Assembly: GCA_002700385.1 (NCBI GenBank)
Contig: PADC01000002.1
Location: 248,001-312,000 of the forward strand
Source of the DNA: Cycloclasticus sp.
GTDB lineage: Bacteria; Pseudomonadota; Gammaproteobacteria; Methylococcales; Cycloclasticaceae
Direction: 5' to 3'
DNA length: 64,000 nucleotides
In this document: in pieces, positions 1-64,000 of the stretch
How the letters are laid out: each line of letters starts with the position of its first letter
Numbering within the stretch: the stretch's first letter is position 1
The notes under the pieces: model-generated
Seen by the model: the letters and a program-made list of their open reading frames with translations, nothing else
Database searches by the model: none
Told to the model about the DNA's origin: nothing
Translations under genes and position numbers: made by a program

Positions 1-148
1 TTCCACCCGTTGCAGGCGTCAGATTAACTCCACCGAGTTCTTCCTCAAATGTGGTTAGGAGCTCCTGCGCCAACCAAGTTGAACGCAATAACCAACGGCA
101 TTGAGTGCAGTACTCAATCTCAACTCGCGGTTTGTTTTTTTCAATCAC
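1..148 (-). CDS. SelT/SelW/SelH (Rdx) family protein, N-terminal part only
   Basis: The first 49 codons of a gene that runs off the left edge. The reading starts V-I-E-K-N-K-P and contains EYCTQCRWLLR, the CxxC redox motif after a short beta strand that marks the Rdx (SelT/SelW/SelH-like) thioredoxin-fold family, followed by a helix and a TPATGG segment. Both motif positions are cysteine, so there is no selenocysteine codon. I chose the GTG at 148 because an in-frame TAA lies a short way upstream and no ATG intervenes. The gene starts 24 bp after the hemE stop on the same strand and may be the last gene of that unit. The exact redox substrate of this family is unknown. Confidence 0.7.
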   Translation of the reverse strand, partial: MIEKNKPRVEIEYCTQCRWLLRSTWLAQELLTTFEEELGGVNLTPATGG

Positions 149-172
149 GCTAAAACACGTCTTAAGGTCAAA

Positions 173-1231
173 TTATTGATGATAGACAGGACTACTTTGA
201 TGCACTTCATCAATCATCGCTGCCACATGCTCAGGGTTAATATCCGGTAAAATACCATGACCTAAATTAAAAATATGCTGGTGTCCATGCCCATAATCGG
301 CCAACACATCCCGTACTTTTTGGCGGATTGTTTCTGGGCTGGCATACAAACTGGTCGGGTCAAGATTACCTTGTAAAATAACTTTATCTTGCGTTAATTC
401 GCGCGCTAGCGCTAAGTCTGTTGTCCAATCCACACCCAGCCCGTTGTAGCCCGCTTTTGCCATGGGCGCCAGCCAAACGCCCGCACCTTTTGTAAACAGC
501 AATCTCGGAATGTCTGGGTGGCTTTCTGTTAGTGCTTTTGCAATTTTACGGCTGTAGGCTAAGGAAAATGTTTCATAATCTGTGGTTGATAAATTACCGC
601 CCCACGTATCAAACACCATCACAATTTGCGCACCCGCCTCTATCTGTGCTTGCAAATAACGAATAACAGACTGGCTCACAATATCCAGCAGGCGATGCAT
701 TAATTCAGGCGTGTCGTACATCATTCGTTTAATTTTTGCGAAGTTTTTACTGCCACTGCCTTCAACCATGTAACACGCTAGCGTCCACGGGCTACCCGAA
801 AAGCCAATTAAAGGAACACGCCCACCCAACCCTTGTTTAATGGTTGAAACCGCGTTCATCACATATTGCAGTTCTTGATTTGGATCGGGAACAAATAATT
901 TATCTATATCGGCGCTGGTTCTCACTGTTTTTTCAAATTTAGGCCCCTCGCCTTCCTCAAAATATAAACCTAAACCCATCGCATCGGGAATGGTTAAAAT
1001 ATCGGAAAATAAAATAGCCGCATCCAATGGGTAGCGCTCTAATGGCTGTAAAGTGACTTCACAGGCTAAGTCGGCATTTTTGCATAAGTCTAAAAAACTG
1101 CCGGCCTGAGCTCGTGTAGCACGGTATTCTGGTAGGTATCGGCCTGCTTGCCGCATCATCCAAACTGGCGTGCGTTCAGTTTTTTCACCGCGTAAGGTTC
1201 TGAGTATTAGGTCATTTTTTATCGTCGTCAT
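173..1231 (-). CDS. hemE: Uroporphyrinogen decarboxylase
   Basis: Decarboxylates the four acetate side chains of uroporphyrinogen III to give coproporphyrinogen III in cytoplasmic heme synthesis. The 352-residue product is full length for the family. It shows the N-terminal signature [15 protein letters not shown] (about residues 22-36), with the substrate-binding Arg, the catalytic Asp in LFSDIL (about residue 78), and the second signature [16 protein letters not shown] (about 143-158). It starts at ATG. It lies 39 bp downstream of gltD in the same direction, the gltB-gltD-hemE order known from Pseudomonas. No terminator is visible between gltD and hemE, so read-through from the gltBD unit is likely. 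Confidence 0.98.
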
Positions 1232-1270
1232 TACTTAATACTCTCTTTTGCTCTGTTAAAACGGTATGAG

Positions 1271-7187
<5,917 letters not shown>

Positions 7188-7248
7188 TCGGCTAACCCTA
7201 TGTACTTAGTTATTGAAAGGATGACTTGCTTACGCAAATCGGCCAGTG

Positions 7249-7277
7249 ATTATATCAATCACATGGGATATTTTCAA
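7249..7277 (-). promoter_or_regulatory. Sigma-70 promoter for gltB
   Basis: On the minus strand a TTGAAA -35 box (7277-7272) and a perfect TATAAT -10 box (7254-7249) are separated by exactly 17 bp. The predicted start point lies about 55 bp before the gltB GTG. It is the best consensus promoter I found in the window. No sigma-54 element was seen in this gap. Confidence 0.7.
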
Positions 7278-7294
7278 TTTAGACGCTTCGCTCC

Positions 7295-8665
7295 TTATTC
7301 ATCCACAAGGATATTTCCTTGAATGGCTTCAAATTTACGGCGCCATGGTTTAATTTTGGCTAATGAAAAGGGTAACGCTTGCGTTGCTTCTATTGCCTTT
7401 TGCTCGCCATCAAAATCGCCATAAACAACTATAAACCATTGTCCATCGTTACGCTGACTTTGAAGGTAGTAAAGCGGCTCAACACCCTTATGTTTACGAA
7501 CAAATTTTCTTGCAGACTCCTCGGTTGATACGCCCAGCAGTTGCAGCGTAAAATGATTTTTATCTCTGCTGTTAAGCCAACGGTGGTTAATTTCCAGGGC
7601 TGTTAACTTCTTTACCTGACTCACTTCCTTTGGAAGTGTCTTCTTGTCCGTTCGTGTTACAGCAACAGGCTTGGTAATAAGCGGTTCTGCCTCAACAATT
7701 TTTTTCTCTTTTTCTTTAGAAGGCCCGTCTAGTTCAACAACCGCTTCTTTTTGAGTTTTTTCAGGTAAGGGTAAAAATAGAGGAGAATCGTCAAGGATTC
7801 CGACAACTTCGTCTGGATGTTTTATTCTTTTCTCGGCGTCTTCAGGCCGTGATACCAAGTTGTCTAAATGTTTAATTTTTCCTTCAATGGGCCTTTTTTT
7901 TATAAGGGCTGAGGGAGGTGCTTTATCATCTTCTATTGGATACAAAAAATAAATCAGAATTACTGTCACTAGTATTGCCATACTGGCCAACCCTATATAC
8001 GGTAAAGGCTTAACTTGTTGCCGAGCCTTATCATCAATCGCCTTTGGCTGGTGACTCATTTGCTCCAACACATCATTAATTCTGCCGGGCAAGCCACCGG
8101 TTTCAATAAATAAAACCACCTCGTCAAACCCCGCTAAGTCAGCAACATCTATCCCCTTTTTAGCGACAATCATTCGCGCATACTCTGACGTTTGCTTTTG
8201 AGTCAATGGCTCCAAACCCATTAACTGACAACGAGATTCTACCGATTCACCTAAATTATCTGATGAGGTCAACAGGATATGAAGACAATTATAATTGTCG
8301 GACAGCTGAAACAGAAAATCAAAGTGTGTTGCCTCTAATTCATGCACATCTTCAATACAGACAATCACCTTCCTGCCTGCCCTCGAACTGGCCTCTAAAC
8401 GAACAAGCAGCTGTTTTTTATTTCCTTCCAAGTAATTAAAGGCATCTGTTAAAACATTCAACGGCATGGCTGCATTAATTAAGTCAGTGGCCGTCACTAA
8501 TACAAACAAATCGGTATCATTTAACTGTTTTTCTAACTGCCGAACAAAATAAGATTTACCTGATTGTTCAGGCCCTCTCAGCAAAATTGTCTGCCTTGTA
8601 TTAGCTAGAAGATGCAACAACAAATCAAGGCGGCTTTGTCTTTCTGCTGGAAAAAACTCTGTCAT
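7295..8665 (-). CDS. damX: DamX-like protein: AAA ATPase, membrane anchor and SPOR domain
   Basis: Probable septal-ring protein. The product (456 residues from this start) has an N-terminal AAA/ExeA-like ATPase domain with Walker A GPEQSGKS (residues 31-38) and a Walker B-like VIVCIEDVHE. A single membrane segment follows near the middle (YIGLASMAILVTVILIYFLY), then a charged low-complexity linker, and a C-terminal SPOR domain (FTLQLLGVSTEESARKF onward) of the kind that binds denuded septal peptidoglycan. I chose the ATG at 8665; a TTG at 8704 would add 13 residues but has no ribosome site. It follows aroB closely, as damX does in E. coli. The family is clear; the exact function is inferred. 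Confidence 0.85.
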   Translation of the reverse strand: MTEFFPAERQSRLDLLLHLLANTRQTILLRGPEQSGKSYFVRQLEKQLNDTDLFVLVTATDLINAAMPLNVLTDAFNYLEGNKKQLLVRLEASSRAGRKVIVCIEDVHELEATHFDFLFQLSDNYNCLHILLTSSDNLGESVESRCQLMGLEPLTQKQTSEYARMIVAKKGIDVADLAGFDEVVLFIETGGLPGRINDVLEQMSHQPKAIDDKARQQVKPLPYIGLASMAILVTVILIYFLYPIEDDKAPPSALIKKRPIEGKIKHLDNLVSRPEDAEKRIKHPDEVVGILDDSPLFLPLPEKTQKEAVVELDGPSKEKEKKIVEAEPLITKPVAVTRTDKKTLPKEVSQVKKLTALEINHRWLNSRDKNHFTLQLLGVSTEESARKFVRKHKGVEPLYYLQSQRNDGQWFIVVYGDFDGEQKAIEATQALPFSLAKIKPWRRKFEAIQGNILVDE

Positions 8666-8712
8666 TTTATTCTCAGGTTTATCTGTATTTTTAACCCTAT
8701 TCAATAAGAGAG

Positions 8713-9804
8713 CTACTGATTTCTTACAATCATTTCACTGATAAGGGTCTCGTCTCGGCAATCATAAATCACGGCCTCTCCCAGTTTCTGTAATAAGACC
8801 AAACGAATGGATTTAGACACATTTTTTTTATCGACTTTCATCTGTTCTAAGTAATCAGGTGCTTTCATTTCCTTTGGCAAATCAACGGGCAAATTAGCTT
8901 GCAAACATAAGGACCTCACACGCGAACTATCGCTCGAGGAAATCCACCCCAAGCTTTCTGACATATCCGCCGCTAAGCACATACCGACAGAAACCGCTTC
9001 TCCGTGTAACCATTCACCATAGCCCATATGTGTTTCTATCGCATGCCCAAAGGTATGACCAAAATTAAGGGTCGCTCGAACACCCGATTCTTTTTCATCT
9101 TTCGCAACAACTTCGGCTTTTTTCATGCACGATGTTTTTATCGCATATGTTAATGCAGCAGCATTTCGCTCAAGCAGACGCTCCATATTTTTCTCAAGCC
9201 ATTCAAAAAAAGTAATATCACAAATTGCACCATACTTTATGACTTCTGCTAATCCGGCACTTAACTCTCTGTCAGGTAATGTAGACAGCACAGCCGTATC
9301 GATTACAACACATTTTGGTTGATAAAAAGCCCCTATCATGTTTTTGCCCAGGGCGTGATTAACCCCTGTTTTTCCACCAACTGACGAATCCACCTGAGAA
9401 AGTAATGTTGTCGGTATTTGTATAAAATTCACGCCTCGTTGATAACTGGCCGCTGCAAAACCAGTCATATCCCCCACTACACCACCCCCTAATGCTATTA
9501 GGGTCACCTGACGATTGCACTTGTTCTCCAGCAGTGAATCAAATATTTTGTTTAGGTAGGTCAGCGTTTTATAGCGCTCACCGTCTGGTAGCACGACCGC
9601 GTTAACGTCAAAACCGTTTGAGAACTGCTTGATACATTGCTGTAAATACAACGGCTCAATTGTTTCATTCGTTACGATCATTACTTGGCGGGAAGCAATG
9701 TGTTTCTCAATCAAATGAGCCTCATTTAATAAACCATGGCCAATATATATTGGATAACTTCTCTCCCCAAGAGCGACTTTCAAGGTGTCTAATTTACTGT
9801 TCAT
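8713..9804 (-). CDS. aroB: 3-dehydroquinate synthase
   Basis: Second step of the shikimate pathway, converting DAHP to 3-dehydroquinate with NAD and a divalent metal. The 363-residue product is full length. It carries GGGVVGDMTGFAA (NAD site, about residues 105-117), DSSVGGKTGVNH (about 138-149) and the metal-ligand segment NFGHTFGHAIE (about 247-257). Its start overlaps the aroK stop by 4 bp, which indicates translational coupling. The order aroK-aroB-damX is the conserved gammaproteobacterial one. Confidence 0.98.
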   Translation of the reverse strand: MNSKLDTLKVALGERSYPIYIGHGLLNEAHLIEKHIASRQVMIVTNETIEPLYLQQCIKQFSNGFDVNAVVLPDGERYKTLTYLNKIFDSLLENKCNRQVTLIALGGGVVGDMTGFAAASYQRGVNFIQIPTTLLSQVDSSVGGKTGVNHALGKNMIGAFYQPKCVVIDTAVLSTLPDRELSAGLAEVIKYGAICDITFFEWLEKNMERLLERNAAALTYAIKTSCMKKAEVVAKDEKESGVRATLNFGHTFGHAIETHMGYGEWLHGEAVSVGMCLAADMSESLGWISSSDSSRVRSLCLQANLPVDLPKEMKAPDYLEQMKVDKKNVSKSIRLVLLQKLGEAVIYDCRDETLISEMIVRNQ

Positions 9805-10319
9805 TGAGTGCTTAATTGCCTGATTATGCTAGAAATAACTTTTCTACTGCTTGTTTTGTTCGTACTAACTGTAACATCAGCTAAGGATTCATATAAAGGC
9901 GCCCTTTGTTGCATGAGCTCCTCCAACTTTTTTTTTGGATTGTCTATTTGTAACAAAGGCCTTTTCGTATCAAACTTTGTCCGGCTTAGTTGCTGCTCTA
10001 CTGAGCATTGCAAATAAATAACCCGCCCCGTTTTTTTTAAAATGTCTCGATTAATCTTTTTTAATACAATACCACCGCCTGTTGCCACAACGGCGCCATC
10101 TAGTTTTGAAAGTAACTGAAGTTGATTCGTTTCGCGCGCTCTAAATCCTTCCTCACCCTCCAGCTCAAAGATTAACGATATCTCAACCCCTGTACAGCTA
10201 ATAATTTCAGCATCCGTATCGTAAAACTCCATATTGAGTCGCTTTGCTAACAATTTCCCAATGGTGGACTTTCCGGCTGCCATCGGCCCAATAAGGTAAA
10301 TATTATTTTTTTTAGACAT
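9801..10319 (-). CDS. aroK: Shikimate kinase
   Basis: Phosphorylates shikimate at the 3-hydroxyl using ATP. The 172-residue product has a Walker A loop GPMAAGKST (about residues 11-19), the DTDAEI shikimate-binding Asp (about 34-39), GFRARETNQL with the substrate Arg, and GGGIVL. It is a cytoplasmic P-loop kinase of normal length. It starts about 90 bp downstream of the strong terminator that closes the pil operon, so it probably has its own promoter; an extended -10-like TGATATAGT lies upstream on its strand. Confidence 0.97.
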   Translation of the reverse strand: MSKKNNIYLIGPMAAGKSTIGKLLAKRLNMEFYDTDAEIISCTGVEISLIFELEGEEGFRARETNQLQLLSKLDGAVVATGGGIVLKKINRDILKKTGRVIYLQCSVEQQLSRTKFDTKRPLLQIDNPKKKLEELMQQRAPLYESLADVTVSTNKTSSRKVISSIIRQLSTQ

Positions 10320-10405
10320 CAGCTCAAATTATTTTTGCATTTTTGGAACTATATCATGATCATTGCCAACCCATTAAGGTCAGCGATTACTCAAAGAAAA
10401 ATTTC

Positions 10406-10432
10406 AAAAAAAAACGGGGCAAAGCCCCGTTT
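10406..10432 (-). terminator. Rho-independent terminator after pilQ
   Basis: On the minus strand the stem ACGGGGC / GCCCCGT with a 3-base loop (10414-10430, extended by A:T pairs) is followed by nine T residues. It lies 24 bp downstream of the pilQ stop and ends the pilMNOPQ transcript before aroK. Confidence 0.85.
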
Positions 10433-10455
10433 ATTAACAACCCTTTATTTTTAGG

Positions 10456-12603
10456 CTAGTTTACTACTAAATTATCTTTTAAAATTTTAGGTGTAATAAA
10501 GAATAATAACTCTCGATTATTGTCTTGCTTAAAGTCCTTCTTAAACAAAACACCGACAGCCGGTAAGTCTCCAAAGAAAGGAACCTTTCGCACACTATGA
10601 TCTTTTGAGCGCTCGTAAATACCGCCTAAAACGACCGTATCACCATTATTTACCAATACCGTTGTATCAACCTCTTGCGTATTAATTGGGACGCCACCGG
10701 GCTGTACATTAGAAAAATCTGGTGAGTCTTTTGTTATATTTAACTCAAGATTAATTCTGTCATCCGGTGTAATCCTGGGTGTGACGGTAAGACTGAGCTC
10801 TGCTTCTTCGAAGCTGGTAGAAGTCGCACCTGATGAAGACGCTTCCTGAAAAGGAATCTCTACACCTTGACTAATTTCTGCTTCAATTTGATCAGACGTA
10901 ATCACTCGAGGGCTTGAGATGACTTCCCCTTTAGCTTCCGTTTGTAATGCAGATAACTCTAATTGCAATAACGAGCTACCGATCTTTCCAACAATAAACT
11001 GTATCGCTCCAGCAGGTGAGGCCGCTGGCAAATCAACTAGCAAACCTTCACTGCCGCCCACGTCAAAGATATTTCCTCCGGCAACATCGACACCATTTTC
11101 AAGCGATCCGGCGGCAACAGAAATAGAATCATTACTTTGGTCAATTCCACTTAAACCAAACCGCACACCTAGGTCACGAGTAAAATCATCATTAGCAATA
11201 ACAATTCGTGATTCAATCATCACTTGGCGAACAGGGCGATCAAGGCGTTCGATGATACGACGAATTTCTACCAGCTTTTCAGCTGTTTCTTGGACCAGTA
11301 ATGTATTCGTTCTTTGGTCAACTGAAACCCCACCTCTATTAGAAATTAATTTAGAATCCGAATTATTCGCATCATTTCCACCTGTCGATTTTAAGATCGA
11401 TACAAGATCAGTTGCCTTAGCATAACTAATTTCAAAAAACTCTGTTAACAGCGGTGAAAGTTCTACTACTTGCTTCTTTGCTTCTAATTCTAATTTTTCT
11501 TGCGCCGCTACCTCTGCCTGAGGCCCAACCATCATGACATTTCCGTTAATACGCTTCGCCAGGCCTTTGCTTTTTAGAATAATATCCAGCGCTTGATCCC
11601 ACGGTACATTATTCAGCCTTAGTGTAACGCTACCACCAACAGAATCACTGGCAACTAAGTTCATATCTGTAAAGTCGGCCAGTAGTTGCAAAACCGAACG
11701 CACTTCTATGCTTTGAAAATTCAATGATAGCTTTTCCCCAGTGTACGGGAATTTTTCCGCAGCCAACTCTTCTTGCTCTTGTTTTGTTAGCGGTTTAAAT
11801 TCGATCGTTAAAAGCTCGTCCATTTGATAAGACAAAAATTCATATTGCCCTATCGCAGATATGGATAATCGAGTGTCACCACCGACTGGCATCACATTAA
11901 TGGTTTTAACGGGTGTAGCAAAATCAAGGACATCAAGTCTATTCGCCAATTCTTGAGGCAAGCCAGTATCATGAATGTCCACGATGACCTTGTCACCTTC
12001 TTGTTTAACATCGACCACAGATGATGTATCCGTGAGGCTCACCAAAACGCGTCCCTCACCCTCTTCCCCTCGTCTGAAATCTATCCCGCTGACAGCTTTT
12101 TCTTTATTGTTTAATGGTACTGCAGAAGGGCCACTCGTTATTGGGACACCGGTGACATTTCCAAGTGTTACAAATACACTCTTACCCTCAACTTTGGTCG
12201 CATAAGGTGCGGCATCACTAAGGTTAAGAACCACCCGCGTTCTTCCTCCTGCCTCTAAGGCTCTTACACTGACTGCTTTACCTATGTTAATAGGAATGGT
12301 TGTTTTACCCGCACCATTAGTAACACCTAATAAGTCTATAGCAATTCTAGCAGGATTATCGGTACTAAAGCTTTTCAATTGTCCTGGCGCTGAATCTAAT
12401 GACAATTCCAGCTGTACTTTATTTCCAGGTAATCCAGAAAATTGAATGTTTTCCAAAACAGCTGCCTGCACAGATATTGCTGACATTGAAAACCAACATG
12501 CCATGGCAAGCATTCCTTTCAACAACTGATTTTTATTCTTTGCTATGCCCCATCCACTTGTATTTGACTTGTGCATGAATTTTCCCTTATTTACATGTTT
12601 CAT
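10456..12603 (-). CDS. pilQ: Type IV pilus outer-membrane secretin PilQ
   Basis: Forms the outer-membrane ring through which the type IV pilus passes. After a signal peptide (ACWFSMSAISVQA) the protein has AMIN domains (VLENIQFSGLPGNKVQLEL and a second copy) thought to bind peptidoglycan, the STN/N0 domain (LSLNFQSIEVRSVLQLLADF), an N1 domain, and the C-terminal secretin module (EISQGVEIPFQEAS through VPFFGDLPAVGVLFK). It ends FFITPKILKDN, as usual for secretins. The longest frame starts at 12660 inside pilP. I favour the ATG at 12603, which has AGAGAG 8 bp upstream; the ATG at 12621 (TAATG with the pilP stop) and the one at 12576 are alternatives. Confidence 0.95.
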   Translation of the reverse strand: MKHVNKGKFMHKSNTSGWGIAKNKNQLLKGMLAMACWFSMSAISVQAAVLENIQFSGLPGNKVQLELSLDSAPGQLKSFSTDNPARIAIDLLGVTNGAGKTTIPINIGKAVSVRALEAGGRTRVVLNLSDAAPYATKVEGKSVFVTLGNVTGVPITSGPSAVPLNNKEKAVSGIDFRRGEEGEGRVLVSLTDTSSVVDVKQEGDKVIVDIHDTGLPQELANRLDVLDFATPVKTINVMPVGGDTRLSISAIGQYEFLSYQMDELLTIEFKPLTKQEQEELAAEKFPYTGEKLSLNFQSIEVRSVLQLLADFTDMNLVASDSVGGSVTLRLNNVPWDQALDIILKSKGLAKRINGNVMMVGPQAEVAAQEKLELEAKKQVVELSPLLTEFFEISYAKATDLVSILKSTGGNDANNSDSKLISNRGGVSVDQRTNTLLVQETAEKLVEIRRIIERLDRPVRQVMIESRIVIANDDFTRDLGVRFGLSGIDQSNDSISVAAGSLENGVDVAGGNIFDVGGSEGLLVDLPAASPAGAIQFIVGKIGSSLLQLELSALQTEAKGEVISSPRVITSDQIEAEISQGVEIPFQEASSSGATSTSFEEAELSLTVTPRITPDDRINLELNITKDSPDFSNVQPGGVPINTQEVDTTVLVNNGDTVVLGGIYERSKDHSVRKVPFFGDLPAVGVLFKKDFKQDNNRELLFFITPKILKDNLVVN

Positions 12604-12620
12604 TATCAATTCTCTCTTCA

Positions 12621-13160
12621 TTATTCTACGAGAGCCAAAGAAGCTTCTCTTTCGCGCCATTTACCTGTCGTTGTTGCAACCCATTCTTCAAGATCGATTT
12701 GTTGCTCTTGCACCCCGGTAATTTTGCCGTAATTTTGACCTAAGTAGTGCCCTGCTTGAACACGATGGATAACTCCATCATTCGCTTTAACAAGTCCCCA
12801 AAGCTCATTACCTTTGGACAGTGTCCCTACCATGCGCAATGTATCTAACGGATACGCTTCCAGCTCTTCTTTTTCTCGCTCCATATCTGGCCCCGGGCCT
12901 TCTGCACTCACCACCTCTGCTAATACTTGAGGTTCCTCTTGTTTTTCAAATGGGTTTCGCAAACCTTCTGCAACATAATTATAGGATTCATAGGACTTAA
13001 TGTCCGGCATCGGCTCAATGGGTGTCGCAGACTTAGATTTTACCTGTGAAATATAGGCTTTCAAATCATCAAACTCATTACTGACACAGCCCACTAAAGT
13101 TAAAGAAAACAAAATAGGCAATAAGAATTTAAGCGATTTCTTCAGATTAAGGCATATCAT
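12621..13160 (-). CDS. pilP: Type IV pilus assembly lipoprotein PilP
   Basis: Inner-membrane lipoprotein that links the PilMNO complex to the secretin PilQ. The 179-residue product has a lipoprotein signal ending LTLVGC (lipid on the Cys, about residue 25), a disordered acidic middle (VVSAEGPGPDMEREKEELE) and the C-terminal beta-sandwich domain (LDTLRMVGTLSKGNELWGLVK, then HRVQAGHYLGQNYGKI) that contacts the PilQ N0 domain. It overlaps pilO by 4 bp and is followed directly by pilQ. Confidence 0.95.
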   Translation of the reverse strand: MICLNLKKSLKFLLPILFSLTLVGCVSNEFDDLKAYISQVKSKSATPIEPMPDIKSYESYNYVAEGLRNPFEKQEEPQVLAEVVSAEGPGPDMEREKEELEAYPLDTLRMVGTLSKGNELWGLVKANDGVIHRVQAGHYLGQNYGKITGVQEQQIDLEEWVATTTGKWREREASLALVE

Positions 13161-13744
13161 CTTTTATTGCCCCCATCTAGATAACGGTATGTTTTAGCTG
13201 TAGCCGTCATTGTCATGCGTGCACCCTTTTTTGCTGGTGATAACGACACATTATGAAGGGTGACAATACGGGGCAAAGCCGCCAAGTTACTAGCAAATTC
13301 TCCAAATTCATGATAGCTTCCTGATACAATCAACTTAATGGGTTTTTCAGCGTAAAAATCCTTCTGCCTTTCTCCCAATGGTTGAAACAAGCTAAATTCC
13401 AAGCCGCTAGCTAGGCCAGCCTGAGACACATCGACCAGCAAATCTGCAATTTCAGTCTTATTGGGTAATTGCTGCAACATCGCCCCAAACTTTTGCTGCA
13501 TATCAACTAGCTGTTGCTTATAAGCTTCAAGATTAACGGCTTTAGCTTGCTTACGTTCAAATGTTTTTTTTAAGGCCTGTTCTTTTTTCTCAGCTTTTTC
13601 TAAGTTATTCCATTGATCTACTGTGTCAAAATACACCCAGCCACCAATCAAAATGATACTGACTAATACTATAGCGGCCACCTTTATACTTATCGGCCAA
13701 TTGCCCGCCTCGTTAAAGTCCCAATTAATTTCATTTAAATTCAT
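13157..13744 (-). CDS. pilO: Type IV pilus inner-membrane protein PilO
   Basis: Bitopic inner-membrane protein that pairs with PilN in the pilus alignment complex. The 195-residue product has a short cytoplasmic tail, one membrane helix (VAAIVLVSIILIGGWVYF, about residues 23-40), a coiled coil (NLEKAEKKEQALKKTFERK) and a ferredoxin-like periplasmic domain (FSLFQPLGERQKDFYAEKPI, then YHEFGEFASNLAALPRIVTL). Four-base overlaps with pilN and pilP show a tightly coupled operon. Confidence 0.95.
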   Translation of the reverse strand: MNLNEINWDFNEAGNWPISIKVAAIVLVSIILIGGWVYFDTVDQWNNLEKAEKKEQALKKTFERKQAKAVNLEAYKQQLVDMQQKFGAMLQQLPNKTEIADLLVDVSQAGLASGLEFSLFQPLGERQKDFYAEKPIKLIVSGSYHEFGEFASNLAALPRIVTLHNVSLSPAKKGARMTMTATAKTYRYLDGGNKR

Positions 13745-14298
13745 TTCCCTCCCTCCTTGGGCTCACCAACTTTAGCCTGAGCAACCTTTAAGGTAAAACT
13801 ATTTGCATCAATGCCTTTCGAACGGATGACATTCAAATCAGTACCTTTTAACCATGGTGATTGTTCCAATCTGCGCATATACGCGGAAACTCTGGTATTT
13901 GATTGTGCATTACCAGCAATTGTCAAATTTTTTCCATTTTGACTAAATTGGGTTAGGTAAACGCCCTCGGGCACTGTTTTCGCCAATTGGTCAAACATAT
14001 GTACAATTTCAGGACGACTACTCTGCAAGCGTTGAATAACTTCCATTCGAGCAAGCAGTTTGCTTTTTGTTTTATCCAGTGCTTGAATTTCTTTAATCTT
14101 TTTATCTAATACAGAAATTTCATTTTGTATAAGTCGATTACGATTACCCTGTGTTTCAATAAGTCCCTCTATCGAAAAATGCACCCCGGTCATCACGAAA
14201 ATAGAAACAAGGACACCCACGGCCAACCATATTAAAAAATCGACTTGCCGTTGTTTACGTAATTCTTCACGCCATGGAAGAAGGTTAATTTTAGCCAT
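13741..14298 (-). CDS. pilN: Type IV pilus inner-membrane protein PilN
   Basis: The N-terminal cytoplasmic peptide AKINLLPWREE (residues 2-12) is the conserved tail that binds PilM. A membrane helix follows (FLIWLAVGVLVSIFVMTGV), then a coiled coil (IQNEISVLDKKIKEIQALD) and a periplasmic ferredoxin-like domain (VPEGVYLTQFSQNGKNLTIAG). The length, 185 residues, is normal. Its ATG overlaps the pilM stop by one base. Confidence 0.96.
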   Translation of the reverse strand: MAKINLLPWREELRKQRQVDFLIWLAVGVLVSIFVMTGVHFSIEGLIETQGNRNRLIQNEISVLDKKIKEIQALDKTKSKLLARMEVIQRLQSSRPEIVHMFDQLAKTVPEGVYLTQFSQNGKNLTIAGNAQSNTRVSAYMRRLEQSPWLKGTDLNVIRSKGIDANSFTLKVAQAKVGEPKEGGK

Positions 14299-15359
14299 TA
14301 ATCAAAACTCCTTAATGCAAGCCCTGTTGCAATCATCATTGCCGGCGCATCATTACTCAACGCTTGGACCTTCACCTTCCCGGCAAGTGTCATTTGAGAA
14401 AACGGATTCGCTACAGTGGCCGGCGTTCCTAACTTCTCTTCTAACAAAGCATCAACACCTAATAAAGAAGAAGTACCACCAGACAATACTATATGATCCA
14501 CACTATGTTGAGCACTGGACGAAAAGAAAAATTGTAATGAACGGCCAATTTGTTGGCACATCACGTCTTTAAATGGATCTAACACTTCTGTTATATAGCT
14601 GTCAGGTAGGCCACCATGTTTTTTTGCCATCCCTGCCTCCTCGTAAGAAAGCCCATAACGACGCTGTATTTCTTCAGTTAATTGCTTCCCTCCGAACCCT
14701 TGTTCTCTAGAATAAATCACTTTATTTTTGTGGATAATATTAAGGGTTGTCACCATGGATCCTGTATCAGCAATAGCAATCGTTGCATCCGGCCCATAAC
14801 CAGGCAACGACCCTTTTAACAAACCGTAGGCGTTTTCAAGCGCATACGATTCAACATCAACGATCTTGGGCTTCAAACCTGCCAAATCTAACACGGCAAT
14901 TCGATCGTCTATATTTTCTCGTCTTGAGGCCGCTAATTGAACATCTATCATAGTAGCGTTCTTTTCATTAGGCCCGATGACGCTGAAATCTAAGTTGACC
15001 TCATCCAACGAATAAGGAATGTACTGATCGGCAATCATTTCTACTTGCGCCTCAAGCTCTTCATCATCTTCAGGCTGTGGAATCGTCACAATTTTAGTGA
15101 TCACTGCTGAGCCTGAAACAGACAAGGCTGCCTGCTTTAGTTTTGTGCCCGAACGTTCGATAGCTGCTGTTAGCGTTTGTCCAATAGCTTCAATATCTGC
15201 AAAGTTATTATCTACCACCGCGTTCTCTGGAAGAGGCGCGACACCATAACTTTCTACTCGGTAGCGAGAGCCCTCCCGGCTAAGCTCAATAAGCTTTACT
15301 GCCGATGAACTGATATCAATACCCAAAACATTTGGGTTGTTACGTTTGAAAAAAGACAT
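14298..15359 (-). CDS. pilM: Type IV pilus assembly ATPase-fold protein PilM
   Basis: Actin-like cytoplasmic protein that binds the PilN tail on the inner membrane and connects to the pilus motors. The 353-residue product starts with FKRNNPNVLGIDISSSAVKL (phosphate-1 loop GIDISSSAVK) and has a second nucleotide loop (ATIAIADTGSMVTTLNII) and an adenosine motif (VDHIVLSGGTSSLLG). It is the first gene of the pil operon. It diverges from mrcA across a 257-bp A+T-rich gap, as in Pseudomonas and E. coli (where the homologue is hofM). Confidence 0.97.
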   Translation of the reverse strand: MSFFKRNNPNVLGIDISSSAVKLIELSREGSRYRVESYGVAPLPENAVVDNNFADIEAIGQTLTAAIERSGTKLKQAALSVSGSAVITKIVTIPQPEDDEELEAQVEMIADQYIPYSLDEVNLDFSVIGPNEKNATMIDVQLAASRRENIDDRIAVLDLAGLKPKIVDVESYALENAYGLLKGSLPGYGPDATIAIADTGSMVTTLNIIHKNKVIYSREQGFGGKQLTEEIQRRYGLSYEEAGMAKKHGGLPDSYITEVLDPFKDVMCQQIGRSLQFFFSSSAQHSVDHIVLSGGTSSLLGVDALLEEKLGTPATVANPFSQMTLAGKVKVQALSNDAPAMMIATGLALRSFD

Positions 15360-15616
15360 CCTTTGTTTCCCTTCTCTTTGTTCGTTCCCGTCAATAAACT
15401 CAAGAACGCTTACATAAATTAAATATAATCAAATCAAGCTAAAAATCAACAACTAACACAATTTAGTTAGAGTATAGCCTTAGTTTAAAATTTATGTGGG
15501 GGTTTTTATTAAGATTAAGTTCATTAAGTCCAGGTTAATGTGATTTCCTTCACAATGCTATTTACAATGTTAACCTATTAAATAACTCAGTTTCTACTTT
15601 CGCACATTTAAACGGC

Positions 15617-18100
15617 ATGAATCAACAAACAAACACGTCCTCTTTTTATAAAAAAACTTTCATGCTGCTCTTCGTGTTAAGTTTACTTCTCGCTGCTATC
15701 GCTGCGTTGTATATAAAACTTACAGTTATTCCAGCACTCCCCGATGTTAATACATTAAAAAACATCCAGCTTCAAACGCCCATGAGCGTCTACAGTCGTG
15801 ATGGCTTACTCATTGCGAAGTTTGGAGAAAAAAAACGCATCCCTACTCAGTACGAAAACGTTCCTTCTACTCAAATAAAAGCATTTCTTGCCGCTGAAGA
15901 TAAGGATTTTTTTCAACATTCAGGTGTTGACTTTATCGGGCTCGTACGCGCTGCTGGCCAATTGATACTAACGGGTGAGAAAAAACAGGGTGGTAGCACC
16001 ATTACCATGCAAGTTGCCAGGAACTTTTTTCTTACAAAAGAAAAAACTTACATTAGAAAAATTCGGGAAATTTTGCTTTCGTTCATCATCGAAAATCAAC
16101 TGTCCAAGCAAGAGATACTGACCCTATATTTAAACAAAATTTACCTTGGCCACCGCTCGTATGGCATTGCCGCCGCCGCGCAAGTGTATTACAACTCATC
16201 ACTAGAAGAACTTTCTTTGGCACAACAGGCCATGATAGCCGGGCTACCAAAAGCGCCGTCCGCTTTCAACCCAATTACTAATCCGGAAAGAGCACTGACT
16301 CGTCGTAACTATGTCCTTAACCGACTGCTCAAGCTAAACTATATTACACAAAGTGATTTTGATCAGGCCATAGCTGAACCCATTTCTGCGGGCCTTTACT
16401 CCGCCTCTGTTCAGCTTGAAGCTCCCTATGTAGCTGAAATGGTTCGTAATGAAGTTTATAACATGTACGGTGATGAAATCTATAGTAATGGTATGCACGT
16501 GTATACAACGCTTGAAAGTTCGCACCAACGCGCTGCTAACCAGGCAGTCAAAAAAGCCCTACACCAATATGACCGACGCCACGGATACCGAGGAGTTCTA
16601 GGGCATATTAATTTGGATGAAATTAATTTAACTGATTTTGACACCTCCTTGCTGTCTTCGTATCAAAAAATTGGGGAAACTGAACCGGCTATCGTCATCT
16701 CTCTCTCAAAAGATAGCCTGCAGGCCATCACTTCTGATAATAAGACAATCGACATCACATGGGAAAACCTGAAGTGGGCTTCGCCTTATATCAATGAAAA
16801 TGCACAAGGGAAGCAACCAAAAACCCCCTCTGACATTCTCGCAGCTGGCAACATCATTCGTATTCGCCAACAACCGGATAGCGAAACCTTTGAACTCGCT
16901 CAAGTGCCCAATGTTTCAGGCGCCTTTGTTTCTATGGACCCCACTGATGGCGCTCTGACCGCTTTGGTCGGTGGCTACGATTTTTATTCTGGTAAATTTA
17001 ATCGCGCCTATCAGGCTAAACGGCAACCCGGCTCAGGGTTCAAACCCATTTTATATGCTGCCGCCCTCAGCAAAGGTTACACACCTGCGACATTAATCAA
17101 TGATGCGCCTGTTGTGTTCAATGACGCAGGATTGGAACGACAATGGCGCCCAGAAAACTATAGCGGTAAATTTTTTGGCCCTACGCGTTTACGTGACGCT
17201 CTCACTCACTCAAGAAATTTGGTTTCTATACGGATTTTAAGAGATATTGGTGTTAAATATACGCGGACTTTTGCCAGTCGCTTTGGCTTTCAGCCTAAAA
17301 CTCTGCCAAACAATCTCTCCTTATCACTTGGGAGTGGCAGCACAAACCCCTATCAAATGGCCACCGCCTATTCTGTTTTTGCCAATGGTGGCTTTAGCGT
17401 GACGCCTTATTTTATTGATAAAATAATCTCTGCCTCTGGTGAGGAGTTGTTTAAAGCCAACCCCGCTACCACAATCGAAAACCCGCCCCATTCAACGGAT
17501 GAAGACAACTTATTACTAAAATCAACGCTCACAACGCTCCTTGAAGACACCCATTCAACCGAAAACAATACGCTATCCGAGGCGCTTGTTGAACCGCCTA
17601 TTAAAAAAGCGAAACGCGTTATCTCACCGCAACTTAATTTTATTATTAACTCTATATTAAGAGATGTTATTAAACGCGGCACTGGGAGGCGCGCACTCTC
17701 TTTAGGCCGAACTGATCTAGCGGGCAAAACTGGGACCACAAACGATCAACGAGATGCCTGGTTCAATGGCTTCCACCCGTCACTCGTAGCAGTCGCCTGG
17801 GTTGGGCTTGACAACAGTAAACCCTTAGGTAATAAAGAAACTGGTGGGCGAGCCGCTTTACCTATTTGGATTGATTTTATGAAAGAGGCACTAAAAGACA
17901 CGCCTAATACCCCCCTTTCTCAACCCGAAGGCATCGTTGGTCTATTGATTGACCCTGAAACAGGCTTAAAAACAAGCTCATCGAACCAGAAAGCCATTTT
18001 TGAATACTTCCGAGAAGACAATATACCTGCATCAGATTCACAAGATAACGCCTTAGATAAACCGCTAACGCAACAACCCTCTATAGAAGAGTTATTTTAG
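15617..18100 (+). CDS. mrcA: Penicillin-binding protein 1A (bifunctional peptidoglycan synthase)
   Basis: Class A PBP with transglycosylase and transpeptidase activity. The 827-residue protein has a single N-terminal membrane anchor (FMLLFVLSLLLAAIAALYI), then the GT51 domain with the catalytic Glu94 in AAEDKDFFQH and the motif GGSTITMQVARNFF (about 125-138). An OB-like insert follows, then the transpeptidase domain with SxxK motif PGSGFKP (about 472-478), SRNL, and KTGTTNDQRDAWF (about 702-714). Divergence from pilM is a conserved arrangement. I see no strong ribosome site before the ATG at 15617. Confidence 0.97.
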   Translation: MNQQTNTSSFYKKTFMLLFVLSLLLAAIAALYIKLTVIPALPDVNTLKNIQLQTPMSVYSRDGLLIAKFGEKKRIPTQYENVPSTQIKAFLAAEDKDFFQHSGVDFIGLVRAAGQLILTGEKKQGGSTITMQVARNFFLTKEKTYIRKIREILLSFIIENQLSKQEILTLYLNKIYLGHRSYGIAAAAQVYYNSSLEELSLAQQAMIAGLPKAPSAFNPITNPERALTRRNYVLNRLLKLNYITQSDFDQAIAEPISAGLYSASVQLEAPYVAEMVRNEVYNMYGDEIYSNGMHVYTTLESSHQRAANQAVKKALHQYDRRHGYRGVLGHINLDEINLTDFDTSLLSSYQKIGETEPAIVISLSKDSLQAITSDNKTIDITWENLKWASPYINENAQGKQPKTPSDILAAGNIIRIRQQPDSETFELAQVPNVSGAFVSMDPTDGALTALVGGYDFYSGKFNRAYQAKRQPGSGFKPILYAAALSKGYTPATLINDAPVVFNDAGLERQWRPENYSGKFFGPTRLRDALTHSRNLVSIRILRDIGVKYTRTFASRFGFQPKTLPNNLSLSLGSGSTNPYQMATAYSVFANGGFSVTPYFIDKIISASGEELFKANPATTIENPPHSTDEDNLLLKSTLTTLLEDTHSTENNTLSEALVEPPIKKAKRVISPQLNFIINSILRDVIKRGTGRRALSLGRTDLAGKTGTTNDQRDAWFNGFHPSLVAVAWVGLDNSKPLGNKETGGRAALPIWIDFMKEALKDTPNTPLSQPEGIVGLLIDPETGLKTSSSNQKAIFEYFREDNIPASDSQDNALDKPLTQQPSIEELF

Positions 18101-18114
18101 TAGTTTACTCGCAT

Positions 18115-18143
18115 AAAAAAACGCACCTGACGGTGCGTTTTTT
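18115..18143. terminator. Bidirectional terminator between mrcA and gltA
   Basis: Stem ACGCACC (18121-18127) / GGTGCGT (18132-18138) with the loop TGAC, flanked by six A on the left and five T on the right, so it can work in both directions. It serves the convergent ends of mrcA (+) and gltA (-). Confidence 0.85.
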
Positions 18144-18157
18144 GACTTTAATTAAAA

Positions 18158-19450
18158 CTAACGATCATCAAGAGGAACATAATCACGCTTTGGCGCGCCT
18201 TTATACAACTGACGTGGGCGACCAATTCTTCCATTTGGATCAGCCATCATCTCCAACCAATGAGACACCCACCCAGAAGTTCGCGCCAGTGCAAACATCA
18301 CGGTAAACATACTAACGGGAATCCCTAAGGCCTTGTAAATAACGCCTGAGTAGAAATCAACATTTGGGTACAATTTACGCTCAACAAAATAGTCATCTTT
18401 TAACGCAATTTCTTCCAATTTCATTGCTAATTCAAACATCGGATCTTCGGTACCTGTTTCTTCCAATACCTCATGACATACTTTCCTAATAATCGTTGCC
18501 CTTGGATCAAAGTTCTTATAAACGCGATGTCCAAAACCCATTAATTTGAATGGGTCATTTTTATCTTTTGCCCTTTCTAAAAACTCGGGAATATTTTCAA
18601 CGCTGCCTATTTCATCCAACATTTTAAGTACGCCTTCGTTCGCTCCACCATGAGCAGGCCCCCATAACGCTGCAATACCTGCAGAAATACAAGCAAACGG
18701 ATTTGCGCCCGTGCTACCGACCAACCTAACCGTTGACGTACTCGCATTTTGTTCGTGATCAGCGTGCAATATGAACAATAAATTTAACGCTTTAGCCGCT
18801 ACTGGACTCACTTCGTAGTCCTCACAGGGCACTGAAAACATCATATGTAATAAGTTTTCGCAGTAATCTAAGTCATTTCGCGGATAAACAATCGGTTCAC
18901 CAATAGAGTGCTTATAACAGGCTGCCGCAATAGTCGGGAGCTTAGAAATCAGCCGGTGCGCTGAAATCATTAAGTGCTCCTCATCATTCATATTTAAGCC
19001 ATCATGATAAAAAGCGGCCAATGAACCCACAACGCCCATCATCATCGACATCGGGTGCGCATCATGATAGAAGCCATCAAAGAATTTTTTCAATGACTCA
19101 TTAATCATCGTATGACGGCTGATAATATTGCTAAAAGAAGCAAACTCCTCTTTATTTGGCAGCTCACCATGGATAAGCAAATAAGCTGTTTCCAAATAAT
19201 TACTTTTTTCTGCTAGCTGATCTATAGGGTATCCACGATGCAATAAAATCCCTTTGTCACCATCAATAAACGTGATATCACTTTCGCAGCTCGCCGTTGT
19301 TCCAAAACTTGGGTCATGCGTAAAATACCCCAAAGCGCCCGGTATACCTTTTACATCAATTGTTGGGTTGCCAAGCGTCCCCTCAAGTAGGGGCAGCTCT
19401 ACACTTTTACCCGTGGTATTATCTGTTAATGTTAAACTCTTTGATGACAT
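18158..19450 (-). CDS. gltA: Citrate synthase (type II, hexameric)
   Basis: Condenses acetyl-CoA with oxaloacetate at the entry to the TCA cycle. The 430-residue length and the N-terminal beta domain ([20 protein letters not shown]) match the NADH-sensitive type II enzymes of gammaproteobacteria. Active-site segments seen are [15 protein letters not shown] (His), [13 protein letters not shown] (His, about 305) and [16 protein letters not shown] (Asp, about 362). It is a stand-alone gene converging with mrcA across a shared terminator. Confidence 0.98.
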
Positions 19451-19545
19451 TTATAACTCCCTATTTACTGAGACAGCCCTGTCCACTATCTCCGCGCATA
19501 GATAACGCTGCGCTCATTAAAATAAATTAAATTTGACCCATGATT

Positions 19546-21000
19546 CTAACGGACTATCTTAATCAGGTCACCCAATTTGGGCTCCCTATTGGGGAAAAGA
19601 TTGTTTAAAAGCCTTAATTGATCCCCAACATGGTGCGTTATGGGTGAATTTTTGGCGAGCATTTTTATACTTCTATGATGGCGATCAACTTTAACCAGCT
19701 TAATCTTTAATGCTTTTGCCACACGTCTGTCCTTATCATCAAGGGACGAAAAGCTTTTTATGCTCTCAAGCACTTGCCGATCAACCCTCACAAATTTGTC
19801 TGGCTGCTTTGCTGCTGCATAAAAAATAAAAGCCCTTAGCCCATCAAACAACACAACAACCCGGACTCTTCCTTGCCCATAAGGCGTTTTACCTGTAGTA
19901 ATCGCTTGATAACCTGACAGTTCGCCTAGCTTGAATGGCGCCTCGCTAAGCCTTTCTTTCAGCCCTAATCTTTTTTCTAAAAACTCTCTGGGCGTTATTT
20001 TTTTATTTAAATCTTCTAACCGTAACTGCATAAACGCATCATTATTGGGCGTTATTGCGGTGATCGAGTCCGGTTTATTCGATATAAGCCAATCGCTCGG
20101 GAAATCCAGCTTAAAATTCAGCTCGGGGTGGTAAAAACGCCGCCCCCGGATAATCCCATCTTTTTCGCTATCGCCAAACGTTAAGCCCTCTATTTTCTTT
20201 AGAAAAAAGATATCCTGCTTCTGAGTACCCGAGGAATTAACAACAGGCCCAACATGTCCTAGCACTTGCTGAAGGCGAGTATCATTATCCGGATGTGTCG
20301 AAAAAACTCCATGGTAAGCCATTGGCTCACGCCCTTGCTCTGCCGCTAATTTTTTATCAAACAATTCTTGATTTTTGAGAACCGCAATAACACTTCTCAT
20401 AGCGGCGGCGGAATACCCTGCTTTTCTTAGATAATCCGCCCCCAAACCATCGGCTTCCAATTCATGCTCACGCCCGTAGCCTCTGACAATACTTGTCCCT
20501 AGAATATTGCTTAATTGGCCTGCACCCTGCACACCAGAAGCAGCCGCGATAAGGCCCCCTATTAAATGGGTTGCCGTTGATAAACTGTGTTGCCGTACCG
20601 AATGCCTGGCTGTCACATGGCCTAATTCATGGCCTAAAACGGCTGCCAATTCGGCCTCACTGTTAAGATAAGCTAATAAACCACGCGTTATGTATATATA
20701 ACCACCCGGCAAAGCAAACGCATTCACTTGCGGGCTGTCCAACAAAGTAAATCGGTAAATCAAGCTTTGTCGATGGCTAACTCGCGCGACTCGGTCGCCC
20801 ACTGATTGTATATATTGTTGAAGCGCAGGGTTATCGTAAAGGCGATAGGTTTTCATAACTTGTCGGCTATGTTGTCTTCCTAAGGCCAGCTCTTCTTGCT
20901 CCGACATCAAAACAAAATCCTGTTGCCCAGTCACCGGGTTTATCGAACAACCCGCACTGAACACCAGAATTAATATCACTAAATAGATACGATTCACCAT
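19546..21000 (-). CDS. M48-family metalloprotease, lipoprotein or periplasmic (BepA/YfgC-like)
   Basis: The product is about 484 residues and starts MVNRIYLVILILVFSAGC, a lipoprotein signal with a lipobox ending at Cys18. The peptidase M48 domain follows with the zinc motif HELGH in AAVLGHELGHVTARH and the third ligand Glu in GREHELEADGLG. A C-terminal region with a small basic motif resembles a LysM-like fold (SPITHHVGDQLRLLNNLFP); that assignment is weak. I chose the ATG at 21000 because TGGAG sits about 8 bp upstream; the longer frame to 21051 runs into the rpmE terminator. The likely role is quality control of outer-membrane proteins, by family analogy with BepA. Confidence 0.88.
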   Translation of the reverse strand: MVNRIYLVILILVFSAGCSINPVTGQQDFVLMSEQEELALGRQHSRQVMKTYRLYDNPALQQYIQSVGDRVARVSHRQSLIYRFTLLDSPQVNAFALPGGYIYITRGLLAYLNSEAELAAVLGHELGHVTARHSVRQHSLSTATHLIGGLIAAASGVQGAGQLSNILGTSIVRGYGREHELEADGLGADYLRKAGYSAAAMRSVIAVLKNQELFDKKLAAEQGREPMAYHGVFSTHPDNDTRLQQVLGHVGPVVNSSGTQKQDIFFLKKIEGLTFGDSEKDGIIRGRRFYHPELNFKLDFPSDWLISNKPDSITAITPNNDAFMQLRLEDLNKKITPREFLEKRLGLKERLSEAPFKLGELSGYQAITTGKTPYGQGRVRVVVLFDGLRAFIFYAAAKQPDKFVRVDRQVLESIKSFSSLDDKDRRVAKALKIKLVKVDRHHRSIKMLAKNSPITHHVGDQLRLLNNLFPNREPKLGDLIKIVR

Positions 21001-21023
21001 GTTTTGTCTCCAAAGCAGTTGGG

Positions 21024-21052
21024 CAAAAAAAATGCTACCAAAAGGTAGCATT
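21024..21052 (-). terminator. Rho-independent terminator after rpmE
   Basis: Stem AATGCTACC (21031-21039) / GGTAGCATT (21044-21052) with an AAAA loop on the plus strand. Read on the minus strand it is followed by a run of T residues (21030-21024). It lies 25 bp after the rpmE stop and just upstream of the M48 gene start. Confidence 0.85.
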
Positions 21053-21076
21053 CATATTACACTTTTTAATGATCGT

Positions 21077-21283
21077 TTATCCACGCTGATAACGTTTATT
21101 AAACTTGTCCACACGGCCAGCCGTGTCAACAATACGCTGTTTACCGGTATAAAAAGGATGACATTCTGAACAAGATTCAATATGCAGCTCGGATTTACTT
21201 AAAGTTGACCTTGTTTTAAACGTGTTGCCACAACTGCAAGTCACTGCTACTTCGTTATATTCTGGGTGTGTCTCTGGTTTCAT
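21077..21283 (-). CDS. rpmE: 50S ribosomal protein L31, zinc-binding form
   Basis: A 68-residue ribosomal protein. The zinc-type pattern is intact: Cys16 and Cys18 in VTCSCGN, then Cys37 and Cys40 in [14 protein letters not shown]. It starts at an ATG preceded by AGAGAAG. The C-minus (zinc-free) form used under zinc starvation is not present in this window. It is a monocistronic gene with its own terminator. Confidence 0.98.
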
Positions 21284-21391
21284 AATCTTCTCTAAAATCT
21301 TGTGACGGGACGACTCTGTCCTTCGCTCGGTCGCGCATCATACGAAAATTACCGCGTTTTAGCAAGTGCTTTCATTGTGATGCGTCTTCGG

Positions 21392-21397
21392 TATGAT
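21392..21397 (+). promoter_or_regulatory. Probable -10 box for the ExoIII-like gene
   Basis: TATGAT, 32 bp before the ATG at 21429, with a preceding CGG and no clear -35. It supports the shorter start, because the longer reading frame would begin inside this box. Confidence 0.35.
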
Positions 21398-21428
21398 GTT
21401 CGTTTATTTATTTGTAACCATTTTGCAC

Positions 21429-22205
21429 ATGAAAATCGTCTCCATTAATATCAACGGCATTCGCGCGGGAGAAAGAAAAGGCTTTTTCAGTTGGATAAGC
21501 GCACTTGATGCCGACGTCATCTGTCTTCAGGAAATTAAAGCTCAAGAAGACCAACTCACCAACCACACGTTTTGGCCGGAAAGTTATCATTGCTATTATT
21601 ACCCCGCCGAAAAGAAAGGGTATAGTGGTGTTGCGATTTTTTCAAAACAAAAACCTGACCAAGTCACTAAGGGCATCGGTTGGGATGATTTTGATACCGA
21701 AGGTCGTTTTATTGAGGCGACTTTCGGCGATTTGCACGTTTCCTCCATTTATATGCCCTCAGGTTCCTCAAAAGAGGAACGCCAAGCTTTTAAATATGAC
21801 CTAATGGATCGGTTGATGCCGGTTTTAAGAGATAAACAACAGGACGGCAAGCAACATATCATCTGTGGCGACTGGAATATTGCACATAAAAAAATAGACA
21901 TCAAAAACTGGCGAGGAAACCAAAAAAACTCCGGCTTTTTACCGGAAGAACGCGCTTGGATGGATGAGCTATTTGGCAAAGAGGGATGGGGAGATGCCTT
22001 TCGACTGATCAATCAAGAAGCTGAACAATACACTTGGTGGTCCAATCGAGGGCAAGCGTGGGCAAACAATACGGGGTGGAGAATTGATTACCAGGTTGTT
22101 TCTGACAATCTTAAAAACTCCGTAACGGGTGCAACCATCTACAAAGACGAACGCTTTTCTGATCATGCACCTCTAATTATCGACTACAATATCCCAAATA
22201 AATAA
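21429..22205 (+). CDS. xth: Exodeoxyribonuclease III family protein, Crc-like but with nuclease residues intact
   Basis: The 258-residue product begins MKIVSININGIRA and has the ExoIII/AP-endonuclease fold. Metal and catalytic residues are all present: Asn7, the Glu in CLQEIKAQ, GDWNIA (Asp/Asn), WRIDYQVV (Asp) and SDHAPLI (Asp-His). The overall sequence (ADVICLQ, DIKNWRGNQK, GFLPEERAWMDELFG, WWSNRGQA) is closer to Pseudomonas Crc, as I recall it, than to E. coli XthA. Crc has lost the catalytic groups; this protein has not. It probably acts in base-excision repair. The ATG at 21429 is preferred over 21393, since SININGI is the family N-terminus. The AmpG-like gene starts 2 bp after it. Confidence 0.9.
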   Translation: MKIVSININGIRAGERKGFFSWISALDADVICLQEIKAQEDQLTNHTFWPESYHCYYYPAEKKGYSGVAIFSKQKPDQVTKGIGWDDFDTEGRFIEATFGDLHVSSIYMPSGSSKEERQAFKYDLMDRLMPVLRDKQQDGKQHIICGDWNIAHKKIDIKNWRGNQKNSGFLPEERAWMDELFGKEGWGDAFRLINQEAEQYTWWSNRGQAWANNTGWRIDYQVVSDNLKNSVTGATIYKDERFSDHAPLIIDYNIPNK

Positions 22206-22207
22206 CC

Positions 22208-23755
22208 ATGCCCCCACCCACGACAAACAGCCGCTGGCTTGGCCCTATTCGTGCTTTTTCTCAGCCGCCGGTCATCGCCATGTTTTTTTTGGGTATTTCC
22301 GCGGGTATTCCATTGCTGCTCATTTTTTCTTCTCTCGGTTTATGGCTACGGGAAGCTGGCATAGAGCGCGCCACTGTCACCTATTTTAGCTGGGCCGCTC
22401 TGGGCTATTCTTTTAAGTTTGTGTGGGCGCCCCTTATTGATAAATTACCACTGCCGATTTTAACCTCCTGGTTGGGGTATCGCCGTGGTTGGCTTTTACT
22501 GTCTCAACTCATGGTTATGAGCTCCATTGTACTCATGGCGGCAGTGAACCCGCTTCAAGATAGTCTCCACTTGATGGCTTTTGGGGCGATTTTGCTTGGC
22601 TTTTCATCGGCTACACAAGATATCGTTATCGACGCATACCGCATTGAATCCGCCGAAAATAAATTGCAGGCGCTGACCTCCTCTAGCTATATCGCTGGAT
22701 ATCGAATCGGCATGATCATTTCAGGTGCTGGCGCCTTATTGCTGGCCAGTTACTTTGGCTCTAGTATAGAAAGCTACAGTTATATCGCTTGGCAGTGGAC
22801 ATACTTGACCATGGCTAGCCTTATGTTGATTGGCGTTTTCACCACGTTAATTATTTCTGAGCCAAGCCAACAAATTCACAACGATTTTTTCCATGACAGG
22901 CGTGAACACGTGCAACTTCTTTTACTTTTTAGCCTGCTTGTCTGTAGTTTTATTACCGTCTATTTTTTTAGCTCCCCCATAGCGAATAGCTTAAAAAACC
23001 AGCTGGCCACTTTCTTGGTAAACACACCCCTCGCGAGTTTTATTGTTGAATTCTGTCGCTTAACGCTCAGTATTATGTCTATGGCCGCCCTTGCGCGGCT
23101 CTTGATTTCTTGCGGCCTTGTCTCATCCTCTGTTGTTGCCAAAAGTTATATCGACCCTATCAAAGATTTTTTTTCTCGCTACGGCTATACCCTGGCCTGG
23201 TTACTATTAGCATTAATTGGCCTTTATCGAATATCAGATATTGTTTTAGGGGTTATTTCCAATATTTTTTATCAAGACATTGGCTTCACAAAACCTGAAA
23301 TTGCGAGCGTCGTCAAAACATTTGGCTTATTGATGACACTACTAGGCGGCTTTTTAGGTGGCTTGCTGGTCTTACGCTTTGGCGTGATTCGCATTCTATT
23401 TGCTGGCGCCCTCTTATCGGCACTCACTAACTTACTCTTCATGTTGCTAGCACAAACTGGGCACCATTTGCCGATGCTGTATGTGGTAATTTCCGCCGAC
23501 AATCTATCGGCTGGCCTTGCCAGTGCTGCCTTTATTGCCTTTCTATCCAGCTTAACCAATGTATCATTTACCGCCGTTCAATACGCCATTTTTAGCTCGC
23601 TAATGACCTTGTTGCCTAAGTTGTTTGGCGGATATTCAGGATCAATGGTTGAATCAATAGGGTATGAGCAGTTTTTTCTAATAACCGCCCTCATGGGGCT
23701 CCCAGTCCTCATCCTTATTGGCATGATTAATAGGCACCTTAAATTGAAGGAATAG
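22208..23755 (+). CDS. ampG: AmpG-like MFS permease
   Basis: An integral inner-membrane protein of 515 residues with about 12-14 hydrophobic helices. The N-terminus PPVIAMFFLGISAGIPLLLI and the segments FVWAPLIDKLPLP, GYRRGWLLLSQ and ATQDIVIDAYRIE are typical of AmpG, the importer of GlcNAc-anhydromuropeptides for cell-wall recycling. It starts 2 bp after the ExoIII-like gene and is probably co-transcribed. Assignment to the AmpG family is good. Whether it carries muropeptides or another ligand cannot be told from sequence alone. Confidence 0.85.
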   Translation: MPPPTTNSRWLGPIRAFSQPPVIAMFFLGISAGIPLLLIFSSLGLWLREAGIERATVTYFSWAALGYSFKFVWAPLIDKLPLPILTSWLGYRRGWLLLSQLMVMSSIVLMAAVNPLQDSLHLMAFGAILLGFSSATQDIVIDAYRIESAENKLQALTSSSYIAGYRIGMIISGAGALLLASYFGSSIESYSYIAWQWTYLTMASLMLIGVFTTLIISEPSQQIHNDFFHDRREHVQLLLLFSLLVCSFITVYFFSSPIANSLKNQLATFLVNTPLASFIVEFCRLTLSIMSMAALARLLISCGLVSSSVVAKSYIDPIKDFFSRYGYTLAWLLLALIGLYRISDIVLGVISNIFYQDIGFTKPEIASVVKTFGLLMTLLGGFLGGLLVLRFGVIRILFAGALLSALTNLLFMLLAQTGHHLPMLYVVISADNLSAGLASAAFIAFLSSLTNVSFTAVQYAIFSSLMTLLPKLFGGYSGSMVESIGYEQFFLITALMGLPVLILIGMINRHLKLKE

Positions 23756-23789
23756 TCTCTTTAAGAACCTTCAGCCTGATTAATTAAGC

Positions 23790-24230
23790 CTAATCTATAT
23801 AAAATTGTCGCTTAAAACTAAACGTAAACGGCTTTACTACACCGTCTGGTTTTATGCTGATATTAAACGTAACCATCTCTTTGTTTGATAAGGCAAACTC
23901 ACTAAGGTAGTAAATCGCCTTACCTTCCGTCACTCTTCTCGGTTCTAATGTTTTTAGCTGTCCTGCAAGGTTTTTTGCATTAATGGACACACTCGCATTT
24001 ACCGGCTGGGGTAGTTGCCCTGGATTTTGTTTTTTTTGAACTGAAAGATTCAACACGCCTTTATATTTGCTTCTCAATATACCGTATGCCGTTGCCATTG
24101 TCGGCGGTAACGTGTTGGCAGTAAATGCATTGTAATAGACGATATAGTCACCAAAATCATAGGCATTATCGGCTTCACCTATGGCAGGCATTAAAAACAA
24201 AAACAATAAACAGTATTTTTTTAGTTGCAT
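23790..24230 (-). CDS. DUF4426 family secreted protein
   Basis: A 146-residue protein with a cleavable signal peptide (KKYCLLFLFLMPAIGEA) and a predicted all-beta body (FGDYIVYYNAFTANTLPP, GVLNLSVQKK, FNISIKPDGVVKPFTFSFKRQFY). This is the DUF4426 family, whose genes commonly sit beside metW and metX in gammaproteobacteria, as here. It starts 2 bp after the metW stop, so it is the last gene of the metX-metW unit. Its function is unknown; the periplasmic location contrasts with its cytoplasmic partners. Confidence 0.8.
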   Translation of the reverse strand: MQLKKYCLLFLFLMPAIGEADNAYDFGDYIVYYNAFTANTLPPTMATAYGILRSKYKGVLNLSVQKKQNPGQLPQPVNASVSINAKNLAGQLKTLEPRRVTEGKAIYYLSEFALSNKEMVTFNISIKPDGVVKPFTFSFKRQFYID

Positions 24231-24232
24231 TG

Positions 24233-24835
24233 TTATTTCTCATCCAATTGATATAAAGCCACTTCACCAAACAAGTTAGGCCACAGTTTCATTAATGTAC
24301 TGGATTGGTGCTCATAATCCACAATCCCTTTTTTTGAAATGACCATTGAACGTTGCTCACAAAACTGTTCAAAATCTTTTACCGTGCATAAATGGATATT
24401 CTTTGTCTCATACCATTCGGCCGGCAACGCCTTAGAAACCGGCATACGCCCCTTTATTGACAAATAAAGGCGACACTTCCATAAACCAAAATTTGGAAAT
24501 GTTACGATACTTTTGCGCCCAACTCGCAGCATTTCATCCAGTGTTTTATCTGGTCGATGAAGCGCCTGTAGGGCCTGAGTCATAATAACGTAATCAAAAG
24601 AAGCATCTGCAAAATCTGTTAGCCCGGCTTCTAAGTCTGCCTGAATAATATTGATGTTATTTTTTATACAACTCAAAACATTTTGTTGATCTATTTCAAC
24701 CCCATAACCGCTCACTTGACGGTTTCGCTGCAACCAATCCAATAAAGCACCATCACCGCACCCCAAATCTAAAACTCTTGAACCAGGTTCAATCCATTCA
24801 CAAATTTTTTCTAATTCTGGCCTAAGTTGACTCAT
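24233..24835 (-). CDS. metW: Methionine biosynthesis protein MetW
   Basis: A SAM-dependent methyltransferase-fold protein of 200 residues. Motif I is [15 protein letters not shown] (about residues 21-35), followed by GYGVEID and [15 protein letters not shown]. The C-terminal half has [14 protein letters not shown], typical of MetW. It partners MetX in the homoserine acylation step; in organisms studied both are needed for methionine synthesis. The metX stop overlaps its start by 4 bp. Confidence 0.96.
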
Positions 24836-25971
24836 TCCGACACCTCAATATTTTGCATATATGCGCTGAAGGCATTGAGATAATCTTCATTTTTTACTAA
24901 AAAGGCATCATGGCCATGATTAGACTCAAATTCGATATAACTGACATCACGGTTTGCATCGGTTAGTGCGCTCACAATTTCTTTCGAACGCGCCGGTGAA
25001 AATCGCCAATCAGTGGTAAAAGAAGCTAAAAAGAATTTAGCCTGCACTTTTCTAAATACCGCTGACAAATCACCGCCTTCTTTGCCGGCAGGGTCAAAAT
25101 AATCCAGCGCTTTGGTCATCAATAAGTAGGTATTTGCATCGAAATGGCTGGCGAACGACTCGCCTTGATGGCGCAAATAACTTTCAACTTGAAACTCAAC
25201 GCCGAAGTCGTAATTTAGCTGCTCATTTTTCAACTCACGGCCAAACTTATCACCCATCGCATCATCTGATAAATAGGTTATATGACCCAACATTCTAGCC
25301 ACCTTTAAACCACTGATTGGCACAGTCCCATGGTCGTAATAACACCCCTCATGAAAATCGGGATCACTCATAATTGCTTGTCGAGCCACCGCATTAAAAG
25401 CAATATTTTGCGCCGATAATTTTGGCGCAGAAGCGATAACAATTGAGTGGCGCAGCATACTCGGGAATTGAATCGCCCATTGAAGTGCTTGCATGCCGCC
25501 TAAACTGCCGCCCGCTACCGCCGCCCATTGTGAGACACCTAATGTGTCAGCCAATCTTTTTTGATAATTGACCCAATCGACAACCGTAACAATCGGAAAA
25601 TCTTTACCATACGCCTGAGACGTCTTAGGATTGATACTGCGAGGGCCTGTTGAACCGTTACAATGACCCAGGTTACAGGGCGATACCACAAAAAAACGGT
25701 TCGTATCAATGGCCTTACCCGGCCCAATGCATATGTCCCACCAACCCGGCTTCCGATCCGCCTCAGAATGGTAACCAGCAGCATGGTGATCTGCTGATAA
25801 AGCATGACAAACTAAAACAGCATTATCTGCTTTTTTATTCAATGTGCCGTAAGTTTCATACACAATATCGTATTGCTCAATAACCTTACCGCTCTCAAGC
25901 AAAAGAGGCTCTTCAAAATGGCGTGTTTGTGGTTGAACGATTCCCACAGAATCTGTTTTAGTAATAGACAA
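24832..25971 (-). CDS. metX: Homoserine O-acyltransferase MetX
   Basis: Alpha/beta-hydrolase enzyme that acylates homoserine as the first committed step to methionine. The 379-residue protein has [10 protein letters not shown], the nucleophile elbow [12 protein letters not shown] (Ser, about residue 155), the catalytic Asp in [10 protein letters not shown], and His in [11 protein letters not shown]. MetX enzymes can use acetyl-CoA or succinyl-CoA and I cannot decide which here. It is the first gene of metX-metW-DUF4426 and diverges from the sulfite reductase gene, so methionine and sulfur assimilation meet at one intergenic region. Confidence 0.96.
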
Positions 25972-26085
25972 TTTATTCTTTTGCGTTATATTAATATCAT
26001 TTAATATTATTTTTAATTATATAGAAAACTCTTTATATTCACCGATCTAGTCTGACTTTAATGCGCCTTAAGCGTCGATAATAAC

Positions 26086-27729
26086 ATGTACCTGTATAAC
26101 GAATTTGATCAAACCCTTGTCAACGAACGTGTTGAACAGTTTCGTGATCAAACCAAACGGTTTCTAGAGGGTGATTTAACGGAGGAGCAGTTCCGCCCCT
26201 TACGCCTCATGAATGGCCTCTATATCCAAACTCATGCGCCGATGTTGCGCGTCAATATACCGTACGGCCTGTTATCAAGTAAACAGCTTCGCATGCTGGC
26301 TCATATTGCGCATACATACGATAAAGATTACGGGCATTTCACAACCCGCCAAAACATACAATTTAATTGGCCCAAGCTCGAACAAGTGCCCGACATTCTA
26401 GCTGACTTAGCCAGTGTACAAATGCATGCTATTCAAAGCAGCGGTAATTGTATTCGAAATACCACCTCAGACCCCTTAGCGGGCGTTTGTGCAGATGAGA
26501 TCGAAGACCCCAGGCCCTATTGCGAAATAATCCGTCAATGGTCCACCTTACACCCAGAGTTTTCATACCTGCCGCGTAAATTCAAAATCGCCGTCAGTGG
26601 CTCGCCCAAAGACCGTGCGGCGACCCAAGTCCATGATATTGGCTTGCATGTTAAAAAAGATGCCCTTGGCAAGATCGGGTTTGAAGTTCTTGTCGGCGGC
26701 GGTCTTGGCCGAACACCTGTTATTGGCCAAACCATTCATTCTTTTATTGCCGAAGAAGATATGTTGTCTTACCTCGAGGCTATTCTCCGTGTGTACAACC
26801 GTTTTGGCCGACGAGACAATAAATACAAAGCTCGCATTAAAATTCTTGTTCGCGAAACAGGCCTGGCAACATTTAAAGAGCAAGTCGAAGCGGAGTGGGC
26901 ACTTATTCGCGATAGCAACCTCAGGCTAACTAATGAAGAAATTCAACGGGTGAAAGGCTTTTTTAAACCCCTGGCCTACGAGACATCTACCGACGATGCA
27001 TTAAAGCAAAACCTTGCCAATAGCGGCCTATTTCGCCAATGGTTCAAGCAAAATACGCGAGAACATAAACAGAATGGGTATCGCATTGTTTTTATCTCAT
27101 TGAAATCACCTCATCGAGCCCCAGGTGACGTCACAACCGAACAGATGGAACAAATCGCCGACTTGGCTGATCAATACAGTTTTGGGCAAATCAGAACAAC
27201 GCATGATCAAAATTTAGTACTCACTGATGTCAAGGCAAACGATGTCTATGCCTTGTGGCAACAACTTGAAAAGCAGCAACTTGCCACCGCCAATATCGGT
27301 ACGATCACCGATATGATTTGCTGCCCGGGTCTTGATTTTTGCAGCTTGGCCAATGCGAGCTCCATCGATATTGCCAAAGGCATCACCGACCGATTTAGTG
27401 AAGACACAATTGACATTGGCGAAGTTAGCTTAAAAATGTCTGGCTGCATGAACGGGTGTGGCCATCACAGCATCGGTGAAATTGGCATCTTAGGCGTCGA
27501 TAAAAAAGGTGAGCAATGGTACCAATTAACACTGGGCGGCTCTGATAGTCACCAGAGTAAACTGGGGGAACGGCTCGGTAAAGCCATTGCTAAAGATGCC
27601 GTCGTAGATGCCATCGATGACATTGTTCACGTTTATAAAACGAACCGCCAGGATAACGAAAAGTTTACCAGTACCCTGCAACGTATTGGCCTCCAGCCTT
27701 TTAAGGACAAAGTGTATGACGCTCATTAG
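26086..27729 (+). CDS. cysI: Sulfite reductase hemoprotein subunit (nitrite/sulfite reductase family)
   Basis: Reduces sulfite to sulfide in assimilatory sulfur metabolism. The 547-residue product has two ferredoxin-like repeats (LRVNIPYGLLSSKQLRML; YGHFTTRQNIQFNW) and the siroheme/4Fe-4S ligands CCPGLDFC and SGCMNGCGHH near residues 410-465. The N-terminus MYLYNEFDQTLVNERVEQFRDQ matches the Pseudomonas-type CysI that is followed by DUF934, as here. No flavoprotein partner (cysJ) is nearby; this type is thought to use another electron donor. Nitrite as substrate is not excluded by sequence. Confidence 0.9.
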   Translation: MYLYNEFDQTLVNERVEQFRDQTKRFLEGDLTEEQFRPLRLMNGLYIQTHAPMLRVNIPYGLLSSKQLRMLAHIAHTYDKDYGHFTTRQNIQFNWPKLEQVPDILADLASVQMHAIQSSGNCIRNTTSDPLAGVCADEIEDPRPYCEIIRQWSTLHPEFSYLPRKFKIAVSGSPKDRAATQVHDIGLHVKKDALGKIGFEVLVGGGLGRTPVIGQTIHSFIAEEDMLSYLEAILRVYNRFGRRDNKYKARIKILVRETGLATFKEQVEAEWALIRDSNLRLTNEEIQRVKGFFKPLAYETSTDDALKQNLANSGLFRQWFKQNTREHKQNGYRIVFISLKSPHRAPGDVTTEQMEQIADLADQYSFGQIRTTHDQNLVLTDVKANDVYALWQQLEKQQLATANIGTITDMICCPGLDFCSLANASSIDIAKGITDRFSEDTIDIGEVSLKMSGCMNGCGHHSIGEIGILGVDKKGEQWYQLTLGGSDSHQSKLGERLGKAIAKDAVVDAIDDIVHVYKTNRQDNEKFTSTLQRIGLQPFKDKVYDAH

Positions 27730-28174
27730 ACATAAAGAAATAGTCCAGGATAATTGGCATTACTTACAAGACGGGCAGTCACCAAAACCCAGCCATAATA
27801 TTGTAAGTCTCGATTACTGGCTTGAAAACAAAACACGCCTAATCTCTGACGAAGCACCTCTGGGTCTATTAGTACAAGGAGACGAAGACGTTACTAATTT
27901 TGCAAACGACCTTCAGTACTTTTCACTCATCGCCATTGAGTTTCCAACATTTACCGATGGGCGAGGCTATTCGCTGGCTAAAACACTGCGCGAACACTAT
28001 CGCTATCAAAAAGAAATAAGGGCCTCTGGAGATATTCTGCCTGACCAAGCTTTGTACCTAACCCGTGTCGGCTTTGATGCCTTGGAGTTGGCCAATGAAG
28101 AACACGCCCCAATGGTACTGAATAAACTAGACGAATTCAGCGTTTTTTATCAGCCCCATTATACTTCGACGTAA
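27716..28174 (+). CDS. DUF934 protein associated with sulfite reductase
   Basis: A 152-residue soluble protein starting MTLIRHKEIVQDNWHYL. Its start overlaps the end of cysI by 14 bp. DUF934 proteins are almost always next to this type of CysI and are thought to assist sulfite reduction; the biochemical role is not established. Conserved-looking blocks are IAIEFPTFTDGRGYSLAKTLRE and GDILPDQALYLTRVGFDAL. The longer upstream frame lies inside cysI and is not used. Confidence 0.88.
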   Translation: MTLIRHKEIVQDNWHYLQDGQSPKPSHNIVSLDYWLENKTRLISDEAPLGLLVQGDEDVTNFANDLQYFSLIAIEFPTFTDGRGYSLAKTLREHYRYQKEIRASGDILPDQALYLTRVGFDALELANEEHAPMVLNKLDEFSVFYQPHYTST

Positions 28175-28337
28175 TTGTCATTAACGTTTCTTCAAACGTC
28201 ACCCTTATTTATAGTAAACACTAGGGACCTTATCGACGCACGTTCAAATTTTCACTTTTCTGACGCCGAAAATTCATACCATTGTCACATCAGCCTGCTA
28301 ATTTGATTATCCATCAAATACACAGCAAGGATGAATA

Positions 28338-29834
28338 ATGAATAAACTAACCGCTTTAGCACTGGGGATTTCTCTCGCCCTTGGTGTCTCATCACCCGCC
28401 ATATCCAAACCCATCCTCAACATTACTAAAATAGGCCAATATGTTGAAGAATGTGGTGGTGAAGAAAGTTGCTCTGAAATTTCTGCCTACAGCAGTATAG
28501 CCGAACGCATTTACACCACAAATGCGGAAGAGAATGAACTTCGAATTCTTAATGTTGCAACAAACGGAACTTTAACTGAGTTTGCTGCCATTGACTTATC
28601 TGGGTATGGTGGTGGGCCTAACAGTGCCGCCACTTACGGCGAATGGGTTGCCGTCGCCATTGAAGCCGATATTAAGCAAAATAATGGCAGTGTTGTTATT
28701 TTTGACAAGGATGGAATCGAACAAGAAGTTATCACCGCAGGCGCCTTACCCGACATGCTCACGTTCACACCCGATGGAAAATACTTATTGGTCGCTAATG
28801 AAGGCGAACCTAATGATGACTATACCGTTGACCCAGAGGGCTCTGTTACCGTGATAGACACCGCCACGTGGACTGCAACAACGGCTGATTTTAGTGCCTT
28901 TAACGATGCTAAATTAAAAGACGTCAGAGTGTTTGGCCCTAATGCCACCGTCGCACAAGACCTTGAGCCTGAATACATCGCCGTGTCTGATGACTCCACA
29001 ACCGCTTGGATTAGCTTGCAAGAGAATAATGCCTTTGCAAAATTAGACATAAAATCTGCGACCATCACCAACATCTACGGCTTAGGCTATAAAAAACACA
29101 CGCAAACAAAAAATGCGTTTGACGCCAGCAATAAAGATGATGCCATCAATATTCAAACCTGGCCAACAAAAGGCATGTACCAACCCGATGCCATTGCGAG
29201 TTTTAAACGCGGTAATGCCACCTTTATTTTGTCTGCAAATGAAGGCGACGCAAGGGATTATGACGGTTATAGTGAAGAAGTTCGTGTTAAGGACTTAAAT
29301 TTAGACGCGACTGTTTTTCCTAACGCCCAGGTTTTGCAAGAGGACGCCAACTTAGGCCGCCTAAAAACAACCACCGCCACAGGGGACCTTGATCAGGACG
29401 GCGATATTGATGAAATATACTCTTATGGTGCTCGTTCATTCTCTGTTTGGAACGCAAATGGCCAACTGGTTTATGATTCTGGCGCCGATTTTGAGCATTT
29501 TCTAGCGGCTTATGCAAATCAAGACGTCGATGCAAAACCTTGGGTTGAAAGCCGCAGTGATGATAAAGGCCCCGAACCAGAATCTATCACCACCGGTGAG
29601 CTCAATGGTAAAGCCTATGCCTTTATCGGTTTAGAACGTGCGAACGGCATTTTCATTTACGAACTCAGCAACCCATATCGGCCAAAACCTGCCGGCTACA
29701 TCAACATCGAAGCAGTTGGCGAAATAGGCCCCGAAGGACTTATCTTTATTAAAAAATCTGAGAACACCGGCTGGTTAGTCATCACCAGTGAAATCAGTAA
29801 TACCGTCAGTCTCTACGAGATTTCAATTCCGTAA
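28338..29834 (+). CDS. Secreted choice-of-anchor I family beta-propeller protein
   Basis: A 498-residue exported protein with a signal peptide (NKLTALALGISLALGVSSPAISKP). The body has repeated propeller-like strands: GGGPNSAATYGEWVAVAIE, DMLTFTPDGKYLLVANEGEPNDDY, EPEYIAVSDDSTTAWISLQENNA and PDAIASFKRGNATFILSANEGDARDY. These motifs belong to the choice-of-anchor I / alkaline-phosphatase-like family (surface or periplasmic). There is a calcium-type acidic loop (GDLDQDGDIDE). No C-terminal sorting domain is visible in this copy. It is a single gene with a terminator 17 bp after it. The substrate is unknown. Confidence 0.8.
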   Translation: MNKLTALALGISLALGVSSPAISKPILNITKIGQYVEECGGEESCSEISAYSSIAERIYTTNAEENELRILNVATNGTLTEFAAIDLSGYGGGPNSAATYGEWVAVAIEADIKQNNGSVVIFDKDGIEQEVITAGALPDMLTFTPDGKYLLVANEGEPNDDYTVDPEGSVTVIDTATWTATTADFSAFNDAKLKDVRVFGPNATVAQDLEPEYIAVSDDSTTAWISLQENNAFAKLDIKSATITNIYGLGYKKHTQTKNAFDASNKDDAINIQTWPTKGMYQPDAIASFKRGNATFILSANEGDARDYDGYSEEVRVKDLNLDATVFPNAQVLQEDANLGRLKTTTATGDLDQDGDIDEIYSYGARSFSVWNANGQLVYDSGADFEHFLAAYANQDVDAKPWVESRSDDKGPEPESITTGELNGKAYAFIGLERANGIFIYELSNPYRPKPAGYINIEAVGEIGPEGLIFIKKSENTGWLVITSEISNTVSLYEISIP

Positions 29835-29845
29835 CTCTACTGATG

Positions 29846-29882
29846 CAAAAAAGTCCCTATCGTATGGATAGGGGCTTTTTTA
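29846..29882. terminator. Terminator between the choice-of-anchor I gene and yibQ
   Basis: Stem AAGTCCCTATC (29851-29861) / GGATAGGGGCTT (29867-29877), with one G:T pair, flanked by A residues on the left and a run of T on the right. It can act for the plus-strand gene and, in reverse, for the minus-strand unit ending in yibQ. Confidence 0.8.
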
Positions 29883-29895
29883 TACTCAATAAAAA

Positions 29896-30708
29896 TCAAT
29901 GGGCCAATAGACTTAAGTTTTTCTGTTGTAATTGGTACGACACCGGAGCCAGTTTTATATTTTGTAAGGCTAAGCTGGGTAACAACTCTTTAAGTACCGC
30001 AATTGTTTCAGGATGTGGATGACCAATCCCAATCGCGCTCCCTTTCTGTTTAGCCAACGCAACTAGCTCATTAAACTGTCTTCTAATGCTATTGATATCA
30101 ATATCATGATCGAGAAAAACATCTCGCCTCAACACCGGAACCCCCTGTTCTCGCGCAATCATTTCTGCTATCGACTGACTTGACGTGCGACTATCGACAA
30201 AAAAATAACCCAATCGAGCCATTTCTTTCATGACCCAGGTCATATGCCCAGGGTGCCGAGTTAACAAGCTCCCTTGGTGATTATTCATACCAATCGCATG
30301 CGGCACTTTCTCAAATGCTTCCCGTATGGCTTTAATAACCCCTTTTTCATCCATATCCACATCAATGACGCCTTTTTCTACCAATACACCGAACGTCGAT
30401 TGCATCGGCATATGTAAAATAACCTCTTTCCCTCGCTGGTTCGCATACCGTGCTGATTGTCTGGCTTTTGGGCCATTTGGTAAAATCGCGTAGGTTAAAT
30501 CACCAGGAAGGTCTATCATCTGCTTATCTTCAACAAAACGATAACCAATATCATCAATAATAATGCTGACTACAGCCGGTTCGTTGATGATGTCGGTAGC
30601 GCCAAGGGTCGGGGCAAAAACCGACATCATCAACACTGATGCCAATAAGTTTTGCAGGGTTACTTTCTTAACAAGGCTGTTAGACAATGTGCCTCCAAAA
30701 GTGAACAT
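29896..30708 (-). CDS. Divergent polysaccharide deacetylase family protein (YibQ-like)
   Basis: A 270-residue exported protein with a signal peptide (LASVLMMSVFAPTLGA). The NodB-like fold is recognisable from VVSIIIDDIGYRFVED, LPGDLTYAILPNGPKARQSA, GKEVILHMPMQS, NNHQGSLLTRH and GSAIGIGHPHPETI. This is the DUF610/YibQ family, found beside envC in E. coli as here. Its ATG overlaps the ctpA stop by one base. The enzymatic target is not known; a cell-wall or envelope sugar is a guess from context. Confidence 0.88.
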   Translation of the reverse strand: MFTFGGTLSNSLVKKVTLQNLLASVLMMSVFAPTLGATDIINEPAVVSIIIDDIGYRFVEDKQMIDLPGDLTYAILPNGPKARQSARYANQRGKEVILHMPMQSTFGVLVEKGVIDVDMDEKGVIKAIREAFEKVPHAIGMNNHQGSLLTRHPGHMTWVMKEMARLGYFFVDSRTSSQSIAEMIAREQGVPVLRRDVFLDHDIDINSIRRQFNELVALAKQKGSAIGIGHPHPETIAVLKELLPSLALQNIKLAPVSYQLQQKNLSLLAH

Positions 30709-32006
30709 TATTGTCTTAAAATATTAATTCCCTTCAAAAGGTTGAGTGCCTCATGCAGCGGATAATCATTGTTCAACGCATCTTCTACCGACTTTTCCTT
30801 GCTTTTTTCATCCGTATCACCGTTTGTATTGGCCAAGTGTTTGGTCAAATCTTTTTCTTTGATAGAGATAAAGTCATCATCTAACTGCTCGAGTTTAACT
30901 TTCGATAACACCACGTCGGGGGTGATGCCTTCGGCCTGTATTGAACGACCTGACGGTGTAAAATAACGCGCAGTGGTTAACTTAATTGCCCCGCCTTTAT
31001 TATTTTCAAGAATCGTTTGTACCGAGCCTTTACCGAAACTTTGCTGCCCTAAAATCACCGCACGCTTATGATCTTGCAAAGCACCCGCAACAATTTCAGA
31101 GGCGGACGCCGAACCCCCATTTATCAACACAACGATGGGCGCACCTTTAAGGATATCATTGGGGCCTGCTTTAAAACTCATCTTGGCATGCTCAACCCGA
31201 CCTTCTGTGTAAACAATTAAACCTGAATCTAAAAACGAATCGCTGACTGACACTGCTGCATTTAAAAGCCCACCCGGGTTATTTCGTAAATCTAACACCA
31301 ACCCTTTTAGTTCGTTATTGTCACTTTCTTTTTTTAGTTTGGCGATGGCTTCGTTTAGATTCTCGCCTGTTCGCGTTTGGAAGCTGGCGATACGCACATA
31401 CCCATAACCTGGCTCAAGCATACGATTTTTTACGCTCACCACTTTGATAATGGCTCGTGTGATTGAGATTTTAAGCGGTTTAGGCTCCCCTTCTCTTATA
31501 ATCGTTAATACGATATCGGTACCTGGTTTGCCTCGCATGATTTTTACCGCGTCCGATAGCGTCATGCCTTTAACAGGCTTTTCATCCAAACGAATCACTA
31601 AATCGCCTGCTTCAACGCCTGCTTTAAATGCGGGTGTATCATCAATGGGGGTAATGACTTTGACAAAGCCATCTTCCATGCCTACTTCAATACCTAAACC
31701 ACCAAATTCTCCGCGAGTTCCCTCACGCAGATCCTTAAATGCTTTTTTGTCTAAATACGTTGAATGTGGATCTAACCCGGTCAACATGCCTTTTATCGCA
31801 TTCTCTAGCAGATCATGGTCGCTCACCTCTTCGACGTAAGATGCTTTAATTTGGCCAAAAACTTCTGAAAAAGCTTTTAAGTCATCCAGTGGCAATGAAC
31901 GGCTGGGTTGCTCTTTTTCAGCCAATACGGTCCCGCCAACACTGAGCATAACACCCAGTGCCGCACCCACGATTAACACTGGTAATGTTTTACGCAAAAA
32001 ATTCAT
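30708..32006 (-). CDS. ctpA: Carboxy-terminal processing protease (S41 family)
   Basis: A periplasmic serine protease of 432 residues. It has a signal/anchor segment (FLRKTLPVLIVGAALGVMLSV), a PDZ domain (EFGGLGIEVGMEDGFVKVI, then AGVEAGDLVIRLDEKPVKG) and the S41 catalytic domain with the Ser in NGGSASASEIVAGALQDHKR and the Lys in GQQSFGKGSVQ. I chose the ATG at 32006 because GGAG is placed 7 bp upstream; the frame to 32021 adds only five residues. It sits between envC and yibQ in an envelope unit. CtpA family members cut murein hydrolases or their regulators. Confidence 0.94.
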   Translation of the reverse strand: MNFLRKTLPVLIVGAALGVMLSVGGTVLAEKEQPSRSLPLDDLKAFSEVFGQIKASYVEEVSDHDLLENAIKGMLTGLDPHSTYLDKKAFKDLREGTRGEFGGLGIEVGMEDGFVKVITPIDDTPAFKAGVEAGDLVIRLDEKPVKGMTLSDAVKIMRGKPGTDIVLTIIREGEPKPLKISITRAIIKVVSVKNRMLEPGYGYVRIASFQTRTGENLNEAIAKLKKESDNNELKGLVLDLRNNPGGLLNAAVSVSDSFLDSGLIVYTEGRVEHAKMSFKAGPNDILKGAPIVVLINGGSASASEIVAGALQDHKRAVILGQQSFGKGSVQTILENNKGGAIKLTTARYFTPSGRSIQAEGITPDVVLSKVKLEQLDDDFISIKEKDLTKHLANTNGDTDEKSKEKSVEDALNNDYPLHEALNLLKGINILRQ

Positions 32007-32030
32007 ATTCACTCCATTCACTCGCTATAT

Positions 32031-33197
32031 TTACCCGACACGACCGTTTCTAACCGCTCGACACCAGTGAACAGGATTCACCGGCTTTCCATTTTTTCTA
32101 ATACTGAAGTATAGACCGGCTTTTTGTTGACCGCCACTCACACCGACTGTTGCAATCACCTCACCTGTCTCAACCCAGTCACCCACTTCTTTGTATAAGC
32201 CCTCATTGAAAGCATATAAGCTCATATAATTTAAGCCATGATCTACAATGATTAGCAGACCATACCCACGCAACCAATCTGCATAGACCACTCTACCATG
32301 TGAAATAGACCTGATGGCAGTGCCTTCACTTGCAGCAATCACTACGCCGTCATATCGACCTGAATTTCTAGCACTGCCAAAACGTTTTCGTATTTGCCCT
32401 TTAATTGGCCAGGCCAACTTGCCTTTCATGTTCTTAAAGGGCTTATTGTGCTTCTCAGGTATTGGAATGTCATTGATAGCTTGACGAATATTACTTAATA
32501 AGTTGGTGAGGCGCTTTTCATTTTCTTTTAGTTCGTTTAACTCACTGGAAGCTGATTTTATTTTTTTACTTAACTCCGCCAATACCGTTTGACGTTGTTT
32601 TTTTGATGCATTTAATTGTTCCTGTTGAGCCTGTTTCGCCAATACAAACGATGCCAGCTGACGGTTTTCCTTTTCGAGTTGCTTTTCAACTGTCACTAAT
32701 TGCTGCAGATCACCCTCTAATGCCTTCACATTATCCATTCTGGCCTGGTTAAAATAATCGTAATATGTCATCACTCGGCTCATTCGATCCGGTTGCTCCT
32801 GATTTAACAGCATTTTTACGCGCCTTTGCTTGCCCATTAAATAGGCCGACTTCAGCTGTTCGGCCAGCTGTTCTTTTTGTGTAAGCACATTTTGCTTTAG
32901 AATCTCTTGCTGGGCGTGTAGCTGTTTAACTTTATGTTTCGTCTGGCTAAGCTGACCATTTAAATATCGAAGCTTCTTTGACGATTCATTCAACTTTTTT
33001 TCAAGCTGCTTTAGCTCTTTTTCTTCTTTTGTTTTTGATTGTTGCGTTGACGCAATATGTTGTTCAACTGATTGCATCCGCTCACGCAATAATGCCAATT
33101 GCTTCTTTTTCTCACTCTCTGGGGAGGCTAACAGCACCGCTGAGTACGTTATTAAAAAAAACGTAAAAACAATCGAAAAAGTCCGTCGTTTCAACAT
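32031..33197 (-). CDS. envC: EnvC-like activator of cell-division amidases
   Basis: A 388-residue exported protein. A signal segment is followed by long coiled coils (about residues 28-250, rich in Q, K, E and L) and a C-terminal LytM/M23 domain (DGVVIAASEGTAIRSISHG through NGKPVNPVHWC). The usual M23 zinc ligands are missing: the H-x-G-x-D position reads RYDGVVI and the HxH position reads GLYFSIR. That degeneration is what makes EnvC an activator of AmiA/AmiB rather than an enzyme. It lies 23 bp after gpmI and 24 bp before ctpA on the same strand. Confidence 0.92.
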   Translation of the reverse strand: MLKRRTFSIVFTFFLITYSAVLLASPESEKKKQLALLRERMQSVEQHIASTQQSKTKEEKELKQLEKKLNESSKKLRYLNGQLSQTKHKVKQLHAQQEILKQNVLTQKEQLAEQLKSAYLMGKQRRVKMLLNQEQPDRMSRVMTYYDYFNQARMDNVKALEGDLQQLVTVEKQLEKENRQLASFVLAKQAQQEQLNASKKQRQTVLAELSKKIKSASSELNELKENEKRLTNLLSNIRQAINDIPIPEKHNKPFKNMKGKLAWPIKGQIRKRFGSARNSGRYDGVVIAASEGTAIRSISHGRVVYADWLRGYGLLIIVDHGLNYMSLYAFNEGLYKEVGDWVETGEVIATVGVSGGQQKAGLYFSIRKNGKPVNPVHWCRAVRNGRVG

Positions 33198-33220
33198 AGC
33201 ATTAACTAAAACATTTCTGG

Positions 33221-34771
33221 TCAGCTCAAGTGCAATAAACTATGCCCGCTCATTTCACCCGATGGCTTCAACCCCATAGCGGCCAGTAAAGTTGGTGCAA
33301 CGTCGGTCAAATCACCCGAGGCTTCAAGTTTTGCAGGGCGCCCTACATATACAAAGGGCACCGCATTTGTCGTATGCGCTGTGTGATTTTGGCCAGAAAC
33401 AGGATCCAGCATTTGTTCCACATTGCCATGATCCGCGGTTATAAAAATCTCCCCGCCTACTTTTTCAAGTGCATCTAACACTTTGGAAAGACTCGCATCA
33501 ATAGTTTCTACCGCCTTTACCGCAGCCTTAAAGTTTCCAGTGTGTCCGACCATATCGCAGTTCGCATAGTTTGTTATGATCGCATCATATTTTTCTGACA
33601 AAATCGCTTCCACTAATCGATCTGTTAGTTCAGGTGCACTCATTTCTGGCTGCAAATCATAGGTTTTAACATTGGGTGATGGAATTAAGACTCGATCCTC
33701 TCCTTCATTCGGTGTCTCTACGCCGCCATTAAAAAAGAATGTAACGTGCGCATACTTTTCTGTTTCAGCAATGCGTAGCTGTTTTAATCCTTGTTGGGCT
33801 AAAATCTCTCCAAACCCATTGTTTACTTCTATCGGCGGGTATGCAACCGGCAAATCGAATTCCTCATGGTATTCTGTTAAACAAACAAACTGGCTTAATG
33901 ACGGAACCTTTTTACGCTCAAATTGATTAAACCCTTTCTCCGTGAAAGCTCTCGTGAGCTCGCGGGTTCGATCTGCCCTGAAGTTCATAAAAACAAGACT
34001 ATCACCATCTTCTATCTGAGCCGCCTTGCTTTCGGCATCATGAATGCTGGTCGGCAATACAAACTCATCTGCTTGCTCCCGTTCATAAGATGATAAAAGC
34101 CCATCAACCGCGCTAACACTCGAATAGTCTGCCAGCCCCTGCGTTAATAAATCATAAGCAAGTTGAATCCGATCCCAACGGTTATCTCTATCCATGGCAT
34201 AGAAACGGCCAACTAAAGAGGCCGTTTTCCCAACACCCAAGCGTTCAAAAAGGCCGTCGATTTTTTCTAATGAGGTTTGCGCGCTTTTTGGCGGTGTATC
34301 TCGCCCATCCAGCACGGCGTGCAAATAGAGTTTTTTCACCCCCTTTTCAGCCGCCAGCTCCAACATGGCCTGAATATGGTCTTCATGGCTATGAACCCCC
34401 CCTGGGGACAATAAGCCAATCACATGCAAGGCTTTGTCTTTCTTGATCACGTCATTAACAAGATCACACAGCACCTTGTTCTTTTTGAACTCGCCTGAAC
34501 TCACTTCATTATTTAGCTGTGTTAATGTTTGAGGTAACAACCGGCCTGCGCCCAAGTGCAAATGGCCCACTTCAGAGTTACCCATTTGCCTATCCGGCAA
34601 GCCAACGGACGACCCTGAACAATCTAACAACGCCTTCGGTTGTGTTGCCCACAAGCTGTCCCAGGTCGGTGTATTTGCCACATTAATCGCATTAGAATTA
34701 CTAGATTCAGCGTACCCAAAGCCATCTAAAATCATCAAAACTATTGGCCTTTTCACTAAATGTTGCTTCAA
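33221..34771 (-). CDS. gpmI: 2,3-bisphosphoglycerate-independent phosphoglycerate mutase
   Basis: Interconverts 3- and 2-phosphoglycerate with two Mn ions. The 516-residue product has the alkaline-phosphatase-like core with metal ligands in PIVLMILDGFGYAE (Asp), the phospho-acceptor Ser in QMGNSEVGHLHLGAGR, GGVHSHEDHI, AVLDGRDTPP, NYANCDMVGHTGN and FITADHGNVEQM. It is the first gene of the gpmI-envC-ctpA-yibQ unit and diverges from the arsR-type gene. Confidence 0.98.
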   Translation of the reverse strand: MKQHLVKRPIVLMILDGFGYAESSNSNAINVANTPTWDSLWATQPKALLDCSGSSVGLPDRQMGNSEVGHLHLGAGRLLPQTLTQLNNEVSSGEFKKNKVLCDLVNDVIKKDKALHVIGLLSPGGVHSHEDHIQAMLELAAEKGVKKLYLHAVLDGRDTPPKSAQTSLEKIDGLFERLGVGKTASLVGRFYAMDRDNRWDRIQLAYDLLTQGLADYSSVSAVDGLLSSYEREQADEFVLPTSIHDAESKAAQIEDGDSLVFMNFRADRTRELTRAFTEKGFNQFERKKVPSLSQFVCLTEYHEEFDLPVAYPPIEVNNGFGEILAQQGLKQLRIAETEKYAHVTFFFNGGVETPNEGEDRVLIPSPNVKTYDLQPEMSAPELTDRLVEAILSEKYDAIITNYANCDMVGHTGNFKAAVKAVETIDASLSKVLDALEKVGGEIFITADHGNVEQMLDPVSGQNHTAHTTNAVPFVYVGRPAKLEASGDLTDVAPTLLAAMGLKPSGEMSGHSLLHLS

Positions 34772-34797
34772 AATGTTATCTCCGTCATTTGCTTGTT

Positions 34798-34803
34798 ATA
34801 ATG
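34798..34803 (+). promoter_or_regulatory. Probable -10 box upstream of the ArsR gene
   Basis: A perfect TATAAT 74 bp before the ArsR ATG; a matching -35 at 17 bp spacing (TGTTAT) is poor. A weak promoter with a repressor binding downstream is possible, but I see no clean palindromic operator. Confidence 0.35.
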
Positions 34804-34876
34804 CACCAACATATTCGATTCATTTTACGGCATCTGCTCTTTTAATGCTTACATTATCAATGCAAAGGGACAATCT

Positions 34877-35185
34877 ATGAGCAATTTAGCGGTTAATACG
34901 CTTATCAATAACGACGAAGAAATACATAAGGCTGCTGAACTTCTTAAAGTTCTCTCACACCCCATTCGTTTAAAAATTATTTGCCAGCTAGGTCATGCAG
35001 AAAAAACTGTACAACAGTTGATTGATAGCGTGGGCTCCACTCAAAGTAATGTATCGCAACACTTAGCTATTATGCGAAATAACAAGGTTTTACAATACCG
35101 TAAAAACGCCACTCAAGTGTTGTACAGCGTCTCAGAAAAAGCGGCTATAGACTTGGTGCAACTACTCAAAAAAATCTACTGCTAA
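34877..35185 (+). CDS. ArsR-family regulator, likely a persulfide/redox sensor (SqrR/BigR/YgaV type)
   Basis: A 102-residue winged-helix regulator. The core AELLKVLSHPIRLKIICQLG and recognition helix STQSNVSQHLAIMR are typical of ArsR. It lacks the ELCVCDL arsenic or zinc motif. Its only two cysteines are Cys36 (IICQLG) and the last residue, Cys102. Their spacing of 66 equals what I recall for SqrR (41/107) and BigR (42/108), which form a tetrasulfide link in response to persulfide. A membrane rhodanese follows 27 bp downstream, as expected for sulfur-stress control. The sensing function is inferred. Confidence 0.8.
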   Translation: MSNLAVNTLINNDEEIHKAAELLKVLSHPIRLKIICQLGHAEKTVQQLIDSVGSTQSNVSQHLAIMRNNKVLQYRKNATQVLYSVSEKAAIDLVQLLKKIYC

Positions 35186-35212
35186 CACTTGTTTAATTAA
35201 GGTTTTCCCGTA

Positions 35213-35638
35213 ATGGATATTTATCTTGAATTTGTAAGCAACCACAGCTTGCTGTTTGTTGCCCTGCTTGTGGTCATCATTTTATTACTGCAAAATATTT
35301 TTGGTGATCTAACCCGCAAATACAAATTAATCTCTCCGCCAGAAGCGATTAACCTGATCAATCGCGAAGATGCCGTTGTCATTGACACGCGCAATCAGGC
35401 AGAATTTAATGCGGGGCACATTTCCGATGCTATCTTAATTCCACTGCCTGAGCTAAAAGAAAACCCTGAGCAGTTAAAAAAATACGAGGGTAAACCGCTT
35501 ATTTTTTATTGCAAATCGGGCCTGCGGTCAAATGAAGCTTGTAAAGCTTTAAGCAAATTGGACATCGATAATATATACGCACTAAATGGGGGAATCCAAT
35601 CCTGGGAAGACGCCAGTATGCCCCTGATAAAAAAATAA
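35213..35638 (+). CDS. Membrane-anchored rhodanese-like sulfurtransferase (YibN-like)
   Basis: A 141-residue protein with one N-terminal membrane helix (LLFVALLVVIILLLQNIF, about residues 13-30) and a single rhodanese domain: AVVIDTRNQAEFNAGHI and the active loop FYCKSGLRS, with the catalytic Cys at about 103. It moves sulfane sulfur. The place before secB-gpsA matches E. coli yibN, but the glutaredoxin grxC that normally separates yibN from secB is absent: only 22 bp lie between. It is probably co-transcribed with the ArsR-type gene. Confidence 0.9.
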   Translation: MDIYLEFVSNHSLLFVALLVVIILLLQNIFGDLTRKYKLISPPEAINLINREDAVVIDTRNQAEFNAGHISDAILIPLPELKENPEQLKKYEGKPLIFYCKSGLRSNEACKALSKLDIDNIYALNGGIQSWEDASMPLIKK

Positions 35639-35660
35639 AACTCTTCTATCTGGACACCTT

Positions 35661-36122
35661 ATGGCCTCAACTGAACCAACCCAAGCTTCTGAAAAACAAT
35701 TTGCGATCCAAAAATTATTTGTAAAAGACCTTTCTTTTGAATCCCCCAATACCCCGACCGTGTTTACTGAAAAATGGGATCCATCCGTTGATATCAATTT
35801 AAACAGTAACGCAAAAAAGGCACCGCAAGACCTGTTTGAAGTCTCTATAACCGCGACCGTTACCGTTAAAAATAACGACAAAGTCGCCTACCTGGTTGAA
35901 GCAACGCAAGTTGGTATTTTTGGTGCTAAGGGCTTTTCTGATGAAGAACTTGGCCCTCTCTTAGGCAGCTTCTGCCCAAGCACGTTGTTTCCCTATTTAC
36001 GTGAAGTAATTTCGGAAATGGTCACCAAGGGTGGTTTTCCTCCAATGTTGCTTAACCCCGTTAATTTTGATGCTTTGTATGCGCAACATCAGCAACAAAA
36101 TGACGTTACTAAAGCCAACTAA
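35661..36122 (+). CDS. secB: Protein-export chaperone SecB
   Basis: A cytoplasmic tetrameric chaperone of 153 residues that holds preproteins unfolded and delivers them to SecA. Family marks seen: FAIQKLFVKDLSFESPNTP (about residues 14-32), KWDPSVDINLNS, and TLFPYLREVISEMVTKGGFPPMLLNPVNFDALY (given in parts) near the C-terminus. It lies between the rhodanese and gpsA, with 10 bp to gpsA. Confidence 0.98.
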   Translation: MASTEPTQASEKQFAIQKLFVKDLSFESPNTPTVFTEKWDPSVDINLNSNAKKAPQDLFEVSITATVTVKNNDKVAYLVEATQVGIFGAKGFSDEELGPLLGSFCPSTLFPYLREVISEMVTKGGFPPMLLNPVNFDALYAQHQQQNDVTKAN

Positions 36123-36132
36123 ATAGAGCATT

Positions 36133-37143
36133 ATGACCCAGGAAGCAATAGCCGTACTTGGCGCGGGGTCTTGGGGCACAGCAATGGCCATCATGATGGC
36201 AAGATCTGGCCACCCTGTCACCTTATGGGGGCATGACCCTGAACATATTCAACAATTACGAACAGACCAGAGTAATCGAACATTTCTTCCCGGTACTGAC
36301 TTCCCGGCCAACCTTTTGGTAACGGATGATTTGGAAAAAACTGTCTCTTCACATACTTTTTTAATGCTCGCTGTCCCCAGCCATGCGTTCAGAGAGACCT
36401 TATTAAAGTGCAAACCACACCTTCAACCAGACACGCTGATCACCTGGATAACTAAAGGGTTTGAAACCAATACCGGCTTATTGGCTCACGAGGTTGTTTT
36501 AGATACTTTGGGCGACAACACACCTATAGCCTTGATCTCTGGGCCCAGCTTTGCGCTTGAAGTGGCTGAGGATTTACCCACAGCTGTTGTCGTTGCGTCT
36601 CCTGATATCAATATTGCTACACACGTGGCTGATACCATTCGAGCATCAAACTTTCTTGCCTTTCCAAGTAACAACATTGCCAGCGCTGAAATTGGCGGCT
36701 CAATGAAGAATATTTTAGCCATTGCCGCTGGTATTTCTGATGGATTGGGTTACGGTGCCAATGCACGTGCTGCCCTTATTACACTGGGTTTAAATGAAAT
36801 GGTGCAACTTGGCAATGTCTACGGTTGCTCAGAGAGCTCCTTCCTCGGTTTGGCCGGTGTTGGCGACCTGGTTCTAACGTGTACAGACGACAAATCGCGT
36901 AATCGACGCCTGGGTTTACAACTCGGAAAAGGTAAGAAAGTTGATGAGGCCAAACAGACCATCGGCCAAGAGGTAGAAGGCATTCATGCTGCCCGTGAAG
37001 TGTATGCGATATGCAAAAAGTGGTCGCTCGATATGCCGATCTGTATTCAAACCTACCGTATTTTATATGAAGGCCTTTCGCCTGAAGTGGCTGTCAGATA
37101 CCTTCTTGGCCGCGCCCAACTGGCGGAACCCCAGCTAGATTAA
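36133..37143 (+). CDS. gpsA: Glycerol-3-phosphate dehydrogenase (NAD(P)+)
   Basis: Makes sn-glycerol 3-phosphate for phospholipids. The 336-residue enzyme has the Rossmann loop VLGAGSWGTAMAI (about residues 8-20), the catalytic Lys in GGSMKNILAIAAGISDGLG (about 190-208), and GLAGVGDLVLTCTDDKSRNR (given in part). It ends one base before the convergent trmL stop. The cysE gene that follows gpsA in E. coli is missing here. Confidence 0.98.
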   Translation: MTQEAIAVLGAGSWGTAMAIMMARSGHPVTLWGHDPEHIQQLRTDQSNRTFLPGTDFPANLLVTDDLEKTVSSHTFLMLAVPSHAFRETLLKCKPHLQPDTLITWITKGFETNTGLLAHEVVLDTLGDNTPIALISGPSFALEVAEDLPTAVVVASPDINIATHVADTIRASNFLAFPSNNIASAEIGGSMKNILAIAAGISDGLGYGANARAALITLGLNEMVQLGNVYGCSESSFLGLAGVGDLVLTCTDDKSRNRRLGLQLGKGKKVDEAKQTIGQEVEGIHAAREVYAICKKWSLDMPICIQTYRILYEGLSPEVAVRYLLGRAQLAEPQLD

Positions 37144-37144
37144 A

Positions 37145-37603
37145 TCACCATTCAAAGTCATGTTGCCGCCAAGCTTCATAAACAGCAACCGCGACAGAAT
37201 TTGATAAATTAAGACTTCGATTGCCTTCTTTCATTGGGATTAATATGCGCTGCTCCTCCGGCAGTGACCCAATAAATGCTTTTGGAAGCCCACGTGTTTC
37301 TGGCCCAAAAACTAGCGCATCGCCGGCTTGGTAGCTCACTTGCGCATAATTACTTTTTGCAAACCTAGAAAAAGCAAACACTCTATTGGGTCGCTCTGCT
37401 TCTAAAAAAGCATCAAAATTTTGATACTCTTTAACGTCCGCCGTGTCTCGATAGTCCATGCCGGCTCGCCGCAACTGTTTATCATTGATCTCAAATCCAA
37501 GCGGGTGAATTAAACTCAAACGCACGCCCGAGTTGGCACAAAGTCGCATCACATTACCGGTATTTGGTGGAATTTCTGGTTCAAATAAAACGACGTGAAT
37601 CAT
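37145..37603 (-). CDS. trmL: tRNA (cytidine/uridine-2'-O-)-methyltransferase TrmL
   Basis: SPOUT methyltransferase that modifies the wobble base (position 34) of tRNA-Leu. The 152-residue length is right for this single-domain family. Motifs: FEPEIPPNTGNVMRLCANS (about residues 7-25), FGPETRGLP, and RILIPMKEGNRSLNLSNSVA, which form the knotted SAM site. It converges with gpsA with no gap and diverges from the pyrD gene. Confidence 0.96.
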   Translation of the reverse strand: MIHVVLFEPEIPPNTGNVMRLCANSGVRLSLIHPLGFEINDKQLRRAGMDYRDTADVKEYQNFDAFLEAERPNRVFAFSRFAKSNYAQVSYQAGDALVFGPETRGLPKAFIGSLPEEQRILIPMKEGNRSLNLSNSVAVAVYEAWRQHDFEW

Positions 37604-37626
37604 GCTGATATTGATTTTCGGTTAAC

Positions 37627-37635
37627 TGATATAAT
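37627..37635 (+). promoter_or_regulatory. Extended -10 promoter for the dihydroorotate dehydrogenase gene
   Basis: TGATATAAT, an extended -10 element with a perfect TATAAT hexamer, 29 bp before the ATG at 37665. The -35 region is weak, as is common when a TGn motif is present. Confidence 0.5.
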
Positions 37636-37664
37636 GCCGACATTATCTCATTATCAGTCATCAA

Positions 37665-38594
37665 ATGTTACATCCAAAATTAGCCTCTTACTTCTGTGGA
37701 ATGCGTTTTCAAACACCTGTCGTTTTATTATCTGGCTGCGTAGGGTTCGGTCAAGAATATACCCGTGTAGATGGTTTCTCTCATCAGGATATTGGCGCCG
37801 TTTGCCTGAAAGGTACCACTTTAAATGCACGCCCCGGCAACCCAACACACCGGGTCTATGAAACACCGTCCGGTATGCTCAATGCTATTGGTTTACAAAA
37901 CCCGGGAGCTGAAACGGTAGTGAATAACATTCTACCTTCACTGGATTTTGAAGAAACGCGTTTTATCGCCAACGTATCCGGTTCAACCATAGAAGAATAT
38001 ACCGAAGTCACTCGCTTATTTGATCAGTCCCCAATTGATGCAATCGAAATTAATATTTCTTGCCCAAACGTTAAGGAAGGCGGTGTAACCTTTGGCAATG
38101 ACCCTGATATGTCGGCCCGCGTTGTTGAAGCCTGTCGCTCTGTTACAAAAAAACCGATCATTACAAAGCTATCGCCCAATCAAACCAACATCGCAGAGAA
38201 TGCCAAACGCTGCTTAGAAGCCGGTAGCAATGCCTTTTCAGTCATTAATACGCTGATGGGGATGGCCATTGACACCAAAACACGCACACCGGTTATCGGC
38301 AATGTTCAAGGCGGCCTTTCCGGCCCCGCCATCAAACCGATCGCTTTATTGAAAGTACATCAGGTCTATCAAGTCTGCCGTGATCATAATATTCCCATTA
38401 TTGGGCAAGGTGGTATCACAACGGTTAACGATGCCCTTGAGTTCATCATTGCCGGTGCCAGCGCCATTGGACTTGGAACCGGTTTATTTTACGATCCCTT
38501 GTTAAGCAAAAAAATTAATGATGGCCTCATTGATTATTTAGATGACCATCGGTTAAGTCATCTTTCTGAGTTGGTTGGCAGCTTAAATAGCTAG
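37665..38594 (+). CDS. pyrD: Dihydroorotate dehydrogenase, class 1B-like
   Basis: A 309-residue FMN enzyme of the class 1 type, which uses a catalytic Cys. The Cys is seen in IEINISCPNVKEGG (about residue 129), with GAVCLKGTTLNARPGNP, MGMAIDTKTRTPVIGNVQGGLSGPAIKP (given in part) and IIGQGGITTVNDALEFIIAGASAI. It lacks the N-terminal membrane extension of class 2, the usual gammaproteobacterial PyrD. Class 1B enzymes normally need PyrK for NAD, and no pyrK is in the window. A pathway role in UMP synthesis is likely, though a relative such as dihydropyrimidine dehydrogenase is possible. The gene is monocistronic. Confidence 0.85.
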   Translation: MLHPKLASYFCGMRFQTPVVLLSGCVGFGQEYTRVDGFSHQDIGAVCLKGTTLNARPGNPTHRVYETPSGMLNAIGLQNPGAETVVNNILPSLDFEETRFIANVSGSTIEEYTEVTRLFDQSPIDAIEINISCPNVKEGGVTFGNDPDMSARVVEACRSVTKKPIITKLSPNQTNIAENAKRCLEAGSNAFSVINTLMGMAIDTKTRTPVIGNVQGGLSGPAIKPIALLKVHQVYQVCRDHNIPIIGQGGITTVNDALEFIIAGASAIGLGTGLFYDPLLSKKINDGLIDYLDDHRLSHLSELVGSLNS

Positions 38595-38605
38595 CGAAGA
38601 GCACT

Positions 38606-38632
38606 TGCCTAAGGTAGGCTACTATTTTTTTG
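38606..38632 (+). terminator. Weak terminator after pyrD
   Basis: Short stem GCCTA / TAGGC with a 3-base loop (38607-38619), followed after 3 bases by a T-rich run. The stem is only 5 bp, so termination may be partial. Confidence 0.45.
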
Positions 38633-38647
38633 TAATTTTTTTGAAAT

Positions 38648-41026
38648 ATGACGCCTAAACTCATTATATTTGTTGCACTGACCACGTTAATAACTCGCGT
38701 TTCAGCGGAGCCTTCTCAACAACTCGACACGCAACTTTCTGATGTCAACGTCATCGCCACCACCCCTCTCCACGGTGTTGGGTTGGATAAAAACAAACTG
38801 CCCTACCCTGTTCAAACCGCCGACGCTGAACAGTTGAAAAATGCCCAAAGCCTTGATCTAAGTGACTATGCAGCACAGCATTTAAGCAGCGTCCACCTTA
38901 ATCAGGCGCAGAATAACCCTCTCCAACCAGACCTTCAATACCGTGGCTTTACCGCCTCACCTTTATTAGGAAATTCTCAAGGGCTATCGGTTTATATGAA
39001 TGGTGTTCGCATTAACGAACCCTTTGGCGATGCGGTCAATTGGGATGTTATCCCCGAATCATCTATTGCAGGCCTTAACCTAATGGCTGGCTCCAACCCT
39101 CTATTTGGCCTCAATACACTGGGCGGTGCACTGTCCATCAATACTAAAAATGGCTTTACTCACCCCGGGCATTCCGTACAGGCATACGGGGGCTCGTTTA
39201 ACCGACGAGCAGCAGAGTTTGAAAGTGGCGGCAATAAAAACAACCTCAGTTATTTTGTTACGGGCAACTGGTTTAAAGAAGACGGCTGGCGCGACCATTC
39301 AGACTCTGACGCAAAGCAACTGTTTGGCAGTGTCGGCTGGATGTCGCACAAAACAGAACTAGAACTCACCATCGCAGCCGCTGATACAGACTTAAACGGC
39401 AATGGCTCATCACCCCTTGAATTACTTCGACAAGACCGTAAAGACGTCTTTACCTATCCAGACAATACCCAAAATGAATTACGCATGGCAAGTTTGTCGA
39501 TGGACCATTGGTTTACCGAACGCGTCTTGCTCTCCAATACTGTTTATTTCCGCCGAAATGATCGTATAACATTTAATGGTGACGGGTCGGACTACGATGT
39601 TATCGATTCTTTTGCTTTCGGTAACGGATTAAACGAGGAAGGCGATGTTGTTATTACCGCTGCAGAGTGCGGTGGTGGATGTACAGCTGGGGATATCGTC
39701 GAGGATGGAGAGCAACTAACAGATCAAAATGGACATATCATTAATCCCGGCCTTGATGACGATGAAATAGCCGTTAACAACCAAAGTTTTACCGAGCAAG
39801 ATGCCGCTGGGTTTACTACTTAATTGACCTTTCTCAATGACCTCTGGGGGCACGAAAACCAGCTCATCACCGGTCTAAGTATTGATAGCGCCGACATCGC
39901 TTATACCTTTGAAACCGAAATAGCCACGTTTACACCCGAGAGGGGCACTATAGGAAGTGGCCTTACCGAGGCAGACAGTGTTGTTGATGCAAACATAAAA
40001 ACAAGCACCGCCAGTTTCTTTTTTATGAATAATATGGCGCTAAACGAACAGTTCACTCTAACACTCGCGGGGCGTTACAACTATTCTCGGATAAAAATCT
40101 CCGGCACTAACGGTGATGATAACGTCGTACCGGTTGGTGAAAGTGGGACGCACACGTTTATTCGCTTTAATCCTTCAGCAGGGTTAACCTATGATTTTCG
40201 ACCCGACCTCAGCAGTTATTTAAACTATAGCGAGTCTTCCCGCGTACCAACGCCTGCTGAACTCACCTGCCACGATCAAACAAACCCGTGCGCGCTGCCT
40301 AACTCTTTTTTAAGTGACCCTCCTCTCGATATGGTCATCGCAAAAACATGGGAAGTCGGTTTACGCGGTCATCAACAAGCACTTAACTGGCATCTTGGTT
40401 TATTCCAAACCACTAACCATGATGATATCTATTTCCTGCCCACGGAAGAAGGGCCGGGACTAAGCCCCGGTTACTTTGATAACATTGGTAAAACCCAGCG
40501 CCGCGGCCTTGAGTTTTCTTTGTCCGCTCGCTTCGAGCGATACAGTGGGTATTTAAACTACAGCTGGATTGAAGCTATTTTCAAAGATAGCTTTGTCGTT
40601 AATTCGCCTAACAACCCCGCTGCCATCACCAGCGGTAACAATGATTTCATGGTTTCTAATGGCGATCACATTCCTAGCATTCCCCAGCATACCCTTAAGT
40701 GGGGTGCTGATTGGCAAGCGACAAACCAGATCTCTATTGGCTTCAATGCAATGTATAACGCAAGTCAATACTTTAGAGGCGACGAAGCCAATCTAAGCAG
40801 TCAAGTCGAGGGGTACACCGTTTTCAACTTGCACAGCCGTTATAAAATAAACAAAAACATTGAGGTCTTTGCTCGTATTGATAATCTCTTTGACCGAGAA
40901 TACGAAACGTTCGGGCTATATGGTGAAGCAGACGAAGCGCCCGGTTTTGCTAACTTTACCGACAGCCATTTCTACGGCGCCGGTGCACCAAGAGCTGGCT
41001 GGGTTGGTGTTGAATTTAAGCTGTAA
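38648..41026 (+). pseudogene. TonB-dependent outer-membrane receptor broken by one in-frame TAA
   Basis: Two abutting reading frames (38648-39823 and 39824-41026) lie in the same frame and together make one receptor of about 792 residues. The first half has a signal peptide, the plug domain (LQYRGFTASPLLGNSQGLSV, VNWDVIPESSIAGLNLMAGS, GLNTLGGALSINTKNGF) and early barrel strands. The second half has the rest of the barrel and ends GWVGVEFKL, with the hydrophobic C-terminus of outer-membrane barrels. The stop is TAA at 39821-39823, where relatives would probably have Gln (CAA), reading GFTT-stop-LTFLNDLWGHENQL. No frameshift is needed. The ligand is unknown; siderophore or other nutrient uptake is usual. 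It may be a true pseudogene, a sequencing error, or read through. Confidence 0.85.
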
Positions 41027-41069
41027 GTGTCGGTCGACATCGTTACTTTTTTATTACTGACGCATTGCA

Positions 41070-42479
41070 TTAAGCGCTAAAATCTTTAATTTTACGCGTT
41101 AACGTGTTGCGCCCAAGGCCTAATAACTTAGCGGCTTCTTGCCGACGCCCCTTGGTCATCTCCAATGCCTGCATTATGAGCACCTTTTCAATTGAAGCCA
41201 CCACCCTTTTAGCAAGTTCCCCCTCGCCGGATACTAGCCTTTTCTGAATATCTTTTTTAGCAGCATCCAGCCAATCACCACCGTCAATGGTTTTCTCAGC
41301 TACTTCGGCATGTCTGAGTTCGTCCGGCAAATCATCTAAATGAATCGTGTTACTTGGGCACATCGCTGTTAATAAATGACAGGTATTTTCAATTTGCCTG
41401 ACATTCCCCGACCAGGATAAGCTTGAAAGATAGGCCATTGCTTCTTTGTCTAACACCTTGGCTTCATCACCCAATTCATTCGCCGCTTTTGTTAAGAAAT
41501 GGTGCAATAACTGCGGAATATCTTCTCTACGTTCTCTAACGGGAGGGATTTTAATTCTTACTACATTCAAACGATGGAACAAGTCTTCCCTAAAAAGCTT
41601 TTCTTCAACTAATTGCTCTAACCCCTGATGAGTCGCCGCAATGATACGAACATCAACCTTTATGGGCTGGTGCCCGCCCACTGAAAAAAACTCCCCATCC
41701 GATAAAACACGCAACAGACGTGTTTGCATTTCAGCCGGCATATCACCAATTTCATCTAAAAATAAGGTCCCACCATCCGCTTGTTCGAAACGGCCTTGTC
41801 GACGACTGGCTGCACCCGTGAACGCCCCTTTCTCGTGACCAAAAAGCTCCGACTCCAATAAATCTTTAGGAATCGCCGCCATATTTAAGGCAATGAAGGG
41901 TTTTTCCCTTCTAAGGCTGTGTTGGTGTAAGGCTTTTGCAACCAACTCCTTACCCGTGCCCGATTCACCGTTTATCATGACGGTAATGTTTGAGCGTGAT
42001 AAACGTCCAATCGCTCTGAAAACCGTCTGCATAGCTGGCGCACTGCCAATAATACCCGATTCACTGGCTTCATCTTGAGCACCTGTCTCTTCGACGGACA
42101 CATTTTTTTGGTGATGAGCATATGCACGCTCTACCTGATTCACCACTTCATCCACATCAAACGGTTTAGGTAAATATTCAAAAGCGCCGCCATCGTAGGC
42201 TGATACAGCACTGTCCATATCGGAATGGGCCGTCATCACAATTACAGGCAAATCCGGCGAGCGAACATGAAGCTCAGCCAATAATTCAATACCGTCTTTT
42301 CCTGGCATCCGTATGTCTGTTATTAACACATCAGGCTTGTCTTTATGCATCAAATCGATGATCCCTTCCGCATTCTCAAAACAGGTGACCTGATGACCTT
42401 CCCTTTTAAGCGCTGTTTCTATCACCCAACGTATTGATCGATCATCATCGACAACCCATACCTTTATTTTTTCACTCAT
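41070..42479 (-). CDS. ntrC: Nitrogen regulator NtrC (sigma-54 response regulator)
   Basis: A 469-residue activator of nitrogen-regulated promoters. The receiver domain starts MSEKIKVWVVDDDRSIRWVI, with the phospho-Asp in VLITDIRMPGKDG. The AAA domain has Walker A GESGTGKE, the sigma-54 contact loop GAFTGA and RLLRVLSDGEFFSVGG. The C-terminal Fis-type helix-turn-helix is GRRQEAAKLLGLGRNTLTRKI. I chose the ATG at 42479, the family N-terminus; the frame opens at 42545 and would add 22 atypical residues. It follows ntrB and is expected to act on glnA through the site upstream of it. Confidence 0.97.
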   Translation of the reverse strand: MSEKIKVWVVDDDRSIRWVIETALKREGHQVTCFENAEGIIDLMHKDKPDVLITDIRMPGKDGIELLAELHVRSPDLPVIVMTAHSDMDSAVSAYDGGAFEYLPKPFDVDEVVNQVERAYAHHQKNVSVEETGAQDEASESGIIGSAPAMQTVFRAIGRLSRSNITVMINGESGTGKELVAKALHQHSLRREKPFIALNMAAIPKDLLESELFGHEKGAFTGAASRRQGRFEQADGGTLFLDEIGDMPAEMQTRLLRVLSDGEFFSVGGHQPIKVDVRIIAATHQGLEQLVEEKLFREDLFHRLNVVRIKIPPVRERREDIPQLLHHFLTKAANELGDEAKVLDKEAMAYLSSLSWSGNVRQIENTCHLLTAMCPSNTIHLDDLPDELRHAEVAEKTIDGGDWLDAAKKDIQKRLVSGEGELAKRVVASIEKVLIMQALEMTKGRRQEAAKLLGLGRNTLTRKIKDFSA

Positions 42480-42556
42480 ACTTAATGCATCCCACTTTTC
42501 AACTAATTGTGCCTGTTTCTCCATTTGATCATCCTTGTTTATCAAACGCCTTTTCC

Positions 42557-43618
42557 TTACGGTATCTTATCTAACGGTAATATTGTTGAAAACACGGTTC
42601 GGCCGGGTTCACTAGCTACCTCAATAATGCCGTTGTGACGCTGAACATTGGTTTGCGCTATAGATAAGCCTAAACCTGTACCCTCTGTTCTACCTGTTAC
42701 CATTGGATAGAAAATTTTAGTTTGCATCTCTTTCGGAATACCCGGCCCATTATCAATAACATCTATTTTTATCGCTTGCTTACGCGTTTCTTCACCAATG
42801 GTAAAATTTCGATGTATCCGGGTCTTTAATATAATTTCACCACCTTCTTGGACTGCTTGTGTCGCATTTCTAACAACGTTTAACAACGCCTGTATCAACT
42901 GGTCTTTAGCTGCTTTTATTTCTGGAAGGCTTGGGTCATAGTCGGTTTTCATGATTATTTTTTCATTCACCTCGGCCCTGACCAACTGACGAACTCGTTC
43001 AAGAATAACGTGTATGTTGATGTACTGATGGTTAGGTAGTTCTGATGAGCCCAACATCCTATCGACTAAATTTCTTAAGCGCTCAGCCTCTTCGGTAATG
43101 ACTTGAATATACTCTTCATAACCGCCATTCAGCTCTTTTGATAACAATTGCGCCGCCCCACGAATCCCGCCCAGTGGGTTTTTAATTTCGTGTGCAAGGC
43201 CCCGCAGCATATTGGTTGCCAGCTCGTTCTGCGATAGCAGTTTTTCGTCATGATCAATTTGTAGATAGTGATTAAAATCAACCATTTCAATCAGAATTTT
43301 TGCTTCACCATCTATTGATACTGGGGTTACTGATAAACTAATTTTTCTTTCTATTCCAACCGGGCTATTTATAGACACTAAGTGCTCTGTGATCTTTGAT
43401 CCCAATTGCCAACTGCGTTCTAGTACTTTATCAATATCAAAACTGGCCATGTCAAACAGCTTTTCTGCCTTAACGCCTATGGCTTTACGCTCACTAATAT
43501 CAAGCATTTCTTCTGCGGCGTTATTAAGATAAGTCAGCATGTTTTTTTCGTTGAACAACAACATCCCAACGGAAAGCTGTTCAATCAGTGAGTTTGGCAA
43601 ATAAGTATTTCTTTTCAT
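42557..43618 (-). CDS. ntrB: Nitrogen sensor histidine kinase NtrB
   Basis: A soluble two-component kinase/phosphatase of 353 residues that controls NtrC in response to PII. It has an N-terminal PAS domain (LIEQLSVGMLLFNEKNMLTYLNNAAEEML, given in part), the H-box LAHEIKNPLGGIRGAAQLL (His about 141), and the ATPase motifs LLNVVRNATQAV (N box), IDVIDNGPGIP (G1) and GRTEGTGLGLSIAQ (G2). There are no membrane segments, as expected for NtrB. It is transcribed with ntrC. Confidence 0.96.
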   Translation of the reverse strand: MKRNTYLPNSLIEQLSVGMLLFNEKNMLTYLNNAAEEMLDISERKAIGVKAEKLFDMASFDIDKVLERSWQLGSKITEHLVSINSPVGIERKISLSVTPVSIDGEAKILIEMVDFNHYLQIDHDEKLLSQNELATNMLRGLAHEIKNPLGGIRGAAQLLSKELNGGYEEYIQVITEEAERLRNLVDRMLGSSELPNHQYINIHVILERVRQLVRAEVNEKIIMKTDYDPSLPEIKAAKDQLIQALLNVVRNATQAVQEGGEIILKTRIHRNFTIGEETRKQAIKIDVIDNGPGIPKEMQTKIFYPMVTGRTEGTGLGLSIAQTNVQRHNGIIEVASEPGRTVFSTILPLDKIP

Positions 43619-43670
43619 TTTTGATAATAAGCAAGTAATGCGCCAACTTGTAGCGCCCCATATTTACAGC

Positions 43671-43688
43671 ACGTTTTAAAAAACGTGT
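43671..43688. repeat. Short perfect inverted repeat upstream of ntrB
   Basis: CACGTTTTAAAAAACGTG, an 18-bp inverted repeat with at least 7-bp arms, in the 136-bp gap between the DUF4124 gene and ntrB. There is no T run after it, so a terminator is unlikely. An operator or a processing hairpin is possible. Confidence 0.4.
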
Positions 43689-43754
43689 TCAGCCTACGAA
43701 CGCGTTGTCCGCACTACTATGGTGCGTTTTATTGTATCAGCTATGCGCTAACGC

Positions 43755-44261
43755 TCATCGTTTTATATTACGATGAAGATAGAACGTTATTTTTTGACTA
43801 CTAATTTTGAAGCCGCCGTTGCTATCTACCACCTGTATTTGAACCGTATGTTCACCTGGGGCCAGTCCTTGCACATCGAAGTTGGGCTGCTTAACACCAT
43901 CAATCAGCAATTCAACAACATCACCTTTTTGTAAGGCCGGTTGTAAATCATACGTCACATTCACCGTGCCTTGATTGTTCCTAACGGTCCCTTGGTCAAT
44001 AGGGGAAATAATATCCAATGTGCTATACGGGACGTTTTCGTTCGATGTCTCAGCCTCGTCCTTGGGCTGAACTGCTTTTTCTTTTTCAGTCGGCTGAACA
44101 GGGGCTTCATACGTCATCACAGGCGGCACGAACACTTTTTCAGCGCCTGTCACCGGCGTGTCTGAATAGGATGTTTTGCCTTGTTTATTGGTGTATTTAT
44201 AAATATCAGCTTGTACAACACTGACTAGAAAAAAACTCACTAACAAAATGCCGTATTTCAT
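43755..44261 (-). CDS. DUF4124 domain protein, exported
   Basis: A 168-residue protein with a signal peptide (YGILLVSFFLVSVVQA), then the DUF4124 domain with its hallmark DIYKYTNKQGKTSYSDTP, a charged linker, and a C-terminal Ig-like beta domain (LDIISPIDQGTVRNNQGTVN, VVELLIDGVKQPNFDVQG, EHTVQIQVVDSNGG). The ATG at 44261 has AAGGAA 7-8 bp upstream; the frame extends to 44396 only through the glnA terminator. DUF4124 genes often sit between glnA and ntrB in gammaproteobacteria. The function is unknown and the link to nitrogen control is positional only. Confidence 0.85.
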   Translation of the reverse strand: MKYGILLVSFFLVSVVQADIYKYTNKQGKTSYSDTPVTGAEKVFVPPVMTYEAPVQPTEKEKAVQPKDEAETSNENVPYSTLDIISPIDQGTVRNNQGTVNVTYDLQPALQKGDVVELLIDGVKQPNFDVQGLAPGEHTVQIQVVDSNGGFKISSQKITFYLHRNIKR

Positions 44262-44317
44262 TATTCGTTCCTTTTTTACATTCTTGTAAACCATGAGACC
44301 ACAATTGATGATTTTTG

Positions 44318-44347
44318 TGCAAAAAAAACCCCGCAATTGCGGGGTTT
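44318..44347 (-). terminator. Rho-independent terminator after glnA
   Basis: The palindromic stem AAACCCCGCAATTGCGGGGTTT (44326-44347, given as one hairpin) continues on the minus strand into a run of eight T residues. It lies about 20 bp after the glnA stop and separates glnA from the DUF4124-ntrB-ntrC genes, which need their own promoter or read-through. Confidence 0.9.
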
Positions 44348-44367
44348 CTCTCTGCTTCAGTATAACC

Positions 44368-45777
44368 TTATAAGCTGTAGTACATGTCGAATTCAACAGG
44401 GTGGGTCGTCATACGCAAGCGAGTCACTTCCGCCATTTTAAGCTTGAGATAACCATCAATCATGCCATCAGTAAACACACCGCCTTCTGTTAAGAAAGCA
44501 CGGTCTTTATCCAGCGCTTTAAGTGCCTCTTCAAATGAAGTCGCTACTTGAGGAATGGCTGCTTCCTCTTCAGCTGGAAGATCATAAAGATCTTTATCCA
44601 TCGCCTCACCAGGGTGAATTTTATTCTTAATGCCATCTATACCCGCCATTAACATCGCTGAGAAGCATAGGTATGGGTTCGCTGTTGAATCAGCAAAGCG
44701 CACTTCAATGCGGCGTGCCTTAGGGTTCGAAACAAAAGGAATACGAATGGATGCCGAACGGTTACGAGCCGAATAAGCGAGCATAACAGGCGCTTCAAAA
44801 CCCGGCACTAAACGTTTATAACTGTTTGTTGAGGCATTCGCAAACGCATTAATGGCTTTAGCATGCTTGATGATGCCACCAATATAGAACAAGGCTGTTT
44901 CAGAAAGACCACCGTATTGATCACCAGAAAATAAAGCCTTACCATCTTTAAAAATCGATTGGTGTACGTGCATGCCATTACCGTTGTCACCAACGATTGG
45001 CTTTGGCATAAAAGTCGCTGTTTTGCCGTAGGCATGGGCAACATTTTGAACAACATATTTAAGTTCTAACACTTCATCGGCTTTTTTCACCAAGGTGTTG
45101 AATACCGTGCCAATTTCACATTGACCTGCTGTGGCAACCTCATGGTGATGCACTTCTGTTTTTTGGCCCATTTCTTCTAGAGTTAAACACATAGCCGCGC
45201 GCATATCATGAAGAGAATCAACCGGAGGAACCGGGAAATAACCGCCTTTTACACCGGGACGATGGCCCATGTTACCACTTTCATAATCCTTCTCAGAGTT
45301 CCAGCCCGCTTCTTCAGAATCAATTTTATAGAAAGACCCTGACATATCGGCGTTCCAACGCACGTCATCAAATACGAAAAACTCATTCTCTGGGCCAAAA
45401 TAAGCCGCGTCGCCAATACCTGTTGACTGTAAGTATTCTTCTGCTCTTTTAGCGATTGAGCGCGGATCTCTCTCATAACCCGACATGTCGCTTGGTTCTA
45501 CAATATCGCAACGAATTATCAGTGTAACGTCATCAAAAAATGGATCTAATACGGCTGTGGACGGATCTGGCATTAAAATCATGTCTGATTCGTTAATGCC
45601 TTTCCAGCCTGCGATGGATGATCCATCAAACATTTTACCGTCTTCAAACACACCCTCATCGACTGTGTGAGATGGAACCGTTACGTGTTGTTCTTTACCA
45701 ATGGTATCAACGAAACGGAAATCAACAAAAGCAACTTCTTTTTCTTTGATCAGGTCTAATACATCTTGTGCTGACAT
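44368..45777 (-). CDS. glnA: Glutamine synthetase, type I
   Basis: Joins ammonia to glutamate using ATP. The 469-residue subunit forms a dodecamer. It has [34 protein letters not shown], the ATP-site signature [17 protein letters not shown], and the adenylylation Tyr398 in DKDLYDLP, so activity is probably tuned by GlnE. A strong ribosome site (AAGGAG) precedes the ATG. Upstream are a sigma-54 promoter and an NtrC-like site, matching control by the ntrBC genes nearby. Confidence 0.99.
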
Positions 45778-45822
45778 GTTTACTCCTTAGTTTTTAAAAT
45801 TATTACGTCTAAATTAGTTAGC

Positions 45823-45839
45823 GTGCAATATTTTTGCAC
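45823..45839. repeat. Perfect inverted repeat overlapping the glnA -12 element
   Basis: GTGCAA-N5-TTGCAC (17 bp), with 6-bp perfect arms. On the glnA strand its first arm overlaps the -12 box of the sigma-54 promoter. It could be a downstream regulator site or a hairpin at the 5' end of the mRNA. Confidence 0.5.
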
Positions 45840-45850
45840 ATATTATGCCA
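45835..45850 (-). promoter_or_regulatory. Sigma-54 promoter of glnA
   Basis: On the minus strand TGGCATAATATGTGCA fits the consensus TGGCAYRNNNNTTGCW at every fixed position except one (G for T at position 12). The GG and GC doublets are in the required register. It lies about 58 bp before the glnA ATG. Confidence 0.8.
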
Positions 45851-45930
45851 AAATATAACTCTTTGATTTTTAATTATATTTTCCTCGAACTATCAAAATA
45901 AAGCACATAATAGGGCAAATTACTTATCGC

Positions 45931-45947
45931 TGCCCCATTTTAGTGCA
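45931..45947 (-). promoter_or_regulatory. NtrC-binding-like site upstream of glnA
   Basis: On the minus strand TGCACTAAAATGGGGCA contains GCAC-N5-TGGGGC, one mismatch from the NtrC consensus GCAC-N5-TGGTGC. Its centre is about 95 bp upstream of the sigma-54 promoter, a normal enhancer distance. A second, poorer half-site (GTGC in an offset repeat) lies between the two. Confidence 0.65.
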
Positions 45948-45949
45948 AG

Positions 45950-47086
45950 CTACGAAAACACCACCTTGGCCCCGGTTACATTAGGTACGGTCAAAGTTCT
46001 TGCTTTAAACTGTTCAGATAACGCCTGTGCTTGCTGAACGCTTTCAACGCTATCTAACGGTAACTCTATTTCAACTTCCACTTTACCGTCAAGGTAATGA
46101 AGATTAATATTTGATACTTCGTGCTTTTGAATCAGCTCTCCCCACACATCATCAAACTGCGACATTAAGCGATCTCTTAAGGGTAGATTCACACTGGGTG
46201 AATACTTTTCATCATCCTCTGGATCAATGTGAACCATGACCTCACCAATATTCTCTATCCCTTTAATCAATGACAAACGAACCGTCTCACTGATTAAGTG
46301 GCCCTCTGAAACACTGATTTTTGGATCAACAAGAATATGAACGTCTACTAAAGCCGTGGCACCCATTTTTCGAGTACGTAAAAAATGCAGTTCCCTCGTG
46401 CCATTAACTTCCAAAATGATGCGCTTTATATTCTCTACAACATCAGCATCTAGCGCTGTATCAACCAACTCTTTACTTGAGCTCAACACTAAATTAACGC
46501 CTATTTTCATCACCATCAGGCCCACGATAATCGCCGCGATAGAATCAAAATATTGGTACCCGGCCATTTCAAGACCCACACCAAATAAAACAACTAACGA
46601 AGAAATTGCATCGCTTCTGTGGTGCCAGGCATTAGCTCTCAGCAAATCGGACGCTGTTTTCTTTGCTGTCACCATCGTTAAGTGGAACAACACTTCTTTA
46701 GACAATACCGATACCACCGCTACCGAAATAACCAACCAGCCATGTGACAAGGTCTCGTCATTAAAAAAACGAGAAATGGCATCCCAAATAATGGCGCCAG
46801 CAACGGCCATTAATAATGTGCCAAGAATAACCGTCGCCAGCGTTTCAAAACGTGCATGCCCATAAGGGTGCTGTTCATCCGCTTCGTGCCCGGCATGATG
46901 CGACGCGTAATACACTAGACCGTCTGACAATAAATCAGATAACGAATGAAGCCCGTCAGCAATCAGTGCATGTGACTGGCCCAGCCAACCGAAACCAATT
47001 TTTAGCACTGACAAAATAAGATTAACCACTCCACCAATGACGGTGATTTTCTTTTTGGCCGTTGTTTCACTCATGGTTGTCAACAT
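45950..47086 (-). CDS. Cation diffusion facilitator family metal transporter (FieF-like)
   Basis: An inner-membrane metal/proton antiporter of about 378 residues with six hydrophobic helices. The metal-site motifs are ALIADGLHSLSDLLSD (helix II) and ANAWHHRSDAISS (helix V), followed by a cytoplasmic domain with a VHILVDPKISVSEGH-type strand pair. Zn, Fe or Mn export is usual for the family. The ATG at 47086 has AGGTGG 8 bp upstream; a GTG at 47098 is the outer limit. It follows tusA, overlapping or within 5 bp, so it is part of that operon. It ends just before the glnA enhancer site. Confidence 0.9.
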   Translation of the reverse strand: MLTTMSETTAKKKITVIGGVVNLILSVLKIGFGWLGQSHALIADGLHSLSDLLSDGLVYYASHHAGHEADEQHPYGHARFETLATVILGTLLMAVAGAIIWDAISRFFNDETLSHGWLVISVAVVSVLSKEVLFHLTMVTAKKTASDLLRANAWHHRSDAISSLVVLFGVGLEMAGYQYFDSIAAIIVGLMVMKIGVNLVLSSSKELVDTALDADVVENIKRIILEVNGTRELHFLRTRKMGATALVDVHILVDPKISVSEGHLISETVRLSLIKGIENIGEVMVHIDPEDDEKYSPSVNLPLRDRLMSQFDDVWGELIQKHEVSNINLHYLDGKVEVEIELPLDSVESVQQAQALSEQFKARTLTVPNVTGAKVVFS

Positions 47087-47090
47087 AATT

Positions 47091-47312
47091 TTAACCACCT
47101 ACTTCGATAATCAGACTGTATTCGTGATCGATTTCTTCAGCTGTTAGTACGGTATGGCCATTAATCCTACACCATGCTGGGATATCTTGCATAACGCCTG
47201 GGTCTGTACATGTGACTCGCAAATGCTCGCCAGGCGCCATCGTTTTAATCCTATCTTGTGTCTTAATAACCGGCATGGGGCACATCAAGCGGCGTACATC
47301 TAGCTCAATCAT
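47091..47312 (-). CDS. tusA: TusA-like sulfur carrier protein
   Basis: A 73-residue SirA/TusA fold protein. The active Cys is in the CPxP motif RRLMCPMPVIKTQDRI (about residue 12), followed by MAPGEHLRVTCTDPGVMQDIPAWC. It carries persulfide sulfur from a desulfurase to acceptors such as tRNA-thiolation enzymes. I chose the ATG at 47312, which overlaps the upstream gene's TGA (ATGA), rather than the GTG at 47321. Coupling to the PP-loop gene upstream suggests that gene encodes its partner. Confidence 0.93.
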   Translation of the reverse strand: MIELDVRRLMCPMPVIKTQDRIKTMAPGEHLRVTCTDPGVMQDIPAWCRINGHTVLTAEEIDHEYSLIIEVGG

Positions 47313-48349
47313 ACTCGCCACGATGGTTCTATTTCATCCGGCTTTAATGGAGTTACTGTATAACTCTGGCTAACACCCTTTTCCGTTACCTCAACATCCA
47401 CTGCTTCAGCATCTCGGCCTTGGCTAAAGCGCGCAACAATTTGCGAGGCCAATTTAAGATCCTCGTCACTCGCCTTGCCATCCAATAAGGTCAAAGGCCC
47501 TTTATGGCTCATTGTTCTTAGGGTAATAAATTGTTTTTTATAACCCTGTAAGAAATTATTTTCCCCTTCCTCACGCGCAATAATCAGTTTGAAATGAGGC
47601 TTAGGACGAATATGTCGTCCCACTTTCAACAACATGATATCGTCTATCTCATAATCTCGCTTACCACGTGAAGCCCATAAATCTGTCAACTTAACTGAAT
47701 AGGCTTTATCGGTTAGAAAACAGCATCCGCCAGCCGGCTGCGCATAGTCATCAAAACCGAACTTTTGCGCTAACGCCATTTGAGGTTTACGTGTCCGACC
47801 ACTAAAGTCATACAACTCATCACGATTCACCCAACCTTCTCGCTCTGGTAAGGTCTCGGGTAGATTTTGTGCACACAAAGGCCTGAGTAAGCGATCATCT
47901 GCTCCTGACTCTTCGGATATAACCGGCATCGTCTCTCTACGCTGTGACATCGGCCGTTGACCAATCACTTCACCGGTAATAATAAAATCAAAGCCGTTCT
48001 CTTCTGCCCACTCTTTTGCTTTCCCCACCATAAAGATTTTGCAATCTAAACAAGGGTTCATATTTGCGCCGTAGCCGTGTTTTGGGTTGATCAACACATC
48101 TTTATATTCTTCAATAATATCAATGATATGAAGTTTAATGCCGAGCTTTTCAGCGCTCCAAAGTGCATTATTTCTCTTCGGTTTCGCCTTATCTTTTTTT
48201 CGAATCGCATGGGTATGCCCTTCTACACAAAAGCCCGTATAAAAATTGATGCCTTCGACATGAACGCCTTGCTCCAGCATAACCTTTGCCGCCAACAGCG
48301 AATCGAGCCCACCAGAAATAAGCGCAACCGCTTTACGTTGTGTTGCCAT
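47309..48349 (-). CDS. PP-loop ATPase with C-terminal NFACT-R-like domain, probable tRNA thiolation enzyme
   Basis: A 346-residue protein. The N-terminal PP-loop pyrophosphatase motif is SGGLDSLLAAKVML (about residues 12-25), followed by NPCLDCKIFMVGKAKEWAEENG and GEVIGQRPMSQRR, resembling ThiI/MnmA adenylating enzymes. A cysteine pair (AGGCCFLTD) lies in the middle. The C-terminal region, with RHIRPKPHFKLIIAREEGEN, resembles the NFACT-R RNA-binding domain found fused to ThiI-like proteins. The ATG at 48349 has GAGAAAG upstream. tusA overlaps its stop by 4 bp. The modified base is not known; 4-thiouridine or 2-thiouridine in tRNA is inferred. Confidence 0.8.
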   Translation of the reverse strand: MATQRKAVALISGGLDSLLAAKVMLEQGVHVEGINFYTGFCVEGHTHAIRKKDKAKPKRNNALWSAEKLGIKLHIIDIIEEYKDVLINPKHGYGANMNPCLDCKIFMVGKAKEWAEENGFDFIITGEVIGQRPMSQRRETMPVISEESGADDRLLRPLCAQNLPETLPEREGWVNRDELYDFSGRTRKPQMALAQKFGFDDYAQPAGGCCFLTDKAYSVKLTDLWASRGKRDYEIDDIMLLKVGRHIRPKPHFKLIIAREEGENNFLQGYKKQFITLRTMSHKGPLTLLDGKASDEDLKLASQIVARFSQGRDAEAVDVEVTEKGVSQSYTVTPLKPDEIEPSWRV

Positions 48350-48529
48350 AACTTTCTCTACATTTAATCTAAAGCGCATTATACCGGATTGGTTTTCTTA
48401 TGTTGATGCCCTAACAAGCGAGTTAAGCGATAAAACACATTAAATAGCCTTAGCATTTGGCTTCGCCTTAATGATAAGTAAGGCCTTATTAGATATACTG
48501 GTCGTTTTTTAAATAACCGTTTATTTACC

Positions 48530-49450
48530 GTGTCAAAATCAAAACAAGACCTCATGACGTTCCAAGGCCTTATTCTTGCTTTGCAGGAGTATTGGGCTGC
48601 CCAGGGGTGCGTTATTCTTCAGCCCCTAGACCTTGAAGTCGGCGCGGGCACTTTCCACCCGGCTACTTTTTTACGCGCGATTGGCCCAGAACCCTGGTCT
48701 ACGGCTTATGTGCAACCTTCGCGCCGCCCGACCGATGGTCGCTTTGGCGAAAACCCAAATCGCTTGCAACATTACTATCAATTTCAGGTATTAATTAAAC
48801 CATCTCCCGATGATATACAGGATTTATACCTTGGCTCTCTAACCCACCTTGGGCTAGATATGCTGGAGCATGATATTCGCTTTGTTGAAGACAACTGGGA
48901 ATCTCCAACCCTAGGCGCCTGGGGGCTTGGCTGGGAAGTTTGGCTAAACGGTATGGAAGTCACCCAATTTACCTATTTTCAACAAGTCGGCGGCTTGGAT
49001 TGTCGCCCCGTTAGTGGTGAAATCACCTATGGGCTTGAGCGCATTGCCATGTACATCCAAGGTGTTGAAAGTGTCTACGACCTTGCTTGGACAAGCAATG
49101 AAAAGGGTGTTGTAACTTATGGCGATGTTTTTCACCAAAATGAAGTGGAAATGTCAGCCTACAATTTCGACCTTGCAGACACCGACGTTATGTTTAAACA
49201 GTTTGATGCGTGTGAAACTGCCTGCAATCTATTAATCGAAAAAGGCTTAGCTTTGCCGGCCTACGAACAGGTATTGAAAGCATCTCATACCTTTAACTTG
49301 CTCGACGCACGCCATGCCATTTCGGTCACAGAAAGGCAGCGATTTATTTTACGCGTTCGAACCTTATCAAAACGGGTTGCTGAAACGTATTTTGCCTCAC
49401 GTGAAGCCCTTGGCTTCCCCATGTTAAAAACTGAGGGGGCTTCATCATGA
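48530..49450 (+). CDS. glyQ: Glycyl-tRNA synthetase alpha subunit
   Basis: Class II synthetase subunit of 306 residues holding the active site; it works as an alpha2beta2 enzyme with GlyS. Marks: [21 protein letters not shown]-type motif region [38 protein letters not shown] and [20 protein letters not shown]. The start is the GTG at 48530, which gives the family N-terminus; an ATG at 48554 would remove part of it. Its stop overlaps the glyS ATG by 4 bp. Confidence 0.98.
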
Positions 49451-51510
49451 CAACTAAAGACCTCTTATTTGAACTAGGCTGTGAAGAACTGCCACCCACA
49501 ACACTTACAACCTTACGGGATCACCTGTTGTCTGCTCTTTGTGCTGGATTAGAAGAAGCCAGTCTTAGCTATACAAAAACACATGGCTACGCCACACCCA
49601 GGCGTTTAGCTATCTGGGTTGAAGGGCTTCAAACAGCACAAGCAGATAAGCTCGTCGAAAAACGTGGTCCAGCGCTTGCGGCGGCTTACGATAAAGAAGG
49701 CAAGCCAAGCAAAGCCGCTTTAGGTTTTGCACGAGGCTGTGGTGCAGACTTTAACGACCTTGAAACACTAAAAACAGATAAAGGCGAATGGTTGTCTTAT
49801 AAAAAACTGGAAAAAGGCCAACCGGCAGAAGCCCTTATTCCAGCTATTATTGAAAATGCCCTTGCTCGCTTACCGATCGCTAAACGCATGCGCTGGGGTC
49901 GCTCCGATGACGCCTTCGTTAGGCCTGTTCACTCCATTGTCCTGCTATTAGGCAACGATATTATCAACAGCGAATTTTACGGTATTAAGGCCTCCAACCT
50001 TTCTTTTGGCCACCGTTTTCATGCCCCTGAAGCTATTGAAATCAACGATGCCAGCAGCTACTCGGATCAACTCGCTTCTGCCTACGTTATTGCAGATTTT
50101 GAAGCACGTAGAAACCTTATTGAACAACAGGCGCATCAAGCCGCTGAAGCGGTTAATGGCAAAGCCCATATTGATTCACACTTATTAGATGAAATTACCG
50201 CCTTGGTGGAACACCCTGTTGCTGTAACCGGCTGTTTCGATAAGCACTTTTTGGCCTTGCCTAAAGAAGTGCTTATTACCACCATGCAAATCAACCAAAA
50301 GTATTTTCCGGTTCTTGATGCAACCGGTGGTTTGCTCCCTTATTTTATTACCATCAGTAATATTGATAGCAGCAACCCACAATCGGTCCGTCATGGCAAC
50401 GAACGTGTTATCAGCCCCAGACTATCGGATGCTGAATTTTTCTGGCAACAGGACATGAAAAGCACCTTAGCCGACCGCATACCTCTGCTTGATCATGTTG
50501 TTTTCCAGCATAAACTGGGCTCTATCGGCGACAAAACGCATCGCGTAGAAAAATTATCAACCGCTCTGGCCTCTCAATTAGGGTTCAATACAGTTTATGC
50601 TTCTCGCGCTGCCTTGCTCAGCAAGACCGATCTTGTTACCGACATGGTCGGAGAATTTGCCAGCTTACAGGGCACTATCGGTCGTTATTATGCGATCGAA
50701 AACGGCGAGCCTGAAGACGTTGCTGAAGCCTTGCAAGAGCAATATTTGCCCAAACAATCCGGCGGAATAATACCTGCAAGCAAAACAGGTCAAATACTCG
50801 CCTTAGCCGACAAGCTAGACACCTTGGTCGGTATCTTCAGTATTAACTTACTGCCCAGTGGAGACAAAGACCCCTTCGCCTTACGACGCGCTTGTTTAGG
50901 TATTTTAAGAATCATTATTGAGGGCGGTTTACAGCTGGATCTAAAAGAGCTTATTTCAATATCTTCTAAGCAGTTTACCCACACATTCGACGAAGATAGC
51001 GTAAAAGAACTGGTTTTAAATTTTATTCTCGACCGTCTAAAAGGGTACTGCTTGTCCCAAGGCTATTCTGCAGAGTCTTTCGCTGCCGTTGCTTCTGTTA
51101 ACTGCACACAACCTGTGGATTTTATGCAGAGATTACAAGCAGTTAAAGCATTTTCTTCCCTGGAAGAAGCGGCCAGCTTAGGTGAAGCTAATAAACGCAT
51201 TCAAAACTTATTAAAAAAAGCGCCTCGGGACGTGAACAAACTGTTTGAACCATCTGCTTTAGAAAATGAGCATGAAATAACACTGAACCAGACATTACAA
51301 TCCATAGAACAACAAATTCAACCGCTTATTGATCAGCACCAATATATTGATGCCCTGAAAATATTATCGACCCTTAAAGAACCCATCGACGCCTTCTTTG
51401 AGCATGTTTTTATTATGAGCGATGATGAAAAACTAAAAAATACACGCTTGGCTTTGTTGAATAAAATCCATGCTAACTTTATAAAAATAGCTGATATTTC
51501 AATGATATAG
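49447..51510 (+). CDS. glyS: Glycyl-tRNA synthetase beta subunit
   Basis: A 687-residue subunit. It starts [18 protein letters not shown] and has [24 protein letters not shown], the HD-like region [24 protein letters not shown], and [14 protein letters not shown]-like [20 protein letters not shown]. The C-terminal anticodon-binding-like domain ends near residue 680. It binds tRNA and is needed for GlyQ activity. It is followed 4 bp later by gmhB. Confidence 0.98.
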
Positions 51511-51514
51511 CATT

Positions 51515-52066
51515 ATGGTTTTAGAAAAACCGTTTAAAGCCGATATTATTTTGGATCGTGATGGTGTCATTAATCTCGATAGCGATGCCTATGTGAAAAG
51601 CGTCGATGAATGGATAGCAATAGAAAGCAGCATCGAGGCTATCGCCATGCTACATAAGGCAGGGCATCGTATATTTATTGCCACCAACCAATCGGGTATT
51701 GGCCGCGGGTATTTCTGTACCGCTACACTGGAGGCTATGCACCAAAAAATGCTCCGCCTGATTCAACAAGCCGGTGGAAAAATTACGGGTATCGCTTTTT
51801 GCCCTCACACCCCTCAAGATCAATGTACTTGCCGCAAACCCAACGCTGGCTTATTGAAAGATTTAGCACAGAAATTTGATATTAATTTAAATACCGCTAT
51901 CGTGATAGGGGACAGCCTACGAGACCTTCAAGCGGCCATCGAGGTTGGCTCTAACCCCATACTGGTATTAACAGGTAAAGGAAAAAAAACCCTTCAAAGT
52001 AACCCTGATCTCCCTTATCCAACTTATAACAACCTCTATGACGCAAGCCAAAAAATCCTCGCCTAA
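51515..52066 (+). CDS. gmhB: D-glycero-beta-D-manno-heptose-1,7-bisphosphate 7-phosphatase
   Basis: HAD-superfamily phosphatase of 183 residues in the ADP-heptose pathway for LPS inner core. The nucleophile motif is ILDRDGVINLDSDAYVK (Asp-x-Asp, about residues 11-13), then FIATNQSGIGRG and the zinc loop CPHTPQDQCTCRKPNAG, and VIGDSLRDLQAA. It lies between glyS and plsC, as in Pseudomonas, and its last 29 bp overlap plsC in another frame. Confidence 0.95.
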   Translation: MVLEKPFKADIILDRDGVINLDSDAYVKSVDEWIAIESSIEAIAMLHKAGHRIFIATNQSGIGRGYFCTATLEAMHQKMLRLIQQAGGKITGIAFCPHTPQDQCTCRKPNAGLLKDLAQKFDINLNTAIVIGDSLRDLQAAIEVGSNPILVLTGKGKKTLQSNPDLPYPTYNNLYDASQKILA

Positions 52067-52787
52067 TTTATTCCTTCTGGGGCTACGCTCCATTGTGTTT
52101 TTTATATTCCAAGTGACCACTTTGTTTATATTCGCCCCACTTGTCCTGCTTTCTTTCCCGTTCTCCTATTCCGTTAGGTACGCCATAGCCAGCACGTGGG
52201 CAAAGCTCGTTATTAAAGGGCTTAAAACCATCTGTAAACTCGACTTTAAAGTCACTGGAGCAGAAAACATAAAAGGAAATGGTATTATTTTTTGTAAACA
52301 CCAATCTGCCTGGGAAACCTTTGCCCTGCAAGTTATGTTTCCTCAGCAATGTTGGGTCCTAAAAAAAGAACTGCTGTGGATTCCTTTATTCGGCTGGGCC
52401 TTAGCGCTCACCCAGCCCATTGCAATCAATCGTTCCAAAAAAAGCCAATCTTTTAAACAAATTATTGAACAAGGAACAGACCGGCTGACATCGGGTCGCT
52501 GGGTTGTGATTTTCCCAGAAGGCACCCGCACAGCGCCCGGCGAAAAAAAGAAATACATGATCGGCGGTGCTTTGTTAGCAGAAAAATCCGGTTATCCGGT
52601 TATCCCTGTTGCACATAATGCCGGAGAATTTTGGAAACGAAACGCCTTTATAAAATACCCCGGCACGATCCAGGTTCGCATTGGTGAAATGGTCGACAGC
52701 AAAACGTTATCGGCCAGAGAATTAAACCAAACCATGCAAAACTGGATTGAAGGGCAAATGGACTTAATCTCTAACAAAGCGCCTTAA
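52038..52787 (+). CDS. plsC: 1-acyl-sn-glycerol-3-phosphate acyltransferase
   Basis: Acylates lysophosphatidic acid at the inner membrane. The 249-residue protein has an N-terminal hydrophobic pair (SIVFFIFQVTTLFIFAPLVL), the catalytic motif KHQSAWETF (an HX4E form instead of HX4D), PIAINRSKKSQSFKQ, and FPEGTRTAPGEKKKYMIGG. The Glu in place of Asp after HQSAW is usual for this AGPAT subgroup. It starts inside the end of gmhB. Confidence 0.93.
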   Translation: MTQAKKSSPNLFLLGLRSIVFFIFQVTTLFIFAPLVLLSFPFSYSVRYAIASTWAKLVIKGLKTICKLDFKVTGAENIKGNGIIFCKHQSAWETFALQVMFPQQCWVLKKELLWIPLFGWALALTQPIAINRSKKSQSFKQIIEQGTDRLTSGRWVVIFPEGTRTAPGEKKKYMIGGALLAEKSGYPVIPVAHNAGEFWKRNAFIKYPGTIQVRIGEMVDSKTLSARELNQTMQNWIEGQMDLISNKAP

Positions 52788-52885
52788 ACCCCTGACGCGA
52801 AACCTTTTCAACGGTTTTCAAACGACGCACCACGCGCCGACTATAAAACAACGAAACTGTTTTATTATTGGCAGCCAGAATAAAA

Positions 52886-52914
52886 TTGAATCTATATTTT
52901 GATTATTGTACACT
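52886..52914 (+). promoter_or_regulatory. Sigma-70-like promoter for umuD, implying a leaderless transcript
   Basis: TTGAAT (52886-52891), 17-bp spacer, TACACT (52909-52914). The expected start point is at about 52921, next to the ATG at 52922. No Shine-Dalgarno sequence is visible before the ATG. No LexA box of the form CTG-N10-CAG was found here. Confidence 0.4.
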
Positions 52915-52921
52915 TTTCATT

Positions 52922-53530
52922 ATGAACAATAATCAACAACATAATTCACGAGGCGGAACCCGGAAAGGCGCTGGGCGCAAAAAAGGCTCTTCCGTTTATG
53001 GTGAGTCCACTAAGGCTATTCGAGTTCCTGAAAGCATGGTGCCATCGCTCACTGCGCTTCTCGCGTTCCGCAAACAACAATTTAAAGCTCAGCAAAGCGC
53101 TTCCGAACCAGCCTCATTTATTCACCCTGTTACCGATGCTGAACCTATAAAAATACCGTTGTTTAACTGCCGTGTTGCTGCTGGTTTCCCCTCACCAGCG
53201 GATGATTATGTTGAACAAACGCTCGACTTGAATCAATTACTGATCCAAAAGCCAGCCGCTACTTTTTTCGTACGTGCCGAAGGTGAATCGATGATTGGCG
53301 CAGGTATTCATAACAACGATATTCTGGTCGTTGATCGATCACTCGAAGCAGGCCCTGGAAAAGTTGTCATTTGTGCCTTGAACGGCGAGCTAACCGTCAA
53401 ACGGCTCGCACACCATAACGGCGACTTAATTCTACAAGCCGAAAACCCTGATTACCCAGATATTCCCATACCAGCAGAAAGTGATTTCATGATCTGGGGC
53501 GTTGTCACCAATGTTATTCACGCACTCTAG
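52922..53530 (+). CDS. umuD: UmuD-like self-cleaving SOS peptidase, long form
   Basis: A 202-residue LexA/UmuD-type S24 protein. The cleavage site is Ala87-Gly88 (CRVAAGFP), the nucleophile is Ser123 (GESMIG) and the general base is Lys160 (TVKRL). The spacings Gly-Ser 35 and Ser-Lys 37 equal those of E. coli UmuD. The N-terminal arm is about 60 residues longer than in E. coli UmuD. It carries a basic GGTRKGAGRKKG segment and TKAIRVPESMVPSLTALL. I chose the ATG at 52922; the open frame reaches a TTG at 52868. It lies 14 bp before umuC. Confidence 0.92.
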   Translation: MNNNQQHNSRGGTRKGAGRKKGSSVYGESTKAIRVPESMVPSLTALLAFRKQQFKAQQSASEPASFIHPVTDAEPIKIPLFNCRVAAGFPSPADDYVEQTLDLNQLLIQKPAATFFVRAEGESMIGAGIHNNDILVVDRSLEAGPGKVVICALNGELTVKRLAHHNGDLILQAENPDYPDIPIPAESDFMIWGVVTNVIHAL

Positions 53531-53544
53531 CGTTAATTTCTTAA

Positions 53545-54837
53545 ATGCTTTCTCAACACCGCATTGCTCTAGTCGATTGCAATAATTTTTATGTAAGCTG
53601 TGAACGTTTATTTCGCCCAGATTTACTGAACAAACCGGTTGCTGTACTTAGCAATAACGACGGTTGTATTGTTTCACGAAGTGCTGAAGTCAAAGCATTA
53701 GGTATAAAAATGGCCGTTCCCGTGCATCAGATTAAAGCACTGATAAATCAGCACGATGTACAACTTTTTTCTTCTAACTATGCGTTGTATGCCGACCTTT
53801 CGTCGCGTGTTATGTCATTGTTATCTGAGTTTTCACCCCATCAAGAAATTTACTCAATAGATGAATCCTTTTTAGATTTAACGGGAATCAGTGCCGCCGA
53901 TCCCGTAGCGTATGGCGCCCTGATCCGACAAACCATTATGCGCCAGACAGGCATTCCTGTTTGTGTTGGCATGGGGCCCACAAAAACCCTGGCTAAACTG
54001 GCCAATTACGCCGCAAAGCGTTGGCAGAAAACTCAAGGCGTTGTCGATTTAGCTTGCCCCGAAAAAAGAAAAAAGCTCATGCAAGTCGTACCCGTTCGTG
54101 AAATATGGGGAATTGGTTCCAAATTATCCTCTAAAATCAACACCTTAGGCATTACCCATGCGTGGGATTTAGCCTGCTTACCCAGCAACAAAGTCACTAC
54201 ACAATTTAACATTGTCGTTGCTAGAACGGTCATGGAGCTCAACGGCATCCCCTGCTTCCCGCTAGAAAACTCAACACCCGATAAGCAACAAATCGTCTGT
54301 TCTAGAAGTTTCAAACAAAAACTCACCACATTCGATGAACTCGCCCAAGCCATTACCCAATACACAAGCCGCGCAGCTGAGAAATTAAGAAAACAAAACA
54401 GCCTCACCCACTTGGTAAGCGTCTCCATTCAAACCAATCCATTGGATTCTAAAGCACAACATTACCGGCGCTCAGCTCGTTGCGTTTTACCCTCGCCTAG
54501 CCAAGACTCAAGACTACTGATTACAACAGCAAAAAAACTGCTTAAACAAATCTTTAAACCCGGTTTAAAATATCAAAAAGCCGGTATTACTCTAGCGCAA
54601 CTCCATTCCAATCAAGCATTTACCCAAACTGACCTTTTTCCCTTATCACCAACGTCAATCCCCCCTGACAATAAAAATAATCTCATGCAAATAATGGATG
54701 AAATTAATCTTAAATTTCCGAATAAAATTTGCCTTTCAGACGCCAAACTCAAACAAAAATGGCTCTATCAACCAAAAAACAAATCCAAACGCTATACAAC
54801 CGATTGGAACGAAATCGCCAAGGTAGCGTGTTCATAA
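53545..54837 (+). CDS. umuC: DNA polymerase V catalytic subunit UmuC
   Basis: Y-family translesion polymerase of 430 residues. It has the metal-binding ALVDCNNFYVSCERLF (Asp, residue 11), VAVLSNNDGCIVSRSAEVKALGIKM (given in part), YSIDESFLDLTG (catalytic Asp-Glu), GIGPTKTLAKLAN-like GMGPTKTLAKLANYA, and the little-finger domain. The C-terminus (LFPNKICLSDAKLKQKWLYQP..YTTDWNEI) is the DUF4113 end typical of UmuC. It is paired with the UmuD-like gene and works with RecA and cleaved UmuD after DNA damage. Confidence 0.95.
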   Translation: MLSQHRIALVDCNNFYVSCERLFRPDLLNKPVAVLSNNDGCIVSRSAEVKALGIKMAVPVHQIKALINQHDVQLFSSNYALYADLSSRVMSLLSEFSPHQEIYSIDESFLDLTGISAADPVAYGALIRQTIMRQTGIPVCVGMGPTKTLAKLANYAAKRWQKTQGVVDLACPEKRKKLMQVVPVREIWGIGSKLSSKINTLGITHAWDLACLPSNKVTTQFNIVVARTVMELNGIPCFPLENSTPDKQQIVCSRSFKQKLTTFDELAQAITQYTSRAAEKLRKQNSLTHLVSVSIQTNPLDSKAQHYRRSARCVLPSPSQDSRLLITTAKKLLKQIFKPGLKYQKAGITLAQLHSNQAFTQTDLFPLSPTSIPPDNKNNLMQIMDEINLKFPNKICLSDAKLKQKWLYQPKNKSKRYTTDWNEIAKVACS

Positions 54838-55021
54838 CACAGCACTAACATCATCAAAATGCAATAAATCCCCAGCGAGCACCCTACAAATGAAGCACCT
54901 CTTTTATTGCTAAAACGCATTTAAAAACCGCTCTTTTATATGTGTTAGTATCGCAATATATAGACTATGGATTCCGCATATTCGCGATTGTCTTTAAACC
55001 GAAAGCATAATTGGAGAGCTC

Positions 55022-56305
55022 ATGAAACGCGTTGTTGGTCTGCTCGTTTTGTTTATGTCGGCACTGACCTTTGTCGGTTGTGGCAATGGTATTGACGAGG
55101 TAAGAGCCGATCATCCTATGAATGCCGAATCATTAGAGCCATTGAGTGGCGACGAGCTTCGGTATTTGGCGTTTCAGGTCTTTCAGGGTGGGTCAGACCC
55201 GGCGATTCCATTTGATGGCGCGTTGGTCTACACGCCGAAGGAGAAGGTTGCCGATATGGTGCGCGACATCGTCACCACCATCGGCGTAACGGGAGGGCAG
55301 AAGACGCGCCTGGCCTTCATTCTTGGGCCTATTGCCTTTGACCATAGCGACGCCGAGGTACGGCAGATCATCGACGACGGCTTCAACATCGCTCTGTCTG
55401 AAAATGTGGCCGTGGGCTTTCACCTCGATGACGCGATGTTCTGGCGCAAGCGGGGCGATCTCATCAATGACCCGACAAATATTGAGTGGACTGATTTTGA
55501 TGGAAGGCCCGCGACCGGTCTATTCCTGGAATGGGCGCGCCCGCCGGCCAGAATGGTCTTTAACTCCCCGACGATACGCGCCGAGGTGACCCGTCGCGCG
55601 CGTGACGTAATCGGTGCGCGTATTGCCGCCCATGTGGCGAACCTTAGGGCGCAAGGGAAAGAAGACCTGTTTGCTGGTGTCATCGCGGGGTGGGAGTCCC
55701 ACATGGGGCAGGACGTCAACACGAGGGATCGCGTGGGTTTTCATGCCCTCGCAAACGCAGGATTTGGCCCGCAGAATCCACCGTCGAATATTGGTGATGA
55801 AATCACCGCAATCGTGGCCGAATTTATCGGCCTGTGGACCGATGGTTTGGCACAGGGCGGGGTCGACAGCAATCGCATATACACCCACGTCGCCTTCCTG
55901 CCCCGAGCGCGTTTTGAAGCGATATCAGCACCGTCGGGCGTAAGCTATGAAGACGTGCTGGATCTTGCCCCCAGCTCGCAACGGCCTTCCGTGGCCTTTG
56001 CGACGAGCGCTCGGCCCGGTTTCTCCACCTATCCGGTCGCAGGCGTCTATGAGCAGATTTACCAGGAGCTCTCGGCACAGGGCAACCCCTGGTGGGCCTC
56101 CGCCGAGGGAACCAACATTATTCCTGCGGATAACCCGGAAAGTTCTGGCATCAGCATGGAGACTTACCTCGCGCGGAGCTTCAACCACGGCGCAGCACTC
56201 GTCACACTATTTGGATGGGGGATTGGCAGTCAGTCAAACCCTTTTCGCACCGCGACCGAAGGCCGCGAGGCGCTTGCGGCTTACCGAAAATTTCTTTCCC
56301 AGTGA
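55022..56305 (+). CDS. Lipoprotein of unknown function, high G+C, possible TIM-barrel hydrolase
   Basis: A 427-residue protein with a lipoprotein signal (KRVVGLLVLFMSALTFVGC, lipid on Cys20) and a good ribosome site (GGAG). I do not recognise the family with confidence. Repeated strand-helix units and acidic end-of-strand motifs (GFHLDDAMFW, GVIAGWESHMG, WWASAEGTNII, FGWGIGSQSNP) suggest a glycoside-hydrolase-like barrel; this is inference. Base composition is unlike its neighbours: I counted 41 G+C of 60 at 55561-55620 and 37 of 60 at 56041-56100, against 16 of 60 at 56581-56640 in the next gene. This indicates recent transfer. No mobile element is visible beside it. Confidence 0.85.
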   Translation: MKRVVGLLVLFMSALTFVGCGNGIDEVRADHPMNAESLEPLSGDELRYLAFQVFQGGSDPAIPFDGALVYTPKEKVADMVRDIVTTIGVTGGQKTRLAFILGPIAFDHSDAEVRQIIDDGFNIALSENVAVGFHLDDAMFWRKRGDLINDPTNIEWTDFDGRPATGLFLEWARPPARMVFNSPTIRAEVTRRARDVIGARIAAHVANLRAQGKEDLFAGVIAGWESHMGQDVNTRDRVGFHALANAGFGPQNPPSNIGDEITAIVAEFIGLWTDGLAQGGVDSNRIYTHVAFLPRARFEAISAPSGVSYEDVLDLAPSSQRPSVAFATSARPGFSTYPVAGVYEQIYQELSAQGNPWWASAEGTNIIPADNPESSGISMETYLARSFNHGAALVTLFGWGIGSQSNPFRTATEGREALAAYRKFLSQ

Positions 56306-56341
56306 GGTATTTCTACGGGGGAAGGTTGCCCTCTAATTGAT

Positions 56342-56959
56342 ATGCGTAATAAAGGAAAAATAACTTCATGGAATCCTGACAAAGGGTTTGGGTTTATAAC
56401 CCCTAATAAGGGTGGCAAACGGATTTTTGTGCATATAAAAGCTTTCAACAGCCGTACAAAAGAACCCAAAATAAACCAAGTCGTTACCTATGCTTTAAGC
56501 ACAGATAAACAAGGTAGAGTGTGTGCTGATAATGTAACTAGGCTAGGGGAAAAATTATCAAAAAGTAATAGTAAAAAGCAAAGTTCAAAAACTATTCTTT
56601 GTTCTGTAATATTCCTTCTTATTGTCGGTATATCAACTTTCTCAGGCAAAGTTAATATCTTGGTTTTTCCTCTTTATATGGTTGCTAGTCTTCTTACTTT
56701 CCTCATATATGCTATGGATAAATCAGCGGCCAAAAGAGGCGGATGGAGAACCCAAGAAAGCACCTTGCACATGCTATCTTTAATTGGTGGTTGGCCCGGC
56801 GCTGCTATTGCTCAGCAAACGCTACGCCATAAATCTAAAAAAGAATCTTTTCGTATCGTTTTTTGGTTTACAGTTGCAATAAATATAGGCGTTTTTACTT
56901 GGTTACAGACCCCAAATGGGGTTATTTTTTCCCAGTCACTTATAGAAAAAATAATGTAA
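56342..56959 (+). CDS. Cold-shock domain fused to DUF1294 membrane protein
   Basis: A 205-residue protein. The N-terminal cold-shock (S1-like) domain GKITSWNPDKGFGFITPNKG..RIFVHIKAF carries the RNP motifs KGFGFI and IFVHI. The second half is a DUF1294 domain with about three or four membrane helices and the motif AMDKSAAKRGGWRTQESTLHMLSLIGGWPGA (given in parts), plus FRIVFWFTVAIN. This CSD-DUF1294 architecture is a known family with unknown function; a membrane-held RNA-binding protein is plausible. It is A+T-rich compared with the gene before it, 36 bp upstream. Confidence 0.88.
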   Translation: MRNKGKITSWNPDKGFGFITPNKGGKRIFVHIKAFNSRTKEPKINQVVTYALSTDKQGRVCADNVTRLGEKLSKSNSKKQSSKTILCSVIFLLIVGISTFSGKVNILVFPLYMVASLLTFLIYAMDKSAAKRGGWRTQESTLHMLSLIGGWPGAAIAQQTLRHKSKKESFRIVFWFTVAINIGVFTWLQTPNGVIFSQSLIEKIM

Positions 56960-57605
56960 TTGCTAAAAAAGTTAAGTAGGGAGTGCAAAAGGTGCTCGCG
57001 TTTTACTTATAAATAGTTTTCTGATTTACTCTAAAAAAAACAAGCTCATACCAAGCCGTATGAACTGTGTTAATTCAATGAGCAACCCATTTGTGTGAAT
57101 TAAGATAAAAAAGTGTGTAGGGCGGGTTTCACGGTGTTTTGAGGTTTTTGATATTTCTATTCGCTACAATCTAACCAATTTTATCGTTTTTTTGGCAAAT
57201 ACATTAAAAAACTTGATACCCCGTTAAATGGCTGTATATCAATAAGGCTCTTAGTTTTACAGAGCCATTTTCTGGTGTTCTAAAAAATAAGCCTTCTTTA
57301 CAACTTATTATCCAACCACTTCAAATGCACCCCAGCTATAATCTCAGACGCCCCACCGATAAAATTTGAGTCATAGTTCCCCACAACCTACGCTCTTTTC
57401 ACTTTCTCCAATTCTATTCATGTAAATGCTTAATGATTCTTTAAATGAAAAGAAAAGTTGGATTAAATCTGGCATAGAACCGCGAACGTAACTTATTTTT
57501 TGATAAGCTGTTTATGTACATAGTTATTCTTTTGCTTGGAAAAAACGGAATCAAACTTTCTTGCTTCTAATGTTAAAATTTAATATCTATGGCAAAACCG
57601 TTTTC
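56960..57605. other. Intergenic stretch of about 650 bp without an intact gene
   Basis: A+T-rich DNA between the CSD-DUF1294 gene and the gyrB stop. No reading frame of useful size has codon use like its neighbours. It holds a hairpin GGCTCT / AGAGCC (57246-57266) followed by a short T-rich stretch, and a possible gene-end relic on the minus strand (57298-57387). I see no tRNA, insertion sequence ends or direct repeats in it. Confidence 0.6.
57298..57387 (-). pseudogene. Possible 3' relic of a protein gene
   Basis: On the minus strand a run of 29 codons reads VVGNYDSNFIGGASEII and then AGVHLKWLDNKL before a TAA. The sequence looks like the real C-terminus of a protein (balanced composition, Gly-rich turn, amphipathic strand, LKWLDNKL end). 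An in-frame TAG stops it at its left side and no start is present. I do not know the parent family. Confidence 0.3.
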
Positions 57606-60020
<2,415 letters not shown>

Positions 60021-61100
60021 TCAGCTTTCCCCTATTTGCATAATACCTTGTTTCACGTGAAACACTTTTGTATCTTTTGCTTCTATAAATTCTAAAAACA
60101 GTTCGATGTTTGTTGTGGTAACAAAAACCTGAACACCTAACTCTCTTAAAAACAACATCACTCTTCTGAAACAATCCCTATCCAATTCTGCTGCCAAATC
60201 GTCCAGTAACACACAAATTGATTTAGTAGATTGTTCACTCATTAATTTGATTTGCGCTAAATACATCGCAATGACTAATAACTTCATCTGGCCTCTTGAT
60301 AAATAATCCTGCGCCGGTTTACGATCGACCAATACCTTAAAATCCGCCTTATGAGCACCTACCGTTGTATAGCCATATTGCTCATCTCGGCCAAGGCTCC
60401 TAGTTAAAGCCTCAGATAGGGATGAGTTCTTCTCCCAGCCTTTTAAGTATTGGATCTCCACATTGATATTCACAATAAAAAAACCAACAATGGTTTTTAA
60501 CTCTTGCTCCAACTGCGCTATGTAACCTTGTCTTGCTTCGGTAACCATTGTACCGTATTCAATAAGCTTATTGCTCCAAACTGCCAAGGTATCCAATTGT
60601 TTAGTTTTTAATAATCTGTTTCTTTGCTTCAAAAGCTGGTTATATTGTTTTGATATCTTTAAAAACGAATGTTTCACGTGAAACACACCCATATCGATGA
60701 ATGATCGCCTGGGCGTTGATCCATTTTCAAGTAACGTTTGAGATTCTGGTCTAATTAAATGTGTGTGTAATAATCGTGATAGCTCTGAAGATTTACTCTC
60801 GGTTTTGCCATTTACTCTAATGAATGTTTTTTCATGGTTTTTTTTAATGGCGAGCTTATTAGTGGACCCTAAAATATCTATCTCGGCAAATACAATTAAA
60901 CTTTCTGCATTGTGTGATAAAACCTTAGCGATATTCTGTGTTCTAAAAGACCGCGCTCTGCTGAGAATATATAACGATTCTAAAAGAGAGGTCTTTCCAC
61001 TTCCATTCGGCCCAACAATAATATTCACTCCGGAAGTGGGTTGAAACTGTATCTCTTCTATGTTCCGAACGCCTTTTATTTGAATATTTTTTAATGACAA
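60021..61100 (-). CDS. recF: DNA recombination and repair protein RecF
   Basis: SMC-like ATPase that helps load RecA at gaps. The 359-residue product has Walker A IIVGPNGSGKTSLLESL (about residues 28-44), the signature YLSRGQMKLLVIAM, and Walker B VLLDDLAAELD. Its coding sequence includes two perfect parS sites, each encoding V-F-H-V-K followed by H or Q. It lies between dnaN (16 bp gap) and gyrB (no gap). Confidence 0.98.
   Translation of the reverse strand: MSLKNIQIKGVRNIEEIQFQPTSGVNIIVGPNGSGKTSLLESLYILSRARSFRTQNIAKVLSHNAESLIVFAEIDILGSTNKLAIKKNHEKTFIRVNGKTESKSSELSRLLHTHLIRPESQTLLENGSTPRRSFIDMGVFHVKHSFLKISKQYNQLLKQRNRLLKTKQLDTLAVWSNKLIEYGTMVTEARQGYIAQLEQELKTIVGFFIVNINVEIQYLKGWEKNSSLSEALTRSLGRDEQYGYTTVGAHKADFKVLVDRKPAQDYLSRGQMKLLVIAMYLAQIKLMSEQSTKSICVLLDDLAAELDRDCFRRVMLFLRELGVQVFVTTTNIELFLEFIEAKDTKVFHVKQGIMQIGES
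60049..60064. promoter_or_regulatory. parS site 1 (ParB-binding centromere element) inside recF
   Basis: TGTTTCACGTGAAACA, a perfect 16-bp palindrome identical to the bacterial chromosomal parS consensus. It lies near the 3' end of recF and encodes VFHVKQ there. Confidence 0.93.
60670..60685. promoter_or_regulatory. parS site 2 (ParB-binding centromere element) inside recF
   Basis: A second perfect TGTTTCACGTGAAACA, 621 bp from the first. It is read in the same frame of recF (VFHVKH). Confidence 0.93.
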
Positions 61101-61116
61101 AAATATTATCTAGAAA

Positions 61117-62217
61117 CTAAATACGCATCGGCATAATGATAAAGCGACTGCTTTTATCATCTGGATTTTCAAGCAGGCAGCTGCTGTTAGTGTCAGTAAA
61201 GGAAACCTGGACACTTTCTGAGTCAATAACATTCAGCGCATCCATTAAATAACTGGAGTTAAAGCCCATGCTCATTTCATCGCCATCATAATTAATAACG
61301 ACCTCTTCTTCAGCTTCATCTTGTTCGGGGTTATTCGCGTTAATCAACATCCGTTGTTTAGCCAAATCTAAACGTATGCCTTTGTATTTCTCGTTTGATA
61401 AAATTGAAACGCGAGATAATGCTGATTTAAACGAGAGTTTATCTATATTAAAACTGTGCTTTGTTTCTGTTGGCACAACATTCTTGAAATCAGGGAAACG
61501 CCCATCAATCAGTTTCGCATTTAATTGAACATCCCCTACATTAAATTTAATGCTGTTTTTAGCTATTTTTATGTCGATATCGCCGTCAAATTTATCAATA
61601 AGTCTTAATAACTCTTGAGCCGCTTTTCTTGGAATAATGACTTGATTGATGGACTTTGTTTCGTTGTCTATTTTATTTTTTGATAAAGCTAAACGATGTC
61701 CATCAGAAGCAACCGTTTGTAATTCGCCGTTTACGAGTTCCATCATTAAGCCATTCAAGTAATAACGGACATCTTGCTGAGCCATACAAAAAATGGTTTT
61801 GCTAAAGGCTTTTAGTAAAATAGATTGAGGTAGGTTAATTTGATCACTGTAATTTGATTCATCAAACAAAGGATATTCATCCGCGGGTAAGGTTCTAAGT
61901 GTAAATCTGCTTTTACCCGATTTAATTTTTAAAACACCGTTATCAAACGATAAATTTATCTCTGCATGGTCTGGTAATGATCGGCAAATATCTAAAAACT
62001 TCCTAGCCGGAATCGTTGACTTTAAATTTTCATTGCTTTCAATTTTTGATTCAGCACTGATTTGAACTTCTAAATCTGTTCCTGTGAATTTTAACCGCCC
62101 ATCATTCATGGATAAATAAACATTCGACAAAATAGGTAAGGTTTGTCGACGTTCAATGACACCAAAAACCTTTTGTAAGGGATCTAATAAATTTTCTTTA
62201 ATAATATTTAATTTCAT
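61117..62217 (-). CDS. dnaN: DNA polymerase III beta subunit (sliding clamp)
   Basis: Ring-shaped processivity factor of 366 residues. It starts MKLNIIKENLLDPLQKVFGVIERRQ and has RFTLRTLPADEYPLFDE, the second domain with YYLNGLMMELVNGELQTVASDGHRLA (given in part), and the C-terminal cleft residues RFIIMPMRI at the end. It has the normal length and lies between dnaA and recF in the origin cluster. Confidence 0.99.
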   Translation of the reverse strand: MKLNIIKENLLDPLQKVFGVIERRQTLPILSNVYLSMNDGRLKFTGTDLEVQISAESKIESNENLKSTIPARKFLDICRSLPDHAEINLSFDNGVLKIKSGKSRFTLRTLPADEYPLFDESNYSDQINLPQSILLKAFSKTIFCMAQQDVRYYLNGLMMELVNGELQTVASDGHRLALSKNKIDNETKSINQVIIPRKAAQELLRLIDKFDGDIDIKIAKNSIKFNVGDVQLNAKLIDGRFPDFKNVVPTETKHSFNIDKLSFKSALSRVSILSNEKYKGIRLDLAKQRMLINANNPEQDEAEEEVVINYDGDEMSMGFNSSYLMDALNVIDSESVQVSFTDTNSSCLLENPDDKSSRFIIMPMRI

Positions 62218-62333
62218 ATTCTAAATACTTATTATAGTTATAAGGGATGAAAAATCTGTTGAAATCATGTTTTTTTATATTAAAATCAATGGGTTAAATA
62301 TATTTTGAATATGTTATTAATTAACATAAATAT

Positions 62334-62342
62334 TGTGGATAA
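62334..62342 (-). promoter_or_regulatory. DnaA box (TTATCCACA), reverse orientation
   Basis: TGTGGATAA on the plus strand, a perfect DnaA box on the minus strand. It is one of a facing pair with 25 bp between them. Confidence 0.85.
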
Positions 62343-62367
62343 CTTGTTTGTATAAATCAATTAAATT

Positions 62368-62376
62368 TTATCCACA
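62368..62376 (+). promoter_or_regulatory. DnaA box (TTATCCACA), forward orientation
   Basis: A perfect TTATCCACA, 12 bp from the end of dnaA. Confidence 0.85.
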
Positions 62377-62388
62377 GCTTACACCAAA

Positions 62389-63717
62389 TTAATGCGATAG
62401 GGTTCTTAACAGGTTAATATAATCTTCATCGATTGCTTGTTCTGAATCTCTGAGTTCTTTCACTTTCCGTGTGGCGTGCAATACAGTGGTGTGATCACGG
62501 CCACCAAACTGGTTGCCAATTTCGGGTAGGCTATATTGAGTCAGTTCTTTTGCTAAAGCCATGGCGATTTGCCTTGGACGAGCAATAGATCGGGTTCGCT
62601 TTGCAGAAAGTAAGTCAGATATTCTAATTTTGTAATATTCGGCGACTGTTTTTTGAATGTTATCAATGCTAATACGTTTATTTTGTAGCGCTATTAAATC
62701 CCTAAGGGCTTCTTTAGTAAAATCAAGTGTAATAGGTTTACCGGTAAAGTTAGCATTAGCGAGTACTCTACGCAGAGCGCCTTCCAGCTCTCTAACATTT
62801 GATTTAATTCGGTTACCCATAAAGAAAGCCACTTCATCCGCCAGGTCAACACCGCTTGAGGCGGCTTTACTTTTTAAGATGGCTACGCGAGTTTCTAAAT
62901 CAGGGGGTTCTACAGGGATGGGTAGTCCCCAGCCAAACCGGGATTTAAGTCGTTCTTCCAAACCATTAATTTCTTTTGGGTAACAATCACAGGTTAAGAT
63001 AATTTGTTTATTATTTTCAATGAGTGTATTGAAGGTGTGAAAAAACTCTTCTTGAGATCGTTCTTTGTTTGCAAAAAATTGAATATCATCAATTAGTAAA
63101 AGGTCTAAAGAGCGGTAGTGATTTTTAAAATCATTGATGGCGTTTTTTTGTAGCGATTGCACCATATCAGAGACAAAACGTTCTGACGATATAAAGCAAA
63201 CTTTTGCGTTTAGATTTGATTGAATTAGGCTATTACCAACAGCGTGCATTAAATGCGTTTTACCAAGGCCAACGCCACCATAAATAAATAATGGGTTATA
63301 GGAAGTCCCTGGGTTTTCAGAGACTTGAATAGCCGCTGCTTTCGCTAATTCATTCGATTTACCCACAACAAACGAATCAAAGGTAAAAGCGCTGTTCAGG
63401 TTGTGAGTAATGTTTTCATTATGGGGAATTTTTGATGAGGCTTTTTTAATATGATTCGCTGGTGAAGATTGTTGAGGCTTTGAACTCCCAATTTTTAATA
63501 AAATCTGAGTTTTATTATCAGTTAACTTATTGATTATATTGGTTATATTTGAAATATAATTATCAGAAACCCAGTCTAAAACAAATTTATTTGGAGCAAA
63601 TAAAAGCAGTTCATGATGATGAGTTTGTGCTTGTAATGGGCGTACCCACGTGTTGATTTGTTGAGGAGGGATTTCTCCTTCCAGTTGTTGTAAACACTGT
63701 TCCCAAAGAGATGACAC
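62389..63717 (-). CDS. dnaA: Chromosomal replication initiator DnaA
   Basis: AAA+ initiator of 442 residues. Domain I starts [23 protein letters not shown] and PNKFVLDWV. The AAA+ core has Walker [12 protein letters not shown], Walker [10 protein letters not shown], and [19 protein letters not shown] (sensor region). The domain IV DNA-binding signature is [19 protein letters not shown] chose the GTG at 63717, which has AAGGA 6 bp upstream and gives the family N-terminus. The frame opens at 63783, but that start lies on a DnaA box and adds 22 unusual residues. Confidence 0.97.
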
Positions 63718-63775
63718 ATTAATCCTTAATGAAGTTAAACTGAATTCTTTGTAAGAATAACGTTTAAAAGAAAAG

Positions 63776-63784
63776 TTATCCACA
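63776..63784 (+). promoter_or_regulatory. DnaA box upstream of dnaA
   Basis: A perfect TTATCCACA in the dnaA leader, about 60 bp before the GTG start. It is suited to autoregulation of dnaA or to an origin in the dnaA-rpmH gap. Confidence 0.8.
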
Positions 63785-63924
63785 GGAAAAATAAAGATTT
63801 TTGATATTTGTAAGGATCGCTAATCTTTATATAAACATTGACTTTTAAGGTAAAAAAAACTAACCTTCCCAGTCTTTTTCTCAAAAGAAAACCATATCAA
63901 AAAAACGTCTTCTTTTGTAATTTT

Positions 63925-63930
63925 TATAAT
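63925..63930 (+). promoter_or_regulatory. Probable -10 box of rpmH
   Basis: A perfect TATAAT 24 bp before the rpmH ATG. No good -35 sits 16-18 bp upstream, so the assignment is tentative. Confidence 0.35.
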
Positions 63931-63954
63931 CAGGTATTTACAGGACACTTCAGC

Positions 63955-64000
63955 ATGAAAAGAACATTTCAACCCAGTAATCTTAAAAGAGCTAGAACTC
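63955..64000 (+). CDS. rpmH: 50S ribosomal protein L34, N-terminal part
   Basis: The first 15 codons read MKRTFQPSNLKRART, the invariant L34 N-terminus. The gene runs off the right edge. AGGA lies upstream at an acceptable distance. The divergent dnaA / rpmH pair is the standard arrangement at bacterial origins. Confidence 0.97.
   Translation, partial: MKRTFQPSNLKRART

Follow-up and report, generated by a model that had tools for sequence, protein, structure and literature searches.

The window, meaning the whole stretch of 64,000 nucleotides of Cycloclasticus sp. DNA analysed here, carries a replication operon in the order dnaA, dnaN, recF and gyrB, and its recF gene holds two copies of a 16-bp palindrome. 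The features of the locus are the following:

57606-60020, minus strand: gyrB, directly downstream of recF (Pfam DNA_gyraseB)
60021-61100, minus strand: recF, host of both sites, 359 aa with a TTG start (NCBIfam TIGR00611 recf, 332 bits for a cut-off of 172; Pfam SMC_N)
60049-60064, strandless: very probable parS site B (C-terminal site), TGTTTCACGTGAAACA, perfect palindrome, recF codons for VFHVK-Q
60670-60685, strandless: very probable parS site A (central site), TGTTTCACGTGAAACA, perfect palindrome, recF codons for VFHVK-H
61117-62217, minus strand: dnaN, beta clamp (Pfam DNA_pol3_beta domains)
62218-62388, strandless: likely oriC, the AT-rich dnaA-dnaN intergenic region with two TTATCCACA DnaA boxes (62334, minus; 62368, plus)
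62389-63783, minus strand: dnaA (Pfam Bac_DnaA)

The initial annotation had reported two mismatch-free copies of the palindrome, 621 bp apart and both encoding VFHVK in the same recF frame, and this was confirmed. TGTTTCACGTGAAACA occurs at 60049-60064 and at 60670-60685 with no mismatch, the distance of 621 bp being 3 x 207, and the two copies are read in identical codon phase, as GTG TTT CAC GTG AAA CAA (VFHVK-Q) and GTG TTT CAC GTG AAA CAT (VFHVK-H), respectively. Both belong to the class of 16-bp palindromes close to TGTTTCACGTGAAACA / TGTTYCACGTGRAACA to which parS sites belong. At lower coordinates than gyrB, two plus-strand reading frames were also seen: a 427-aa lipoprotein-like ORF (55022-56305) with a GC content of up to 0.59, compared to ~0.36-0.46 regionally, and no Pfam match, which was possibly acquired, and a cold-shock domain fused to DUF1294 (56342-56959).

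We scanned the whole genome (2,516,899 bases, 99.99% complete) for further copies. Allowing up to 2 mismatches to the exact 16-mer gave the two recF copies and nothing else, and a reversed control gave 0; the search for the 16-mer suggested in the initial annotation therefore returns the recF pair only. With the degenerate TGTTYCACGTGRAACA, no further match was found in the 2.5-Mb genome at up to 1 mismatch, two more sites appeared at 2 mismatches, and the 43 matches at up to 3 mismatches were near the control level of 30, so that these 2- and 3-mismatch sites were left uncounted as parS. Two perfect copies greatly exceed what chance would give. Because the genome has no other good parS, the recF pair is most likely the whole chromosomal centromere.

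The position of the sites relative to the origin was evaluated from DnaA boxes and GC skew. Besides the two boxes of the dnaA-dnaN intergenic region, one more lies at the dnaA start, and the GC skew switches sign at ~61.4-62.3 kb. Taken together, these signals place the sites ~1.5-2.3 kb from the likely oriC and 3.1-3.7 kb from the dnaA start.

The genome encodes a chromosomal ParA-ParB pair, which provides a cognate ParB for the sites, as well as SMC (SMC_prok_B, 1068 bits). The ParB passes TIGR00180 with 188.8 bits (cut-off 58.45), aligns well with ParB structures and retains the GERRWRA and ENIQR motifs and the helix-turn-helix pattern G-x-S-R...N...G-H-x-R. Moreover, R173 and G201, which are reported to be absolutely conserved across ParB orthologues (PMC7383237), are both present when the alignment is read by eye. 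A Noc-binding site (NBS) was considered and ruled out, the sequence being that of parS: the Noc specificity residues are Q173, K179, K184 and R201, the ParB here has R173 and G201 (alignment read by eye against PMC7383237), and the Noc model TIGR04285 scores 222.5, below its cut-off of 315. The gene order around parAB is mnmG-rsmG-parA-parB-atp genes (L034, 8283-12468). These genes lie on contig C6 and dnaA on C8, so that the assembly does not place parAB beside the origin, where it is usually found. On C8, where yidC-mnmE-dnaA is found (L033, 4292-5662), unrelated genes follow mnmE; the mnmE-mnmG neighbourhood seems to be broken here, which would set parAB and dnaA over 15 kb apart on that side.

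The initial annotation had read the palindromes as parS sites near the origin and had made this depend on the presence of parB. The reading stands, given the unique 16-mers, the ParA, ParB and SMC genes and the short distance to the likely oriC. We therefore put a probability of about 0.95 on both palindromes being chromosomal parS centromere sites, embedded in recF near the likely origin.

To place the pair in a wider context, recF genes were compared within the genus and across the class. Both sites (up to 1 mismatch) are present in 14 of 15 genus recF genes, the window's own included, with a spacing of exactly 621 bp in every case; in the remaining gene (L009), the central site has given way to VFHQKH and the C-terminal one is kept. 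For the class, a single recF gene was taken from each of 92 gammaproteobacterial families, out of 226 recF-bearing genomes and regardless of parS. At up to 1 mismatch, parS is found at the central position in 77/92 genes (45 exact), at the C-terminal position in 79/92 (58 exact), at both in 69/92 and at one or both in 87/92, frequencies that may be somewhat high since the sample came from the better-scoring RecF matches, and some dependence between related genomes persists even with a single gene per family. The two sites are 609 to 666 bp apart, in every case by a multiple of 3. Elsewhere in the 99 kb of class recF sequence there is no parS, and 16 were counted in 273 kb of recF flanks. Genera with both sites include Chromohalobacter, Onishia, Rhodanobacter, Luteibacter, Methylophaga, Alcanivorax and Luteimonas. 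When 30 class loci were fetched by parS alone, 18 of them held recF with a site inside. The alignment columns of both sites are common to the class, and the pair has the in-frame xFHV(K/E) arrangement of the P. aeruginosa type.

These comparisons bear on two ideas of the initial annotation that did not survive. The VFHVK runs had been described as insertion-like; both pentapeptides occupy RecF columns that are present everywhere, and are ungapped substitutions, the C-terminal one overlaying an older F-x-V-x-x-G. Nor is VFHVK special to this lineage, a question for which an alignment of RecF proteins had been suggested, since the pair is class-wide in Gammaproteobacteria and also found in P. 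aeruginosa recF (PMC5521831). The same data settle whether a short element recurred by chance or was recently duplicated, an idea that two identical 16-mers 621 bp apart, each coding for V-F-H-V-K, might encourage. Chance recurrence, already judged unlikely in the initial annotation, is opposed by two exact copies versus zero control matches genome-wide; recent duplication is refuted by the comparative data, as both positions are separately homologous across the class, their flanks differ and separate losses are seen. We regard the probability of either as negligible.

Three variations on the layout were also observed. In a genome of the same taxonomic order (L019), three perfect parS lie ~1.0 kb apart outside recF (at 1501, 2529 and a third ~1.0 kb further; G019:C201:14389, 15417 and 16434), which is an alternative centromere layout. 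Xanthomonadaceae have an extra parS just before recF (L052 4844, L053 4934, L054 4935) plus two inside. In L180 (G082), both recF sites have jointly become FHM (CAC ATG GAA), each with one mismatch located at the same base, possibly reflecting a co-evolved ParB specificity.

If the sites are read by ParB as DNA, codon choice should be more restricted than the protein demands. For this, we counted codons at 159 FHV(K/E) site instances and calculated expected numbers from the codon usage of the same recF genes. The H codon is CAC in 157/159 instances (67.0 expected), the V codon GTG in 156/159 (51.4 expected) and the K/E codon AAA or GAA in all 159 (86.2 expected), with per-site P values between 3e-45 and 3e-23. 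An unbiased scan of the 349 testable recF codon columns gave the same picture, the top eight columns being exactly the eight parS codons (z 8.0-11.8; next column 6.8). This supports the proposal of the initial annotation that recF has been moulded at the coding level to accommodate the sites. Where the fifth residue is E, TTC is the silent F codon on the other side of the palindrome axis in 47/68 central sites (27.9 expected from the gene's own usage, P=2e-7) and in 37/62 C-terminal sites (27.8 expected, P=0.007), a covariation that would be as expected of symmetric half-sites. K with TTT at the C-terminal site did not go beyond the gene's own codon usage, and palindromic covariation may be taken as solid only for E with TTC. 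Overall, the palindromes are conserved in relatives independently of protein coding, and protein needs cannot explain the fixation of silent codons.

A protein-level feature, in which RecF itself needs VFHV(K/E) twice and the DNA identity is a by-product, is accordingly very unlikely. It draws some support from the C-terminal site, where F and F-x-V-x-x-G occur in RecFs that have no parS (other classes and Enterobacterales), and from Photobacterium, where the peptide VFHVEP is kept although CAT GTT has removed the DNA site, parS lying elsewhere in the locus. However, codons are fixed far beyond the usage of their own genes, and free synonymous codons are uncommon at the site positions in ParB-bearing species. 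Moreover, K and E take turns as the fifth residue, opposite in charge and yet the sole residues that RAA permits, and H and V are lost in lineages without ParABS. Enterobacterales, an order whose best-known family is reported to lack ParABS (PMC4368675), illustrate this with CFHNEP and MFRVE/MFTVE/MFNVE written in mixed codons.

The link between the sites and ParABS was also examined at the level of genomes. A ParB match was missing in 13 of 276 class genomes, counts that are approximate as TIGR00180 also picks up plasmid ParBs. Exact parS is missing in 11 of these 13, compared to 86 of the 263 ParB-bearing genomes (Fisher P=3e-4), and the two ParB-less genomes with an exact parS are drafts. 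One genome with recF and no ParB match (G280) has neither site (L190). In RecF lineages that lack ParABS, the sites are gone.

As for their origin, 20 RecF genes sampled from the phylum's other classes contain no parS within two mismatches. In most of these, F-x-V-x-x-G is already there in the C-terminal region, indicating that the C-terminal site arose on top of a pre-existing protein motif. In a RecF gene tree (FastTree), the class and the outgroup fall on two sides of one branch. The presence of at least one site needs 6 changes on this tree; taken singly, the central site needs 15 and the C-terminal site 13. With few well-supported inner branches, the tree only suggests one gain followed by several losses.

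We consider it likely that the recF parS pair is the ancestral gammaproteobacterial centromere, and that selection on DNA for ParB has overridden the choice of RecF residues for the age of the class, with repeated K/E swaps dictated by the purine of the half-site and a constraint that lapses with the loss of ParABS. On the centromere reading, a ParB dimer would sit on each palindrome with one half-site per protomer, and the bound ParB would close into a CTP-dependent clamp and slide onto the neighbouring DNA. ParA would then move the ParB-loaded origin to the cell poles, where ParB may also load SMC at the loaded origin. CTP-dependent sliding clamps, ParA movement and SMC loading are established in characterised systems (PMC7333895, PMC8367383); from work in P. 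aeruginosa, Caulobacter and Bacillus we infer that binding, spreading, segregation and SMC loading would proceed likewise here. The selected DNA would be xTG TTY CAC GTG RAA CA, read as (V/L/M)FHV(K/E), and because the sites lie within the gene, selection for ParB binding would fix RecF codons and some residues at two places.

Sites that bind ParB could have a mainly regulatory conserved role, in which ParB spreading over recF tunes the dnaA-dnaN-recF-gyrB operon, whether in place of segregation or in addition to it. In P. aeruginosa, an excess of ParB lowers expression around parS1-4, gyrB included (PMC5521831), and the host operon in the window is a replication operon too. In parB-null and parS-null strains of that species, however, de-repression is confined to PA0010-PA0015, near the intergenic parS3/parS4, and does not extend to the genes flanking the intragenic sites (PMC5521831). 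In addition, the recF pair is the only good parS in the genome analysed here, and segregation must use it if it is parS-based at all. A mainly regulatory role is therefore unlikely, and the centromere reading is retained.

These findings indicate the position of the centromere in a large bacterial class, where it would rarely move because it is tied to the reading frame of recF, 2 kb away from the origin. They offer a clean case, with a strong and simple statistic, of selection for DNA binding shaping a conserved protein, in which lineages minus ParABS serve as natural controls. In practice, parS positions are predictable from the recF sequence alone for many gammaproteobacteria, and recF deletions may remove centromere sites too.

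A recF-located parS pair is itself already known from P. aeruginosa, in which parS1 and parS2 lie within recF (PMC5521831). Our literature search, mainly of open papers and with the survey of Livny et al. 2007 outside its scope, found no description of a class-wide recF pair or of codon fixation; the class-wide conservation and codon freezing may thus be undescribed so far. With the ParB-Spo0J centromeres of Bacillus subtilis and Caulobacter (PMC7333895), the window shares the class of 16-bp palindrome near the origin that is read by ParB, whereas the recF location is gammaproteobacterial (parS in 0/20 other-class RecF genes). The resemblance to P. aeruginosa is closer, as both have two near-perfect parS in recF, in a dnaA-dnaN-recF-gyrB operon by the origin. 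The P. aeruginosa sequences, TGTTCCACGTGGAACC and TGTTCCACGTGGAACA for parS1/parS2 (PMC4368675), match the FHVEP / FHVE(H,Q) coding of relatives. Cells with parS2 as sole intact site show normal segregation and a wild-type phenotype (PMC4368675), so that in this species a parS inside recF is enough. The two systems differ in that P. aeruginosa additionally has parS3 and parS4, both strong and intergenic, and six weaker sites, whereas the recF pair is all that was found in the window's genome, and in that P. aeruginosa uses the C/G variant of the palindrome and the window the T/A variant (TTTC..GAAA).
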